From contig DXCM01000033.1 in NCBI GenBank assembly GCA_019116025.1, forward strand, positions 1 through 53,709: DNA of 53,709 bases. The letters run 5' to 3'. A program made the translations under genes and the position numbers. The notes below the pieces were generated by a model. That model was not told the DNA's origin. It was given only the letters and a program-made list of their open reading frames with translations, and did no database searches. This document shows, one piece after another, positions 1 through 53,709 of the stretch; the stretch's first letter is position 1, and each line of letters starts with the position of its first letter. The DNA comes from Candidatus Companilactobacillus pullicola (GTDB taxonomy: Bacteria > Bacillota > Bacilli > Lactobacillales > Lactobacillaceae).

Positions 1-132
1 AAATGGTAAGTATTTATTTTCTAAAGGCGTTGCCACCTTAGTAAAGGCAGTAAATCCCATAGAACAGATAAGAATCAAAACTGTTAGTCCCGCATTATCT
101 ATTAAATTTAAACTTTTAATTATTTCCATCAT
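1..132 (-). CDS. Small membrane protein, possibly a second holin (partial)
   Basis: The gene starts at 132 with a double Met and runs off the left edge after 44 codons. The visible part has a short polar start and then one hydrophobic segment (about residues 14-31), followed by a basic/polar stretch. An AAAGGGG ribosome site lies just upstream. It follows the baseplate gene and lies downstream of the phiLC3-type holin, where lysis genes are expected, so a second holin or holin-associated protein is plausible. The C-terminus is not visible and I cannot assign a family. Confidence 0.5.
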   Translation of the reverse strand, partial: MMEIIKSLNLIDNAGLTVLILICSMGFTAFTKVATPLENKYLPF

Positions 133-145
133 ATTTACCCCTTTC

Positions 146-1714
146 TTATTGTTTTCCTTGACTAAGCTTATCAATTTTCGTTTCCAACGAAGCAATTGAA
201 TCAGAAATTGACTTAATCTGATCCTGTGTCCATGCTTGAGTGGCATATCCGTTGAGATCCTTCTGCTCAATTTTCTTAGAGAGATCAAGTTTCATACTAT
301 CCACCGTTTGAGAAAGACTGGAGACCACATCATTTAAACCTAGCTGTAGTTTTATATTTGAAATTGTAGCGGTGGTTGTCGAAGGTTCGTTATAAAAGAG
401 CATATTAATGCCTCTATCCGAAAACCCATCTAGCGTGATGGTTGCCACATAATGCTTCTTTGTGGTATCAACGGTACTAGTAATGTAGTTCATCCAAGTT
501 CCACCGTGTGCGCCATTATTTTGGATAGTGAATTCCGCAGGAGCAGTAGAAACAGCGTCAAAGCTTAGAGTTACTGTATCTCCTGCTTCTAATCTTCTGC
601 TTAATGCATACATTTGCTGGGCCTTGTTACTTGCACCATTCCCTGTCATACTGAACGGTTTATCGGTTTTCAATAACAGGTTATCCCCGACAGCGATATT
701 TTGAATGGAATCATTGATGTTCTTAGCACTTTGCTGAATTCGCTGGATACTTGCATTAGTATCGGTAATATCTTGATTAACTTTGGCCATAGCAGTACTC
801 TGATTGTTTTGCATATCTGTGATAGCCGAGCTTGAACTATTCTTTAAATCAGTAATCACTTGAGCTACTTGAGATTTCAGATTATTACTATCAGTTTCAA
901 ATTTACTTTGCATAGAAGCAATTGAGTCTGCCAATTTTTTCTGGCCATCCGCAATTGATTGAGAAATTTTAGCTTGTTGTCCAGTTGTGAAACTAGCATT
1001 GGCCGCAATAATTTGTTTTTGAATACCATCTAAAAATGAAGTGACGGAAGCCACTTGGGCCTTGATAGTAGCGATTGTTTTATTAAGTTCATCACTGTTA
1101 TTTGTCAAATCCAGTTTTTTAGCAGCCAGATCAGCAACAATGTTCTCAACATTTGCTTCAGCGGAATCTATGGTTGGTTGATACTGAGCCTTAGCATCGC
1201 TCAAAGCCTTATCCATAAGCAACTTGAATTCTTGTGGAATGTCTAGTCCATCAATTTGAGATTTCATTTGTTGGATTCTTCCTAGCCAGTCTGCTTCGGC
1301 AGATTCCAAAAACTTATTGATGCTCTCAATACCCGGAATATAGTTGACTGAAGTATCATCAAGTTGTGCGCTAGGGATGATTGAGATATCAAAACCACAT
1401 GTAGTGATTTGATTATTGATCATGAAATAGGCGTCCTGAATCTTACCAACAGACTCAGTTAAATGCTTGCTGATTGGATAGCTAATTACATTTCCATTTA
1501 CGTTTGTTGGGTCATTAGAAATGATTGTTCCATCAGATTTCTTTGCTACAAATGTTGCAAAGTCTATTTCAATATTCGGGTAGCCATTATTAGAAATAGA
1601 GGCTTCAATAATCACATCATTATCGCCTTGTCTTAAGATGATTGGCTCATTATCAACTGTGTTATTTTTACGAATGTCAAGGCTAATACTTGCTATTTTT
1701 GTCATTTTTATCAC
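146..1714 (-). CDS. BppU-type baseplate/tail protein with coiled coil and C-terminal beta domain
   Basis: A 522-residue structural protein. Residues 1-100 resemble the N-terminal domain of lactococcal-type baseplate upper proteins (an ISLDIRKN start, then a GDNDVIIEASI pattern). Residues 150-340 are heptad-like coiled coil rich in Lys, Asp, Gln and Ile. Residues 350-470 look like a jelly-roll or carbohydrate-binding domain (DNLLLKTDKPFSMTGNG start). The C-terminus is a second short coiled coil. It probably carries host-cell binding modules on the virion. The GTG start at 1714 has GGATGG at good spacing and overlaps the holin end by 32 bases; the ATG nine bases later is the alternative. Unusually, it lies after the holin rather than with the other baseplate genes. 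Confidence 0.75.
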   Translation of the reverse strand: MIKMTKIASISLDIRKNNTVDNEPIILRQGDNDVIIEASISNNGYPNIEIDFATFVAKKSDGTIISNDPTNVNGNVISYPISKHLTESVGKIQDAYFMINNQITTCGFDISIIPSAQLDDTSVNYIPGIESINKFLESAEADWLGRIQQMKSQIDGLDIPQEFKLLMDKALSDAKAQYQPTIDSAEANVENIVADLAAKKLDLTNNSDELNKTIATIKAQVASVTSFLDGIQKQIIAANASFTTGQQAKISQSIADGQKKLADSIASMQSKFETDSNNLKSQVAQVITDLKNSSSSAITDMQNNQSTAMAKVNQDITDTNASIQRIQQSAKNINDSIQNIAVGDNLLLKTDKPFSMTGNGASNKAQQMYALSRRLEAGDTVTLSFDAVSTAPAEFTIQNNGAHGGTWMNYITSTVDTTKKHYVATITLDGFSDRGINMLFYNEPSTTTATISNIKLQLGLNDVVSSLSQTVDSMKLDLSKKIEQKDLNGYATQAWTQDQIKSISDSIASLETKIDKLSQGKQ

Positions 1715-1928
1715 TCACACCATCCTTTCCTGAAGTATCATAAATTAATCCTAGTGATCCAGCTATAACCAGCAACGTATTTACAATAGCCACAATCTGA
1801 TTAATTTCATCGCTAGTAATTTCCCAACCAAATAAATGGCCAACTTGCTGGATTAATACCAAAACTAAGGAAGTCATGGATAACCACCAAGTTTTATTTT
1901 GATTTTTAATCGTTAATTTATTTTTCAT
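1683..1928 (-). CDS. Phage holin, phiLC3-like family
   Basis: An 81-residue membrane protein. It has a basic start, a hydrophobic stretch around residues 14-32, a second one at about 45-62, then a GLIYDTSGKDGVSDK tail. The tail matches the signature end of phiLC3-family holins. These form lesions in the membrane that release the endolysin. It starts 11 bases inside the end of the XhlA-like gene and overlaps the following baseplate gene, so the three are probably translationally coupled. The endolysin it would serve is not in the window. Confidence 0.8.
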   Translation of the reverse strand: MKNKLTIKNQNKTWWLSMTSLVLVLIQQVGHLFGWEITSDEINQIVAIVNTLLVIAGSLGLIYDTSGKDGVSDKNDKNSKY

Positions 1929-2193
1929 TATTTATTCCTATTCCTATCCTATCTTCAACACGAATCAATCTTTTTTCATGATCCTTAAATATTTCTGTTA
2001 GGGTTTGATTATCATTCTTTGTTTCATCTTTAAAAGATTTAAATTGATTAGATAAATTCTTAATATCTGACCTTAATGGCTTAATAATTAATACGTTTAC
2101 AAACCAAGCTAGTGCACCAATAAATATTGAAAAAAGTGAAAACAATGATAACCACTCTTCTAAGGAATACCCCATTATGATATGTGGTGGCAT
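1918..2193 (-). CDS. XhlA-like membrane-associated protein
   Basis: A 91-residue protein with one transmembrane segment (about residues 14-36), followed by a highly charged coiled-coil-like tail of Lys/Asp/Glu. XhlA (hemolysin XhlA family) proteins usually place the helix at the C-terminus, so the topology here is reversed; the family call rests on size, location and the lysis neighbourhood. It is the first gene after a terminator hairpin and is coupled to the phiLC3-type holin downstream. Best reading: a holin-associated lysis protein. Confidence 0.5.
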   Translation of the reverse strand: MPPHIIMGYSLEEWLSLFSLFSIFIGALAWFVNVLIIKPLRSDIKNLSNQFKSFKDETKNDNQTLTEIFKDHEKRLIRVEDRIGIGINNEK

Positions 2194-2210
2194 AAATTAC
2201 CTTCTTCCCA

Positions 2211-2233
2211 CAAAAAACTAGCCAAATGGCTAG
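2211..2233 (-). terminator. Rho-independent terminator after xkdX
   Basis: On the minus strand CTAGCC-ATTT-GGCTAG forms a 6-bp stem directly followed by six T. It overlaps the xkdX stop codon and separates the tail genes from the lysis cassette. Partial readthrough could set the level of lysis genes. Confidence 0.7.
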
Positions 2234-2370
2234 CCTTCTTTGTTTTCTTGATATTCTTGTCCAGTAATGTACTTATAATTATCTTTAGATATAATCATTG
2301 GAACATAATCTACTATGTCAGTAGCCTTGAGTGTTCCCCATCCAAATTCAATTTTCAATGCTTCTATCAT
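2230..2370 (-). CDS. xkdX: XkdX family protein
   Basis: A 46-residue protein. It has the family pattern: a short start, FGWGTLKATDIVDYV, then a Met-Ile-Ile-Ser-Lys-Asp segment, YKYITGQEY and a charged end. XkdX proteins are tiny tail-associated proteins found just before lysis genes in many Firmicute siphoviruses; their role is unclear. The ATG at 2370 has an AAGGAG site at good spacing. Its stop codon is inside the terminator hairpin. Confidence 0.85.
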   Translation of the reverse strand: MIEALKIEFGWGTLKATDIVDYVPMIISKDNYKYITGQEYQENKEG

Positions 2371-2437
2371 TTTAAAAAACTCCTTTTAATTTATTCCGAC
2401 CGCCACCACTACCAGTAAGGGAGCATGCTTTAATTGA

Positions 2438-2719
2438 CTACTTAGCTGTAATGGTTGCTCCATCAGTTGTAGCTGTGGATGTTACGTCTATTGGTGCTTC
2501 TGGAGCTGGTGTTAGAACTGTCCAGCCTTTTGCATCAACTTTTTCTGATTCGAGACCTGTAACTGAATCTTTGAAAGTGACTTTATAGTCGCCATCAGCA
2601 ACTACTGTACCTGCTGCTAGTCCTGTAACAGCAACACTAGCTACACCAATTTCACTTTCGCCAATCTTGTTTCCTGCCTTGTCATAAACTACTTCGATAT
2701 CTTTTGAGCGATCTGCCAT
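2438..2719 (-). CDS. Small tail accessory protein, Ig-like
   Basis: A 93-residue protein rich in Val, Thr, Asp and Gly, with alternating beta-type pattern (VAVTGLAAGTVVADGDYKVTF) like a single Ig-like or fibronectin-like domain. An AGGAAG site precedes the ATG. The last 18 residues resemble the end of the neighbouring 159-residue protein (P-x-x-V-x-S-x-A-T-x-D-G-A-x-I-x-A). It lies among baseplate and tail genes and is probably a virion decoration or host-binding accessory. No specific family recognised. Confidence 0.6.
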   Translation of the reverse strand: MADRSKDIEVVYDKAGNKIGESEIGVASVAVTGLAAGTVVADGDYKVTFKDSVTGLESEKVDAKGWTVLTPAPEAPIDVTSTATTDGATITAK

Positions 2720-2743
2720 AATTAAATACTTCCTTTTTTATTT

Positions 2744-3223
2744 TTATTGTGCTGAAATTACTGCTCCGTCTACTGTTGCTACAGACTTAACTTCTGACGG
2801 TGTAGTTGGAGTTGGATCAATACCCATTACTTTATCCAACTTGATGGTTAGATCTGCTATCCGATTAGTTAGTTCAGTGGTAACCATTCTAGAATTAGCT
2901 TTATCTTCAATATATTCTTTGGTTAAAGCTGTCAAGGCCATCTGAAGCTGATCTTTAGTTAAACTGTCATTTAATTGTTCTTTAGTTAAATTGGTTAGTG
3001 ACTTTTTAGTTTCTTCATCAGGCGTTAAACCTGTTTTTACATGAACCAAAGCATTATCTGATTCTCGAACTGTCCATTTATACATTTCATCGATTGAAAA
3101 GGCTGGGTTACTATCTACTAGTGTCCAGCCATCAATTTTAGATTGTTGTTCTGCTGCATAATCATTAGTAGCGTTAATCCCAATAATATTTCTATTCTCA
3201 TCTAATTTAATCGCTATTTTCAT
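2744..3223 (-). CDS. Tail accessory protein, hypothetical
   Basis: A 159-residue protein. The first 60 residues (MKIAIKLDENRNIIGINA, then a WTLVD segment) resemble the short N-terminal module often seen in lactobacillus phage tail proteins next to XkdX. Residues 70-135 are helical and charged (repeated LTKEQL or LTKDQL). The last 18 residues match the C-terminus of the next gene at 10 of 18 positions. Position suggests a baseplate periphery or fibre component. Function unknown. Confidence 0.6.
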   Translation of the reverse strand: MKIAIKLDENRNIIGINATNDYAAEQQSKIDGWTLVDSNPAFSIDEMYKWTVRESDNALVHVKTGLTPDEETKKSLTNLTKEQLNDSLTKDQLQMALTALTKEYIEDKANSRMVTTELTNRIADLTIKLDKVMGIDPTPTTPSEVKSVATVDGAVISAQ

Positions 3224-3235
3224 TATTTGCCTCCT

Positions 3236-4483
3236 CTAATTTTTATAGGTTGTTACTTTATTAACTTTTAATTTTGCCGTATATTTTAACCAAATGCCAG
3301 ATGGTTCACCTAGCAATTTCGTACACATGACATTTATTTTTCCTTTGCTTACCTTAACATTAAAAACACCCGCATCTATTGCATAATAAGTATGCGGATC
3401 ATTGTAATAGCTAGAACCATCATCTGTTTCCAATACTGTAATTTTATTATTAAGATATTTACCAGTAATTGCAGATTTTACCGGACTCGAACTGCTTAAA
3501 TCGGCATAATCCAAATAATTCATTGGAAAATTAATGATATTACCTATAATTAATTTTTCTTTAGGAATCTTAAATGTTTTATCGATTTTTAAGCTTGATA
3601 TAGCAACTTTTTCGTTTGAACTAATTGTTGCATAATCATCAAATGTAACTTCAAGCCCATCCATTACGTTTTCATAGAAAGAAGATGGCCCAACAGTCAT
3701 GACATCACCACTTGTCAAGCCACTAAATAAATTAACAGATGGTGGCAACTGAGCAACCGCACCTTGAGTTGAAAATGTAGCAAGCGTATCGACCACAAAA
3801 TAATAATTAAATCCTGTAGCACCGGCACTATCTCCATCGTTGCTATAGCCCATAACATGATTAATGGTCAATGTTTTATCCGAATTAAAAGTCAAATTTA
3901 ATTCTGGTGATTTCTCATTCGAATTATCCAAACCTTCGCCAACACCATTAATAGGAACATTAGCTGTTTGTCCAGCTGGTAAGCTCTCTGTCTTGATATA
4001 AATCGGATAAGGTGCTGTAGTTGTGTAATATCCATCTTTTTTGGTATTTTTTGAATCATAGTTCAAATCAACTTCTGACGTATCTCCAACAACACCTTTA
4101 TCTAAAGCAATTTTTTGAATGTGGCCGAGAATAGTAATCCCATCATATTGACCAAAAATCTTTGTTCCAGGATCGTCATTAAAAGTAACCGTTAAATCCT
4201 TAGTTGGATCATCAGTTCCTGACCACTCAAGATTACGTTCAGTAATTTCACCATCGGCTAAACTACCGGCATAATAGTCAGCACCAGCGCTAGGATTATC
4301 AGGATTAGTCCCACCACCATCACTACTACTTCCACTATTGGTGATAACACCACTTAAATCAAGGTAATTGGCATCACCTGTTGGCTTAATTACTTGTTGC
4401 TTTCCATCTTTATCTTTATATGTTGCGCCCATTGCTGATCCAGCAGCGATGCGAGCAACCTTTGTTAGAGCATTTTCTGCCAT
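3236..4483 (-). CDS. Putative receptor-binding or tail fibre protein
   Basis: A 415-residue protein. It begins with a short module (MAENALTKVARIAAGSAMGA, then a KDKDGKQQ pattern), followed by a Gly/Ser-rich linker at about residues 50-68 and a long beta-rich region with few Cys. This is the plan of phage proteins that bind the cell surface: an N-terminal attachment module and a variable beta domain. No catalytic motif is visible. A similar N-terminal pattern occurs in the adjacent 90-residue protein. Receptor binding is inferred from architecture and position only. Confidence 0.5.
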   Translation of the reverse strand: MAENALTKVARIAAGSAMGATYKDKDGKQQVIKPTGDANYLDLSGVITNSGSSSDGGGTNPDNPSAGADYYAGSLADGEITERNLEWSGTDDPTKDLTVTFNDDPGTKIFGQYDGITILGHIQKIALDKGVVGDTSEVDLNYDSKNTKKDGYYTTTAPYPIYIKTESLPAGQTANVPINGVGEGLDNSNEKSPELNLTFNSDKTLTINHVMGYSNDGDSAGATGFNYYFVVDTLATFSTQGAVAQLPPSVNLFSGLTSGDVMTVGPSSFYENVMDGLEVTFDDYATISSNEKVAISSLKIDKTFKIPKEKLIIGNIINFPMNYLDYADLSSSSPVKSAITGKYLNNKITVLETDDGSSYYNDPHTYYAIDAGVFNVKVSKGKINVMCTKLLGEPSGIWLKYTAKLKVNKVTTYKN

Positions 4484-4497
4484 TTAAATTTCCTCCT

Positions 4498-4770
4498 TTA
4501 AGCTGTTGTAGTCGTAGCTAGCGCAGCTTGTAATGTATCAATTTTTGCTGAAATAGTAGCATCAGAAATTTTATCTGTTGTATCAATTTTACCGATTTCA
4601 GTTTTAACTAACGTTTGAGCCCCCATGACGCTCATTAAATATGCTGATGAATTAATAAAATTATCAGTCTTATCAATTAGGAGTTTGACTACTTTTCCGG
4701 CTTCATCTTGCATTTTGATACCAATCGGAAGACTGGTAACCAATTTGGCAACCCTGTCTAAATCACTCAT
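4498..4770 (-). CDS. Small baseplate-associated protein, hypothetical
   Basis: A 90-residue protein with an N-terminal module (LDRVAKLVTSLPIGIKMQDE, then a GK turn) like that of the 415-residue neighbour, and a helical, Thr-rich end. Its ATG overlaps the stop of the BppU gene upstream (ATGA type), so translation is coupled. A partner or adaptor of the fibre protein is plausible. No family recognised. Confidence 0.55.
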   Translation of the reverse strand: MSDLDRVAKLVTSLPIGIKMQDEAGKVVKLLIDKTDNFINSSAYLMSVMGAQTLVKTEIGKIDTTDKISDATISAKIDTLQAALATTTTA

Positions 4771-5795
4771 TAATCATTACTCCCTTCAATAATTCCAGTT
4801 AAGAGATCAACCTTAGATGAAATATCTTTATCCAAAATCACATCGTTGATATTCACATCAATTTCACCAGTATTGATACCTAATTGTACTGCAGTATTTA
4901 ATCCAGCTTTAGTAACCAAGTCATCATCACCGATTTTCTTATCTAAGGCATCCATACGTGTTTGAGCAGTATCAATACCAGTATTTAGAGTAGCTAGTTT
5001 TTCATCGCTTTGGCTAATATACGTATTAATGCTCTTGTTACCAGCATCTAAATTCTTGTTTAATTCATCAATTGCATCTTGCATAGTTTTCTTAACCCAT
5101 GCTAAATTGTCAGCAATAATAGCAGCATATGTATTAAGCAAGTAACTTAATTGATGATCAGCAGATTGTTGCATTTCTTTAATATGGTATAGAGCACGAG
5201 TATATTCAGATACATAAAAAGCCATTGCTCGTGGATATGCAATATCATTGGCAATGACATTTAATGAGAAATCTAATGTTGTGTAAATTCTGCTTCTATC
5301 TGGAGATTCAATAACAAAGTGACAATTCTTATAGTATCCAGATGTTTGAGCAACTTCTGCCGCCGGGCTCCAGGTAATACGTCCAAGATTTGCTTGAACT
5401 CTGTTGAATCCCTCATCGTCAAAGATGGCTGACCCTCCGGCATCGGTTCCTTCAAAACGAATTAAACAATTGGTCATATCTACCGGGCCGTTTTTAGTTA
5501 AAAATAGCATTGGAGAATTAAACATTCCCGATTGTCCTTGGCGGATACTAATTTCTTGGAAAATACGTTTATTCGTAAGTGTGTCCACAACGCCTTGTGG
5601 CAAGTTATGAATATGCTCATCGTCTGTTGATTCATGTGGTAAATAGAAATCTTTAGAGCCATCCAAATAAAAAATCATTGGTTGTTCTAGCGGTATATCA
5701 ACTTTCATAGTTCTATAATCTGAACCAACTGGAACATGTAGTTCTGGAACTGTTGGTTCTTGGCTATTGCTAGTCACATTAGTTTCATCTGCCAT
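4770..5795 (-). CDS. BppU family baseplate upper protein
   Basis: A 341-residue structural protein. Residues 15-185 carry the BppU N-terminal pattern (segments such as GQSGMFNSPMLFLTKNG, LIRFEGTDAGGSAIFDDEGF and DFSLNVIAND). This domain attaches the protein to the Dit/Tal baseplate core in lactococcal phages. Residues 190-340 are coiled coil and would hold a downstream receptor-binding module. It overlaps the genes on both sides, consistent with one baseplate operon. Confidence 0.8.
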   Translation of the reverse strand: MADETNVTSNSQEPTVPELHVPVGSDYRTMKVDIPLEQPMIFYLDGSKDFYLPHESTDDEHIHNLPQGVVDTLTNKRIFQEISIRQGQSGMFNSPMLFLTKNGPVDMTNCLIRFEGTDAGGSAIFDDEGFNRVQANLGRITWSPAAEVAQTSGYYKNCHFVIESPDRSRIYTTLDFSLNVIANDIAYPRAMAFYVSEYTRALYHIKEMQQSADHQLSYLLNTYAAIIADNLAWVKKTMQDAIDELNKNLDAGNKSINTYISQSDEKLATLNTGIDTAQTRMDALDKKIGDDDLVTKAGLNTAVQLGINTGEIDVNINDVILDKDISSKVDLLTGIIEGSND

Positions 5796-6472
5796 TAATT
5801 ATTATCTCCTTTCATCTCTTCGTTGCTAAGATTCTCAACGTGTTGTTTAATAACAGCATCAGAAATCTTATCATTAATATCTCTATCCCCAGTGTAAGAT
5901 GGTGGAAATACACTGTTTTGACTTCCATCTGGCTTATAGGTAACAGCATTGGTTAGGTTATTGATTTGTGCTTGAAGATCATCAATCTTTTTATCGACAT
6001 CATCTTTTTTGTAATACTTCACTTCAACTTCATCGTGCATAAATTTTGCAACACTAAAATTGATTATCTTTAAAATCAATCCTCGAAAATCACTAAGAGT
6101 CTCTTGAAGCTTAGCAAAGTAATTACGTTGATCAGTTTCATAATCAACTAAAGAATTAACGGTTGCTTGTAATTGAGTAGTTCCCTTATTAAAATCATCT
6201 CGTGAATTAGAATCAATCACACCATTCCATTTATCAAAATCGACTTTAGCCCAATAATTAGGTAAATCTGGTGGAGTTGGCCAAACTAAATTGTCATCAA
6301 CATTAGAGAATTCGTATAATTCTGAATCGTAATCTCCATTGTCTTTTTCTTTACCAATAACAATATCTTGGCCACCCTTTAAGGTAAATGCCACCTTTTT
6401 ACGATGTTTAGATTGCAGCTCTAAATTAGGAAATTCTGATTTAATAACCGATTTATCAAGTTGATATTTCAA
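5795..6472 (-). CDS. Baseplate or tail structural protein, hypothetical
   Basis: A 225-residue protein. The first 100 residues are mixed alpha/beta with a Pro/Trp-rich turn (VWPTPPDLPNYW). Residues 100-190 are helical and coiled-coil-like. It shares its stop/start base with the BppU gene downstream and lies between the Tal-like protein and BppU. That position fits a baseplate adaptor. I do not recognise the family. Confidence 0.6.
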   Translation of the reverse strand: MKYQLDKSVIKSEFPNLELQSKHRKKVAFTLKGGQDIVIGKEKDNGDYDSELYEFSNVDDNLVWPTPPDLPNYWAKVDFDKWNGVIDSNSRDDFNKGTTQLQATVNSLVDYETDQRNYFAKLQETLSDFRGLILKIINFSVAKFMHDEVEVKYYKKDDVDKKIDDLQAQINNLTNAVTYKPDGSQNSVFPPSYTGDRDINDKISDAVIKQHVENLSNEEMKGDNN

Positions 6473-6476
6473 TTAA

Positions 6477-6812
6477 TCACGCCCTTTCTTTTAATTCAGA
6501 CATTTTACCGTCTATAATTTCGTAGTATTTGTTAGTTGTAAGAACTTCTACAACTCCATTTTTCAAATCTGTAAATGTTGCCCGTAGGTATCCTTTAGGA
6601 ATATTTGCGGGCTTATTTAATGTATTTTCGTCAAAATAAAAAGGACCCGAAGCATTAATTAACTTCATATCCTTAACGTATGTCGCATATATATTATTTT
6701 GATTCATTAAATCTTTAATATGATTATCTAAGTCAACCACGGCTAAATAATGTGTCTGTGGATAATAAAACTCTTTAGTAATTGGATCAGCAATTCTACG
6801 TATATCTTCCAC
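6477..6812 (-). CDS. Small baseplate protein, hypothetical
   Basis: A 111-residue protein starting MEDIRRIADPITKEFYYPQT, with a mainly beta pattern. It directly follows the Tal-like gene with a one-base overlap and precedes the 225-residue structural gene. Similar-sized genes with a start of this type occur after the tail endopeptidase gene of lactobacillus phages. Function is unknown, but a virion role is likely from position. Confidence 0.6.
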   Translation of the reverse strand: MEDIRRIADPITKEFYYPQTHYLAVVDLDNHIKDLMNQNNIYATYVKDMKLINASGPFYFDENTLNKPANIPKGYLRATFTDLKNGVVEVLTTNKYYEIIDGKMSELKERA

Positions 6813-9007
6813 TATACCTCGCCTACTTTCTGTGTAATGAATGGACTTGCAATAATTCCATTTGAGATTGAAGTAGTTCCATTGTATCTAGCGTTAGCTA
6901 AAGAACTTTGAACTGATAACTCATAGTCCGATAGTGTTTGGGACGTATTATTTAATGTAACCTCATAAGTATTTGCATAGCTTAGCGGATTGTATTTAAT
7001 ACTTACGACCGTGACCCAAGTAGTAAAATTCTCTGGTTCTATATCGCAATAAACCATATCTCCAATATTGAAAGTATCATCTCCAGAATAAGTCATTGTG
7101 ATATCCACAGTTGGCTCTGTCTTCATTTGAGATAGTGCATATTTTCTCATTTCTTCAGGGTCTTCAATATCGTTGTTCGTAACGGCTGGGCCAGGACGTT
7201 CACCCCACTCTTGAATAGATTTTTCATCTCTAATTATAAAAGGATGAAAGTAATCAGTAGAATGGTCATCTTCTGCATTATCATCATCTGACTTCTTAAC
7301 TTCCGTTGGTTCAACATCTGTATCACCAGTAAATACGAAATTATCGGAACATACCCACTCATTAGTTGCTACACGATACCATGTCTTACCGTTAGCTCCA
7401 TCAGTAATCTCACCGTCTATTTTCCATTGTGTTCCGTTAGCAAGCTTTCTACCAACTTCGTGCTGTGGCGTCCAAGGTGAATCGTAAACGATCGATTCAG
7501 TAGGCGTTACTTCTGATGGACTTACATCGGTTTTTTCTTTGAAATCTAATTGATCCTGCATTACCCATTGATTGGTTCCAATTTGGTACCATGATTTACC
7601 TTGAGCACCATCGGAGACTGAGGCATTAATTGCCCATTGAGTTCCTGGTGCTAGTGTTCTACCCGTTTTGCTTTGAGGAGTGAACGGTGAATCATAAACA
7701 TAAGCGATTGATGTATCATCACTGCTAGAATCAGCTTCAGGCGTCTTAACAGTACCTTGACCACTTGATGGTGTAATAGTGTGATCTTCTGGTTTCACAC
7801 TTCCATCTTTATCGAAATTAATATATTGTGAGTCAACCCATTGATTAGCAGCAACCTCATAATAGGTTGTATCATTAACAACTTTTTTATTGTTAATGGC
7901 CCATGTTGACCCATTGACTAAGTGGTTAACTATTGAATCAGGTTTCAATGGATCACTCAACACAGGCGCACCACCTGAAACCATTGTATTGACTGTACCA
8001 ATAGCATTTCCTACTGGTAAAACTTTTCCACTAGAAGTATCTTCCTTTAGTGAATCTGTGGATGTCTTAATTGTTCCTTGTCCAGTCACTTGAGTAATAA
8101 TGTGATTTTCTGGTTGAACATCGCCATTTTTATCAAATACGATGTACTTTTCGTTAACCCAACCATTCGTGCACACTCTATACCATGTTTCACCATTAGC
8201 TACTACCTTAGAATCCATTACCCATTTAGTTCCGTTAGGCAAGTTCTGAACTGTGTGAGTAGGCTTATTAGGATCGTCCACAACAGGAGCACCATTAGTT
8301 TCCATAGTATTAATAGTACCAATAGCTGTACCGATTGGAGATGTAACTGGTGCATTAGTTTTACCATAGACACGAGCTATGTTTTGAATTTCTGTGGTAT
8401 CAATGTTAGCTGTGAATGTAGGCGTGTTATTAATATATCTAAATGACTTATTAACCTTATGTTGCCAATCATTCATAGGAATTAAAGTAATATTTTTGTT
8501 ATCAGCTACAACAACTAAATTAAATTTTTCAATACAATCATTTACACATTCAAGCCCTGATTTTTCACCATAATCTGTAAACGTTAATTTTTCAGTTGTA
8601 CCAGAGACTTTCCAAGTAAACCCATGATTACCGAGTTCGTTTTGATCAAAAACAAAACTCATCAAATCGTTGGCTGAAAGTTTCTTAGTACCTTTGATCT
8701 TATCGTATTGATAAACATACTGGCAATCAAACCAGACATGTGTGGCTGAAACAGTTCGTTTGAAGTCATACCCCTCATCGTCCTTTTCAGCCTGTTTAAT
8801 ACGATATCTTTGACCATCAAATACAATGTAATTTTCATTTTGCAATAATTGATAGCCTATAGAATTATCATTAATCGCTGTGAAATCTATTTGATTGGTC
8901 TTATTCATTTCTTCTGAATTGCTCAATGATCCTCTATCAATGCAAGTAAGAGTTTCATCATACTTGCCTTCTCTATCTTGAACTCTATATTTTTTAAAAT
9001 TGATCAT
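6812..9007 (-). CDS. Tail-associated (Tal-like) protein with four SLAP-like repeats
   Basis: A 731-residue protein. Residues 1-220 form the N-terminal part typical of the prophage tail endopeptidase/gp18-like family, which forms the tail hub under Dit. Residues 590-731 form the matching C-terminal part of the hub (PTVDITMTYSGDDTFNIGD, then IKYNPLSYAN). Between them four copies of a wall-binding-like unit are inserted: two of about 92 residues (225-315, 332-422) and two of about 64 (437-500, 507-570), each with a GTxW-(x)n-WY-x-TN-x-WV core like the SLAP domain of lactobacillus surface proteins. It overlaps the Dit gene by four bases. The insertion suggests direct contact with the wall. No peptidase catalytic residues were identified. 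Confidence 0.75.
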   Translation of the reverse strand: MINFKKYRVQDREGKYDETLTCIDRGSLSNSEEMNKTNQIDFTAINDNSIGYQLLQNENYIVFDGQRYRIKQAEKDDEGYDFKRTVSATHVWFDCQYVYQYDKIKGTKKLSANDLMSFVFDQNELGNHGFTWKVSGTTEKLTFTDYGEKSGLECVNDCIEKFNLVVVADNKNITLIPMNDWQHKVNKSFRYINNTPTFTANIDTTEIQNIARVYGKTNAPVTSPIGTAIGTINTMETNGAPVVDDPNKPTHTVQNLPNGTKWVMDSKVVANGETWYRVCTNGWVNEKYIVFDKNGDVQPENHIITQVTGQGTIKTSTDSLKEDTSSGKVLPVGNAIGTVNTMVSGGAPVLSDPLKPDSIVNHLVNGSTWAINNKKVVNDTTYYEVAANQWVDSQYINFDKDGSVKPEDHTITPSSGQGTVKTPEADSSSDDTSIAYVYDSPFTPQSKTGRTLAPGTQWAINASVSDGAQGKSWYQIGTNQWVMQDQLDFKEKTDVSPSEVTPTESIVYDSPWTPQHEVGRKLANGTQWKIDGEITDGANGKTWYRVATNEWVCSDNFVFTGDTDVEPTEVKKSDDDNAEDDHSTDYFHPFIIRDEKSIQEWGERPGPAVTNNDIEDPEEMRKYALSQMKTEPTVDITMTYSGDDTFNIGDMVYCDIEPENFTTWVTVVSIKYNPLSYANTYEVTLNNTSQTLSDYELSVQSSLANARYNGTTSISNGIIASPFITQKVGEV
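7297..8334 (-). repeat. Four SLAP-like protein repeats in the Tal-like gene
   Basis: In-frame repeat region coding for residues about 225-570 of the tail protein. Units 1 and 2 share GxAIGTxNTM, GAPV and the WV-x-x-x-YI-x-FDK-(D/N)-G segment. Units 3 and 4 share VYDSP-(F/W)-TPQ and GR-x-L-x-x-GTQW. The pairwise pattern suggests two separate tandem duplications. Confidence 0.7.
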
Positions 9008-9861
9008 AGATATATAAAAGGAAAGTCAAATGTGACAGTGCCACTAAAGCCTGCCAAATTAAAGCTATTCCATCCTTTCTTTAAATTGATATGACCGTGA
9101 TTGGTTTCTATTTCACAAGAATCACCATTAAGTAAAGGGTGTACACCTTTCAAAATTAGAGAATCACTAGAAGAAATGTTTGAATTCATTGAGAAAGTAT
9201 TATTAGTAGTCGCATTAGTCAAACTAGGACTACCAGAACCTTTAAAAATAATATTTAATTCGTGATTCTGTTCATATGGTTGAATGTCAAAATCGGAAGG
9301 ATTAAATATTTTAAAAGTTCCTTGAGAATAAGTGTAATTCAAATCAGTTGTTGAAAGATTTAAATTGTTAGAAATCAAATCTTCCTCACTTGGATCAATC
9401 GGAAAATCCGTTGATCTAGCCACTGAATACATATAAGCACTAGGAATATCAAACTCTACTGAAAAAGTTTTATCGTAAAATCCAACATCTGTATAAGAGA
9501 ATGGCTTAGGTATTCCATAAAAGCAACGACCAATATCGTAACTTTGACGAACTCTCACTAAGCCTCGATTGAAGAACTTATTATAAAATTCATGGAATCG
9601 ACTTTCTAAATCAATTCCATCATCAACTCTTAGCAAAAAGTCGGCTTTGGCCGTGCGTGAGGTGTACAATACAGGACCCATTTGAGTTTGTCCGTCTACA
9701 CCTGCATTAGTCTTTAGATTAGGAGCCGTCTGTGGTGAACCTACTATAAGTCTAGTAAATATCAAATCATGATAATTACTAATCTCAAATTCATTTTGTC
9801 CATCGGATTTAATTAATAATGAGTTCTGTCTGTAATGTCCATCTGATAATCTTTTAGGCAA
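9004..9861 (-). CDS. Distal tail protein (Dit-like)
   Basis: A 285-residue protein lying directly between the tape measure gene and the Tal-like gene, the standard place for Dit. The N-terminal half has the family pattern (SLLIKSDGQNEFEISNYHDL, then a VDGQTQMGPVLY loop and a K-A-D-F-L-L strand). The C-terminal half is beta-rich, as in the galectin-like domain that some Dit proteins add (residues about 170-285). Dit hexamers join the tail tube to the baseplate. It overlaps both neighbours by a few bases. Confidence 0.8.
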   Translation of the reverse strand: MPKRLSDGHYRQNSLLIKSDGQNEFEISNYHDLIFTRLIVGSPQTAPNLKTNAGVDGQTQMGPVLYTSRTAKADFLLRVDDGIDLESRFHEFYNKFFNRGLVRVRQSYDIGRCFYGIPKPFSYTDVGFYDKTFSVEFDIPSAYMYSVARSTDFPIDPSEEDLISNNLNLSTTDLNYTYSQGTFKIFNPSDFDIQPYEQNHELNIIFKGSGSPSLTNATTNNTFSMNSNISSSDSLILKGVHPLLNGDSCEIETNHGHINLKKGWNSFNLAGFSGTVTFDFPFIYL

Positions 9862-12800
9862 ACGCTGTACCTCCCTTTCCTTGGAACTTAGTCATCTTTC
9901 GATTAGATAAGCCAATTTTATCTAAAGCATTTGAAATGTCGTTTAATGATGTGCCACCATTTGAAACATCAGAAGCCATTGAACCGTCAGCAATCTTGCT
10001 TAGCAATTTAACCATGATTTGGGTCATCATCAATTGTTGTTGTTGATTGCTTTCAACTCTGGTCGTATCAACCGAAACTGATGCATTAGTATCATTACCA
10101 CCGACTACACTTTTAGCCTTTTCAATAATTTGAACGGCTCTCATCTTATCGTTCAAAGGAACGACCATTTCTGGACCAGCTTCGCCAACAATAGCATTGG
10201 TAGCTTGAGTGATTAAACCACCGGCTGCCATCAGTCTTGGACCAGAAGGTCCACTAGCTGAACCACGCCATTCGCCATACTTACCGTTATATCCCATACC
10301 CATATCAGAACGCCATGTAGCATCGTTGAATAACGCAATCAACTGATCCAATGGATTGTGGATATTAGTATGTCCTGGCATAGCGTAGTTTAAGAATGTA
10401 GGTAGGATATATTGAAGGATACCAGTTGATGGTGTACCAGCTTTCGCATTGCTGTCCCAATTATTAGTAACATTAGGATCACCAACTGATTCATTAGCGA
10501 TGATACGTTCAATCATATCAACGTTAAAATCAGTTATCTTCTGGTGCATGTAAGCAGCAGCAGCTTTAATCATTGGACCATATGCTTTGGCTGGTCTAGC
10601 ACCGCCAGCTCCACTAAAATCCATATCGGCCAATATTTTTTTAAATGGTTCAGCAATAGCTTTTAGAAAACCATTTGAAATAGCGTTTCCGAAACGACTA
10701 ATAAAATCATTTCCACTAAAGCTAGCCTTCTCAAAGTAAGGTTTCTTTAAAAATGGAACTGGGTCTTTTTTTAATTCATCTAAATGTTTAAAGATATAAT
10801 CAGTCATATCTTCGGAAGTTTTATTTGTATCTCCCTTACCAGTTGCATGGTGTGGTAGATTAGCAACCATTCCCATAAACTGTTCTGATAAATGATGTGG
10901 AAGGATTGCTGTATCAGCCCCAAGATAACGAACTTCTTCACCTTGTAAGCCTACAGGATAGATACCATTTTGTTTATCATAGGCAAGCTCATATCCTTGC
11001 TCACCCACAACAGCTAAATTGCCACCTGGAGTACCAGCAGTACCAACAGCATATTTAGCCATGTTTAATGACTTACCACCGAAATCAGTAATGACTGAAT
11101 TAATTCCGCCAATACCTTTATTAACTTCTGAAATAACCTTACTTAGTGATTTACTTGCAAGGCCAGGTAACGAATCGAAAGCAGTCTTAAATGAGTTTTT
11201 AACAGATTTTAACCATGAACTCCATTTTTTTAAATAGTCGCTAGAAAAACTAGTTTCTTTCTTGGAAATGGCATTCATTTTAGAGCTGTAATCACTTACA
11301 ACTTTGGCTAATCCGTCCTTTTCCTCAGAACCTGTATTAGCCCACACATTTTTCCAGGACTTATCAAAGTTAGCCTTGAATGATTTTAGGGCGTCCACAA
11401 TGTTATCCGTATCAGTCTTGAAATCTTTATCAAAGGTAACATTAGAGGTTGCCTTATTAGCTTCAGTTATTTGAGACTTTAAAAGCTTACCAATATTGTT
11501 ACTATTTAAAGTCTTGGTTAAGTTTTTGATATCTTTATCCAAACTAGCGAATGGATCAGATTTACTATACATTCTAGTAAATTTATTAAGCTCTTGAAAA
11601 GCCTTTTGAACATCTCTAATTGGTTTAGCGAATTTAGTCCACGTCTTAGTATTGTCCTTAATACTGTGAGACAACTTATCAAACTGACTGTAGAGTCTGT
11701 CTTTCTTTAGTTGTTTGTATAAATCATTTAAATAATTAGAAAGTTTAGATTTCTTTAACGTGGCTTCTAAGTTCTTTAAATCTTTATTAAAACTTTCAAA
11801 TGGATCTTTCTTCATAGACTTAGTAAAAGATGAAAGCTTCTTAAACGCACCAGCTACATTATTAACTGGTTTAGCAAAACTAGTCCATGCCTTAGTATCT
11901 TTCTTAATGCTGTCAGACATCTTCTTAAATGTGTCTGCTAACTTATTTTTCTTTAAAGCCTTATCCATCTTATTTAACTGCTGAGTTAAATCATTCTTTT
12001 TTAATGTCTTATGCAAAGACACTAAATCTTTATTGAATGCTTTAAATGGATCTTTTTTCATTGATTTAGTAAATGAATTTAAACTCTTAAATGATTTACC
12101 AACAGTTTCAATAGGTTTTGCTAATTTGGTCCAACTCTTAGTAGAACCAGAAATTGACTTGTCAATCTTTGATAATTCTTTGGCTGGACTATTTTTCCTA
12201 AGATTACTCTTTAAACCTTTAATAGCTTTTTCGTAAGCTTTAATAGCTGGCACCATATCTTTAACATTCTTAATATCTGTTTTAGATACATGTGTCGTTG
12301 CTACATCCTGAATTGCTTTAGCTGTAGATGTATTCTTGGAAGATTTAGATTTTTCTTTTTTATAATCTTCAATTTTTTTATTCCACTTATCAAAAATAGC
12401 CTTTTCTTTAGCATAATTCTTAGCAGCATCTGCATCGGCCTTTTTCGGATCAAACTTATTTTCAAGAAGATTACCAAAATCAGCCTTTTTATTGGTAGCT
12501 TGTAGATTTTCCTTGGCGTTTTCACGTTGCTCTTTCATATATTCTAAGGATTTTTTGCTATAAAAAGATCCATTTTTGAATAGATTTTCAATACTAGGAG
12601 CTGCATTTTTACCGATTTGATCACCAAGCTCAGTACCAATCATTGCACCAACTGGGCCACCTAAAACTGCACCGATTCCTAAGCCAAGTGATGTACCAAT
12701 AGCACCACCAGCATTTTTAGTTCGTTCCTCTGGATTCTTAGCCTTGATAGCACCAACAATATCGAATCCGACTTGAACAGCACCCATACCTAGTGATAGT

Positions 12801-15175
12801 TTCCCCATCATAGATTTACCAAGTGTAGTTAATCCATTACCAGTGGCAGCATCTTCTAGTTTTGAAGTAATTCCTTGTGTAAGGTTTTCACCAGTTTTTG
12901 CGCCAACTTCACTAGCTGCTTGCTGAATTCCTGAGTTCTTAAGTTTCTTACTTAATCCACCGAAAGCGTCTGCAACATCGTTGATTTTAACTGCAAAATT
13001 AGCTACTTTATCTGCTACCCAAATGCCAGCTAATAGACCACCAATAGTTTTTAGAGCCTGTTCATGCTTAGCAATACCAGACACGAATTGATTCAAAACT
13101 TTTAATGGATCTTCGGCCTTTTTACCATTGGTATGAACTAAATTAAATGCTTTACCGATGCCCTTAATAATTCCATAAAACGTATCCCAAGCGCCAACGG
13201 CTATATCTTTAACAATTGTTCCTAACGAACCTGTAATACCTTTTAGATCATCAGAATGTTTGCCTAAGTAAGTAAAGAAATCAGCTACTTTATCAGTTAG
13301 ATTTCCAACCCATTTACCAACACCTTTTACAGCATTTTCAAACTCTTTAGTACCTGCTGCTTTAGCTAACTTATCACCAATTTCTGTAATGGCTGGCAAT
13401 GCAGCACTTGAAATAGTCATGGTAATAGCATTGACAGATTGCTTTAATCTATCTAATGCAACTTTACCTGTTTCACTATTCTTTTTAGCTAGTTTACCAA
13501 CATAGTCATTCTTTGCGGAATCAGCAACCTTTTGGTTCAATTCACCTAACTGTTTAGCATTTTCAGCCAAGATTAAACCGGCTTGTTGACCTGTTGTACC
13601 AAATAAATCATGGAAAATATCTGTTTGCTTGTTCTTGCCCATGTCTTGCATCTTGTCATGCAATAAACCGAATATGTCAGTCATGGACTTCATATTACCT
13701 TTATTATCGGTAAAGTCTTTTGTACTTAGTCCCAATTCTTGAAGTGCAGAAGCACCTGTCTTAGTTGGCGAGATTAAACTATTAATTACTTTTCGTAAAC
13801 CAGTACCAGATTTCTCGGCTTCCAACCCGTTGTTAGATAAAATACCCATCGCACTAGAAGTTTCACTTAAACTGAATCCAGCTTGATGAGCAGTAGAACC
13901 AACATATGACATACCAACACCCAAGTCACTAAATCCTGTGGCTGTCATATCGGCTGCATACGCTAAATCATTAACAGTTTTTTTAGTATTCTTGATCATT
14001 CCTGATGTGGAATTAGTACGCATACCGAATGCTTCAAGCGTTTGTGATGATACTTTAACAACGTCTTTAAAATCATCACCAGAAGCAACAGAAGCCTGTA
14101 ATTCAGACTTCATAGCACCCAATGCTTGTTTAGTGTCATATCCACGCTTGATTAAGTCTTCGTAGCCATCTGCAATCTCTTGTTGTGACTTACCATACTT
14201 TAAAGCATACTTTTGACCGTCTTCCTGCATTCTGGATACGTTTTTAGTAGCTTCCACTACCTTTTCGCCGCCAGTTTCTGCCAGGTTAGTAATTTGTTTG
14301 TAGCTATTTTCGAGCTCAACAGATTTCTTAGCACCACTAACAAACATAGCCGTAACTGCTGCACCCGCTATACCTGCCGTCATAGCCATATTCTTCATAT
14401 GACTAATGCTATTCTTTATACTGTTATTCATATTGCCAATAGCGGTTTTAGAAGTAGCGGCTGCTTGTCTGATTCCAGTAAAATGTGTACCCATTCCACC
14501 AAGTTCAGAACCTAACTCACGATAGCGAGTACGACTTTTAGCAATTTCAGTGCCAAGTTCATTAACACGTTTAGCCTGTGTAGCATACTCCTTAGAGGTT
14601 GCACCAGACTCATTTTTAACACGTTCTAGCTCGCTTGATTCCTTTGAGTATAAAGAATTAAGCTCTTGGATACGTGTTTTCAGTGCCGTTCTTTCGGTCG
14701 CTGATGCCTTAATCTCTTTGCCTTCAGCTTTATAACGTTCAACAAGTGATTGAGAAACGTTCTTAGCATTTTCCATTGCTTGCTTTTGTTCTTTAATACC
14801 AGTCGTATACAAGTCCAAAGTAGATTTGGCACGTTCTTGTTGCATAACCATGTTATTTAATTGACGTGTAGCTGTATTAACTTGATTAGTATATTGACTA
14901 AACTTTTGACTACCTTCTGTAGTAGTTCTATCGAGGTTACTCATTTCAGACTTTAATCGATTAAGATAATTAGTCTGTCCTTCAATAGCTCGCCCTAATC
15001 CTTCGGCCTTTGCTTGATACGCTGATTGATAATCACCATTTGCTCGTTGGACTTGCTCATTAATTTTCCACTCAGATGTTAATGCTTTGACTTGATTTCT
15101 TAGAGATTGGAGAGAGCCTTCAGCTTGAATTGAATCAATATGGATACCTGTATTCAGTTCCATATCTTTTGCCAT
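9854..15175 (-). CDS. Tape measure protein with C-terminal lytic transglycosylase-like domain
   Basis: A 1773-residue protein, the longest in the window. Residues 1-230 are coiled coil. A small hydrophobic stretch follows (about 262-282), then a TP901-type minor tail domain at about 320-470 (MSYVGSTAHQAGFSLSETSS). Residues 740-870 contain Gly/Ala-rich membrane-type helices. Residues 980-1230 hold at least three tandem units of about 80 residues, each with SFTKSMKKDPF or similar. Residues about 1550-1640 look like an SLT lysozyme domain: IIANESVGDP with the likely catalytic Glu, then WDSNAKAGTPSTGILQ. It sets tail length and would locally cut peptidoglycan during injection. An AGGAGG site overlaps the end of the GT reading frame. 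Confidence 0.9.
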   Translation of the reverse strand: MAKDMELNTGIHIDSIQAEGSLQSLRNQVKALTSEWKINEQVQRANGDYQSAYQAKAEGLGRAIEGQTNYLNRLKSEMSNLDRTTTEGSQKFSQYTNQVNTATRQLNNMVMQQERAKSTLDLYTTGIKEQKQAMENAKNVSQSLVERYKAEGKEIKASATERTALKTRIQELNSLYSKESSELERVKNESGATSKEYATQAKRVNELGTEIAKSRTRYRELGSELGGMGTHFTGIRQAAATSKTAIGNMNNSIKNSISHMKNMAMTAGIAGAAVTAMFVSGAKKSVELENSYKQITNLAETGGEKVVEATKNVSRMQEDGQKYALKYGKSQQEIADGYEDLIKRGYDTKQALGAMKSELQASVASGDDFKDVVKVSSQTLEAFGMRTNSTSGMIKNTKKTVNDLAYAADMTATGFSDLGVGMSYVGSTAHQAGFSLSETSSAMGILSNNGLEAEKSGTGLRKVINSLISPTKTGASALQELGLSTKDFTDNKGNMKSMTDIFGLLHDKMQDMGKNKQTDIFHDLFGTTGQQAGLILAENAKQLGELNQKVADSAKNDYVGKLAKKNSETGKVALDRLKQSVNAITMTISSAALPAITEIGDKLAKAAGTKEFENAVKGVGKWVGNLTDKVADFFTYLGKHSDDLKGITGSLGTIVKDIAVGAWDTFYGIIKGIGKAFNLVHTNGKKAEDPLKVLNQFVSGIAKHEQALKTIGGLLAGIWVADKVANFAVKINDVADAFGGLSKKLKNSGIQQAASEVGAKTGENLTQGITSKLEDAATGNGLTTLGKSMMGKLSLGMGAVQVGFDIVGAIKAKNPEERTKNAGGAIGTSLGLGIGAVLGGPVGAMIGTELGDQIGKNAAPSIENLFKNGSFYSKKSLEYMKEQRENAKENLQATNKKADFGNLLENKFDPKKADADAAKNYAKEKAIFDKWNKKIEDYKKEKSKSSKNTSTAKAIQDVATTHVSKTDIKNVKDMVPAIKAYEKAIKGLKSNLRKNSPAKELSKIDKSISGSTKSWTKLAKPIETVGKSFKSLNSFTKSMKKDPFKAFNKDLVSLHKTLKKNDLTQQLNKMDKALKKNKLADTFKKMSDSIKKDTKAWTSFAKPVNNVAGAFKKLSSFTKSMKKDPFESFNKDLKNLEATLKKSKLSNYLNDLYKQLKKDRLYSQFDKLSHSIKDNTKTWTKFAKPIRDVQKAFQELNKFTRMYSKSDPFASLDKDIKNLTKTLNSNNIGKLLKSQITEANKATSNVTFDKDFKTDTDNIVDALKSFKANFDKSWKNVWANTGSEEKDGLAKVVSDYSSKMNAISKKETSFSSDYLKKWSSWLKSVKNSFKTAFDSLPGLASKSLSKVISEVNKGIGGINSVITDFGGKSLNMAKYAVGTAGTPGGNLAVVGEQGYELAYDKQNGIYPVGLQGEEVRYLGADTAILPHHLSEQFMGMVANLPHHATGKGDTNKTSEDMTDYIFKHLDELKKDPVPFLKKPYFEKASFSGNDFISRFGNAISNGFLKAIAEPFKKILADMDFSGAGGARPAKAYGPMIKAAAAYMHQKITDFNVDMIERIIANESVGDPNVTNNWDSNAKAGTPSTGILQYILPTFLNYAMPGHTNIHNPLDQLIALFNDATWRSDMGMGYNGKYGEWRGSASGPSGPRLMAAGGLITQATNAIVGEAGPEMVVPLNDKMRAVQIIEKAKSVVGGNDTNASVSVDTTRVESNQQQQLMMTQIMVKLLSKIADGSMASDVSNGGTSLNDISNALDKIGLSNRKMTKFQGKGGTAFA

Positions 15176-15181
15176 TTATAT

Positions 15182-15819
15182 TTATCCTCCTTTCTCTAAA
15201 ATTGAGGAAACACCACCCGTTTTAATAAAGTCGGTCAAACTCATAGGACCAACAGAATTATTAGGGTTATTAGATTCACGTTTATCGTCTAAAATTTCTG
15301 CAAGTACAAAAAATGGCTGAGACTCAACTGTTTCTAAGTCCCAACCCGTTTCTTGCATAATTTGTTTTTCGTAATTTAAAAAATCTTGATAGACGGTAAA
15401 AGGATCTACTTGCTCCTCTTGTGTGGCTTTTTTGGGTCAATATCCTCATCATCCGAAGTAACACCGTGAGCGATTCGGCCTGCCAAAGCACCTGTTTCTG
15501 ATGTAGTCATGTCGTCAAGCATTGATACTTGCTTAGGAGTCAATTTCAAAATTTCCTTAATGAAATTAACTGGAACATTTTGTAAATCTAATGCAGCTTT
15601 AGAAGCTGTATCGAAGCTGTTCATAATTTGTTCAGCAGCTTCACGTTCCCCCAAATCTTTAGTTTCAATGTTGTCTGCTTCATCAGCTACAGCCATCATA
15701 TTTTTGTTTTTGTTACTTAAATTTGTGTAATATGCGTACGAAAGTCTCAAATTTTTGTTACTTTTCTTGACCGTAAAGCGACGGCCGAACGCATTGATGT
15801 ATACGAATTCTTTAGACAT
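15182..15819 (-). CDS. Tail assembly chaperone GT fusion by -1 frameshift
   Basis: The G reading frame continues into the -1 frame at the heptamer A-AAA-AAG (15,427-15,433 on the plus strand as CTTTTTT), in register with the G codons. A CCCAAAA heptamer overlaps it. After the slip the frame stays open for 81 more codons, to a TAA at 15,182 that overlaps the tape measure ribosome site. The fused protein would have about 212 residues. The T part is Asp/Glu- and Asn-rich with helical segments. G and GT chaperones coat the tape measure during tail assembly, as in lambda. Confidence 0.8.
15406..15819 (-). CDS. Tail assembly chaperone G
   Basis: A 137-residue protein between the major tail protein and the tape measure gene, the place of the lambda G equivalent. 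It starts MSKEFVYINAFGRRFTVKKS and has a helical middle (KAALDLQNVPVNFIKEILKL) ending in an Asp/Glu-rich and then Lys-rich tail. The unshifted product ends shortly after the slippery heptamer. Upstream spacing to the tail tube gene is small, so it belongs to the same transcript. Confidence 0.85.
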   Translation of the reverse strand: MSKEFVYINAFGRRFTVKKSNKNLRLSYAYYTNLSNKNKNMMAVADEADNIETKDLGEREAAEQIMNSFDTASKAALDLQNVPVNFIKEILKLTPKQVSMLDDMTTSETGALAGRIAHGVTSDDEDIDPKKPHKRSK

Positions 15820-15848
15820 TGATTAATCTTTCCCTTCTATTTTACTAT

Positions 15849-16478
15849 TTAATCAGTTGATGTGCCTGAAGTATTTGGAGCAGGAGTGACACCATCTGTT
15901 GTTAGTGGCATACCAAAAATCTTTGTTTCCCACTTACCTGCATCGTAATTTTTTTCGTCTTCCAAAGCTTCAAAGTATGCAAAACCATCAGAATCACGAT
16001 CGGTAGCACTAAATGTAAGTTGTTCTTGATCATAAACAGTTGTATTTGTGTTTGTCTTTGGAGCAACGGTAGTAAGGTGGAATCTTCCTTTAACTAAAGC
16101 TAAATGAGCACCAACACTTTCGTCTGTTGCGTCATGTGAAATCATTTCAAAAACACAATATGGTGATTCTGTTTTCTTACCAATACCCGAAATGCCACCG
16201 TCAAAAGTTGTCATTCCTAAAATCTTTTGTCTGATCTCTTGTGGAATTGCATTAGCAATAAATGCTACTGAAATAGCACCATGTCCCTTAGAACCTGCTT
16301 TCCATTCTTGATCAGACCCATAAATAGGTGTGATAGTTGGTGATAAATTTGAAATTGTTGCACTAACTACTGAACCCTTTGTTTTGGGTTCAATTGTAAA
16401 AATATTTTCCTTGTCGATTGTTTCAGTGTTATCGGTATAGATACCAATACGTGCTGATTCAAAACCTGATAATGCCAT
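15849..16478 (-). CDS. Major tail (tube) protein
   Basis: A 209-residue protein with the phi13-type tail tube pattern: GFESARIGIYTDN at the start, then ISVAFIANAIPQEIRQKILG and a K-x-E-S-P-Y-C-V-F-E segment. The C-terminal Thr/Ser/Pro-rich end (about residues 195-209) is a flexible tail rather than a full Ig domain. It would form the tube through which DNA passes. It directly follows the tail terminator gene and precedes the G/GT chaperone. Confidence 0.85.
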   Translation of the reverse strand: MALSGFESARIGIYTDNTETIDKENIFTIEPKTKGSVVSATISNLSPTITPIYGSDQEWKAGSKGHGAISVAFIANAIPQEIRQKILGMTTFDGGISGIGKKTESPYCVFEMISHDATDESVGAHLALVKGRFHLTTVAPKTNTNTTVYDQEQLTFSATDRDSDGFAYFEALEDEKNYDAGKWETKIFGMPLTTDGVTPAPNTSGTSTD

Positions 16479-16844
16479 TTAAATGACCTCCGTTTTTTCG
16501 TATTTCATGGTTCTAGTCAAAAAACCCGTATCTGGATCAACGTTCGGATACGAGTCGTATTGATAGAACCAATTTTTTTCTAATTCTTGATTAATGATTG
16601 ATTCTGTAATATCTGGGATAGTATCTCCACGATAGAAAATCTGTATTTCTATTCTGCTTTCTTTAGTGGTAGAAACATCACTAGCTCTACCTGAGTAGAT
16701 ACTGTTAATCTCAGATATAAGAACCGTTGTTTCGTCAACTTCCGTGAAATCTTGGGGAATGTTTTGGATAAAAATGTTGGACGGGTTAATTTTTAACTCA
16801 TCCAATCTTTTTAATAAAATATTTTTAACATCTTTTGAAATCAT
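16479..16844 (-). CDS. Tail terminator-like protein (DUF806)
   Basis: A 121-residue protein matching the size and pattern of the DUF806 family of Lactobacillales phages (start with ISKDVKNILLKRL, a central IEIQIFYRGD strand and TRTMKYEK end). The family occupies the tail terminator/minor tail slot between the HK97 gp10-like gene and the tube gene, as here. It ends adjacent to the tube protein start. Confidence 0.7.
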   Translation of the reverse strand: MISKDVKNILLKRLDELKINPSNIFIQNIPQDFTEVDETTVLISEINSIYSGRASDVSTTKESRIEIQIFYRGDTIPDITESIINQELEKNWFYQYDSYPNVDPDTGFLTRTMKYEKTEVI

Positions 16845-16845
16845 G

Positions 16846-17280
16846 TTAGTCTCCTAACATTTCTTTATATTTTTTAACTTCTGCTGCTAAGACTAGGGCT
16901 TTTGTTTCATTTATAGTTCGTTCTTGAAAATGTAGTCCTGGAACATATTTAGTGGTGTGTTCACTGGCACCTTTACCACCATGAGCCATATAGCCGTCAT
17001 TAAGGATTCTAGCTACATAGCCAGAATGACCAGGAGTGCTCTTGAAGCCTACATAAGTAGAACCATCAGCGCCCTTATATTTAAGACTGATGTCATCTGC
17101 TAATTTGATATTTGATCTACGTGTGTGTGGACCCTTATGTAAACTACTGTTCAAATTATTTTCAAGACTCTCTTTATAAACTTCTGCTCCTGCTTTAGTC
17201 ATAGCTTTCTTTTGACTAGGAGTTAAAGATAAATTAGATAGTTCCCTTTCTAATTTTTCAAGACCCTCAAGAAATTCCAA
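16846..17280 (-). CDS. HK97 gp10-like neck/tail completion protein
   Basis: A 144-residue protein with the HK97-gp10 pattern: a helical start (LEKLERELSNLSLTPSQKKA), then HTRRSNIKLADDI, a GHSGYVARILNDG segment and a long C-terminal helix. Proteins of this family act at the head-tail interface. It overlaps the head-closure gene upstream by 14 bases and is one base from the tail terminator gene. Confidence 0.8.
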   Translation of the reverse strand: MEFLEGLEKLERELSNLSLTPSQKKAMTKAGAEVYKESLENNLNSSLHKGPHTRRSNIKLADDISLKYKGADGSTYVGFKSTPGHSGYVARILNDGYMAHGGKGASEHTTKYVPGLHFQERTINETKALVLAAEVKKYKEMLGD

Positions 17281-17629
17281 TTTTATCTATTTTCTTTAGA
17301 GTTATTAAATCAAAAGAACGTGGTGAATCGTCAAAGTCGGGGGAACTACCAACTAATTGATACAACTGGTCCTTAAAACGCACGTATTTAACGCCTTTTA
17401 AACCATCTGACTGATGTCTAATGATTAAAACTAAGTCAAAAGTATTCGGCGAACCTAAAAGAGTAATCTGTTGTATCATCGACATCGTATATATTCCACA
17501 CCAAAGACTTTTAATTTCTTTAAAATCGGGTCTATTAGTTCCTTGTGGTGTTTCTATGAATCCTGCTTTGCCTAAAATAACTCGATACTTCAATCTACTA
17601 GGATTGATGTTCTGAACCATCGGCCTCAC
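17267..17629 (-). CDS. Head closure/head-tail adaptor protein
   Basis: A 120-residue beta-rich protein in the slot of SPP1 gp16-like head closure proteins, between the connector and the gp10-like gene. Segments such as LWCGIYTMSMIQ and VRFKDQLYQLVG fit that fold. It overlaps the connector gene by 32 bases. The start is uncertain: GTG at 17,629 or ATG at 17,620, with no strong ribosome site for either. Confidence 0.7.
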   Translation of the reverse strand: MRPMVQNINPSRLKYRVILGKAGFIETPQGTNRPDFKEIKSLWCGIYTMSMIQQITLLGSPNTFDLVLIIRHQSDGLKGVKYVRFKDQLYQLVGSSPDFDDSPRSFDLITLKKIDKIGIS

Positions 17630-17951
17630 GTCTTTCTTTTTCTTTTAAATACTTACCTCGTAATTGAGCAATAATTGAATTACCAGTCATATCAACTGTA
17701 TTAATACGTCCGGTCATACCAGATGATCTAAAAGTATAATATGAACTTGCTAAAGCAATTACAGCAATCTCATAAGAATGTTTAACAGAATCAAGCTCAT
17801 AAAATCCTTTCATAAGCCCGTCATCATTACCAATTGCTCCTTTAATATAACTTTCGGCAGCAGTTAAATTGCGATTCAAAATCGTATCGTCTTCTTCGTC
17901 GGAATCAAGTCTTAAACTTAATTTCAAGTCACTTAATAATGAATCAGCCAT
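17598..17951 (-). CDS. Head-tail connector protein (gp6-like)
   Basis: A 117-residue, mostly helical protein with the HK97 gp6/YqbG-like pattern: short helices with SLRLDSDEEDD and AAESYIKGAIG, then a hydrophobic helix (EIAVIALASSYYTF). Such proteins form the first ring under the portal. It starts three bases after the capsid gene and runs into the head closure gene. Confidence 0.75.
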   Translation of the reverse strand: MADSLLSDLKLSLRLDSDEEDDTILNRNLTAAESYIKGAIGNDDGLMKGFYELDSVKHSYEIAVIALASSYYTFRSSGMTGRINTVDMTGNSIIAQLRGKYLKEKERREADGSEHQS

Positions 17952-17953
17952 GA

Positions 17954-19189
17954 TTATTTACCAGCAGCAGTCTGAGTACCAACATTAGAAGCATCAGCAG
18001 CAGCAGCGGTTTTATTATCAACTGTTAAGAAATAACCGGCATTTTCATCAGCCTTAACGATGTCATAACGAGTACCAACTTGAAGGTATTGACCGTAGAC
18101 AGTATCATCAACCCATCTAGCAGTAATTTGTGCACGATCGGCATAGAAAACGGCACGACTCAAATCGCCAATAAATGCATGAGCATCGCCCTTAGCACCA
18201 AATAGATCATCATCAATTTTAAATACTGGAATACCAAAAATAGATGTACCAGAAGCGGACTTAACATCAGTTTGTAATAGGTAACGACCATTTCCATCTT
18301 TTAAAGTATCTAGCCATTGATAGAATGAACCTGTTGCAACGATTGAGCGGTTATATGCTTGATCCAAGTCAACGTTATTAATGTGTTTAATATCATCAAG
18401 TGTCTTAACAGTTAGTGGTTTAAATGATTCAAAGATTGCTGCAATATCAGCATTAGTTGTATTAATCTTTTGTTCGTTAGCGTCGTTTACTAAGAATGGA
18501 ATTAAATCAACAGCTGAATCATCAATACTTTCTTGTGATACGGGTTCGGCACCACGTCTGGTTTGAACTTTATAACTAATTTCTGTGAAATTTGGTTTGG
18601 CTAGTTCAGGGTTCTTTTCCAATTCAGCAACTGTGTTCAATTTAGCAGTAGCCTTCTTACGGATTGGATATGAACCAGTAGCAGTAGTGACAGACTTATG
18701 ATTTACAAATCTACCTAAATCTACAACAGTTTTTACTTCATCTTGTGGAATATAAGAAATTGATGTAGGAATTGTTGGATTAACATCAGCTGATTTAATA
18801 CCATCTAGTGCATCACGTGTTAATTCTGTTGGAATAATTAAATCTTTGTCCTTACCTTCTGTAAATCGAAGCTTGTCTGAACGAACTGTACCACCAGAAT
18901 GTAGATAATCATTAATAGCTGAACGCATTTCCTTCAATGGATCTTCATCACGGTTAATCTTTTTGCCTTTACCTTGTTCTGGGAATTTCTTTGAACGATC
19001 TTCTTTGTCGTCATCTTTTAATTCACCCAATTCATCGGATAAATCATTAAGACTTTGAGTTTGTTTGAAACTTCTAGTAAGTTCCTTAATTTCGTTAACC
19101 TTTTTGTCCTTGTCTTCTTGTGAATTATCCTTAGAGCGAATAAATTCTTGAGCTTCTTTAATTTGTTTTTGAAGTTCTTCTTTTGTCAT
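17954..19189 (-). CDS. Major capsid protein, HK97 type
   Basis: A 411-residue protein. The first about 100 residues are charged and helical, like the HK97 delta/scaffold domain removed by the protease. The rest has the fold's pattern: an LIIPTELTRDALDG segment, GSYPIRKKA, then YQWLDTLKDGNGRYLLQ and GIPVFKIDDDLF. The C-terminus is Ala-rich. The gene overlaps the protease gene end by 32 bases. The exact cleavage site cannot be read from the sequence alone. Confidence 0.9.
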   Translation of the reverse strand: MTKEELQKQIKEAQEFIRSKDNSQEDKDKKVNEIKELTRSFKQTQSLNDLSDELGELKDDDKEDRSKKFPEQGKGKKINRDEDPLKEMRSAINDYLHSGGTVRSDKLRFTEGKDKDLIIPTELTRDALDGIKSADVNPTIPTSISYIPQDEVKTVVDLGRFVNHKSVTTATGSYPIRKKATAKLNTVAELEKNPELAKPNFTEISYKVQTRRGAEPVSQESIDDSAVDLIPFLVNDANEQKINTTNADIAAIFESFKPLTVKTLDDIKHINNVDLDQAYNRSIVATGSFYQWLDTLKDGNGRYLLQTDVKSASGTSIFGIPVFKIDDDLFGAKGDAHAFIGDLSRAVFYADRAQITARWVDDTVYGQYLQVGTRYDIVKADENAGYFLTVDNKTAAAADASNVGTQTAAGK

Positions 19190-19784
19190 ATAATTCTGTC
19201 TCCATTCTTAAAAGTTCCAATTCATTATTTAGATTGGAATCTTCTTTCTTATTTTTTTTGCTCTCAAATTCTGAAAGAGAGCGGTTTGAAACTGATGTTT
19301 CTTTGTAGGCTGGCATTGGTGTTATTGATAGCTCAAATAGGTCGCCAATCTGTGTGATATGCCTTGTAGCAGTATCTTCATCTAAGTCAGACCAATCATC
19401 ATCATCAATGGTAAAGCCAAAACTACAGCCTTTTAAATTACCATTTCTAACATTTTCAGCAACATCATTACCAAGCGTTGTGTTAGGAATTTGAGCATTA
19501 AAAAACAGCCCTTTGTCATCTATCGAAAGTGACAAAGTGCTGCTATCCGCACGTGCTAAAATATTGTCCATATTATGGTTATAAAGCAGTTGCACGTTGC
19601 TCATATCCACATTGTCTAATGCTGAATTATCAACGTACTCAATGAATCCGCCTAAGTTTTCACTTGGTTGGTCAAAAACAATTGCATACCCTGACAACGT
19701 ATTGAAATTATCATCTTCTGAGCGTTTTTCAATCTTAAAATTACTGTTATTGATCGCCCGTTGTTCCACTGTTTTCTTTGTCAT
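19158..19784 (-). CDS. Prohead protease, HK97 family
   Basis: A protein of about 208 residues from the ATG at 19,784, which has a GGAGGTGAGG ribosome site. Longer upstream reading would run back into the portal gene, so it is not used. Motifs fit the serine protease family: GYAIVFDQPSENLGGF, LLYNHNMDNILAR with the likely catalytic His, and KGCSFGFT with the likely catalytic Ser. It matures the prohead. It overlaps both the portal and the capsid genes. Confidence 0.85.
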   Translation of the reverse strand: MTKKTVEQRAINNSNFKIEKRSEDDNFNTLSGYAIVFDQPSENLGGFIEYVDNSALDNVDMSNVQLLYNHNMDNILARADSSTLSLSIDDKGLFFNAQIPNTTLGNDVAENVRNGNLKGCSFGFTIDDDDWSDLDEDTATRHITQIGDLFELSITPMPAYKETSVSNRSLSEFESKKNKKEDSNLNNELELLRMETELYDKRRTSKTN

Positions 19785-20952
19785 CTGTATCCTCACCTCC
19801 TTTCGGTTTAATAGTGCTGCCTTGAAACGGAACATCGCCAGAAACAATGTCCTCTTTAGTCAACAGATCAGAGTTACTACGAATTAAAATCTTTTGAGCA
19901 GTCTTATAACCAATAACTCTATCAGTAACAAGCCCTCTAACACGTTTTTCAACTTGTTGTCCATCAATATCAGAAATGGCATTAACATCATAGTCAATCT
20001 CACCATTTAATTTCTGTTTAAATTCTGAAACAACTCCACGAATATAACGCCCAATTGTTTGAGCATATTGGATGGCTACCATTTCAATATTTGAATGTTC
20101 CGATTCACTTCCTAAGTAATCCTGGGGAACTCCATAAACCTTAGCTATCTGTTCACTGGTCCAATCTGTGGAAGAGAGTAGCTTAGAAATATCACGATTA
20201 ACTTCTAGTGATTGATAATCCTCCAAATCGTCAAGAACAACAATATGTCCATTTTCCGCCTGTTGTTCGAAAGCTCTACGAACACTGTCTTTTGTTTCGC
20301 CTTCAAGCAATCCGCCTTTGTTGATCTTTAAAAGACCAGTTATGTTAAGACCATTTTTCATAGCACCTAATGCCAAGCCTTTATTAGCATCTTGAAGTTG
20401 CATTTCCTTAGATAACGCTCGTAATGGTGAAATACCAATCAACCCACCATCTAGCGAAACACTTTTTAAATGAATAATTTGACTAGCAGGAACTGAATTC
20501 AAGTCTTGCTCTTCTGTATCAGGAAAATTAATGTTATAGGTTAGTTGAGTCCCATCCGCTGATTTATAAATATCAACTTGTGATGGTTTCAAATACTCTA
20601 AATGATCACTTCTACCTGATTTATCGCCCCAGATTAATGCATAGGCGTTACCAGATAACAACATTTGAGCGTACATTGATCGCCAAAAAGAAAAACTATT
20701 AGTTAATTGACTAGGATTAGTTAAAACCTTGTTTGTGTATTGATTATTAGTTTTAAAATGTACACTAGCCATGTCTTCTGCCAATTTATTTACAACTGCG
20801 AATACATCAGAATTTTTTAAAGCATCCCTAGCAGATACAAAATCAGAATTAAAAACAATCTTGTTATTTTTGATTGAATAAGTTAATCCTGTATATCCAC
20901 TTCCTAACGATGTATAAGGCTCCTTAGACGGTCTTAATGATCTAAATATCAT
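19747..20952 (-). CDS. Portal protein, HK97 type
   Basis: A 401-residue protein with the portal pattern: NSFSFWRSMYAQMLLSGNAY, the AAxI-like wing region (KEMQLQDANKGLALGAMKN) and the ASTDWTSEQIAKVYGVP-type segment near residue 270. The C-terminal 30 residues are charged and disordered (GEDTDDKENSGTTG). It forms the dodecameric channel for DNA entry. An AAAGGAGG site precedes the ATG. Order terminase, DUF1056, portal, protease, capsid is standard. Confidence 0.9.
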   Translation of the reverse strand: MIFRSLRPSKEPYTSLGSGYTGLTYSIKNNKIVFNSDFVSARDALKNSDVFAVVNKLAEDMASVHFKTNNQYTNKVLTNPSQLTNSFSFWRSMYAQMLLSGNAYALIWGDKSGRSDHLEYLKPSQVDIYKSADGTQLTYNINFPDTEEQDLNSVPASQIIHLKSVSLDGGLIGISPLRALSKEMQLQDANKGLALGAMKNGLNITGLLKINKGGLLEGETKDSVRRAFEQQAENGHIVVLDDLEDYQSLEVNRDISKLLSSTDWTSEQIAKVYGVPQDYLGSESEHSNIEMVAIQYAQTIGRYIRGVVSEFKQKLNGEIDYDVNAISDIDGQQVEKRVRGLVTDRVIGYKTAQKILIRSNSDLLTKEDIVSGDVPFQGSTIKPKGGEDTDDKENSGTTGDQ

Positions 20953-20980
20953 TTATTCACCTCCTTTCTATAGTAGGCGG

Positions 20981-21175
20981 TTACTTAGTAGGCTTATTCA
21001 AAATCAATGCTACTAAAAGCAACGTGGCACCAACCACATAATTACCTACAGTTATCCCAAAATGATAAGTATTTATATCAATTAAAATTAAAGCCAATAA
21101 AAAAAGCACTGTATCTAAATTAATTAGAAGCCAGCGCTTAAAAATATTAAATCTTGCTATTAGATTTTTAACCAT
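20981..21175 (-). CDS. DUF1056-like small membrane protein
   Basis: A 64-residue protein with a basic start (KNLIARFNIFKRWLL) and two hydrophobic segments (about residues 18-33 and 42-58). DUF1056 proteins of this size and plan occur between terminase and portal in Lactobacillales phages. Their role is not known. It lies in the gap between those two genes here. Confidence 0.7.
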   Translation of the reverse strand: MVKNLIARFNIFKRWLLINLDTVLFLLALILIDINTYHFGITVGNYVVGATLLLVALILNKPTK

Positions 21176-21187
21176 TGGTTTCCTTTC

Positions 21188-23062
21188 TTAAAAACTAAAT
21201 TTACCTGAATTCAAATATTTCTTAATATCATCATCAGAATATCTAGAGAGCGGATCGTCACGGTCTCGCATGTCATTGAAGTAATACATTGCTTGATACA
21301 TTGCATCAATTAAAGCATCAACCACATCGATCTTTAATGACTGCTTGGACTTTCCAATCTCCATACCTGCTCTATTCTCACCAACATCAGCATTCATTAA
21401 CGCTTTTTTCATAATTTCATCATCTTCATGTGAAATATTTCTATGAAAGAAACTATCCTGAATGTATTTAATTGATTCAGTTAAAACATATGATGTTTGT
21501 TTAATAGGCATAATGTTCCAGTCTGTCTTGTCGTTTAATGCTTGAGTGAAATTGTTGGTTCTTAAAGCATCATAACCAAAGAACAATACATTTAATTTAT
21601 TTTTCTCTACGAATGTCATAAGCCACGTGTAGACTTGATCTAAATTAATAAGTCCACGCTCATTATTAGTAATTGTGCAATAGCCTAGTTCGGCAAACTT
21701 ACGATACTCAATACCATCTGATTTTTCCTTCGCTGAAATGGAACCCATTAACTTCCACGGAATAAAAGAATGTTGCATGATATGGTATCGTTCCATGCCG
21801 TTCTCTTTATAAGGAAAGATAAACGTTAGTGAAGTGTTATCAGATGTAAGACTGGCATCAAAGCCGATATATACGTCTTTACCTTTAATATCAAAATCAG
21901 TAGTAGAAGTAGTAGCTTCCCAGTCGTCTAAATCAATATAGGAATTGGTTTTGTAATCTAACCACAGATTTAAGTTCTTATTAGCAAATCTAAACTCTTC
22001 ACCCGACAAGCGCTTATCATCAAGTTCCTGTTTCAAGCCTGACATCAAATTATCATGTTCGCTTGGCAGTAATAGTAAAGGATTACTTTTAGCCCAAGTT
22101 TCAGGATCATTCATTTCATCTTCACTATCTTGAGCCCAAATTAAAACTAATTTACGGTCGCCCTCTTCATGTTCGTCACATTCCATAATTTTAATGATGG
22201 AATCTTCTTCCTGCTTAAAAGGAACTGTAGAATCAGGATAGGCAGTAGAAATTTGAGTGAACTGTGAATTAGGGACTTTAACTTGACCGGATGTAATTTT
22301 ACTAGTAACAACAGAGTGATTAGTTTCTCCAGCTTCGTCATAGACGGCAAACAAAAAGTGGTAAGAATCAAACTTACCACTCTCTGCTGATAGCTGTAAT
22401 AACCTATTGTTAGTTTTGCACTGGATCACTTTGTTATATTGAACATCTAAATCAGTTTGTTTTTTTAATTCATTAAATACAGCATTCTTATCAATGATTT
22501 TATTCATCATCGTTGAAATATAACCATAAATCTTTCTTGCCTGATCAGTAATGTTTGAAGTAACCATGAGATCTTGATTATCCAGTCCCATAGTTTCAAT
22601 TAAATATGAATAGCAAGCAATGATAGACATTAAATAAGTTTTCCCTTGTCCACGAGCGACAGAAATAATAACTGAACCATAACGCTTATTTCCTGTTTTT
22701 ATTTCTCGCCAGCCAAACATTAAACAGAGTATAAAGTTTTGCCAATCCATTAAAGGAACTGGTTCCCCTGTATCAACGTTGGGGCAAATGTCCGCAAAGT
22801 TTAAAACTTGTTGACACTTCTCAACATCATAGTAATAAGGATAGCTATAACTTGAATCTTCAACACATTGAAGGTCTCGCAATTGTCTATATGCTGCAAG
22901 TTTCATATTGTACCCAGAAATAACTTCCAAATCTAGGACTTTAAAAGCGTATTTTGTTCCTTCGTCTTTATACTTTTCTTTAATATCACTGAAGTCTCTT
23001 GATCGGTATTCTTTCAAAAGTTCAAGTGGACGTTGACTACGTTTTATTTTCGATAAGTCCAT
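21188..23062 (-). CDS. terL: Terminase large subunit
   Basis: A 624-residue packaging motor protein. The ATPase domain has Walker A VARGQGKT at about 135-142 and Walker B FAVYDE at about 238-243. The nuclease half has DVYIGFDASLTSD near residue 390 and a late KIDVVDALIDAM, both with Asp residues fitting the RNase H-like metal site. It cuts concatemers and pumps DNA into the prohead. It is adjacent to the small subunit gene and reads directly on from it. Confidence 0.95.
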   Translation of the reverse strand: MDLSKIKRSQRPLELLKEYRSRDFSDIKEKYKDEGTKYAFKVLDLEVISGYNMKLAAYRQLRDLQCVEDSSYSYPYYYDVEKCQQVLNFADICPNVDTGEPVPLMDWQNFILCLMFGWREIKTGNKRYGSVIISVARGQGKTYLMSIIACYSYLIETMGLDNQDLMVTSNITDQARKIYGYISTMMNKIIDKNAVFNELKKQTDLDVQYNKVIQCKTNNRLLQLSAESGKFDSYHFLFAVYDEAGETNHSVVTSKITSGQVKVPNSQFTQISTAYPDSTVPFKQEEDSIIKIMECDEHEEGDRKLVLIWAQDSEDEMNDPETWAKSNPLLLLPSEHDNLMSGLKQELDDKRLSGEEFRFANKNLNLWLDYKTNSYIDLDDWEATTSTTDFDIKGKDVYIGFDASLTSDNTSLTFIFPYKENGMERYHIMQHSFIPWKLMGSISAKEKSDGIEYRKFAELGYCTITNNERGLINLDQVYTWLMTFVEKNKLNVLFFGYDALRTNNFTQALNDKTDWNIMPIKQTSYVLTESIKYIQDSFFHRNISHEDDEIMKKALMNADVGENRAGMEIGKSKQSLKIDVVDALIDAMYQAMYYFNDMRDRDDPLSRYSDDDIKKYLNSGKFSF

Positions 23063-23554
23063 CTACTGACCCCCAAACTTCTTTAATTCTTTTTGAATGT
23101 CAATGCTGTTAGAATCATTTCCATTAACTCCTATACGTTGAGAGTAAGAGTTAAAATCAATTCCCAAAGTCATACCTAAACTTCTTAAAGCCTTCGAACA
23201 ATTGTCAACGATACCAACGGCTGGGTTCTTTTTGAGATTTCCATTCTCATCCATGTAAACTTGACCATGTTCTGAAATACTATTGACTGCATCTAAGTAC
23301 ATAGCATACTGTGTGCAGAATAATTCGAGATTAGTTTGATCCAGAACACTAACTAACCCGACTGATTCTAGTTTTGGAACTAATGTCTTCCATAATTTCT
23401 TAGCTTCTGGCATTAAGTAGTTTGGCGCTCTTTTAGGAAGCTTCTTAAGCCCTTTCCTAGCTTGTTTAACAGCTGTTTGCCTAGCCTTTTGTTCTGGGTG
23501 TCTAGGGTCTACAACTGCTAAATTAGGCTTTCTACCTGCGTTTCTAGGGTTCAT
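23063..23554 (-). CDS. terS: Terminase small subunit, P27 family
   Basis: A 163-residue protein with the P27-type pattern: basic N-terminus (GRKPNLAVVDPRHPEQKA), KKLPKRAPNYLMPEAKKLWKT and a helical DQTNLELFCTQYAMY segment. It recognises the packaging site. An AAAGGAG site precedes the ATG. The HNH gene and a G-rich stretch upstream fit a cos-type packaging module. Confidence 0.9.
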   Translation of the reverse strand: MNPRNAGRKPNLAVVDPRHPEQKARQTAVKQARKGLKKLPKRAPNYLMPEAKKLWKTLVPKLESVGLVSVLDQTNLELFCTQYAMYLDAVNSISEHGQVYMDENGNLKKNPAVGIVDNCSKALRSLGMTLGIDFNSYSQRIGVNGNDSNSIDIQKELKKFGGQ

Positions 23555-23599
23555 GCTCTCACTCCTTTCGTAAAAGTTTTAATTTTCGGAATTTTTTTA

Positions 23600-23652
23600 A
23601 AGCTCATGCCCACTATGCGAGCTGTCTCCTTAGAGACAGTAGGCGGGGGTCT
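23600..23652. other. Candidate cos/packaging region
   Basis: The gap between the HNH and small terminase genes has a 7-bp hairpin (CTGTCTC-CTTA-GAGACAG) followed by AGGCGGGGGTCT, the only long G run in this AT-rich area. In phages with HNH and P27-type terminase the cos site is usually here. The overhang itself cannot be seen from the integrated sequence. Confidence 0.35.
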
Positions 23653-24160
23653 ATTTTGAAAAGTTCGGCAATTCTGAAATATCTTTTAATAAAATATCTT
23701 TTTGTATTTTTTGATTATTATTTTTGTATCCTGTGTGATAGAACTTATGTTCCCAATCTGTCTTACGGCTATGACATCCACGACAGATTACTGCAAGGTT
23801 GGAAGTGTCACGAATAAGTTCAGGTGCAACTTGTCCTGGTACGATATGGTCAACTGTATTGGCTGGTCTCACGATTCCAAAACGATAACAGTATTGACAA
23901 ACATAGTTGTCACGATCCAACACGAACTGTCTGATGTGATTCCATTCTCTTGAATGATAGAAGCCGTCACGTTTCTTGCGTTCACCATTAGCAGCACGAG
24001 CAGTAGCATTGTACTCACGTGTATGTCGCTTGATGTGTGCACGTTGCTTCGCTATGTGTTCCTCGTATGCTGGTAAGTCTGCTATGTGTTCATTACAGAA
24101 TGGACTGTCACCACTCACTAAGTTATGACAGCCACTATGTTTGCAACGTCTAACAAACAT
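23651..24160 (-). CDS. HNH endonuclease next to terminase
   Basis: A 169-residue protein. An N-terminal zinc-finger-like Cys/His cluster (CKHSGCHNLVSGDSPFCNEH) precedes the HNH core: CQYCYRFG, TVDHIVPGQ with the general base His, a central Asn (TSNLAVIC) and RGCHSRKT. HNH enzymes next to terminase nick at cos and assist packaging. The gene has no strong ribosome site of its own; its ATG overlaps the stop of a ten-codon upstream frame. Confidence 0.9.
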   Translation of the reverse strand: MFVRRCKHSGCHNLVSGDSPFCNEHIADLPAYEEHIAKQRAHIKRHTREYNATARAANGERKKRDGFYHSREWNHIRQFVLDRDNYVCQYCYRFGIVRPANTVDHIVPGQVAPELIRDTSNLAVICRGCHSRKTDWEHKFYHTGYKNNNQKIQKDILLKDISELPNFSK

Positions 24161-24192
24161 TAATAAAAGCCTTTAGCTTCGTTATCTTTCAT
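24160..24192 (-). CDS. Ten-residue leader peptide coupled to HNH
   Basis: A ten-codon reading frame (MKDNEAKGFY) with a good GGAGG site. Its stop overlaps the HNH ATG as TAATG. The HNH start itself lacks a ribosome site, so ribosomes probably arrive by re-initiation. It may have no function beyond coupling. Confidence 0.5.
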   Translation of the reverse strand: MKDNEAKGFY

Positions 24193-24206
24193 ATTTTTTC
24201 CTCCAA

Positions 24207-24470
24207 CTAAAAATCATATTTAACATTTTCAAATTTTTTGTAAGCATCGAGATATAATTCCTTCTTGTCACCGTTGTAAGTGACCTCGTAATACATTCCA
24301 TCAATTAATGTAGTTGATAGCAAAGCCTTGTTATTTTGAAGCGTCTTACATTGCCAAACAATATAAACATTAGATTTATCAATAAACGTGTTATCTGTCT
24401 TATCTATATGTTTATTTGTGTATTCAACTACCTTTTCTTTACATACTTTAGTAAATTCTTGTTCACTCAT
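24207..24470 (-). CDS. DUF6275-like small protein
   Basis: About 87 residues from the ATG at 24,470, which has a TTGGAGG site; the longer frame upstream runs through a terminator and tRNA-like element and is rejected. Pattern: MSEQEFTKVCKEKVVEYTNK, then VYIVWQCKTLQNNKALLST and YYEVTYNGDKKELYLDAYKKFEN. It resembles DUF6275, often found just before the HNH/terminase cluster of lactobacillus and streptococcus phages. Function is unknown. Confidence 0.65.
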   Translation of the reverse strand: MSEQEFTKVCKEKVVEYTNKHIDKTDNTFIDKSNVYIVWQCKTLQNNKALLSTTLIDGMYYEVTYNGDKKELYLDAYKKFENVKYDF

Positions 24471-24485
24471 ATTTTTTCCTCCAAA

Positions 24486-24514
24486 ATAAAAAGACCAGCC
24501 ACAATTGACTGATC
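24486..24514 (-). terminator. Terminator after the tRNA-like cluster
   Basis: Minus-strand GATCAGTCA-ATTG-TGGCTGGTC pairs over nine positions with two wobble pairs, then a T-rich tract. It lies between the tRNA-like region and the DUF6275-like gene, so it would end cluster transcripts with possible readthrough. Confidence 0.6.
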
Positions 24515-24524
24515 CTGAATTAAT

Positions 24525-24591
24525 AGTGTGAGTGGGAATCGAACCCACGAATGAAATTTACTAGTATATCAATGCCACCTCTGCTCACACT
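24525..24591 (-). tRNA. tRNA-like element, degenerate
   Basis: It has a perfect acceptor (AGTGTGA with TCACACT) and a perfect T arm with a TTCGATT loop, but only 36 bases lie between them instead of about 41. I cannot draw a normal D arm or anticodon arm, so no anticodon is assigned. Probably a decayed phage tRNA or a tRNA-like RNA. Confidence 0.4.
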
Positions 24592-24597
24592 TGCCGT

Positions 24598-24661
24598 TAG
24601 CACCCCAGTAGTAGCTATCTACTACGAAAACCTCTTTGCCATTTTATATGGCTCAGTGCCA
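24598..24661 (-). other. Structured non-coding segment between tRNA-like elements
   Basis: A closing stem (TGGCACT with GGTGCTA, two wobbles) encloses GCCAT-ATAAA-ATGGC and a strong GTAGTAG-ATAG-CTACTAC hairpin. Size (64 bases) is tRNA-like, but there is no TTCRA-type T loop. No known RNA family recognised. Confidence 0.3.
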
Positions 24662-24673
24662 CTCCCCACCTTA

Positions 24674-24752
24674 TAGTGTGCGTAGGATTCGAACCTACGA
24701 TTTCACCCGTCCTACTTAAAGAACTAAACCCACTTAAGGATTCACCACACTA
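24674..24752 (-). tRNA. tRNA-like element, possibly Leu(UAA)
   Basis: Acceptor TAGTGTG with CACACTA and a T arm with TTCGAAT are perfect. Two internal hairpins (AATCC/GGGTT and GTTCT/AGGAC) both have a TTAAGT loop. The anticodon loop is one base short, so UAA is a guess. The 13-bp acceptor plus T stack is longer than normal. Confidence 0.4.
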
Positions 24753-24829
24753 CCGTTGTTGTATTTACAAATCAAAAAGAAATAAAAGCTCTTTCTTTTA
24801 AATTTTATGATTGCTTTCCGACAATCAAT

Positions 24830-24899
24830 TGTGCAGATAGGAGTTGAACCTATGCTCACAGAGTCAAAGTCTGTTGCCTTACCACTTGGCTACTACACA
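24830..24899 (-). tRNA. tRNA-Gln(UUG)
   Basis: A complete cloverleaf of 70 bases: acceptor TGTGTAG/CTGCACA, D arm GCC/GGC with AAGTGGTAA, anticodon arm ACAGA-CTTTGAC-TCTGT giving anticodon TTG, and T arm TAGG-TTCAACT-CCTA. It sits within the phage late region, so it is phage-borne and may supplement the host during infection. Confidence 0.85.
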
Positions 24900-24969
24900 A
24901 TGTTGGCTGGAATTAACCAGCCTTATTAAATCCGAAAGGAGGAACTATGTGGAAGTAACTTCCACAATG

Positions 24970-25030
24970 TAAGAAATAGGAATCGAACCTAACATCGGTG
25001 TGAGCAACGGTATAATTTATTAGTATCGTT
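24970..25030 (-). tRNA. Degenerate tRNA-like remnant
   Basis: A T arm (TAGG-TTCGATT-CCTA) and an arm CGTTG-CTCACAC-CGATG, which would give a CAC (Val) anticodon, are visible, but I find no D arm with GG and no matching 5' acceptor. Likely a tRNA pseudogene. Confidence 0.25.
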
Positions 25031-25263
25031 CTGTATTGTTTTATCTCTACCGATTCGCCCGTGCGTTCTCACAGAAGCAAGACGCTTTCCACACGTCTTG
25101 CAATGTCGATTAAACAGCGCCACAACGCTATTTAAAAATATAGTTTGAGGGATATCATTTTTGTTTTTATTTAGATGACTAGTATTATTGCCAATCATCT
25201 ATACTACTAATTTACTACTAAAAGTACCGTTAAAAAGCTCAATAAAAGCTCAACATTACGATA

Positions 25264-25695
25264 TTATGGTTCAAACATTCCTAGTCTTTGTGACAAATCT
25301 AATAGGAATTTAGTACGCATACGCTTAGCAGTCGCAATTGAAACATTAATCTTGTGCTGAGTTGATAAACCACTGATCGTATACGTTGGATATTCCTTAA
25401 AATATAGTTCATCAATGATAGTCCTAGTATCTTTATCGGTAGCTAAATAACAGTCTGTCACTGCGCTCTTTTGGCGTTCTAACATTCTTAGTCTCATATC
25501 TTGGTCAAGTGTCACCACATACGTTTCTTGTGGGCGTGAGACTTTAGAACTCTTGCCACCTCCTACATTTTCATCTACTTCTTTAGGCGGATAAGCAAGT
25601 TCTAACTTGCGGTCTTTGATGTACTCATCAATGTGCGGATAATCTTTTAATACGTTCTCACATCTACTTCTAATATCTGATCTAATAGTGCTCAC
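25264..25695 (-). CDS. ArpU-type late transcription regulator
   Basis: A 143-residue protein in the usual place of ArpU-family regulators, at the end of the early operon before the packaging genes. The C-terminal half is a sigma-region-4-like helix-turn-helix: a DELYFKEYPTYTISGLSTQH helix pair, then an INVSIATAKRMRTKF recognition helix. These proteins are thought to activate late promoters. About 400 bases of non-coding and tRNA DNA follow, where the late promoter should lie. Confidence 0.8.
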   Translation of the reverse strand: MSTIRSDIRSRCENVLKDYPHIDEYIKDRKLELAYPPKEVDENVGGGKSSKVSRPQETYVVTLDQDMRLRMLERQKSAVTDCYLATDKDTRTIIDELYFKEYPTYTISGLSTQHKINVSIATAKRMRTKFLLDLSQRLGMFEP

Positions 25696-25701
25696 TCTCC
25701 C

Positions 25702-25806
25702 CTAATAATAATAGACAGCTTGTTTATCTAATTGCTGACATTCTTCAATAATATTCAACCCTAAATCAATAGAATTTAATATTTGCATTATTTTTTCTTT
25801 ATTCAT
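25702..25806 (-). CDS. 34-residue small protein, hypothetical
   Basis: A short frame with an excellent GGAGG site. Its ATG overlaps the stop of the upstream gene (ATGAATAA). It codes for a helical, mildly amphipathic peptide ending in three Tyr. It lies between two conserved early genes. No function is apparent. Confidence 0.5.
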   Translation of the reverse strand: MNKEKIMQILNSIDLGLNIIEECQQLDKQAVYYY

Positions 25807-26239
25807 CGTCATCCTCCACTGGTACAGCGAAAGCCATATATTTACCACCCAACTTTTGTTCAATAGCATTTTTTGAAAGCACTAATGCTTCTTCCTTATT
25901 TGAAGTAGTTTTAATTTCATCAGCAGCACCGATGCCGCCATAAGTTGATCCTAAAATGCCTTTAATATAAGTATGTGCTGAACTATGTGGTGTAGTTGTT
26001 TCAAGCACATATTTCTGTTCAGGAAACTTAGCATTACCACAGTAGAAATCTACAATGTCCTTAGCCAATTGATTATCCTCTTCAGAACATTCATTCATAT
26101 ACTTATTATTCAAAGAGGTACAGTCATCGTCGTCAATAGCGATTCCGCGAATTAAATCAATAGCATTATCAAAATTGTTGTCTTTAGCTTCCTCTAGTTC
26201 CTTACGTTCTCGCTTGCTATATCCTTTTAAAATTCTCAT
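25799..26239 (-). CDS. Early phage protein, hypothetical, DUF1642-like end
   Basis: About 146 residues from the ATG at 26,239 with a GGAGG site; a TTG five codons earlier lies inside that site and is not used. The N-terminal half is acidic. The end (YMAFAVPVEDDDE) resembles the final motif of DUF1642-type phage proteins. Function unknown. It belongs to the tightly spaced early operon. Confidence 0.55.
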   Translation of the reverse strand: MRILKGYSKRERKELEEAKDNNFDNAIDLIRGIAIDDDDCTSLNNKYMNECSEEDNQLAKDIVDFYCGNAKFPEQKYVLETTTPHSSAHTYIKGILGSTYGGIGAADEIKTTSNKEEALVLSKNAIEQKLGGKYMAFAVPVEDDDE

Positions 26240-26255
26240 ATTTTTATCCTCCAAT

Positions 26256-26723
26256 TTAATCGATTTCTACAAGTCGGTATCTAATTCTGTGGTTTCTCTT
26301 CTTATATTCATTAGTTCTAAAGCCTTTAAGACTGCTGACTGAAATTCCTGTCAATGCTGAAATTTCTTTCATCGTTCCACGCATTTGATAATCACCATTT
26401 TTATAAAACGCATATCTACAAGTTTTTGAGTCAGACTTATTTTTCAACCACTTCGAATCATCGAGCACTCCTTTATAAATCAATCTATAAATCTTATAAG
26501 GCTTAGTGTTGAGAAATTCAGCGATGTCCTGTTTATAAAGTCCTTTATCAAGCATCTTTTGAGCAGCGTCTACATCAAAATCAACTTCGATATTTTCGAA
26601 TGGATCAACACCGTGATTTAGAAATTTTCTAGCTTTAACTAGTCGTTTATCATTGATAGGCGTTTGTTTGATACTTCCAAACTCAGCTTCACACTCCGCA
26701 ACTAGCGGTACTATACTTGTCAT
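26256..26723 (-). CDS. Helix-turn-helix phage protein, possible DNA binding
   Basis: A 155-residue protein. It has a helix-turn-helix at about residues 55-80 (KGLYKQDIAEFLNTKPYKIY) and a second one at about 112-130 (GTMKEISALTGISVSSLKGF) preceded by YAFYKNGDYQ. That second half is common in phage proteins with a YALYKG-x-GT-x-KEIA pattern. It may regulate early or replication genes. Its ATG overlaps the upstream stop. Confidence 0.6.
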   Translation of the reverse strand: MTSIVPLVAECEAEFGSIKQTPINDKRLVKARKFLNHGVDPFENIEVDFDVDAAQKMLDKGLYKQDIAEFLNTKPYKIYRLIYKGVLDDSKWLKNKSDSKTCRYAFYKNGDYQMRGTMKEISALTGISVSSLKGFRTNEYKKRNHRIRYRLVEID

Positions 26724-27160
26724 TATTCAGTCACCTCTTCTCTCTCGAATTGGTCGGGGTCCATTTCATCGGGTAGATATTTTAGGAACTGCTCTTCGGT
26801 AAGTGTTGTTGGTCTTTCTGAAATAATTGAAACATCGCATCCTGAAACACGCTTCAAGCTAAAATATAGTTTATAAAAATCATCATTTTGAGCACCTTTT
26901 AAATAGAAACGGTATTTTTGTTCTTCTAATTCATAATTGTTGTTATAGATATTCACTATAATTTGAATTAATTTATCAAAATCGGACGAATGAGTATCCG
27001 CATTAAGTCCAACTGAATTCAGAACTTCCATTTCTTTAGAAGTTAAATCGCCATCAGCATATTCAAAATCAGTAATGATTTCTGCTAAGTACGTGGATGG
27101 TCTCCGTTTGTTAATGTATTTAACTAACTTTTTATATTTACTTTCTAATTTACGTTTCAT
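26723..27160 (-). CDS. Early phage protein, hypothetical
   Basis: A 145-residue protein with no recognised domain. A central segment QKYRFYLKGAQNDDFYKLYF is followed by a SERPTTLTEEQFLKYLPDE end, a pattern seen in other Lactobacillales prophages. A GGAGAG site precedes the ATG. Translation couples to the next gene through TAATG. Confidence 0.55.
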   Translation of the reverse strand: MKRKLESKYKKLVKYINKRRPSTYLAEIITDFEYADGDLTSKEMEVLNSVGLNADTHSSDFDKLIQIIVNIYNNNYELEEQKYRFYLKGAQNDDFYKLYFSLKRVSGCDVSIISERPTTLTEEQFLKYLPDEMDPDQFEREEVTE

Positions 27161-27225
27161 AATTCTCTCCTATATATCATGATGTGTATTTGTGATACTT
27201 CGTAAAATTTTGATACTATTCGGTT

Positions 27226-27330
27226 TTATAAATTGTTAACAATGATGTTCATATTTAGACCTCTAACTTTTTTTATTAAATTCTGTCTGCTAATTTTTCT
27301 GATTGATCCATCTTCAGCTCTATAATACAT
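27226..27330 (-). CDS. 34-residue basic peptide, hypothetical
   Basis: A short frame from ATG 27,330 (MYYRAEDGSIRKISRQNLIK start), basic and helical. It begins just after the methylase stop. AAGGAG within that stop region is rather far away (about 18 bases). Not certain to be expressed. Confidence 0.35.
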   Translation of the reverse strand: MYYRAEDGSIRKISRQNLIKKVRGLNMNIIVNNL

Positions 27331-27340
27331 TTCTGCATTA

Positions 27341-28024
27341 TTAGCGAATCTCCTTGATACGCTCAATTGATTTTGTATCAAATACTTCCTCCAATTTGTT
27401 TTCGATGTGTTCTGGATAGCGTTCGTCACTCCAGCTTTTAATATTGAATTCTTTTTTGACCTCTTCTGAATAAGGCATTATATTTATATCGCTAAAGCTT
27501 AATGCATCATTCTTAACGTTTTGTACGAAAAAGACGCCCTTACATTTTTCTCTTGATAAACTGTCAATTTGAATTACCGTTGCATTCATTCCACGAATTG
27601 CTAAATTAAAAAGTAAGAACGGTATCGCTCTATCTGATAGCTCTTCTAAAATATGATAATGTTCACTAGGTCTATAGTCCCAAGGCATTTGCTTTAAACA
27701 CTTTTGATAATAATGATCAATCACGATTCCACCGGTTCCTGCGGCAGGTTCAAAATAATTATCGTCTTTTGTATTAACTAGTTTATTCATGATTGCTGAA
27801 ACCGATTGAGGAGTAAAATCCTGTTTTTTCTTCTTTCGATCAGCCGCTTCATCTTGAAAATACATATGAAACCAGTCAAAACTCATATCCGTTTCATTTT
27901 TTAAGAACGATTTGAATAATTGAATACGTTTATCCTTATCCAACATTGTTGATAGCAACTTCTCTGGTGCCTTCCATGAATCATTCACGCCAATTAATTC
28001 ATTTATCTTTTCTGTCGTTAGCAT
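27341..28024 (-). CDS. N6-adenine methylase-like protein lacking visible catalytic motif
   Basis: A 227-residue protein resembling type I-like HsdM methylases. A Q-D-F-T-P-x-x-V segment is followed by the SAM-binding motif I (FEPAAGTGGIVID) near residue 95. The expected catalytic NPPY/F (motif IV) is not visible: the corresponding area reads CKGVFFVQNVKNDALSF. It may be a catalytically dead or regulatory relative, or use an unrecognised site. It sits between the origin/nuclease genes and small early genes. Confidence 0.6.
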   Translation of the reverse strand: MLTTEKINELIGVNDSWKAPEKLLSTMLDKDKRIQLFKSFLKNETDMSFDWFHMYFQDEAADRKKKKQDFTPQSVSAIMNKLVNTKDDNYFEPAAGTGGIVIDHYYQKCLKQMPWDYRPSEHYHILEELSDRAIPFLLFNLAIRGMNATVIQIDSLSREKCKGVFFVQNVKNDALSFSDINIMPYSEEVKKEFNIKSWSDERYPEHIENKLEEVFDTKSIERIKEIR

Positions 28025-28137
28025 CTATTTCTCTGACTTTCATTTTTAATCTCACAATATTAATACCAATTCCATTTAATTATGATTTAGTACACTTTTC
28101 AGCAACTTTATTTATTTTCGCTACATCTAATTTATAC

Positions 28138-28482
28138 TTATTTGAAACCATATCCCACCAGCTCCTCATCAATAATTTTTAATGCGTCTTCTGGACTTCG
28201 TGCTATACCGTGAATTATATTGTGATTAGTTAGCATGTAGTGAAATTGTTTCTGATCTTCACGAGCTCGTCCTGTTGTTTTTTTAACCTCAATGAAAAAT
28301 ATCTTTCCGTTGCTGTCCTTAAATCCGGTTAAGTCAGGAAACCCAGGCGGAGGTCCAGCATGGAAGTATCCCCCTCGTTTCATTTCCACGGTGCCTGTGT
28401 TAGTTCTAAAAATGTGGCAATGATGTTTGCTTACGTCAATCATAATTTGTGACTGAATTTCGTGCTCTTCTGTTTTGTTCAT
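28138..28482 (-). CDS. VRR-NUC domain nuclease
   Basis: A 114-residue single-domain VRR-NUC protein. Motifs: E-x-x-x-Q at the start, a GFPDLTG with the Asp, then IFFIEVKKTTGRAREDQ with the Glu-x-Lys and Gln. This PD-(D/E)XK-type fold is a Holliday junction or structure-specific nuclease in phage replication modules. The start overlaps the end of the small upstream gene by 47 bases. Confidence 0.85.
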   Translation of the reverse strand: MNKTEEHEIQSQIMIDVSKHHCHIFRTNTGTVEMKRGGYFHAGPPPGFPDLTGFKDSNGKIFFIEVKKTTGRAREDQKQFHYMLTNHNIIHGIARSPEDALKIIDEELVGYGFK

Positions 28483-28639
28483 GTATATTTGCCAAATACC
28501 CCCTTAATTCCAAATCTGGTTTCGTGTTTCCTCTTAAAACCGCATTTAATTGTCGAGGATAAATAATATATCCATAGTCGTAATACAATTTATCTACTAT
28601 TTCTCTTGTTGATAAACCAGTTTCACTTTTAAAATCCAT
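28436..28639 (-). CDS. Small helix-turn-helix-like protein
   Basis: A 67-residue protein starting MDFKSETGLSTREIVDKLY, which looks like a helix-turn-helix, followed by a PRQLNAVLRGNTKPDLEL segment. A GGAGA site precedes the ATG. It is the first gene after the putative origin. Similar short proteins accompany VRR-NUC genes in phages. Possible regulator; function unknown. Confidence 0.55.
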   Translation of the reverse strand: MDFKSETGLSTREIVDKLYYDYGYIIYPRQLNAVLRGNTKPDLELRGYLANIHEQNRRARNSVTNYD

Positions 28640-28659
28640 TAATAGTCTCCAATCGTGAA

Positions 28660-28932
28660 AATGTGACGTGTTTGGTGATGGGTAATCAAACGTCCACGGG
28701 TCTTACAGCTGTAAGGTTTCAGACCATATTTTTTTATATGTGACGGGTAACTCAAAATCTTTTTATTTTATGCTTATATATATGTGTTCTTATATATATA
28801 TATATATATATTATTTTATTATTACTTAAAGTAGAGTAACCCGTCACAGTATATATATAGTTGTGAAACACTTACAGTACCAACCGATAGCCTGTGAAAC
28901 ATACACATCACAATCCCGTCACACGTCACATA
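28660..28932. other. Putative prophage replication origin
   Basis: A gene-free 290-bp stretch between the primase-helicase gene and early genes. It has a TGTGACG(T/G)G-type motif at 28,662, 28,739 (plus) and 28,836, 28,915, 28,921 (minus), a perfect 14-bp palindrome (CTTACAGCTGTAAG, 28,702-28,715) and a long (TA)n tract around 28,780-28,815. The copies at 28,739 and 28,836 (TGTGACGGGTAAC-like) are inverted around the AT-rich part. This resembles an iteron plus DNA-unwinding element. Confidence 0.5.
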
Positions 28933-28933
28933 T

Positions 28934-31255
28934 TTATTTTTGATCCATCCAGTTCAATCTGGTGTCACTTTTAACTTTTAGTCCTTTGTATATTGCTCCT
29001 GCACGGGTATGAACTTTCTTAAAGCGATTAGTCATTTCTCTACCAAACTTCGTATTACTCATTTGATATTGAACGTTGTCTTCAGCCCATGATTTATAAA
29101 GTTTGTATAACTGACTAGCATTTATCGTGTATTCGGTACTTGTATCACAGGCCTCTGAAACAAATTGGCTTAATACATCCATTTCCTCACGATATCCTTC
29201 ACTCGCACTCTCAATCACTTGAGGAGTGTGGAGGCCGTGTTGTTGCCACTTCAATGCACCATCGACAGCCCAATTAAGTATTCCGATTGATTCACGAGCC
29301 AACTTGTACTTCAAGTCCTTATCAACTTGATCATCGGGAATCTGCACAGTGAATGGAATCAGTCTGATACGTCTCCAAATACCGTCATCAGTTCCACGAA
29401 TTATCGGCTTGTGGTTAGTCGCTAACCATAGCTTGAACTCTGGTTCGAACTCGAATTCCTTACCGTATAATTGTCTAGCTACGACTTTATCTCCACCGGT
29501 CAATTGCTTAACCAATCCTTCATCCATTCTTAAACCTTCGTTAGGTTCAGAACTGGTTACTAGTCTAGCTCCCGCCAGTCTGGCAATATCAGAGTTGGGA
29601 CCGCCAGAATTTTGCTTAATCATGATTGAACTCGCTTGAATAGTTTTAGCATAAGTACCAAGAATATTACTGATTGTTTCCAGAAATACTGACTTACCAT
29701 TTCGACCATTTCCATAGAGAATGAACATGATTTGTTCCTTGATTGAACCAGTCATTGAATATCCAACTGCCGTTTGAACGTAATCAATTAACTCTTGATT
29801 GTGGTCGAATATCTGATCTAAGAATTTTATCCACTCATCACAACCGGCTTTATCTGAATATTCAACGTTTGCCTCTTTACTGAATAATTTAGTAATATCG
29901 TGGTCATGTAGCTCTCCACTCGCTAAATCGATGTAGCCGTTCGATACATTTAATAGTGTCTTATCAATATCGAACTCACCGGGTGCTACTGGTACTCTGT
30001 GTTTTAGTTCATCCATGACAGCTTTCTTAGCTGAATTGCTACGTGAATGTTTAACGAATTTATCAAATGCTTTCTTGATAGCAGCTTCTTCTTTTTCGTC
30101 AGCATCAGGTGGAATTTCTACTGTTTCTTTACCGATTGATTCAGTCATCGCATCAATTAATTGATGTATCTTACCCGACTGGTCAACTTCCCAGTAACTT
30201 CCGTTGAAAATGTACCAGCAGTTGTTGACGTAGGAATATTTAATCAAGTCGCCAAACTGATCAATCATTCTATCTGCTTCACCGGTATCGTCCCACGAAC
30301 GTCTAGGGAGTTCTTTAACTTCTTTAGGGTCTTTCATGAATTCTAGGTTATAATGCTTGGCCGTTCTGTGTTCAGGATTAGTAAATACATTGTTCGTGTC
30401 ATTGATTGCTTTATTTAGGGTAGCAACACCATAAGTAGTCTTTCCTCGTTTCTCGTCCCACTTATGTCGATACAGTGTTGACTGTCTAAATATTGCATCC
30501 ATCTTTCCGAAGTCTTTGCCAGTCCAAAAAGCTAAGTAATTAGCTAGTGCTAAATCAGCTTCAGACTGTGAACCGTAGATTTTCTCCCAACCACCATACA
30601 TAAGGGCTTTAAAATTCTCACCGCTCTTACTTTCTATGGCTTGCTTGATAATCTCGAATTCAGATAGATTATTAGGCTCTAAACTTGTGGAAGCATTCCG
30701 AATAGGTACAACCTTCTTATCAGCTAAATACTTGTCATATAACACGCTTATATCAGCTTTGTTGATAGTTTTATTACTTCCTAAATTCTTGCCTGTGAGG
30801 GCGAAAAAACGCCCCTCATCATACATCTCAATATTGTTCTTACGTCTTCGATTACCAGGAATCTCGCCTTTAAATATGATATGAATACCTGTTCCGGATT
30901 GACTGACTTCGGTATATGAACGTGTTGCATTCATGAACTCTGATACGATGTTATCTTCATAGTCTCCCGAGCGATAGCGCATGATGTCATCTTCCACATG
31001 GTCAATATCGATACCAGCATATCCGTTTGCAAAGAAGAAAGATAATCCATCAAAATCTTTACTATTCAGTTCTAATTCTTTCAAAGCATTGTCGAATGTT
31101 GTCCAAGTGGTTGGATCATTAGACTTAGCATTCTGTCCATCGATAGCACTAAACGGAATCTTGGTATTTTTCTTTCGTTCTGGAACCCACTTGAGTTTGA
31201 ATAGCCCCCACTGGGCTAGGTTACGCAATTCTTGTGGAATTTGTTCATAAGCCAT
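28934..31255 (-). CDS. Primase-helicase (P4/D5 type)
   Basis: A 773-residue protein. Residues 1-180 form a bifunctional primase-polymerase-like domain (GLSFFFANGYAGIDIDHVED with the metal-binding Asp-x-Asp, then SGTGIHIIFKGE). The middle (330-480) is D5-N-like. The C-terminal half is an SF3 helicase with Walker A YGNGRNGKS near residue 513 and Walker B-type LVTSSEPN. It opens the origin and primes replication. The putative origin lies directly after it. Confidence 0.9.
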   Translation of the reverse strand: MAYEQIPQELRNLAQWGLFKLKWVPERKKNTKIPFSAIDGQNAKSNDPTTWTTFDNALKELELNSKDFDGLSFFFANGYAGIDIDHVEDDIMRYRSGDYEDNIVSEFMNATRSYTEVSQSGTGIHIIFKGEIPGNRRRKNNIEMYDEGRFFALTGKNLGSNKTINKADISVLYDKYLADKKVVPIRNASTSLEPNNLSEFEIIKQAIESKSGENFKALMYGGWEKIYGSQSEADLALANYLAFWTGKDFGKMDAIFRQSTLYRHKWDEKRGKTTYGVATLNKAINDTNNVFTNPEHRTAKHYNLEFMKDPKEVKELPRRSWDDTGEADRMIDQFGDLIKYSYVNNCWYIFNGSYWEVDQSGKIHQLIDAMTESIGKETVEIPPDADEKEEAAIKKAFDKFVKHSRSNSAKKAVMDELKHRVPVAPGEFDIDKTLLNVSNGYIDLASGELHDHDITKLFSKEANVEYSDKAGCDEWIKFLDQIFDHNQELIDYVQTAVGYSMTGSIKEQIMFILYGNGRNGKSVFLETISNILGTYAKTIQASSIMIKQNSGGPNSDIARLAGARLVTSSEPNEGLRMDEGLVKQLTGGDKVVARQLYGKEFEFEPEFKLWLATNHKPIIRGTDDGIWRRIRLIPFTVQIPDDQVDKDLKYKLARESIGILNWAVDGALKWQQHGLHTPQVIESASEGYREEMDVLSQFVSEACDTSTEYTINASQLYKLYKSWAEDNVQYQMSNTKFGREMTNRFKKVHTRAGAIYKGLKVKSDTRLNWMDQK

Positions 31256-31277
31256 CAGTTCTCCTCTTTTCTAAACG

Positions 31278-31820
31278 TTAGAATGGTAAATCTTCATCGG
31301 AAATATCAACTGGCTTGCTGTTGTCAGCAAATGGATCATTAGCTTTATCCTTGGTTTTAAACTTGTGTTGTACGTCTGGATAGTCGGTAGTCTTAATATT
31401 CCAAGGGGCGATGTGGTTTACTTCACGTTCCTTACCGTTGTATTCATCAGTATCTTTCGTAATGTAAACTTTGACCGGTTTTCCTGAAATTGTATCGATA
31501 AATCCTTGAACATTTGGAATGTCAGTACCTTCTGGGATTTTGCAAGCGTCTAAAATGTATTGGAAGCCTTGCATGTCATACTGATTAGTAGCTTTGCGCT
31601 TCCAGTTGTCCATGAAAATATTTCGGTTATGATATTTCTTTTGGTTCTCACTCACACCATCAAGGTCGTTTCTGATAATCAACCGTAATTGTAGTGATTC
31701 AGCACCGTTTTTAGTTGCACGTTCTTGAGCTGATTGGATAATCATTTCATAATTATCTGTTGGAACGGGTGTAAATTCACTCTCTTTGTTTTTTGAATAA
31801 TCTGTTTTGATAAATGACAT
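31278..31820 (-). CDS. DUF669 ssDNA-binding-like protein
   Basis: A 180-residue protein of the DUF669 family (start SFIKTDYSKNKESEFTPVP; DNYEMIIQSAQE). It ends in an acidic DISDEDLPF, like the C-terminal tip by which SSB proteins recruit partners. Position between helicase and primase supports a single-strand-binding or recombination-mediator role. An AAGGAG site precedes the ATG. Confidence 0.75.
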   Translation of the reverse strand: MSFIKTDYSKNKESEFTPVPTDNYEMIIQSAQERATKNGAESLQLRLIIRNDLDGVSENQKKYHNRNIFMDNWKRKATNQYDMQGFQYILDACKIPEGTDIPNVQGFIDTISGKPVKVYITKDTDEYNGKEREVNHIAPWNIKTTDYPDVQHKFKTKDKANDPFADNSKPVDISDEDLPF

Positions 31821-31841
31821 TTAATTTGTCTCCTTTTAATA

Positions 31842-33197
31842 TTATTGATGTACGAAGCCTCTGTTTTTTGCTTGAAAGAATGCCCACCCAGGTTTGTAGC
31901 CACGGGCTTTACCAATCTTTTGCAAATCTCGATAACTGGTAGCATCTTGAGGTTTCATTTGGCTATATCTAACTTGTTCGTAATCCGTTTTGAAATGAAA
32001 ATCTTTACCGATTTTCTCGACCTTAACATTCTTATCGACTTTCATTTCTTTGTTTTCCACACCAATTACATACCCACAAATAGGACATGTGCTATACGCA
32101 ACTGGTATAACCGCGAAGCAATGTGGACATGTTCTAATAGCTGTCCCACCGCTCTCGCTTTTCTTTTTTGGTCTTCCCTCTAAGCTCCAAGTCCTGGGAG
32201 TGTCGGGCAATCCAAATCTTGTGTAGTTAGCAACGTGATCAATAATCGTTGCCGTTTTATTTGGACGATATCTCATACAACGCATTGATTGCTGAATGAA
32301 TAACGATAGTGACTCGGTAGGACGTAGCATTATTACTGTTTGACAATCTGGAACGTCCACACCTTCACCGTACAGCTCAGCATTGACCAGGATTGTTACT
32401 TTGCCATTTCTAAAATCATCCATGACTTGCTTGCGTTTATCTTTTGGTGTCTTACCATCGACTTGTAGTGCTTTAAAACCGGCATTATTAAATTCCTTTG
32501 CGACCTTGATACTTGATTCAACGTTGTGTGTATAGATGATAGTTTTAGTATTGCTAGCGACTCGCTTGTATGTTTTGATGACATCCCCATAGATAATGTT
32601 CTTGGATGCACTATCCATAGATTTAGAACTAAAGTCACCAGTTGAATTTTTCTTCAATTTCTTATCATCAATCAACTTGACCGAGTAATATTCATAAGGT
32701 GCCAAGAAATTATTATCAATTAACCAATCAATCTGTGGACCTAATATTAGATCATCAAATACTTTTGATAATCCTTGTCCGGATAATCTAATAGGTGTAG
32801 CAGTGAATCCCACAACGTTAGCTTGCTTAAAATAATCAAATATTCGAGTGTATGATTTAGCTAGTGCATGGTGACATTCATCAACAAGAATTAACTGCGG
32901 TTTGTCTAATTTTTCCAGTCTTCTCGTTACCGTTTGGACCATACCCACATAGCAGAGTTTCATATTCACTCCATACGCTTTGAACGTACTTTTAACTTGT
33001 TCAACAATCTCACGCCTGTGAACGATGAATAGAACGTTGTTTTGCTTATCAGTTGCACCTTTGGCAATGGCTGCCATCGTTACCGTCTTACCTGAACCAG
33101 CTGGGGATTGAACCACTACATTGTGATTACCGTGAACTAAGGAATTCTTTAAGTCATTGATCAGTTTGTTTTGATAGTTTCTAAGAATGAATGTCAT
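31842..33197 (-). CDS. DEAD/DEAH-box helicase with zinc ribbon
   Basis: A 451-residue SF2 helicase. Walker A SPAGSGKT at about 31-38, DECHH at 106-110, FTATP near 134 and a C-terminal arginine-finger segment (SMRCMRYRPNK). A zinc ribbon with CPHC and CPIC at about 355-375 follows. It likely unwinds DNA at replication or recombination intermediates. It overlaps the Sak4-like gene by four bases. Confidence 0.9.
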   Translation of the reverse strand: MTFILRNYQNKLINDLKNSLVHGNHNVVVQSPAGSGKTVTMAAIAKGATDKQNNVLFIVHRREIVEQVKSTFKAYGVNMKLCYVGMVQTVTRRLEKLDKPQLILVDECHHALAKSYTRIFDYFKQANVVGFTATPIRLSGQGLSKVFDDLILGPQIDWLIDNNFLAPYEYYSVKLIDDKKLKKNSTGDFSSKSMDSASKNIIYGDVIKTYKRVASNTKTIIYTHNVESSIKVAKEFNNAGFKALQVDGKTPKDKRKQVMDDFRNGKVTILVNAELYGEGVDVPDCQTVIMLRPTESLSLFIQQSMRCMRYRPNKTATIIDHVANYTRFGLPDTPRTWSLEGRPKKKSESGGTAIRTCPHCFAVIPVAYSTCPICGYVIGVENKEMKVDKNVKVEKIGKDFHFKTDYEQVRYSQMKPQDATSYRDLQKIGKARGYKPGWAFFQAKNRGFVHQ

Positions 33198-33886
33198 TCG
33201 GCATCTGTGGGCTTAGTTCCCCACTTAAATAGGTCTTCAATGGCACAAGCTTTTCTATCATCTAATCGATTCTTAGCATAAATACCATCATTTCCTTCTA
33301 GAATTACTCCACGCTTACCGGTGTCGGGATTGACCATCACACGACCAACTACATCAGTTAATCCCATGAAAGTATCTCTAACTGAATCTCTAAGCTGTGG
33401 ACTATATTGGTCAAATGTTTGACCAGTCATGGAAGTAAAATCGTTTTGAGTTTCCCAAGCGGTTACTAGGATATTAATAGGTAGCTTATAAAATGAATCA
33501 ATCACACGAATGAAGAAATTTGTCCATCCCGAATAATCTTGTAACTCGTTTCTAATACCGCTTTTTGAGTTTCGACCTTGTTCAATGAACCAAGCTTTTT
33601 CCAAGGCTGATACATTATCTAAAATCAAGTTATTGAATCCTGTTAATTCCTTAGGTAGTTCTGTTACTAGTCTCGCTAGTTCCTTAGTAGGAATCGATTT
33701 ATCAAACGTTTCTGCTTCGATATTATCTAAACCACCCAGGACTTTTTCAGAATTATCAAACGGGACAATGATTGATTTGCCTGTTAAATATTTAGCTGTT
33801 GATGTCTTACCTGTTCCAGGTTTGCCGTAAATTGCGACTCGAAATTTATCCGTTTTAGAAACATCTTTCATTGAATGTAATGTCAT
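33194..33886 (-). CDS. Sak4-like recombination ATPase
   Basis: A 230-residue RecA-core ATPase with Walker A GKPGTGKT at about 21-28 and a NLILDNVSALE segment as Walker B near 95. Proteins of this size beside Gp157 and helicase genes are Sak4-type single-strand annealing/recombination ATPases. It probably works with the DUF669 protein. Stop and start overlap with both neighbours or are adjacent. Confidence 0.8.
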   Translation of the reverse strand: MTLHSMKDVSKTDKFRVAIYGKPGTGKTSTAKYLTGKSIIVPFDNSEKVLGGLDNIEAETFDKSIPTKELARLVTELPKELTGFNNLILDNVSALEKAWFIEQGRNSKSGIRNELQDYSGWTNFFIRVIDSFYKLPINILVTAWETQNDFTSMTGQTFDQYSPQLRDSVRDTFMGLTDVVGRVMVNPDTGKRGVILEGNDGIYAKNRLDDRKACAIEDLFKWGTKPTDAE

Positions 33887-34375
33887 CTATCTAAACCTTA
33901 CCGATGACCCAGTTACTAGCTCAGCTCCCGGGACTTCGGTTCCTTTCTTCAATAATTCTTTGATTCTAGCCGTATCTGGAACGACATTAGTTTTAGTTAG
34001 ATATGCTGGAATCTGACTCTCATCAGGAATCTTAAGAGCTGGCGGATTATTTTGAATATAAATAGTAAATTCAGGAGTTTTAATCTTTTCTGTTCCAGTC
34101 AATTCCATTGTGTTTTGCAAGCTTTGCTTTAAGTTCTTACGATTGTTAGCGATAGTCTTAGCACGTGCCGAAAATCGTTTAGCCTCTTCTTTAAGAGCTT
34201 TCTCGTCCTTCGCTAACTCTTTATCGACTTTTGCATATCCAACCGCCTTGTCTTTGATTGCATCTGTAATACTGTCCATCGTGTCGCTAAATAGTTGTGG
34301 GTCTGTTTCTTCTGCAAGCTCAGCTAACTGTAGATACTTGCCTGTTAGATCATATAAAGTTGCCATTAAACTCAT
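33887..34375 (-). CDS. Siphovirus Gp157 family protein
   Basis: A 162-residue protein with the Gp157 pattern: an N-terminal LYDLTGKYLQLAELAEETD, a long charged helix (KALKEEAKRFSARAKTIANN) and a beta-type C-terminus (FTIYIQNNPPALKIPDE). The family accompanies phage replication genes and was linked to phage resistance in Streptococcus thermophilus phage Sfi21. ATG 34,375 has its ribosome site too close; ATG 34,366 (MATLYDL) has better spacing. Confidence 0.8.
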   Translation of the reverse strand: MSLMATLYDLTGKYLQLAELAEETDPQLFSDTMDSITDAIKDKAVGYAKVDKELAKDEKALKEEAKRFSARAKTIANNRKNLKQSLQNTMELTGTEKIKTPEFTIYIQNNPPALKIPDESQIPAYLTKTNVVPDTARIKELLKKGTEVPGAELVTGSSVRFR

Positions 34376-34385
34376 TCCCCTCTCG

Positions 34386-34394
34386 TGGTATAAT
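34386..34394 (+). promoter_or_regulatory. Extended -10 promoter (rightward)
   Basis: TGGTATAAT is a full extended -10 element on the plus strand, ahead of a short plus-strand transcript with a terminator (34,429-34,463). One of four such elements in the early region. Confidence 0.45.
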
Positions 34395-34400
34395 TACCTT

Positions 34401-34463
34401 ATTAATTAATATAGTTATTAGCTAGTTTGTCGTTTGCCATAGCTGTGGTGAGCGACTTTTTTT
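34401..34463 (+). ncRNA. Putative antisense small RNA
   Basis: About 60 bases downstream of TGGTATAAT, ending in an 11-bp hairpin (GTCGTTTGCCA with TGGTGAGCGAC, three wobbles) and seven T. It contains no reading frame and is antisense to the end of the 62-residue leftward gene. The T tract is also coding (Lys codons) on the other strand, so chance is possible. Confidence 0.35.
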
Positions 34464-34590
34464 GTTCGTTCATTTCGCCAGCTAATCTAAGAAATTCATG
34501 TACGTGCCAGTGAGTAGGTTCACGATTAACTAGAACCCTCATCTGTCCGAATTGAATAGCTAAATCTACAAGTTTTTCTAATTCAGTCAT
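34402..34590 (-). CDS. 62-residue early protein, hypothetical
   Basis: A small helical protein (MTELEKLVDLAIQFGQMRVL start) with a TNREPTHW-like central part and several His. A GGAGG site precedes the ATG. It lies just before the Gp157-like gene. The end is overlapped on the other strand by a putative small RNA. No family recognised. Confidence 0.6.
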   Translation of the reverse strand: MTELEKLVDLAIQFGQMRVLVNREPTHWHVHEFLRLAGEMNEQKKSLTTAMANDKLANNYIN

Positions 34591-34602
34591 TCTATTGCCT
34601 CC

Positions 34603-34860
34603 TTATGAGTAGTAGTGTTCAAACTTTTCATATACATCAGTTCTAGCCTTGGACTTATCGATATCTAAATCATCACGATGGCATCGCAAATTATCAATTT
34701 GGTACTGATACGTTGGATCATCTATACCTTGTAAAGTGGCTAGGTATTGTTCTTCTTCAACATTTTCAATTTGTTCAGTCGTTCGTCCAATTTCTTCGCT
34801 AACTTTGGAGAGCTGGTCAACCGCTCTACTGATTGCTAAAACATCTTCATTCACTATCAT
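34603..34860 (-). CDS. 85-residue early protein, hypothetical
   Basis: Starts at ATG 34,860 (MIVNEDVLAISRAVDQL) with a GGGGGTGA site; the longer frame upstream overlaps the previous gene and is not used. Acidic, coiled-coil-like helix (KVSEEIGRTTEQIENVEEEQ). Overlaps the end of the preceding gene by 14 bases. Function unknown. Confidence 0.55.
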   Translation of the reverse strand: MIVNEDVLAISRAVDQLSKVSEEIGRTTEQIENVEEEQYLATLQGIDDPTYQYQIDNLRCHRDDLDIDKSKARTDVYEKFEHYYS

Positions 34861-35101
34861 TAATCTCACCCCCTTTAAATGAGCTGATGATTTTAACCCT
34901 GATTTCATCTCTAACTTCACGATTATATTCAATGGTTGTATTCATTCGCTCAATAGCACTTTCATAAGCTTGCTTATCGTCAGGATTGCTTGTGTGATAC
35001 TCTCTATCCTTTAGACTGTCTACTTGACCACTATAGTAACCAACGACATCACAGCTTAATTTATAAGCATCTAGTAGCTGGATAAATTCGGTTTTTGTCA
35101 T
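34847..35101 (-). CDS. 84-residue early protein, hypothetical
   Basis: A charged, helical protein (MTKTEFIQLLDAYKLSCDVV start, then IERMNTTIEYNREVRDEI). Its ATG overlaps the stop of the 35-residue gene upstream (ATGA), indicating coupled translation. No family recognised. Confidence 0.55.
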   Translation of the reverse strand: MTKTEFIQLLDAYKLSCDVVGYYSGQVDSLKDREYHTSNPDDKQAYESAIERMNTTIEYNREVRDEIRVKIISSFKGGEINDSE

Positions 35102-35205
35102 TTGTCTTCCTCCGTTAATTCATCGTCAACCATGACATCGTAAGGTTCAGTGTCGCGATTTGGATCGTATTTCTTGCTTGTGAAATCTGGGTAATCTCCG
35201 TTCAT
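35098..35205 (-). CDS. 35-residue acidic protein, hypothetical
   Basis: A short frame (MNGDYPDFTSKKYDPNRDTE start) with a GAGGAG site at good spacing and an ATGA overlap with the next gene. Very acidic C-terminus. Too small for domain assignment, but the translation signals support expression. Confidence 0.55.
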   Translation of the reverse strand: MNGDYPDFTSKKYDPNRDTEPYDVMVDDELTEEDK

Positions 35206-35219
35206 ATGGGTATCTCCTC

Positions 35220-35228
35220 TGATATAAT
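35220..35228 (+). promoter_or_regulatory. Extended -10 promoter for the rightward 106-residue gene
   Basis: TGATATAAT lies 27 bases ahead of the ATG at 35,255. No good -35 is visible, as usual for extended -10 promoters. It opposes the leftward early transcript. Confidence 0.5.
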
Positions 35229-35254
35229 TTTCCTTGAGAAAGGAAGTGATAATA

Positions 35255-35575
35255 ATGGAACTTTCTAAAGAACAAATGAAATTGTTAAAACAAGTTAAAG
35301 AAAATAGTATTAATACTGATCCGGACTACTATTACAACAATCAAATACTTCAAGATTTAATGTATAAAGATGAATTAATCCTTGCGACAATGGAATGGGA
35401 TGATAATAAAGAGACACTGTATCCCACATCTTATGTACTAACCGTAGATGGTAAAAATGAATTATCTAAAGCGATTGAAAAACGTAAGAATCATTGGAAG
35501 GATAAAATTCTTTATCCAATAATAACTGGAACAGTAACTGGTGTTATTGGTTATTTACTTGGTAAATTTGGCTAG
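35255..35575 (+). CDS. Winged-helix-like protein with C-terminal membrane helix
   Basis: A 106-residue protein from ATG 35,255 (AAAGGAAG site). The first 75 residues look like a small winged helix (QILQDLMYKDELI, then TSYVLTVDGKNELSKAI as strand-turn-helix). A basic linker (KRKNHWKDK) leads to one transmembrane helix (about 88-104). It lies on the opposite strand to the surrounding early genes, with its own promoter. It resembles the 118-residue gene at 36,431 in plan. Probably expressed from the prophage; superinfection exclusion or another lysogen trait is a guess. Confidence 0.65.
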   Translation: MELSKEQMKLLKQVKENSINTDPDYYYNNQILQDLMYKDELILATMEWDDNKETLYPTSYVLTVDGKNELSKAIEKRKNHWKDKILYPIITGTVTGVIGYLLGKFG

Positions 35576-35647
35576 TAGATAGCCTAAAATCAACCATATT
35601 ATTCCCGATATTATGCTTGGTAACACTTTGCTTAATTTATTTTTCAT
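35555..35647 (-). CDS. 30-residue single-span membrane peptide
   Basis: A tiny frame with an excellent AGGAGG site (spacing 7-8) from ATG 35,647. It codes for a basic start and one membrane helix with SIISGIIWLILGYLLAKF. It overlaps the 3' end of the rightward gene by 21 bases, tail to tail. In size and plan it is like small hydrophobic toxins or phage membrane effectors. Unknown. Confidence 0.5.
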   Translation of the reverse strand: MKNKLSKVLPSIISGIIWLILGYLLAKFTK

Positions 35648-35659
35648 ATGGTTACCTCC

Positions 35660-35821
35660 TCATAAGTGAATTTCAATTCTTTGAGAACCATCGCTTACCA
35701 CGAGATCAATGGAGTTCGGAAAATGATGAAACTCCTTCTCATATGTTTTCATAATATATTGACTAACTTTATCCCAATCGTCATTGAATTCCTTACTACT
35801 ATCTATTAGTTCTTTCTTCAT
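35660..35821 (-). CDS. 53-residue early protein, hypothetical
   Basis: A small acidic protein (MKKELIDSSKEFNDDWDKVS start) with a GGAGA site. Its ATG overlaps the stop of the upstream gene. The end has a beta-like IDLVVSDGSQRIEIHL. No family recognised. Confidence 0.5.
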   Translation of the reverse strand: MKKELIDSSKEFNDDWDKVSQYIMKTYEKEFHHFPNSIDLVVSDGSQRIEIHL

Positions 35822-35961
35822 TTAATATTCTCCATTACAGCCACTACAATCCAGCAAAGTACTGATATTCCTTGTAAAATCATTCCTACTACTTCCCAGT
35901 CAAAATCGAAATCTCTAAGCCACTCATGTATTCCTGTGATGGCTTTTTTTAATGCACTCAT
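35818..35961 (-). CDS. 47-residue membrane protein, hypothetical
   Basis: Starts at ATG 35,961 with AGGAGGG. An acidic amphipathic part (HEWLRDFDFDWEVV) is followed by one hydrophobic helix (MILQGISVLCWIVVAVM). Couples to the next gene by ATGA. Early-region small membrane protein; role unknown. Confidence 0.5.
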   Translation of the reverse strand: MSALKKAITGIHEWLRDFDFDWEVVGMILQGISVLCWIVVAVMENIK

Positions 35962-35972
35962 AACATCCCTCC

Positions 35973-36107
35973 TTACATATAAAAGTCTGTATATTTATGT
36001 AAAAACTTACTGAAATTATCGCCAATCATCATGTATATGGTTAAAGTGACAATCGCAATTATTGCTACTGGCACCCACACGATTGCTGGTATTGATATGC
36101 TTCTCAT
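35973..36107 (-). CDS. 44-residue membrane protein, hypothetical
   Basis: Starts at ATG 36,107 after a GGGAG site. Residues 5-26 form one hydrophobic helix (IPAIVWVPVAIIAIVTLTIY); the rest is polar with Lys and Asp. Part of a run of tiny early membrane proteins. Function unknown. Confidence 0.5.
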   Translation of the reverse strand: MRSISIPAIVWVPVAIIAIVTLTIYMMIGDNFSKFLHKYTDFYM

Positions 36108-36135
36108 AAAACTCGCTCCCACACTTGTTTTTTTT

Positions 36136-36363
36136 TTATAAATCTTTAATGTAATCGTCTATTTCATTCGGATCATAAAGTTTGGTTCCTTGTGCTAAGT
36201 GATATGGCAAGTTTGGCAAAATTGCTCGTCTTGTACTATCAGCCATATTTAAATAACCTGGTAAATCCTTGCTGCGTAGCCATCGTTTAGGTGTCACAGC
36301 CTGTACGAACTCTTGAAACTGTCGTTCGCTTAGTAAAATTTCAATTGGTTTAATTTCTTCCAT
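36136..36363 (-). CDS. Small DNA-binding protein, MerR/excisionase-like HTH
   Basis: A 75-residue protein. After a 26-residue start it has WLRSKDLPGYLNMADSTRRA, an excisionase/AlpA-type winged helix, ending with LYDPNEIDDYIK. A GGAGGT site precedes the ATG. Its position near the switch would suit an excisionase or a regulator of excision. Family assignment is by pattern only. Confidence 0.6.
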   Translation of the reverse strand: MEEIKPIEILLSERQFQEFVQAVTPKRWLRSKDLPGYLNMADSTRRAILPNLPYHLAQGTKLYDPNEIDDYIKDL

Positions 36364-36386
36364 TGGTTAGACCTCCTTTTTCTCAA

Positions 36387-36395
36387 TGCTATAAT
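36387..36395 (+). promoter_or_regulatory. Extended -10 promoter for the rightward 118-residue gene
   Basis: TGCTATAAT, followed by TTTATTAATTAA, lies 36 bases ahead of the ATG at 36,431. TTAGAC is present 17 bases upstream as a weak -35. Confidence 0.55.
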
Positions 36396-36430
36396 TTTAT
36401 TAATTAACCTAAATATGAGGAAAAATAATT

Positions 36431-36787
36431 ATGGAACAAAAATTAGATATAGCATCTATTAGAATCATGAATTACATCGTTTCTGAAACCAAAAATGGAA
36501 ATAAACCTAATGCACTTGATATTAGAAAAAAATTTCCAAAATATGATGATCAATTAAATTTGGAATATTTATATAGACTTGGTTACATTGATTCCATTAA
36601 CGGATTTTTTTCTGGTTTTCTGACAGCAACTGGGATATACGGGTTTCGTCCAACTGCTAAGTTAATGAAATTTTTTGAATCTTGGAAAACTACATTAGTT
36701 CTTTTCTTTTTAAAAAGTATTCTTGTTCCAGTAGCGGTAACTGTAATTACTACACTTCTTATTCTTTTATTGAATTTAAAAAAATAA
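36431..36787 (+). CDS. Winged-helix-like protein with C-terminal membrane helix
   Basis: A 118-residue protein with a GAGGAAAA site. Residues 1-75 look like a winged helix (IMNYIVSETKNGNKPNALDI, then a YLYRLGYID turn and FLTATGIYGFRPTAKL). Residues 90-114 form a long transmembrane helix, ending in LKK. It is on the opposite strand to its neighbours and has its own promoter. The plan matches the gene at 35,255. Likely a moron expressed in the lysogen. Confidence 0.65.
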   Translation: MEQKLDIASIRIMNYIVSETKNGNKPNALDIRKKFPKYDDQLNLEYLYRLGYIDSINGFFSGFLTATGIYGFRPTAKLMKFFESWKTTLVLFFLKSILVPVAVTVITTLLILLLNLKK

Positions 36788-36886
36788 GAAAAACATCATC
36801 AAAAGTAAAATTATTATTATTCCTATTTCAATAAACGGATAAAATACTATGAAAATTGCCCATATCCAGCCTTTAAGGTTATCCAT
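36776..36886 (-). CDS. 36-residue membrane peptide
   Basis: Starts at ATG 36,886 with a GGAGGT site. Nearly all hydrophobic: IWAIFIVFYPFIEIGIIII then a second Leu/Met/Phe-rich stretch. It follows the antirepressor gene closely and overlaps the rightward gene's end by 12 bases, tail to tail. Same arrangement as 35,555-35,647. Confidence 0.5.
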   Translation of the reverse strand: MDNLKGWIWAIFIVFYPFIEIGIIIILLLMMFFLFF

Positions 36887-36889
36887 TGT

Positions 36890-37672
36890 TTATACCTCCA
36901 TGAGTTGTTCAATCGCAGGATAAATATTGTGCTGCTTAAGGATTTCATATAACCCTAAACGACCTTTTTGCGTCCATTTAGTATTAAGAACAGCTTTTTC
37001 CGTGCCATCTTTTCGTTTAACCATTGTTGTATCTGAATGAGTCCAACCGTTATGTTGATATTTAGAATAAAGCAACCACGTTTTACCTTGTTTATACTGA
37101 ATTCCAAGTTCATGAAGTTTAGCATTCATCTCTCTACCACTCATCCCGTAATCTTTGGCGATAATTGTGATGGTTACTAATGATGGATTAGCAAGAACTT
37201 TGTCATAATAAGTAACTTTTGGTCTGTCTTCCGCAACTTGCTGTTCAGCAATCAATCTACCTTCGCGTTCTGTTTTTAGCTGTGTGGCTAACTTAATTAG
37301 GTAATCTGGATCAGTTAACGTTTGCTCAATTGCGGAATCAGTTAAGTAAGCACCATGCTTTCTGATAGTTGGTAGGACTTCTGATGTTACCCAATCTTGA
37401 AACTTTTCAGCCGTTGCGTTATTAGCCTTAATTGCTAACTTATAAAATTGTGGTTCAGTGATAAAATCGCCTTTTGAAATACGGGCGCCACTTTTGGCGC
37501 TACTAAGATAGGAATTTAAACGTGCCCATCTAACTTTAGTAGTTCCTTTAGAGGTATCGACAATTCCTAACCCAATTGCTACTCTTTCAGCATCAAATTC
37601 GATATCCCCATTTTCATTAGTTCTAACTGGTAATTTGATATCACCATTTGTAAATTCTTGTAAATTGTTCAT
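36890..37672 (-). CDS. Phage antirepressor (Bro-N/KilAC)
   Basis: A 260-residue protein. Residues 1-110 resemble a Bro-N or related antirepressor domain (ARLNSYLSSAKSGARISKGD, EPQFYKLAIKANNATAEKFQ, then DWVTSEVLPTIRKHGAYL). Residues 145-255 are the KilAC/ANT domain (ITIIAKDYGMSGREMNAKLH, then GRLGLYEILKQ). It would counter the repressor or control early genes. It follows the Cro-like gene and belongs to the leftward operon. Confidence 0.85.
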   Translation of the reverse strand: MNNLQEFTNGDIKLPVRTNENGDIEFDAERVAIGLGIVDTSKGTTKVRWARLNSYLSSAKSGARISKGDFITEPQFYKLAIKANNATAEKFQDWVTSEVLPTIRKHGAYLTDSAIEQTLTDPDYLIKLATQLKTEREGRLIAEQQVAEDRPKVTYYDKVLANPSLVTITIIAKDYGMSGREMNAKLHELGIQYKQGKTWLLYSKYQHNGWTHSDTTMVKRKDGTEKAVLNTKWTQKGRLGLYEILKQHNIYPAIEQLMEV

Positions 37673-37690
37673 TACTTCTTACCTTCTTTT

Positions 37691-37894
37691 TTATAGATTT
37701 AAAACTCTTGCTACTTGTTCGCGTAACTCACGTGACTTGGGTGTCATGTCGCCTTTAATGGCTCTATTTAATTGCTGTGGATTAGCATGAATCAATTCAG
37801 CTAACTCTTTTTGAGTCATATCTCGATTAAGCAATGCGATCTTAATTGATCGTTCAATATCATGCGCTACCTTTGCGAATTGTTGTTCTGGCAT
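37691..37894 (-). CDS. Cro-like XRE-family regulator
   Basis: A 67-residue helix-turn-helix protein. The HTH is DMTQKELAELIHANPQQLNR with IKGDMTPKSRELRE after it. A GGAGCT site precedes the ATG. Position just ahead of the antirepressor in the leftward transcript fits a Cro role against the rightward repressor. Function in the switch is inferred. Confidence 0.7.
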   Translation of the reverse strand: MPEQQFAKVAHDIERSIKIALLNRDMTQKELAELIHANPQQLNRAIKGDMTPKSRELREQVARVLNL

Positions 37895-37913
37895 ATAATC
37901 AGCTCCTTTCTAT

Positions 37914-37922
37914 TGTTATAAT
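37914..37922 (+). promoter_or_regulatory. Extended -10 promoter for the rightward 66-residue gene
   Basis: TGTTATAAT, followed by TTGATTAATT, lies about 34 bases ahead of the ATG at 37,956. It is immediately next to the Cro-like gene's start, in the opposite direction. Confidence 0.5.
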
Positions 37923-37955
37923 TTGATTAATTCATATATATTCGAGGTGAAAATA

Positions 37956-38156
37956 ATGGATAATGAACAACGTGCCCATGATTTAGCGCTGGCATATATT
38001 CAGGCGGATATCAATAGCCTATCTGGCGTTGAACGAACCGAAGAGAAACTTTCCATTTTGCATAATGCTGGTTCTAACACTAAGGAAGCCAATCTAATAG
38101 ACTCTTATAATCATTTATATGATTCTATTTTGAAGAGTCTGAATGATCGCCATTAA
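37956..38156 (+). CDS. 66-residue rightward protein, hypothetical
   Basis: Starts at ATG 37,956 (GAGGTGA site). A helical, acidic soluble protein (MDNEQRAHDLALAYIQADIN start; HNAGSNTKEANLIDSYNHLY). It opposes the leftward early operon and overlaps the 76-residue gene's end by 32 bases. Likely expressed in the lysogen, role unknown. Confidence 0.6.
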   Translation: MDNEQRAHDLALAYIQADINSLSGVERTEEKLSILHNAGSNTKEANLIDSYNHLYDSILKSLNDRH

Positions 38157-38355
38157 ATGCTTTCAAAACATCTTTTCTAGTGAGTGGTTTACGATCTTCA
38201 CGAATTTGTTTCAAGACGGTCAATATGTCATCTAGTTTCGAAATCATAATGATTTCGGAGCTTTTTTTATCTAATAATCTATTTATCGTGATTGTCGCTT
38301 CTTTTAACGAACTAGTTAATACATCTATAATCTTCAAATACTTATTTTCATCCAT
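38125..38355 (-). CDS. 76-residue early protein, hypothetical
   Basis: The first leftward gene from the switch, with an AGGAGGT site at ideal spacing. Charged and helical (MDENKYLKIIDVLTSSLKEA start, IREDRKPLTRKDVLKAFNGD). It has no clear HTH. Its end overlaps the rightward gene's end. It would be the first product made when the leftward promoter fires. Confidence 0.65.
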   Translation of the reverse strand: MDENKYLKIIDVLTSSLKEATITINRLLDKKSSEIIMISKLDDILTVLKQIREDRKPLTRKDVLKAFNGDHSDSSK

Positions 38356-38394
38356 ATTTCCTACCTCCTTTACTGTTATTTTTTCATCAAGTTA

Positions 38395-38423
38395 TTGACA
38401 AATTATTAGACTAAGTCTAATAT
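38395..38423 (+). promoter_or_regulatory. Rightward lysogeny promoter
   Basis: TTGACA, 17-base spacer, TAATAT. The operator (38,405-38,421) fills the spacer. It points to the repressor gene at 38,615, giving a leader of about 185 bases. Confidence 0.65.
38405..38421. promoter_or_regulatory. Operator 1
   Basis: ATTAGACT-A-AGTCTAAT, a perfect odd palindrome of 17 bases. Same unit as at 38,533-38,549 and 38,566-38,582; likely bound by the CI-like repressor and/or the Cro-like protein. Confidence 0.7.
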
Positions 38424-38529
38424 TAAGGCATAACAAATAAGCAATTTAAACCTTATTACTACCGCAATTCTCGCCAAAGTATTGTATCGGTGGTCGTGTG
38501 TTTTTGTTGCTCAATTACTTGATGAATTA

Positions 38530-38558
38530 ATAATAAGACTAAGTCTAAAAAAATGCAA
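38530..38558 (-). promoter_or_regulatory. Leftward early promoter
   Basis: Minus-strand TTGCAT, 17-base spacer, TATTAT. Operator 2 fills the spacer. It points to the 76-residue gene with a leader of about 170 bases, so the two leaders overlap in antisense. Confidence 0.6.
38533..38549. promoter_or_regulatory. Operator 2
   Basis: ATAAGACTAAGTCTAAA, with the core AGACTAAGTCT identical to operator 1. It lies between -35 and -10 of the leftward promoter. Confidence 0.7.
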
Positions 38559-38565
38559 GTATATT

Positions 38566-38582
38566 TTTAGTCTAAGTCTAAT
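38566..38582. promoter_or_regulatory. Operator 3 (imperfect)
   Basis: TTTAGTCTAAGTCTAAT differs from operator 1 at two positions. It lies just upstream of the leftward -35 and about 33 bases ahead of the repressor ATG. Confidence 0.6.
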
Positions 38583-38614
38583 TATTAGTCGTCATATATT
38601 GGAGAAAGCCTATT

Positions 38615-38950
38615 ATGACAACTTTAGATAGAATTAAAAAAATTTCAAAGCAAAAAGGTTTTAGCCTTACAAAAGTGAACGATATGGCTAATTTAGGTAC
38701 CAACACTATATATTCATGGAAACATAAAGAGCCTGGAATTAATAATCTTAAGGCTGTTGCTAACGTTTTAAATGTATCTGTGGATTACCTTTTGGGAAAA
38801 ACTGATGATCCAAGTACTAGTTCTAAGCCTAAAAAAGTAGATATTAAGGATGTCATGCAAGATGACTACACCATCATGAGCTATGGTGGTAGAGAAATAC
38901 CACCAGAAGAATTAGAAATGATTAGACGTATCTTAGATGGGGGAAAATAA
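38615..38950 (+). CDS. CI-like repressor, XRE family
   Basis: A 111-residue protein with a HTH_3 domain (FSLTKVNDMANLGTNTIYSW, then VANVLNVSVDYLLGK) and a short acidic C-terminus (PPEELEMIRRILDGG). No peptidase-like repressor domain is present, so it is not self-cleaving. Inactivation presumably depends on the ImmA-like peptidase next to it. The GGAGA site and operators upstream fit autoregulation. Confidence 0.85.
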   Translation: MTTLDRIKKISKQKGFSLTKVNDMANLGTNTIYSWKHKEPGINNLKAVANVLNVSVDYLLGKTDDPSTSSKPKKVDIKDVMQDDYTIMSYGGREIPPEELEMIRRILDGGK

Positions 38951-38953
38951 TGT

Positions 38954-39349
38954 ATGAGCGATGTTACAACTTATTTACTGAATTACGCACTAGATCACCA
39001 CATAGGATTTGAACTACTTAATGGAATTGATTCTGATTGGCCTTCTGTGGCTATACCTGAACGCAATATGATGTTCATTAACGCTAATTGGTACAAACAA
39101 GAAGAACTACCAATGGTGGTAGCTCATGAAATTGGTCATATGCTTAACGGTGATTCTTGCTATATGTATGACCATTCAAATACTGGAAAAATTAGTTCTG
39201 AGGGAGCTGCTAATAAGGTAGCAATCGATTTACTACTACAGTATTGCCGTGATAATGATATTCACTTTAATAGTTATATTATGTTCATTCAACAATTCTG
39301 TATTCCATTAAAATATGAATACATTGTCAAAAAGAAATGGGCGGCTTAA
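38954..39349 (+). CDS. ImmA/IrrE family metallopeptidase
   Basis: A 131-residue protein with the zinc motif HEIGH (residues about 58-62) in VVAHEIGHML. ImmA-type proteases cleave the partner repressor when DNA damage or another signal arrives, as in ICEBs1. It lies four bases after the repressor and is surely cotranscribed. Confidence 0.85.
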   Translation: MSDVTTYLLNYALDHHIGFELLNGIDSDWPSVAIPERNMMFINANWYKQEELPMVVAHEIGHMLNGDSCYMYDHSNTGKISSEGAANKVAIDLLLQYCRDNDIHFNSYIMFIQQFCIPLKYEYIVKKKWAA

Positions 39350-39368
39350 CTTTTAATACATCCTTTTC

Positions 39369-39377
39369 TGATATACT
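39369..39377 (+). promoter_or_regulatory. Possible extended -10 promoter for the secreted protein gene
   Basis: TGATATACT lies about 37 bases ahead of the ATG at 39,414, suggesting separate expression from the repressor operon. Resembles the promoter at 35,220. Confidence 0.4.
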
Positions 39378-39413
39378 TATACTGATCAAATATATATATT
39401 TATGGGGGAAATT

Positions 39414-39905
39414 ATGAAAAAGTATAAAAAAATATTAATTACGGGTATGGCTATATTAGCGAGTACAACAGCTAGTTTAGAAACCATATCAGCGATAAAT
39501 GTTTATGCGTCAAATGATACTAGAACAGTTAAAAAGTTGTCACCAAATTCTGATTATCCAAATATTAAATCTAAATTTGATGTAACAAATATGACTCAAT
39601 ATTCGGATGATGACCTATTCGGTGCTGTTACATTAAATAAGTTCTATGTAAAAAGTGTGGGTGCTGATCCAATGAAACAATATCATGTATTGCTAACGCC
39701 CACTAAACATAGCAGCCAATACTTCTTACTAGTTACAAAATCCAAGAAGAAAATTCGTTTACACGATAAATTGACCGCTCAAGTTGCTTTGAATGGTTCA
39801 AGTAAAATTAATGATGCTCAAATAAATTCAGGAATTAGTGAAAGCTATTCAGGTAAACATGTTATTTTAACAATGCCTGATAAAATTGCTGTCTATCACA
39901 AATAA
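39414..39905 (+). CDS. Secreted protein, possible lysogenic conversion factor
   Basis: About 163 residues from ATG 39,414, the ATG twelve bases earlier being inside the GGGGGA site. Signal peptide: basic start (MKKYKKILITGMAILAST) with a likely cut near VYAS-ND. The mature part is soluble and rich in Lys/Asp and beta strands (FYVKSVGADPMKQYHVLLTP). No catalytic motif is seen. Its place between repressor and integrase is typical of genes expressed by the prophage. Confidence 0.6.
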   Translation: MKKYKKILITGMAILASTTASLETISAINVYASNDTRTVKKLSPNSDYPNIKSKFDVTNMTQYSDDDLFGAVTLNKFYVKSVGADPMKQYHVLLTPTKHSSQYFLLVTKSKKKIRLHDKLTAQVALNGSSKINDAQINSGISESYSGKHVILTMPDKIAVYHK

Positions 39906-39923
39906 TGTTAAGGGGAGATTATT

Positions 39924-40130
39924 GTGAATGATGATGAAAAACGAAAATATGAAGTAACAAAAAAGGCATATAAAGATGGTCGTGCTGAATATGAAAACAA
40001 AATAAATCGCGGTGGATGCTTTCTTATGATTGCAATATTTGCTCCAATATTTGCAATTACGATGTTCCATAGTGGACTTCTGGCGTTGGCTATATTTGTT
40101 ATTTTTCTTTATCTAGCATTTAAAAAATAA
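39924..40130 (+). CDS. Small membrane protein
   Basis: A 68-residue protein from GTG 39,924 (AGGGGAG site). A charged start (NDDEKRKYEVTKKAYKDGRA) leads to a hydrophobic C-terminal half with two possible spans (CFLMIAIFAPIFAITMF; LALAIFVIFLYLAF). Coexpressed with the secreted protein upstream. Function unknown. Confidence 0.55.
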   Translation: MNDDEKRKYEVTKKAYKDGRAEYENKINRGGCFLMIAIFAPIFAITMFHSGLLALAIFVIFLYLAFKK

Positions 40131-40204
40131 ATCTAAGTCTCAAGTAGGCTTTCAGTCCAAATACTGAACGACATTAAAAGCTGAAAACAAAGGGGAAATT
40201 TATA

Positions 40205-40570
40205 ATGATAAGCTCATATAAAAAATTCTGGAATAATATTTTTAATTTTTCAAGCACTAGTTCTCGCTCTGATTATTGGTGGCCAGTAATCATAAATTAT
40301 ATCTTGTCTGGTTTGATTATTAGCATCATTCAAAAAATGATGGGGCACCCAATTGAGGACATATATAACCTCACCGATTTGACAGCAAACTGGGCACTTT
40401 ATATTATAAGTATCATCGTTTGGATAGGAACATTTACAGTAAAGGTTCGTAGATTACATGACACCGATCGTTCAGGCTGGTGGTTATTAATCGATTTGAT
40501 TCCAGTAATCGGTACAATTTGGTTCTTTATATTAATGATATTACCTTCAAAAAGAAGCCGTTGGAACTAA
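40205..40570 (+). CDS. DUF805 family membrane protein
   Basis: A 121-residue inner-membrane protein with the DUF805 pattern: SRSDYWWPVIINY near the start, then VRRLHDTDRSGWWLL and a C-terminal span ending MILPSKRSRWN. Three or four transmembrane helices. DUF805 genes are often in phage and mobile DNA; the role is unknown. A strong terminator follows. Confidence 0.8.
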   Translation: MISSYKKFWNNIFNFSSTSSRSDYWWPVIINYILSGLIISIIQKMMGHPIEDIYNLTDLTANWALYIISIIVWIGTFTVKVRRLHDTDRSGWWLLIDLIPVIGTIWFFILMILPSKRSRWN

Positions 40571-40577
40571 ATAATTG

Positions 40578-40610
40578 TAAATAAGTCTCACCGTAGGCTT
40601 ATTTATTTTT
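40578..40610 (+). terminator. Terminator after the DUF805 gene
   Basis: TAAATAAGTCT-CACCGT-AGGCTTATTTA forms an 11-bp stem with one wobble, followed by five T. It separates the lysogeny block from the integrase gene. Confidence 0.75.
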
Positions 40611-40683
40611 ACCAATTTTAAGGAGGTGATGCCTGTTTAAACTCTAAAATTTATGCTCCCACGCTAAATTTGGAGGATTAAAA

Positions 40684-41862
40684 ATGGCAACAATTACAAA
40701 ATATAAAATCAAATCAGGCAAAGAATTGTGGAGATGTGTTTATCCAAGTAGCATTGATCCACTAACTAACAAAGTTAAGAGGACAACTAAGCGAGGTTTT
40801 AAAACTAAAGCTGAATGTCAAAAATTTCTTAACGCTAAATTATCAGAAATTGATAATCACGGATATTCTAGTAATGAAAATCTAAGGTATAAAGATGTTT
40901 ATCAGTATTTTCTTGATTCATACAAGAATACAGTCAAAGAAAGTACGTTAAACCGTGTTGAGGGGCTATTTGAGCACCACATCATCCCTTCTCTGGGAAA
41001 GTATGAGATCAAAAAAATAACCGCTCCTATGTGTCAGGAAGCGGTTAACCAGTGGTCAAAGAAATTAAGTTCTTTTAAGATGGTAAAATATTATGCCAAC
41101 CTAGTTTTCAAAGAAGCTATACGATTAAAAATAATATATGAAAATCCAATGGATCTGATTATCATGCCCAAGAAAAAAAGCAGTATCGGTGATGAAAAAA
41201 TAACTAACTTCTGGACTAAAGAAGAAACAGCAGATTTTTTCAAACAACTTGACACTACTTACTCTGACCACAATCAAAAAGCAATTGCTATGTTTAGAGT
41301 AGCATTTTTTACAGGAATGCGTAAAGGCGAACTTTTGGCTTTGACTATTGATGATATTGATTTCAAAAATCAAACTCTAAGGATTAATAAAACTGTTAGC
41401 CGTGGAATTGACAACACCCCTATCATCACTACTCCAAAGACTAAAACATCCGTTAGAACGATTGGATTGGACGATAAGACGTGTAAAGTATTAAAGCATT
41501 GGATAATCGAACTGCGCAAGCAAATGTTCAACCTTGGATACAATATTGACACAAATAAAAATCAATTGCTATTCCCTAATACCCAAAATCAGCTATTAAG
41601 CCTGACTAAGCTAAACAAATGGCTACAGTTTGTAATAGACGCATACAATAAAAACCATAAGGATAAACTTAAACGTATTAACGTCCACGGAATTAGACAC
41701 ACAGCGTGCTCTCTTATGCTTGAATCTGGCTCAAGTATCAAAGCCGTTCAACTTCAACTCGGTCATTCTGACACATCCCAGATTATGAAAGTCTATTGGC
41801 ATATTTCACAGCAAGCTCAACTAGACACCGTTAACAAGTTAGCCGATTTTATTGCAAAATAA
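40684..41862 (+). CDS. int: Tyrosine site-specific integrase
   Basis: A 392-residue tyrosine recombinase. Residues 1-60 look like an arm-binding domain, 65-165 the core-binding SAM-like domain. Catalytic residues: R213 (FFTGMRKGELLAL), K252 or K254 (TPKTKTSVRT), H335 and R338 (HGIRHT), H361 (LGHSD) and Y371 (KVYWHIS). It integrates the phage at the tRNA-Gly next to it. A ribosome site GGAGG precedes the ATG. The gene is transcribed towards the att site. Confidence 0.95.
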   Translation: MATITKYKIKSGKELWRCVYPSSIDPLTNKVKRTTKRGFKTKAECQKFLNAKLSEIDNHGYSSNENLRYKDVYQYFLDSYKNTVKESTLNRVEGLFEHHIIPSLGKYEIKKITAPMCQEAVNQWSKKLSSFKMVKYYANLVFKEAIRLKIIYENPMDLIIMPKKKSSIGDEKITNFWTKEETADFFKQLDTTYSDHNQKAIAMFRVAFFTGMRKGELLALTIDDIDFKNQTLRINKTVSRGIDNTPIITTPKTKTSVRTIGLDDKTCKVLKHWIIELRKQMFNLGYNIDTNKNQLLFPNTQNQLLSLTKLNKWLQFVIDAYNKNHKDKLKRINVHGIRHTACSLMLESGSSIKAVQLQLGHSDTSQIMKVYWHISQQAQLDTVNKLADFIAK

Positions 41863-41865
41863 AAA

Positions 41866-41985
41866 GCGTGACACACTCGTGACACACTTTCGTCAAAACT
41901 TATCGTAATCTATCGAAACATAAAAAATATAAAACGTTGATTTATCAGCATTTCGAGGCTTATCGAAACTCATCGAAACTGTATA
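41866..41985 (+). repeat. Short repeats between integrase and tRNA (possible arm sites)
   Basis: Repeats of the type (T/C)(T/A)ATCGAAAC occur at about 41,911, 41,960 and 41,971, with a TTATCG variant at 41,900, and GTGACACAC occurs twice in tandem at 41,868-41,887. They flank the att region and may be integrase arm-binding sites. Confidence 0.35.
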
Positions 41986-41987
41986 AA

Positions 41988-42057
41988 GCGAACTACGAGA
42001 ATCGAACTCGCGACACTAGCTTGGGAAGCTGGTATTTTACCATTAAACTAAGTTCGC
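41988..42057 (-). tRNA. tRNA-Gly(CCC), prophage attachment site
   Basis: Cloverleaf: acceptor GCGAACT/AGTTCGC, D arm with AATGGTA, anticodon arm CCAGC-TTCCCAA-GCTAG (anticodon CCC), T arm CGAG-TTCGATT-CTCG. One pair in the anticodon stem is C-A (positions 28/42). The 3' end faces the integrase, the usual arrangement for phages that integrate in tRNA genes. Confidence 0.85.
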
Positions 42058-42141
42058 ATGTCATAACTAGTTAAGTATACAACAGATTATTCCAAAAAGA
42101 TAAGTTTTATTTAAAATTGTTTTCAAAATTTACAATATAAA

Positions 42142-42170
42142 TTGATTTTTACATTTTGTTACCATAGAAT
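42142..42170 (+). promoter_or_regulatory. Promoter of the host lipoprotein gene
   Basis: TTGATT, 17-base spacer, TAGAAT, followed by the gene's GAGGAG site at about 42,208. Confidence 0.5.
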
Positions 42171-42222
42171 CAACAGTGACGATAGATTTCTATCGATATA
42201 TTGCATCGAGGAGAAGATTATA

Positions 42223-42702
42223 ATGAAAAAAACATTGGTTACTTTATTAGCCGCTGTTTCATTAATGGGTGGATTTGCTACAGTAGCTACTGGTTGTTCA
42301 AATACCAAAAGTACTCAACAAGTAGAAAAGCATTCAGCAAAGAAAATAACAAAAGATGAAATCAAAGGTCACGATTATGTTGGTGTAAGCAGTGATAACA
42401 AAGATGAATACATCACTTTCTTTACTGGCAAGGACAAAAAGAAAGTTCAATTTGTTCGTGTAAGTAAATCCGGTTCAGAAAAAATCATCACTGACTTTAA
42501 AAAAGCCAAGATTGTCATGAACAAAAAGGATGCTAAGAAATTCAAGATCGATGGTTTCAGAATTATCAACGAACCTGATTTCAATTGGAACTTCGTCAAA
42601 GTTGGTAAAACAACAATCAAAACTCCTGATGGCAAAAAGTGGAAATTATATGACGGAACTCACAAACAAGCAGTTAAGGCTGTCGAAAAGAACGGTAAAT
42701 AA
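42223..42702 (+). CDS. Lipoprotein, hypothetical
   Basis: A lipoprotein of about 160 residues from ATG 42,223 (GAGGAGAAG site). The signal peptide ends in a lipobox with Cys at about residue 26 (ATVATGC). The mature part is Lys-rich with YITFFTGKDKKKVQFVRVSK. The first host gene after the prophage. Similar small lipoproteins occur in lactobacilli, function unknown. The upstream extension to 42,142 has no start signals. Confidence 0.65.
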   Translation: MKKTLVTLLAAVSLMGGFATVATGCSNTKSTQQVEKHSAKKITKDEIKGHDYVGVSSDNKDEYITFFTGKDKKKVQFVRVSKSGSEKIITDFKKAKIVMNKKDAKKFKIDGFRIINEPDFNWNFVKVGKTTIKTPDGKKWKLYDGTHKQAVKAVEKNGK

Positions 42703-42717
42703 ATACATTTAATTGAT

Positions 42718-42763
42718 GACTGATAAAAAATTCCCTAAGGGAATCTTTTATCAGTCTTTTTTT
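42718..42763 (+). terminator. Terminator after the lipoprotein gene
   Basis: GACTGATAAAA plus TTCCC pairs with GGGAA plus TTTTATCAGTC (long stem with one mismatch, TAA loop), then seven T. Confidence 0.85.
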
Positions 42764-42798
42764 CACTATACAATTTGTAAATTTCTTAATTTAAAGGC

Positions 42799-42830
42799 AA
42801 AAAAAGATTCACAGTTTCAAACTGTGAATC
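42799..42830 (-). terminator. Terminator of the 41-residue gene
   Basis: GATTCACAGTTT-GAAACTGTGAATC perfect stem on the minus strand followed by seven T. Confidence 0.8.
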
Positions 42831-42866
42831 ACTTATTGATTAATATCTAAATTTTATATGTAAAAT

Positions 42867-42992
42867 TTATGCAGTCTTTAATTTATTGACCGCTTCTTCA
42901 ATTGTTTTACCGCTTGCAAAAACTTTTGTGTTTGTGTCTACAACGGTAAACATTTGGGATTTTGTATTCAAGCTTACTTGATATTTCATCAT
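42867..42992 (-). CDS. 41-residue small host protein
   Basis: Starts at a double ATG (42,992 or 42,989) with AGGAGG. Sequence (MMKYQVSLNTKSQMFTVVD, then a KTIEEAVNKLK helix) looks like a beta-strand plus helix mini-protein similar to small conserved proteins of lactobacilli. It has its own terminator, which supports expression. Function unknown. Confidence 0.6.
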   Translation of the reverse strand: MMKYQVSLNTKSQMFTVVDTNTKVFASGKTIEEAVNKLKTA

Positions 42993-43165
42993 GTTTACCT
43001 CCTAATCATTTGTTATTAACTCAACGGATGAAATAAGTATATTACTAATTTTATAAAAAGCAAGCCCTTACATTTATTAATTTTCGCTCAAAAATTTCCC
43101 CTATCAGTAGAATTTTTTCTAGAATCTAGATATAATTGAATTAGTAAATAAGGAGAAGATGCAAA

Positions 43166-43321
43166 ATGAAGAATATGTCCAAAAAAGAATATCCGTCGTG
43201 GTACCCTCGTAAACGAGGGCATAACACAGTAGAGTTTAACAAGCCTGATAAATGGTATGAATGGTCGGCCATTCTTGATATTATCTTTTTTGCGATTTTT
43301 TTACTTATAATAAATCACTAA
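43166..43321 (+). CDS. 51-residue membrane-anchored small protein
   Basis: Starts at ATG 43,166 with AAGGAG ten bases away. A basic, Pro/Tyr-rich start (KEYPSWYPRKRGH) is followed by a C-terminal membrane helix (AILDIIFFAIFLLII). A TATAAT at about 43,131 and a terminator right after the stop support a real gene. A competing 17-codon frame starts ten bases earlier. Function unknown. Confidence 0.6.
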   Translation: MKNMSKKEYPSWYPRKRGHNTVEFNKPDKWYEWSAILDIIFFAIFLLIINH

Positions 43322-43336
43322 TGTAGAAATATATTT

Positions 43337-43363
43337 GACGCTCACTTTTGAGCGTCTTTTTTT
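43337..43363 (+). terminator. Terminator of the 51-residue gene
   Basis: GACGCTC-ACTTTT-GAGCGTC with seven T. Confidence 0.85.
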
Positions 43364-43477
43364 ATTTTAATCATTAAGTTGGTTTTGAATTGGCTAAAAT
43401 TTGAATACAAATTGTCTTCTGTGGAAGTGGTTGTTTTCATGTAAAGATTGATAGTATAAAAAAGATTGAATAGTTTA

Positions 43478-43660
43478 AATTTGCCGTCCTCCACAAAAAT
43501 CGGGAATGCTGTTGGAACGCCATGGGCACGATTCGGAGCTAATTATTTTACACTTCGTGCAAAATAATGGATCTCCGAAGTCGGCCTTATTGTAATCGGC
43601 ATAGCCGATAACAATAATTTCATGGCTGAACGCATTCCCAATTTTTGTTCCGGACTAAAA
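43478..43660. repeat. Intergenic hairpin repeat, copy A
   Basis: About 180 bp. It starts TGCCGTCCTCC, has inverted ends (CAAAAATCGGGAATGC at 43,494 and its near complement at 43,632-43,647) and an inner hairpin of ATTATTTT/AAAATAAT around CACTTCGTG. The start is shared with 53,571-53,615 and the core with copy B. No coding. Confidence 0.65.
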
Positions 43661-43759
43661 AGTGGTTCCATTATTTAATTGAAATGAATTATTTAATTCA
43701 GTACCCTTCCTACTTTCTTGTTCCAGATTGGATGTGTTGTTCTAAATTTATCAAATAGC

Positions 43760-43818
43760 AAGACAGCATCTATTAAGTATAGGTCTATGGCCTAAAAACA
43801 CTTAATAGATGCTGTCTT
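43760..43818. repeat. 19-bp inverted repeat, possible bidirectional terminator
   Basis: AAGACAGCATCTATTAAGT and its exact complement are separated by 21 bp. T tracts are weak. May be a terminator or the end of a small RNA. Confidence 0.5.
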
Positions 43819-43889
43819 CTTTAGTTATATTGGTTTATACATCTCTAAATATTGAAGTCTTGGTTAACAAAATTAGAATCAGAAATATA

Positions 43890-44059
43890 GTCGGTAGTAG
43901 AAAATCTGTGGGCCCTAAGTGGTGAAATTCTACTTAGCTTGCGAAGCAAGGTTAGTAGAAGACCGGACTTGGAGATCCATAATTTTGTACGAAGTAGAAA
44001 ATTATTAGCTTCAAGCCGTGTCCACCGCATTCCAAGCCCACAGATTTTCTACTACCGAC
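43890..44059. repeat. Intergenic hairpin repeat, copy B (inverted orientation)
   Basis: Perfect 24-bp terminal inverted repeat (start GTCGGTAGTAGAAAATCTGT) around 122 bp. The inner part (ACTTCGTACAAAATTATGG read on the minus strand) matches copy A. It lies directly after the end of the EPS operon and may end its transcript. Confidence 0.65.
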
Positions 44060-44074
44060 GGCATACTTACACTA

Positions 44075-44938
44075 TTACACATCATACTGAGTCTCATGAA
44101 TACCAGCATTCATCAGATCATAAGGAGTCTTCATTGTTGCTGAATCCCATGACGCAATTCCGACGATCATTGAAATTGCCATTGTTGAAAGTGAATCGTT
44201 GGCCTTAACATTTTTTTCAAAGCCTTCTTTGATTCGACTAGTAGCGATTCCTGCTCCTTTATCGTCGGTATACAACAGAATGGCCCAAGTTGGATCATCG
44301 CTGTTCAACAGGTATGTAATATCATTAGTTCTAGTTTTTTCCTTGATTGAATCGGTTGTCAATTTTAATAGTAACTTGGTTTGATTAGGACTCATCATTC
44401 GTCTCAAATCATTGAAATAACGAATTTTTATAATCGCGGTCGTAACTGGTATATCAAACCGACGATTGGTTTCTGCAAATACCGCTATATCCTCGATATA
44501 AGCCACTGTGGTCCGCAAATTGGTTTGCTCATCAAATGCACCACGCTCAATCAAAGCCGTTCTCAGCTCTCCATTAGACTTCTGAAGGGCTATTTGATTC
44601 TTAGTCATTGAATACAATGCCAAAGACAGCAACATAGGAATTACCATCCAAAAACTCAATTGCCAAGGAATTCGAGCTGTTTGGCTAACATATTGATAAA
44701 TCATAATTACCGCTTGAATCGCAATAAAAACAATATTTGAAATCAGACTAGGCAAAATGCCAAAGAAGTAAGTAATCATTAGCAACATCACTGTACAGAA
44801 CAGATAAATTACATTTAGCATAATGTTTCCAGTCAGTGCCATCAGAATCGCGGTAGCACTAAATAGTGAAAGAAAAACTAGTAAACCGACATCCTGTAAA
44901 AGTGAACTTTTTTCATCGTCTTTATTGTTTTCTGTCAT
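44075..44938 (-). CDS. pssE: Degenerate GGDEF membrane protein, PssE-like c-di-GMP receptor
   Basis: A 287-residue protein with four to five transmembrane segments in residues 15-115 and a GGDEF-like domain from about 135. The active-site GGDEF is replaced by an SDDPT-like sequence before WAILLY, so synthase activity is unlikely. An RTND (RxxD) a few residues upstream is in the place of the inhibitory c-di-GMP site. In Listeria the PssE protein of this type binds c-di-GMP to turn on EPS synthesis. It overlaps the BcsB-like gene by 17 bases and ends the operon. Binding is inferred, not shown. Confidence 0.7.
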   Translation of the reverse strand: MTENNKDDEKSSLLQDVGLLVFLSLFSATAILMALTGNIMLNVIYLFCTVMLLMITYFFGILPSLISNIVFIAIQAVIMIYQYVSQTARIPWQLSFWMVIPMLLSLALYSMTKNQIALQKSNGELRTALIERGAFDEQTNLRTTVAYIEDIAVFAETNRRFDIPVTTAIIKIRYFNDLRRMMSPNQTKLLLKLTTDSIKEKTRTNDITYLLNSDDPTWAILLYTDDKGAGIATSRIKEGFEKNVKANDSLSTMAISMIVGIASWDSATMKTPYDLMNAGIHETQYDV

Positions 44939-47045
44939 TCTTACTTCCTCCGTTCAAACGGCCTTGTTTTCTAACAGTCAGAATAACCCCCACTCCAATT
45001 AAGATTATTACAATCAAAGCCAATCCCAAATACAGGATCAATTGTGAGTTCTTACTGAAAGTCCGTTTATTTTCAAGAGATTTATCAATTGCCTTATTTT
45101 TCTTAAAACGATATCCATAATGAGCATTATTCATATCAACAACTACAGCATCCCCTGTAAATTGTTGAATATTCTTTTGGAAATTGATCTGTGTTGAAGC
45201 TAGATAAACATCCTTAGTATTTATACCGGTAACGACCATCATCCCACGCTTGTCATTATATGGTGAACGCATCAATTGCGCCGTCCCGATATTTTTACCA
45301 TAGTCCTTTTCAATACTCAATTTTTCATTCGAAACGACTCGATCAAAGTTTTGTGAATACTTAAAGTAGAGATTTGGATTCAATTCCTTGATCATCGGAT
45401 TATTCTGCGGGGTACCAATCACGATCACATTGTTATTTTTCAAAACATTCTTACTTGGCATTGATTCATAAAATTGAATTTTACCAGTATTACTCTTGGC
45501 AAAGTTTCCAATCAAATTAAAAATATTCGTCAATGTCTTAAAGTCATCCGTATTAAGATTCTTAGGTGCTACAACAGCTATGTCATCATAGGTCTCATTA
45601 TTAATGAATAATGTTGGATAGTTAGTAAACAACAAATCGTTGCTACGTTGTGATTTCACTAGCATCTTCGAATCTGGACGCACCTGTGCCCATGGTGTAT
45701 TGCTGTTATCCGAAGTATCTTGATCCTTCATTTCAAGATCAAAAGCAGCTCTGACGGTAAAACTACTACCGAGTGATAGTCCACGTGGCAATTTCACTGT
45801 CAACGTATCATTATTAGCACGAACAGCAGTCAACTTTTTACTACCAATTACCGTATTATTCACGTAAAGAGTTACTAACGAACGATTAAAATTCAAATTC
45901 TTACTGTAATTAAAATGTAGCGTGATCTGAGAACCGTCAGCATTGGATCGATCATTGGGAATTTGAACTAAGTAACTAGTCTCCTTGTGTCCAGCACCTT
46001 CAATTCGATCAGCTGTGGTCGTCAGATAGTGTGTACCATTGTCATGTAACGATGAAGTATATGTATCAGTCGTTTCCTCTACATCCTCCGTATCTTTATC
46101 GGTTTCCTTCATCAATTCCTCATTAGCTACAAATCGAGCCGCCTTTTCCAAAAGCTTTCCCGATTTAGCAGTGACAATCAAATAATATTTACCATCAGTA
46201 TAATGAGTTTTTATGATAGCCTTATCTTTTAACTGATTAGGATCTATCTGCTTCTTCAAGTCATCCGGTAAATGATCATACTTAGCAACCACCATCATAT
46301 AATCATTCTTAGCTGCTGCTAATTCAGAAACTTTTACGACTGGTATCTGATCATTTTCTGTTGTAATAATTCTCGACTCTCCAGACAGAGCAATCATACT
46401 AGCCGTCAATTCTTTGGCAGTTGGATTGTCAGCAGTGGCTATCTTCGATCTCTGATAGGCAATTGTATCTTGCCCTGAAAAGTGAGCATAAAAAGAACTC
46501 AACGTATTCTCAGCTTCTTTAAGTTGATACTCAAAGTTAACGTTAGATCCATTCCCTATCGTCAACCAATTAGCTGGAGTTTGTTGCAACTGATAGTTCT
46601 TATCCGGCATCTGATCTAAAATTTGACCACTGATTGTCAGGCGATTGCTGCCACTGACTAAATCCAATGGGACAGTTATCTTTTCTGTCTGAAAACCAGT
46701 TTTATCTTTGGGCCTAAAAGAATAGAATTTAACACCGTTCAAGGACACCGTAATATCCGATGCTTGACGATTAGCCAATTGTGAAACTTGATAGTTAAAA
46801 TTAAAAGTAACTTTCTTTAGATCCCAATAATCCATTTTCGTAAAGTACATATTAGCTTCGACTGATTTACCCGAAAGCGTCGTTATACTATTTTGAAACT
46901 GTTGAGTATAAGTTTGATTGTCAGCCGCTTGTACTGAAGTCGGTTGCATCAACGTTATCATTATGATAATTCCTATTAAAGTTACTAAACTACTTGTAAC
47001 GCTTCGTTTTATACCATTTGGCTTGCTTATGAAAGACCTGTTCAC
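44922..47045 (-). CDS. pssD: BcsB/PssD-like EPS synthase subunit
   Basis: A 707-residue membrane-anchored extracytoplasmic protein. Signal peptide in residues 1-40 (IGIIIMITLMQPTSVQA), two beta-jelly-roll-like parts (YSFRPKDKTGFQTEK; VTLYVNNTVIGSKKLTA), then LPRGLSLGSSFTVRAAFDL. A transmembrane helix at about 682-700 precedes a basic tail. It matches bacterial cellulose synthase subunit B, which guides the polymer out. The GTG start at 47,045 has GGTGGGG upstream and overlaps the GT2 gene by 56 bases. Confidence 0.8.
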   Translation of the reverse strand: MNRSFISKPNGIKRSVTSSLVTLIGIIIMITLMQPTSVQAADNQTYTQQFQNSITTLSGKSVEANMYFTKMDYWDLKKVTFNFNYQVSQLANRQASDITVSLNGVKFYSFRPKDKTGFQTEKITVPLDLVSGSNRLTISGQILDQMPDKNYQLQQTPANWLTIGNGSNVNFEYQLKEAENTLSSFYAHFSGQDTIAYQRSKIATADNPTAKELTASMIALSGESRIITTENDQIPVVKVSELAAAKNDYMMVVAKYDHLPDDLKKQIDPNQLKDKAIIKTHYTDGKYYLIVTAKSGKLLEKAARFVANEELMKETDKDTEDVEETTDTYTSSLHDNGTHYLTTTADRIEGAGHKETSYLVQIPNDRSNADGSQITLHFNYSKNLNFNRSLVTLYVNNTVIGSKKLTAVRANNDTLTVKLPRGLSLGSSFTVRAAFDLEMKDQDTSDNSNTPWAQVRPDSKMLVKSQRSNDLLFTNYPTLFINNETYDDIAVVAPKNLNTDDFKTLTNIFNLIGNFAKSNTGKIQFYESMPSKNVLKNNNVIVIGTPQNNPMIKELNPNLYFKYSQNFDRVVSNEKLSIEKDYGKNIGTAQLMRSPYNDKRGMMVVTGINTKDVYLASTQINFQKNIQQFTGDAVVVDMNNAHYGYRFKKNKAIDKSLENKRTFSKNSQLILYLGLALIVIILIGVGVILTVRKQGRLNGGSKNDRKQ

Positions 47046-48243
47046 AAATATACCCCACCATTCCGTAAGCGGCTACTGCTAGCCACATTTGACTATAAAC
47101 TAAATACATAAAAACAATTAATAACAAATTACTAAAGGTCAGTTCCCCTCGCTCTGTCGTTATCGTTACAAACGTACTGATAACAAACATCAAAACTGCA
47201 AACAACCATAAGTAATTACTGAAACCTTGTAAATTAGAGTGAACGATTCCAGCCACTGACAAAACAAAGACTGAATCGGACAAGACTAACGATGTCATCA
47301 ATAAAAAATAAATCGTTAAGAAATACAACAAATCGAAACGAATTGGTCGACCTTTCTTTTGAAAAAGCAACTTAGCATTCTTAATAATGACATAAATATT
47401 ACCTTTGACCCAGCGCGTACGTTGATGGAACCAGACGTCCAAAGTCTGTGGTTCTTGTTCCCAAGTGACAGCACGTGGTTGAAATTTAATCCTGTAACCC
47501 ATCTGATAAACTCGAAAACTGATTTCCGTATCCTCAGCTAAGGCCTTAACATCCCAGCCGCCAACTTTTTCAAGAACGCTTCGACGAATAACATAGTTAG
47601 TTCCCGGAATTGTGCATAGGTGGAATAGTTGTTGGCGTCCCGCTTGAGCCATCCATTGGAACGACAATGTTTCAATATTGATAAATCGCGTCAATAAAGT
47701 TGCGTTCTTATTACGAGTTCTGAACTTACCAATTACAGCTGCTAATTTATCATCTGATAACAGCTCAGCAACTAAAATTCTCAAAGCACCATGCTCAGGC
47801 GTATTATCTGCATCGTAGATAGAAATGATGCTACCTTTGGCACTCTTTAATCCAATGTTCAAGGCGTTTGATTTACCTTTACCACCGGTAACTTTATCAG
47901 TATTAATAACCTTTAAACGTTTATCTCCAAACTGATCCTGCAAGCCCCTCAATAATTCCGCCGAATTGTCGCTAGAATTATCATTGATAACAATAACCTC
48001 ATATCTATCCTGTGGATAATCAAAACTCAACAATGATAAAACGGTTTTAACAATAACAATCCCTTCATTATGAGCTGGCACCATGATAGATACAAACGGT
48101 GCTTGTTCTGGCAATTTCGGATCGGGTTTTGAAACATGTCTTAAATACCAAGTATATCCAGCGACAGTTAAAATCAGATTAACTACTAAAGTACCCCAGA
48201 TAGAAATAACTGCTATCATCAAGAAAAAATCTAAGACTGAAAT
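46990..48243 (-). CDS. pssC: GT2 polysaccharide synthase, BcsA/PssC-like
   Basis: About 410-417 residues. N-terminal membrane helix, then GT2 core: IMVPAHNEG (48-56), VINDNSSD with Asp at about 81, YDADN with the DxD at 137-139, AEDTE (229-233) and QRTRW (267-271), the signature of processive beta-glycan synthases. Three to four more helices follow. No PilZ domain is present, so c-di-GMP control must come from the PssE-like protein. The start is odd: the best ribosome site (GAGGG) is six bases from an ATT at 48,243; the TTG at 48,222 is about 27 bases away. Confidence 0.85.
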   Translation of the reverse strand: MSVLDFFLMIAVISIWGTLVVNLILTVAGYTWYLRHVSKPDPKLPEQAPFVSIMVPAHNEGIVIVKTVLSLLSFDYPQDRYEVIVINDNSSDNSAELLRGLQDQFGDKRLKVINTDKVTGGKGKSNALNIGLKSAKGSIISIYDADNTPEHGALRILVAELLSDDKLAAVIGKFRTRNKNATLLTRFINIETLSFQWMAQAGRQQLFHLCTIPGTNYVIRRSVLEKVGGWDVKALAEDTEISFRVYQMGYRIKFQPRAVTWEQEPQTLDVWFHQRTRWVKGNIYVIIKNAKLLFQKKGRPIRFDLLYFLTIYFLLMTSLVLSDSVFVLSVAGIVHSNLQGFSNYLWLFAVLMFVISTFVTITTERGELTFSNLLLIVFMYLVYSQMWLAVAAYGMVGYICEQVFHKQAKWYKTKRYK

Positions 48244-48254
48244 AACTATCCCTC

Positions 48255-49811
48255 CTAACGCTTAAATCGATTCCAATAAACTTTTTGTCCTATAAAAATA
48301 AATATTAATAAAATAATCATGATAATTGCAAAGAAGACTGCCAAGATATTCCCCTGGACTTTGAAGTAATTTTTGAACAACGATCCAGATTCGCCGTCAG
48401 AAAATTGTTTATTCAAGTCCAAATTGGAATTTTGAATGTCCTCTAATTTACCATTTACTAAATAATCGCCATGATTATATTTTAAATTAGTCGTTTCCGT
48501 ATTGACTTCCGTGGTAAGTCCATCTTCCACAGGATTATACCAAGTCAGATGAAGATTCTTGATCTCATTCTCTACATGTTCTAGTTCCTTTTGTGTATAA
48601 GGCATCTTGATGGTCAATGCTGTAGGAATCGGAAATGTTGTAGTATCGTTTCTTTTCACATCATTGAGCGAGGTAGCTGGCATCGCGAAGAAACTCTGTT
48701 TTGCCACCTGAGCATCATTATCCTGTTTCACATAAGTCACTTTCTCATCTTGCATCAACAACCAATTATCAGCATACTTTAAAGAATTATTTCGTAAAAT
48801 TTTGTCTTGATTCCAAAAACCTGCTGAACTGATACCAACAGGAAATACTTGATGACGAGCCAAACTGACAATATAAGTCAAAAAGTTTTGATTGATGATT
48901 TGTCCATCAACATCAGCCCCACTGCTTACTTCTGGAGTCTTCAAGAAAATAATTCCCCCACGATTTTCAATATTCCTTAAAACACCAGTAAAACGATCAA
49001 AAGCCTTCATTTCAGTATTTTCACTCACTGAAGTCGTACTGATAGCAAAAGGTATTTCCATCTTGTAACAAAATTTGCTCAACGCATCCAAAGTTCGCAG
49101 ATTCGTATAGGGCGTCACATTCGTTATCGTCAATAGTGGTTGATATTTCCCCGTCTTTCCAAACAATTGCGCAATCATTTGTGTTTGAACGATTAAACTC
49201 AAACCTTTATTGGTGAAAAAGGGTAAATAACCTTGCTTACCTTTGATATATCCGAATGGATAACTCTTTTGATCTGCTTCTTGCGTCGACAAAGTTCCAA
49301 CTTGTTGAGATCCACCTGCTGCTTGAGTGACTACCGTTATGCTTTGACTAAATGGCAATAATTCGTGATTGGTATTATTTTTCAAAATAAATTGCTGCTG
49401 ATAAACTTTTTGAACTTTAATACCTAACTGGTCAATTTCTGTCTGCGTAAGATTTTCACCAATATGCAACTTTATACCTGAAAATTTATCTCTATCATTT
49501 ATAAAAGTTTGATTGATCAATCCTACCTGGCGCCAATTGATCATAGTGATGACACCTAAATATTTATTATCTAAGGTTCCTTTTTTGTAATCAGACTGTG
49601 CAACTGTTTTAACCCGTAAATTCATGCTAGTTAAACTACGTTGTAAGGCATCAATATTTTTCTTATCATCTCTTACATCATTTTGTGAATCGTAAACTAA
49701 TAAAACTTCATCATTATTTGTGGAAGCGCTAACTGTCTGAAAACAACTAATCACAGAAAATAAGATTAAAATCAGAGATATCACCAAAGAAAATTTGATT
49801 TTTCTATTCAT
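48255..49811 (-). CDS. pssB: Membrane-anchored DUF2334/PssB-like protein
   Basis: About 518 residues from ATG 49,811 with AAGGAG at nine bases. An N-terminal signal/anchor (KFSLVISLILILFSVI), a large extracytoplasmic domain with a polysaccharide-deacetylase-like fold pattern (LDALSKFCYKMEIPFAISTT; RGGIIFLKTPEV) and a C-terminal transmembrane helix. The typical metal-binding motifs are not clear, so deacetylase activity is uncertain. It overlaps the upstream gene (ATGAATAG). Confidence 0.65.
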   Translation of the reverse strand: MNRKIKFSLVISLILILFSVISCFQTVSASTNNDEVLLVYDSQNDVRDDKKNIDALQRSLTSMNLRVKTVAQSDYKKGTLDNKYLGVITMINWRQVGLINQTFINDRDKFSGIKLHIGENLTQTEIDQLGIKVQKVYQQQFILKNNTNHELLPFSQSITVVTQAAGGSQQVGTLSTQEADQKSYPFGYIKGKQGYLPFFTNKGLSLIVQTQMIAQLFGKTGKYQPLLTITNVTPYTNLRTLDALSKFCYKMEIPFAISTTSVSENTEMKAFDRFTGVLRNIENRGGIIFLKTPEVSSGADVDGQIINQNFLTYIVSLARHQVFPVGISSAGFWNQDKILRNNSLKYADNWLLMQDEKVTYVKQDNDAQVAKQSFFAMPATSLNDVKRNDTTTFPIPTALTIKMPYTQKELEHVENEIKNLHLTWYNPVEDGLTTEVNTETTNLKYNHGDYLVNGKLEDIQNSNLDLNKQFSDGESGSLFKNYFKVQGNILAVFFAIIMIILLIFIFIGQKVYWNRFKR

Positions 49812-51288
49812 CGGCATCATCTCCTTCAGTATTCCACAATGTGTGATTGAACAAATCGGAAACAAACATCAACAACGACATATTCAAACTTACTGGAACT
49901 AAGAACAAATGTTTAGCTAGATCGGCATCCCCATCACCAACAATAGAAACAATCGGGACGAAGACAACAACCGTCATTAATCCAAAAATCAGAAAGAATC
50001 TCAAGATTCCCATGTAACGCTTAGCTTTAATATCTAAATAAAAGCCAACACTATAGACAGCAATGAATCCCACTGCCAACAGACAATCAAAGGCGTACTT
50101 ACCAGGGAAAAAGGCTCCCATCAGAGAACTATAGATTGTAAAATACTTAACCTGTTCTCCTGGTTTGTGTCCTGAATTTCTGACAAAGTCACCCACCGCT
50201 CGAGGTTGAACTGCGGTTACGTCCTTAGCCGCTAAATCCAACAGATTATTAAATTGTTTGAGATTACTAGCATAGTAACGAATAATCCACCCGAAACCAG
50301 TTTTATCCATCAAGTGTTTTTTGACATATTTACTACTAGGATCCAGCGCGGCGTAATTCTTGGAATAGTAGTTTTCATTTCTCATTAAAGCAAATTGGCC
50401 ATCAACCCCACCTCGTTCAATCTTTTTGGTAGGGTCACCAGTTTCCAATAAGGTTCCATGTGAAAAAGTTTGAAAAGTATTGGCACCGACAATCTCAGAA
50501 CCAATTGATTTATAAATTCCAACTCCAGACATCAAAACTAATGCAATGCCCAGAGCAGTTGCCATTCTCCTAGCCTTAAAATGTGGCAAAAACATAATAC
50601 CTATTGCGACGACGCCAAAACTCAAGGCTAATGGAGCGTTTTGTTGTTTGTTAGTGATCAGTAAAATTGTCGAGATAAAGAACAAAAACGTCATCGGCCA
50701 TCTTCGAGAATAGACATTTCTCGCTAAAGAAATGATGGAAGCACACAGATAGAGCATTAGAACAAACATCCCTGGTTCCGCAAAGAACGAATTAAAGTAC
50801 AACGTATAAGCTGAATCGGCGAAGATAAATACGATCAAAAATGCCATTACGTAACTTTTTACTTTTCGATAAGGATGTACGAATGCATTTGTTAAAAGAT
50901 AGATTCCACCTAAATAGAATAAATAGTAAACCAATCCCATGAATCTAATGTCAAAAATGGTTCTGCTATAAAATAATTTATTAAGTAATAATGCAATTTG
51001 AATGAATAATGTCTGTGACGATAATACGGAAACACTATTCTCATTAAAATATTGCATAATACCAAATTTGGTTATTACAAAATCACTGTACTGACTATAG
51101 CTTGTCGGTAAACGATAAATTCCATTACTCAAAATAGAACGATAAAAATCACCATTATCCGCTAAACCATGTATTGGCGGTACAAATAGCAGAATACCGC
51201 TAATGATGGCCGCCAAAATTGTCGCTAATAGTGCTGGAGAGACAATCTTCGAAAATTTATCCAAGCAATTATATATAAATTTTTTCAA
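49804..51288 (-). CDS. pssA: Multi-TM membrane protein, PssA-like
   Basis: A 494-residue protein with about ten predicted transmembrane helices and a large loop (residues 260-370: GNTFQTFSHG-type, GVDGQFALMRNENYYSKN). TTG start with GAGGGTGAG. Its place in the operon corresponds to PssA in Listeria, a conserved membrane component of unknown role; transport or polymer modification is plausible. Confidence 0.65.
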   Translation of the reverse strand: MKKFIYNCLDKFSKIVSPALLATILAAIISGILLFVPPIHGLADNGDFYRSILSNGIYRLPTSYSQYSDFVITKFGIMQYFNENSVSVLSSQTLFIQIALLLNKLFYSRTIFDIRFMGLVYYLFYLGGIYLLTNAFVHPYRKVKSYVMAFLIVFIFADSAYTLYFNSFFAEPGMFVLMLYLCASIISLARNVYSRRWPMTFLFFISTILLITNKQQNAPLALSFGVVAIGIMFLPHFKARRMATALGIALVLMSGVGIYKSIGSEIVGANTFQTFSHGTLLETGDPTKKIERGGVDGQFALMRNENYYSKNYAALDPSSKYVKKHLMDKTGFGWIIRYYASNLKQFNNLLDLAAKDVTAVQPRAVGDFVRNSGHKPGEQVKYFTIYSSLMGAFFPGKYAFDCLLAVGFIAVYSVGFYLDIKAKRYMGILRFFLIFGLMTVVVFVPIVSIVGDGDADLAKHLFLVPVSLNMSLLMFVSDLFNHTLWNTEGDDADE

Positions 51289-51298
51289 ATACTCACCC

Positions 51299-52420
51299 TC
51301 AATATTTTGCTGCTAATAATGTTGTCAAATTATTATATGAATATGCTTCATTCTGATGTTCAATCCCGATACCACCATAGATATCGGATTTTTTATTATC
51401 AACTTGATACTTCCAAGTTAATTTCATAGCCTTTTGATACATCTCTTTTTTGCCTTCTTGAGCAAAAATCATGGCTGCTAACGCATAACTACCTGCCGAA
51501 TGGGAACGACTGACAATATTTCCATTGACTGAATATATATTGTACAAGGTGTTACGGTTAACCTGAGTTTCAAGCCAGTTCAGAGAAACTTGCTTCAATT
51601 TCCCTATTTCTGCCAAATGAAGCAAAGTCTCCAAAGCTTCTGAAGTGTTCAGATCGTTATTACTATAAGTTTTAGCACTCCAATTGTAACTAGAAGCATA
51701 AAGTGGAAAAGCATCACCTAAGTAACCATTTTGAACAACTGCTAATTGTTGCTTATACATTTTTTTATTTGCTTCCGAAGTCGATTCAAAATACTTTAAC
51801 GTAGAAAAATCATAATAAGCCAACGAACCTTCATCGCTAGACTTTCTCGTTTTAACATCATAAAAACTAGCAATTTTCCCCTTACTCATTGTATTCTTTT
51901 GCAACGACGCAAATCTTCGTGCAGCCTCTTTTTTTATCGTTTTGTTGCCAGTTTGATCAGCATACATTTGTAAAGCTCGAATAATTCTTAAATCATCTAA
52001 AGTAGCGTTAACACTAAATTTCTTATTAGTCGTCGGCGTATAACGATAACTAAACTGTGATTTTTGATCAAAAGTTTGCTTTGTTGCTTGGTAAAATTCC
52101 CGAAACTTTTTATATTGGTGTGTATACGCTAAATACTCCAACCACATTCCTGAAGATTCTGAAAGTAATTCATGACCACGTGCTTCACTTTTCTTGTAAG
52201 ATTGCTTTTTATAATTTGTATAAATACCTTTTTTCGTCATCATTTTATTTTCAATAAAATGACTTAGATTTTTCTCGTTAGAAATATAGTTTCCATAATG
52301 GGATCGTTTACTAAAATTGCTGTCACCCTTGGGTATTGAAATTTTAGCCTCTTGACTGCTACAACCTGCCAAAATAAAAATCATTAAAACTAACAGGATC
52401 ATTGTCAACTTTTTTTTCAA
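51299..52420 (-). CDS. pssZ: Glycoside hydrolase family 8-like lipoprotein, PssZ-like
   Basis: A 373-residue lipoprotein with a lipobox LAGC at about residues 17-20. GH8-like features: SESSGMWLEYL with a likely general-acid Glu, ATLDDLRIIRAL with an Asp, and a C-terminal NDLNTSEALETLLHL and GIEHQNEAYSYNN. GH8-type hydrolases trim or disperse beta-glycans made by the neighbouring synthase. TTG start with GGGGGAAG upstream. First gene of the operon. Confidence 0.75.
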   Translation of the reverse strand: MKKKLTMILLVLMIFILAGCSSQEAKISIPKGDSNFSKRSHYGNYISNEKNLSHFIENKMMTKKGIYTNYKKQSYKKSEARGHELLSESSGMWLEYLAYTHQYKKFREFYQATKQTFDQKSQFSYRYTPTTNKKFSVNATLDDLRIIRALQMYADQTGNKTIKKEAARRFASLQKNTMSKGKIASFYDVKTRKSSDEGSLAYYDFSTLKYFESTSEANKKMYKQQLAVVQNGYLGDAFPLYASSYNWSAKTYSNNDLNTSEALETLLHLAEIGKLKQVSLNWLETQVNRNTLYNIYSVNGNIVSRSHSAGSYALAAMIFAQEGKKEMYQKAMKLTWKYQVDNKKSDIYGGIGIEHQNEAYSYNNLTTLLAAKY

Positions 52421-52488
52421 AATTCTTCCCCCATCACAAAATTATTACCCTTAACATTAATTTTACATATCTTTTTATTACACTTTTA

Positions 52489-52517
52489 ATTATCTACAAT
52501 ATTTGACATTATGCCAA
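52489..52517 (-). promoter_or_regulatory. Promoter of the EPS operon
   Basis: Minus-strand TTGGCA, 17 bases, GATAAT, about 70 bases ahead of the GH8-like gene. Confidence 0.5.
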
Positions 52518-52584
52518 TTCTTTTAGTATAAATTTCCTATATTTGGAATATTTTCGATCCCATAGAAATATGGTCTTTAAACTT

Positions 52585-52593
52585 TGCTATAAT
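52585..52593 (+). promoter_or_regulatory. Extended -10 promoter
   Basis: TGCTATAAT ahead of the 93-residue gene; AAGGGAGG follows at good spacing for the ATG at 52,616. Confidence 0.45.
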
Positions 52594-52615
52594 CAAATTT
52601 AAGGGAGGCGCTATC

Positions 52616-52897
52616 ATGGCTTTGAATATTAACTTAATTAACGGTAAAAACATTCCTATCAATGAAGACACTTATCTTGCGGCTTGGAAGTATCAATCAT
52701 CTCTGATGGCAAGTAACGCTGATCATTATTATCTAGACCTCATTTTTAAAGGTAGTTTTGAAGACGGAAAAGTTACTGAAGATGATGAAGAAAATAAGCT
52801 TGAAGGCTTAATCAGTGCTGCTGACTGGTTAACCATCGGTAAAGGTAATAATAATTCTATTAAAACGACTGCAGTTCTTGGTATCACTAGAGATTAA
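52616..52897 (+). CDS. 93-residue host protein, hypothetical
   Basis: A small soluble, acidic protein starting MALNINLINGKNIPINEDTY, ending TAVLGITRD. An excellent GGGAGG site, own promoter and terminator support it. It appears as a single-domain protein conserved in length within lactobacilli, but I do not recognise the family. Confidence 0.6.
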   Translation: MALNINLINGKNIPINEDTYLAAWKYQSSLMASNADHYYLDLIFKGSFEDGKVTEDDEENKLEGLISAADWLTIGKGNNNSIKTTAVLGITRD

Positions 52898-52907
52898 TAA
52901 CAACTAA

Positions 52908-52937
52908 AAAAGGTCCCAGCTTACGCTGGGACCTTTT
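52908..52937. terminator. Bidirectional terminator
   Basis: AAAAGGTCCCAGC-TTAC-GCTGGGACCTTTT, a 13-bp stem with T tracts on both sides, between the 93-residue gene and the convergent MerR gene. Confidence 0.85.
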
Positions 52938-53035
52938 CTGCTCTCTGGGGGGAAAGCAGTAATCAGAATTTTGATTACGCTAAATCTTAACATTAAAAAA
53001 AACTGATTTCCAGAAAAAACTGTGTAAATAAAAAA

Positions 53036-53473
53036 TTAGTTATTCATAGATTGACTAGCTTTTGAAGCTGCTTCCAAAGTATCACAGAAATCTTCCAGAC
53101 CTTCTTCAGAACCAGCGGCACAAGCAGCTTCAAAATATTTAACTTTATGATCAAGTTTCTCCAAATACTTTTCAGACTGGGCGATTTGACGCATTACTTC
53201 GTCACGTTGCTTTTTGAACATAGCCAATCTTTGTTCCAAAGTAATATTACCTTCCATCGACATATTGACGAATTCTCTGATTTCTTTCAAAGACATACCA
53301 GTCTCTTTTAAGCATGAAATCAAGTCAACAAAATCCATGTCATTTTCAGTAAATTCACGACGACCGTTACCATCACGATGTACGAAAGGCATCAATCCTT
53401 CTTTGTCGTAGTAACGTAAAGTGTAACTTGAAAGGCCTGTTTTCTCAGCCACTTGTCCAATTGAATAAGCCAT
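53036..53473 (-). CDS. MerR family transcriptional regulator
   Basis: A 145-residue regulator with the MerR HTH at the start (YSIGQVAEKTGLSSYTLRYY, then a FVHRDGNGRREF wing). A long coiled-coil dimer helix spans 85-115, with one Cys nearby (CAAGSEEGLEDFC). The two C-terminal Cys could be coincidental. A MerR of this type usually controls itself and an adjacent stress gene; none is visible on the left. Confidence 0.85.
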   Translation of the reverse strand: MAYSIGQVAEKTGLSSYTLRYYDKEGLMPFVHRDGNGRREFTENDMDFVDLISCLKETGMSLKEIREFVNMSMEGNITLEQRLAMFKKQRDEVMRQIAQSEKYLEKLDHKVKYFEAACAAGSEEGLEDFCDTLEAASKASQSMNN

Positions 53474-53570
53474 CTAAACGCTCCCTTCAATATAAATTAT
53501 TATTCTAAGTATAAACGTATAGTCTATATTTTTGTATTATTTTAATCATAGGATAGAGATGGAGATGTGC

Positions 53571-53615
53571 TTAAACTGCCGTCCTCCACAAAAATTGGGA
53601 ATGCTGTTGGAATGC
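53571..53615. repeat. Intergenic repeat, copy C (truncated)
   Basis: Matches the first about 45 bp of copy A (TGCCGTCCTCCACAAAAAT, then GGGAATGCTGTTGG) and then stops, ahead of an IS-type end. Probably cut by an insertion. Confidence 0.6.
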
Positions 53616-53624
53616 ACTAGGCCT

Positions 53625-53709
53625 TGTCAAGTTGACACTTTTTTCGAGTAAATAATATAACTTTAAGAGATGGACTCATTCCAATATTCCTTTGGAGTGA
53701 GTCCATTTC
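53625..53709 (-). mobile_element. IS3-family element, right end (partial)
   Basis: The window ends inside an IS: a palindromic end TGTCAAGTTGACA at 53,625-53,637 and, on the minus strand, the last 14 codons of a transposase (53,663-53,707, NGLTPKEYWNESIS then stop), the characteristic end of IS3 orfB proteins. Confidence 0.6.
53663..53707 (-). CDS. Transposase orfB C-terminus (partial)
   Basis: Fourteen codons plus stop, ending NGLTPKEYWNESIS. The NGLTPxEY motif is typical of the last residues of IS3-family rve transposases. The rest lies beyond the window. Confidence 0.55.
   Translation of the reverse strand, partial: NGLTPKEYWNESIS

What the first reader, a model, noticed from the sequence alone, without database searches (positions are those of the whole stretch)
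35220..38156. Rightward genes with extended -10 promoters inside the leftward early operon
Genes at 35,255, 36,431 and 37,956 read against all neighbours. Each is preceded by TGN-TATAAT (35,220, 36,387, 37,914), as is the putative small RNA (34,386). Three of the four elements are followed by an ATTAATT-type run, and all lie beside the start of a leftward gene. Two of the proteins share a plan: about 75-residue winged-helix-like part, basic linker and a terminal membrane helix. These look like genes expressed from the prophage, candidates for exclusion, sensing or defence. I do not know a described family with this plan.
Basis: partly seen in the sequence, partly recalled or inferred. Interest (0 to 1): 0.7.

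Follow-up and report, generated by a model that had tools for sequence, protein, structure and literature searches.

The report
Antisense membrane-gene pairs in prophages
Two small genes in this dormant virus are read against its virus-making genes from their own promoters, and each overlaps, on the other strand, a tiny gene whose protein often carries a similar membrane anchor, which suggests a matched on/off pair that may guard the host cell and let the virus escape its own guard.

Summary
The four TG-N-TATAAT sites are clustered beyond chance (0 of 2000 local shuffles). Genes 1 (35255) and 2 (36431) share a plan: MarR/PadR-like winged helix plus C-terminal membrane helix. They fall in a diverged prophage family of unknown function. 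Among 27 non-redundant members, 16 have an extended -10 with at most one mismatch (1.6 expected), and 20 of 21 scorable loci place the gene on the repressor/integrase strand. These peptides resemble their own partner's membrane helix beyond permutation and shuffling, though not in every pair: window pair 1 does, pair 2 does not. Four hits in other families of the order repeat the layout. The small RNA at 34386 is supported by covariation. Gene 3 is unrelated. Function is inferred: lysogen-expressed exclusion or regulatory protein with a cognate early escape peptide, working like P22 SieB/Esc. No expression data exist here.

The parts
34386..34394 (+). Extended -10 (TGGTATAAT) of the small RNA
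   Evidence: a TG-N-TATAAT-like element recurs in relatives
34401..34464 (+). Putative small RNA; start inferred about 7 nt after the -10, end at the T run
   Evidence: no RNA data
34429..34456 (+). Terminator-like hairpin of the small RNA, followed by seven T
   Evidence: 108 of 108 cells paired over 9 sequences, 7 of 12 pairs with two-sided changes
35220..35228 (+). Extended -10 (TGATATAAT) of gene A1
   Evidence: kept in C. kimchii and C. futsaii relatives
35230..35245 (+). Dyad TTCCTT-GAGA-AAGGAA at the inferred start of A1 transcription; possible operator
   Evidence: kept in L006 and L007; function inferred
35255..35575 (+). Gene A1, 106 aa: winged helix plus C-terminal membrane helix
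35555..35647 (-). ORF B1, 30 aa membrane peptide, overlaps A1 tail to tail by 21 nt; membrane segment resembles that of A1
   Evidence: (z 6.8)
36387..36395 (+). Extended -10 (TGCTATAAT) of gene A2
36431..36787 (+). Gene A2, 118 aa: same plan as A1
   Evidence: (membrane part only)
36776..36886 (-). ORF B2, 36 aa membrane peptide, overlaps A2 tail to tail by 12 nt; no significant likeness to A2
   Evidence: (z 0.5)
37914..37922 (+). Extended -10 (TGTTATAAT) of gene 3
37956..38156 (+). Gene 3, 66 aa, not of the A family; overlaps the end of a leftward ORF (38125-38355) by 32 nt
38234..38262 (+). Rightward terminator-like hairpin with T run after gene 3

Best explanation
A1 and A2 are lysogenic-strand accessory genes of a family in Lactobacillales prophages, each in a convergent pair with a short early-strand ORF (B). 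SHOWN by sequence: A has its own promoter-like element, reads against the early operon and with the repressor/integrase, and encodes a winged helix with a C-terminal membrane helix; B overlaps A tail to tail and carries a membrane helix that, over the family as a whole, resembles that of its own A. INFERRED: in the lysogen A is made constantly and sits in the membrane, where it excludes competing phages or keeps the lytic programme down; its transcript, if it runs on across B, also silences B. On induction, or infection by the same phage, early transcription makes B, whose bare membrane helix joins A's and disarms it, so the phage is not blocked by its own guard. This works like P22 SieB/Esc without being homologous to it. 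I am more than 90% confident in the anatomy; the stated confidence is for the functional model.
For: Family: 37 of 397 Lactobacillaceae genomes hit at E 0.001; 36 of 40 listed places read, 31 kept, 27 below 80% identity. Promoter: exact TGNTATAAT in 6 of 27 against 0.12 expected from shuffles, at most one mismatch in 16 of 27 against 1.6; among 279 upstream regions of other genes 0.4% and 3.2%. Without the two window genes and L006 these are 3 and 13 of 24. A leftward gene starts within 150 nt upstream in 23 of 27. Same strand as repressor or integrase in 20 of 21 scorable loci, the window not counted. Convergent membrane ORF with ribosome site: 19 of 27 against 4 of 379 control genes and 1 of 26 with a C-terminal membrane helix; without the ribosome-site rule 24 of 27 against 58 of 379 and 8 of 26. 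B resembles own A more than other A (36.4 against 28.0, 0 of 20000 permutations) and more than shuffled B does (z 12.6), with z of 2 or more in 13 of 24 pairs; 64 other small membrane ORFs score 20.8. A profile of seven B peptides finds five A genes of other loci, A2 among them, at E 3e-4 to 6e-3. Two of nine B peptides match the C-terminal end of the A family phrog_12206, E 6e-4 and 9e-4. B has pN at or below pS in 9 of 9 comparisons. Four of four strong hits outside Lactobacillaceae repeat the layout. In Streptococcus phages Javan534 and Javan210 the depositors annotated both ORFs. A occurs without B in 3 of 27, once between terminase and portal genes (L056), so A probably has a function of its own.
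Against: No transcription, toxicity or phage-challenge data. B2 of the window does not resemble A2 (z 0.5; E 15); 5 of 24 B have z below 1, and of the four out-of-family pairs L119 has z 0.5. The likeness could reflect shared membrane preferences or common descent; permutation does not remove relatedness. The relaxed partner rule also finds ORFs at 15% of control genes and 31% of those with a C-terminal membrane helix. The B profile hits unrelated membrane proteins at the same E as the A genes. A B-type ORF without A exists (L129), which an escape role does not predict. A-strand terminators within 330 nt of A are not above control (10 of 32 against 8 of 32 on the reverse strand; shuffles 1-7), and none was found after A1 or A2, so that the A transcript ends in or across B is unproven. 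A1 and A2 share little sequence (12% identity); their kinship rests on plan, fold and membrane segment. Foldseek gave no E below 0.001.
Confidence: 0.42

Rival explanations
1. Type I toxin-antitoxin-like pair: B is a small toxic membrane peptide and the A transcript, overlapping its 3' end, is the antisense antitoxin; the A protein adds control or is secondary.
For: B has the size and membrane helix of prophage type I toxins, and overlapping genes in convergent orientation are described for several of them (PMC6563280, passages). In 7 of 32 loci an A-strand terminator lies 99-125 nt past the A stop, around the start of B.
Against: The opposite transcript encodes a conserved protein, and many B resemble that protein's membrane helix. 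A occurs without B (3 of 27). The overall terminator count is not above control.
Confidence: 0.2
2. A is a membrane-tethered transcription regulator (working like ToxR or CadC, recalled) that senses envelope state and acts on phage promoters; B is its membrane partner or antagonist.
For: MarR/PadR-like winged helix in both models; weak Pfam hits HTH_45 in 2 and HTH_24 in 1 of 27 members; a dyad at the A1 start, conserved in two relatives.
Against: No outer domain: few residues follow the helix. I saw no operator shared by the upstream regions (by eye).
Confidence: 0.23
3. A is an ordinary stand-alone accessory gene and B is an unrelated small membrane gene of the early operon that happens to lie there.
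For: The window's early operon holds other small membrane ORFs; B2 does not resemble A2; without the ribosome-site rule such ORFs occur at 15-31% of control genes.
Against: 19 of 27 against about 1% of control genes under the strict rule, pair-specific likeness and recurrence in other families.
Confidence: 0.08

Closest known systems
P22/lambda SieB and Esc with sas antisense RNA
   Same: Prophage-expressed exclusion; a second product that can bypass it; antisense RNA involved (PMC12197685 and PMC10883804, passages). That Esc is a shortened SieB made from early transcripts is recalled.
   Different: Esc comes from the sieB gene itself; B is a separate ORF on the other strand. No SieB family among the Pfam hits.
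Pseudomonas phage Fc02 olg1 and gene 10
   Same: Overlapping genes on opposite strands beside the repressor, one on the lysogenic and one on the lytic strand, both with exclusion activity (PMC9936078, abstract and passages).
   Different: Extensive overlap rather than tail to tail; Olg1 is soluble and matched to an exonuclease domain; the passages seen describe no shared membrane helix.
BstA with the aba self-immunity element
   Same: Prophage-expressed defence with cognate self-immunity (PMC8585504, passages).
   Different: aba is described as DNA-based, not a peptide.
Prophage type I toxin-antitoxin modules (TxpA/RatA, BsrG/SR4, Clostridioides pairs)
   Same: Small hydrophobic peptide, overlapping convergent genes, prophage location (PMC6563280, passages).
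   Different: Here the opposite strand encodes a conserved protein with a similar membrane segment.
phrog_12206 and phrog_20650 (unknown function)
   Same: 16 of 27 A members match phrog_12206 and 2 match phrog_20650 at E 0.001 or better; of nine B peptides, two match phrog_20650 at E 1e-23 and 2e-10.
   Different: Family labels without a function; the pairing is not stated there.

Membership tests
phrog_12206 | Profile match | tested here: met
   A1 E 1.8e-5 over most of its length; A2 E 0.0022, membrane part only; 16 of 27 members at 0.001
Type I toxin-antitoxin | Small membrane peptide with convergent 3' overlap | tested here: met
Type I toxin-antitoxin | Antitoxin is a non-coding antisense RNA | tested here: not met
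   The opposite gene encodes a conserved protein
Type I toxin-antitoxin | Peptide is toxic when expressed | not testable with these tools
   needs the bench
SieB/Esc | Homology to SieB | tested here: not met
   No SieB family among Pfam hits; that Pfam holds a SieB model is recalled
SieB/Esc | Escape protein from the same gene as the exclusion protein (recalled) | tested here: not met
   B lies on the opposite strand
SieB/Esc | Exclusion and escape activity | not testable with these tools
   needs phage challenge
Prophage accessory gene (moron) | Own promoter and orientation against the lytic genes | tested here: met
   promoter by sequence only
Prophage accessory gene (moron) | Own terminator | tested here: inconclusive
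   Gene 3 has a terminator-like site; A1 and A2 have none within 330 nt; 10 of 32 loci against 8 of 32 control
ToxR-like membrane regulators | Winged helix, membrane helix and outer domain (recalled) | tested here: not met
   Only a short tail follows the helix
Known anti-phage defence families (PADLOC) | Profile match | tested here: inconclusive
   A1 none; among the 10 members scanned seven families have weak hits, the best a winged-helix model at 7.9e-5 in one member

The most novel reading that the evidence does not exclude
A previously undescribed class of phage state-switch: two genes on opposite strands, each expressed in the opposite phase of the phage life, overlap tail to tail and encode matching membrane helices, so that the lytic-phase peptide disarms the lysogenic-phase winged-helix membrane protein, and each pair recognises itself but not others.
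Probability: 0.33. Interest if true: 0.9.

Novelty: new variant of a known kind. Interest (0 to 1): 0.72.

Why it matters
If right, it is a compact example, found in several families of one bacterial order, of how a prophage can guard its host without blocking its own escape, encoded as cognate overlapping pairs. It makes a question that is open for Gram-positive prophages (how they avoid their own exclusion) directly testable with two very small genes. The small RNA adds a candidate RNA family with no Rfam match.

Tried and rejected
Chance promoters: rejected by clustering and family-wide enrichment. ATTAATT as a shared operator: rejected as a family feature (listing). Gene 3 as a third member: rejected. 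Repressor operators at these promoters: TTAGACTAAGTCTAA-type repeats lie upstream of the window's repressor (read by eye) and not at the four sites. A terminator after every A: not supported. Similarity created by antisense overlap: disfavoured, since pairs with 68-74 nt overlap have z -0.1 to 2.0 while the best scores come from short overlaps (L061 4 nt, z 5.3; L074 14 nt, z 4.7; L064 29 nt, z 7.5); other short-overlap pairs score low (L067, L068, window pair 2). Named phages: tblastn of A1 and A2 found none; of seven other A proteins, five searches gave one record (Hujiaoplasma phage zrk29-2) and two gave Streptococcus phages. Rows dropped before counting: four of the 40 places were not read (in G294, G243, G287:C13, G235; E 4.5e-5 to 3.7e-4); L079-L083 were left out as broken, truncated or different; L121-L124 (no membrane helix, or PadR-like, or broken) were not taken as members. 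Literature: ten searches found no description of the pair; only open-licence papers are held, and I saw listings except for the papers cited by passage.
Full report
WHAT WAS CHECKED. The window is a prophage region of a Companilactobacillus (genomes of the same genus hold the loci named C. kimchii and C. futsaii). Across the window the motif is not enriched (6 against 5.3), but four on one strand in 3.5 kb is unusual: 0 of 2000 dinucleotide shuffles of the region and 1 of 200 whole-window shuffles reach it. Each sits 11-24 nt from the start of a leftward ORF.

THE FAMILY. Gene 1 (A1, 35255-35575) matches phrog_12206, a family of unknown function, at E 1.8e-5; gene 2 (A2, 36431-36787) matches it at E 0.0022 with its membrane part only. 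A profile of ten sequences, both window genes among them, hit 37 of 397 Lactobacillaceae genomes at E 0.001. Of 40 listed places I read 36, left out L079-L083 as broken, truncated or different, and kept 31 members, 27 of them below 80% identity to each other. The family is very diverged: apart from one close relative, 12-32% identity to A1, and 12% between A1 and A2. One proline in the membrane segment is invariant.

THE FOLD. AlphaFold models of A1 (mean pLDDT 87) and A2 (mean pLDDT 80, a loop of the wing below 50) show three helices, two wing strands and one long C-terminal helix that holds the membrane segment; in A1 the end of that helix is less certain (69-75). The best PDB matches are MarR and PadR type winged helices and similar, at E 0.017 (A1) and 0.005 (A2), none below 0.001; a search of viral models gave E 0.004 at best. 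The fold class is clear but no specific relative is named.

PROMOTERS AND STRAND. Exact TGNTATAAT lies 15-75 nt upstream of 6 of 27 members against 0.12 expected from shuffles, and with at most one mismatch in 16 of 27 against 1.6 (most in any of 500 shuffle rounds 2 and 7); among 279 upstream regions of other genes the rates are 0.4% and 3.2%. Leaving out the two window genes and L006 gives 3 and 13 of 24. A leftward gene starts within 150 nt upstream in 23 of 27. Of 25 loci outside the window, 21 showed a repressor or integrase by tblastn; A lies on the same strand in 20. The exception, L060, also lacks B and a good -10; in L071 two weak hits lie on the other strand beside the main one. This is the layout of genes read in the lysogen; a published accessory gene antisense to lytic genes with its own promoter is in PMC7067206 (passages).

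THE PARTNER. Each window A gene overlaps, tail to tail, a leftward ORF with a ribosome-binding site and a membrane helix: B1 35555-35647 (30 aa, 21 nt overlap) and B2 36776-36886 (36 aa, 12 nt overlap). With a ribosome site required, 19 of 27 family loci have such an ORF, against 4 of 379 other genes and 1 of 26 other genes with a C-terminal membrane helix. Without that rule it is 24 of 27 (adding L057, L065, L067, L069, L075), against 58 of 379 and 8 of 26. L056, L060 and L078 have none under either rule. Overlaps run from 4 to 74 nt.

LIKENESS OF THE PAIR. The 24 B peptides score 36.4 on average against the end of their own A, 28.0 against other A (0 of 20000 permutations reach the own-pair mean) and 23.0 when shuffled within segments (z 12.6); singly, 13 of 24 have z of 2 or more and 5 have z below 1 (L055, L067, L072, L073 and window pair 2). 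Sixty-four other small membrane ORFs of the same loci score 20.8 (p 5e-9), the best of them 36. With a profile of A ends, the ten best of 88 peptides are all B; the other 14 B mix with the controls. In reverse, a profile of seven B peptides over 350 genomes listed 33 places: two B-type ORFs at E 2e-11 or better, then, from E 1e-4 on, A genes of L060, L058, the window's A2, L056 and L066 and an A remnant in G317 among unrelated membrane proteins. PHROGs agrees in part: two of nine B peptides match the C-terminal end of phrog_12206 (E 6e-4, 9e-4), and two of 27 A members match phrog_20650, the family of two B peptides. The likeness is not made by antisense coding, since the long-overlap pairs show it least. 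Between relatives B has pN at or below pS in 9 of 9 comparisons, equal in one (L071/L073); several share a locus and are not independent.

OUT-OF-SAMPLE TEST. A 27-row profile over 395 genomes of the order gave four hits outside Lactobacillaceae at E 1e-10 or better. All four read against their neighbours and have a convergent membrane ORF overlapping by 4-15 nt; three have an exact TGNTATAAT and one (L118) TATAAT with TG one base off. Their pair likeness has z 2.7, 4.5, 0.5 and 5.6, together 6.7. The A protein of L119 is identical in Streptococcus phages Javan534, Javan535 and Javan539 and 57% identical in Javan210. I looked at the annotation of Javan534 and Javan210: in both, A and B are annotated as overlapping hypothetical proteins on opposite strands. 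Four weaker hits (L121-L124) were not members.

HOW IT MAY WORK. Shown: two opposed genes, promoter-like element, fold, overlap, likeness. Inferred: A is made in the lysogen and B after induction; their membrane helices, both at or near the C-terminus and so probably parallel, can pair; B disarms A. This parallels P22 SieB and Esc (PMC12197685; PMC10883804) and the cognate self-immunity of BstA (PMC8585504). In phage Fc02 two opposed overlapping genes, one per phase, both exclude phages (PMC9936078). Type I toxin-antitoxin modules share the layout of B (PMC6563280) but not the protein-coding partner. A without B, once between a portal and a terminase gene (L056; Pfam), argues for a function of A itself; a B-type ORF without A (L129) argues the other way.

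THE SMALL RNA. Rightward from 34386 an extended -10 is followed after 34 nt by a 12-pair hairpin and seven T. Nine sequences of equal length pair in 108 of 108 cells, with two-sided changes in 7 of 12 pairs; 0 of 500 shuffles match this. L006, L105 and L109 have stems of another length and were not in that count; they fold with bulges or mismatches. A covariance model built from 11 sequences finds it at E 0.001 or better in 29 of 36 genomes of the genus; the sources match by construction and the weakest may be other terminators. In 14 of 25 loci inspected a relative of the neighbouring Gp157 gene (Pfam) is found nearby, in the rest not. Rfam has no match. The hairpin overlaps the end of a leftward coding sequence, which may add constraint.

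GENE 3. It is 66 aa, not of the A family, with its own -10 and a terminator-like site, and is identical in a second genome of the genus together with its -10 region. I have no function for it.

VERDICT. As a functional claim it remains a hypothesis; as anatomy it is solid.

Noticed in passing
34386-34464 and loci L101-L111, L158-L182: Small-RNA cassette widespread in the genus: extended -10, AT-rich stretch, covarying hairpin, T run; a second match lies in this genome at G000:C86:6463-6546.
   Followed up: partly
38406-38581: Three TTAGACTAAGTCTAA-type repeats upstream of the repressor gene (38615), likely operators, read by eye; the corresponding repeats in L006 look different, as does part of its repressor.
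   Followed up: no
39402-39905 and 40205-40570: Between repressor and integrase on the lysogenic strand: a protein with a signal-peptide-like start and no Pfam match, and a DUF805 membrane protein; further accessory candidates.
   Followed up: partly
L006:6408 and L007:6408: A second TGATATAAT directly upstream of the B gene, with a rightward terminator-like site about 150 nt on in L006 but no recognised gene; similar elements beside B in L057, L069 and L078.
   Followed up: no
L129 (G323): A B-type peptide ORF with no A gene seen opposite it: an orphan partner.
   Followed up: partly
L052, L053, L062, L063, L089-L095: Several A genes lack an ATG at the expected start and may use ATT or another start codon.
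   Followed up: no
L141 (G026): Two short membrane peptide ORFs in convergent overlap, as if A had lost its winged helix.
   Followed up: no
L097 (Hujiaoplasma phage zrk29-2): A record filed under a Tenericutes host carries an A/B-type pair very like that of the Lactobacillaceae locus L053; the host label may deserve a check.
   Followed up: no
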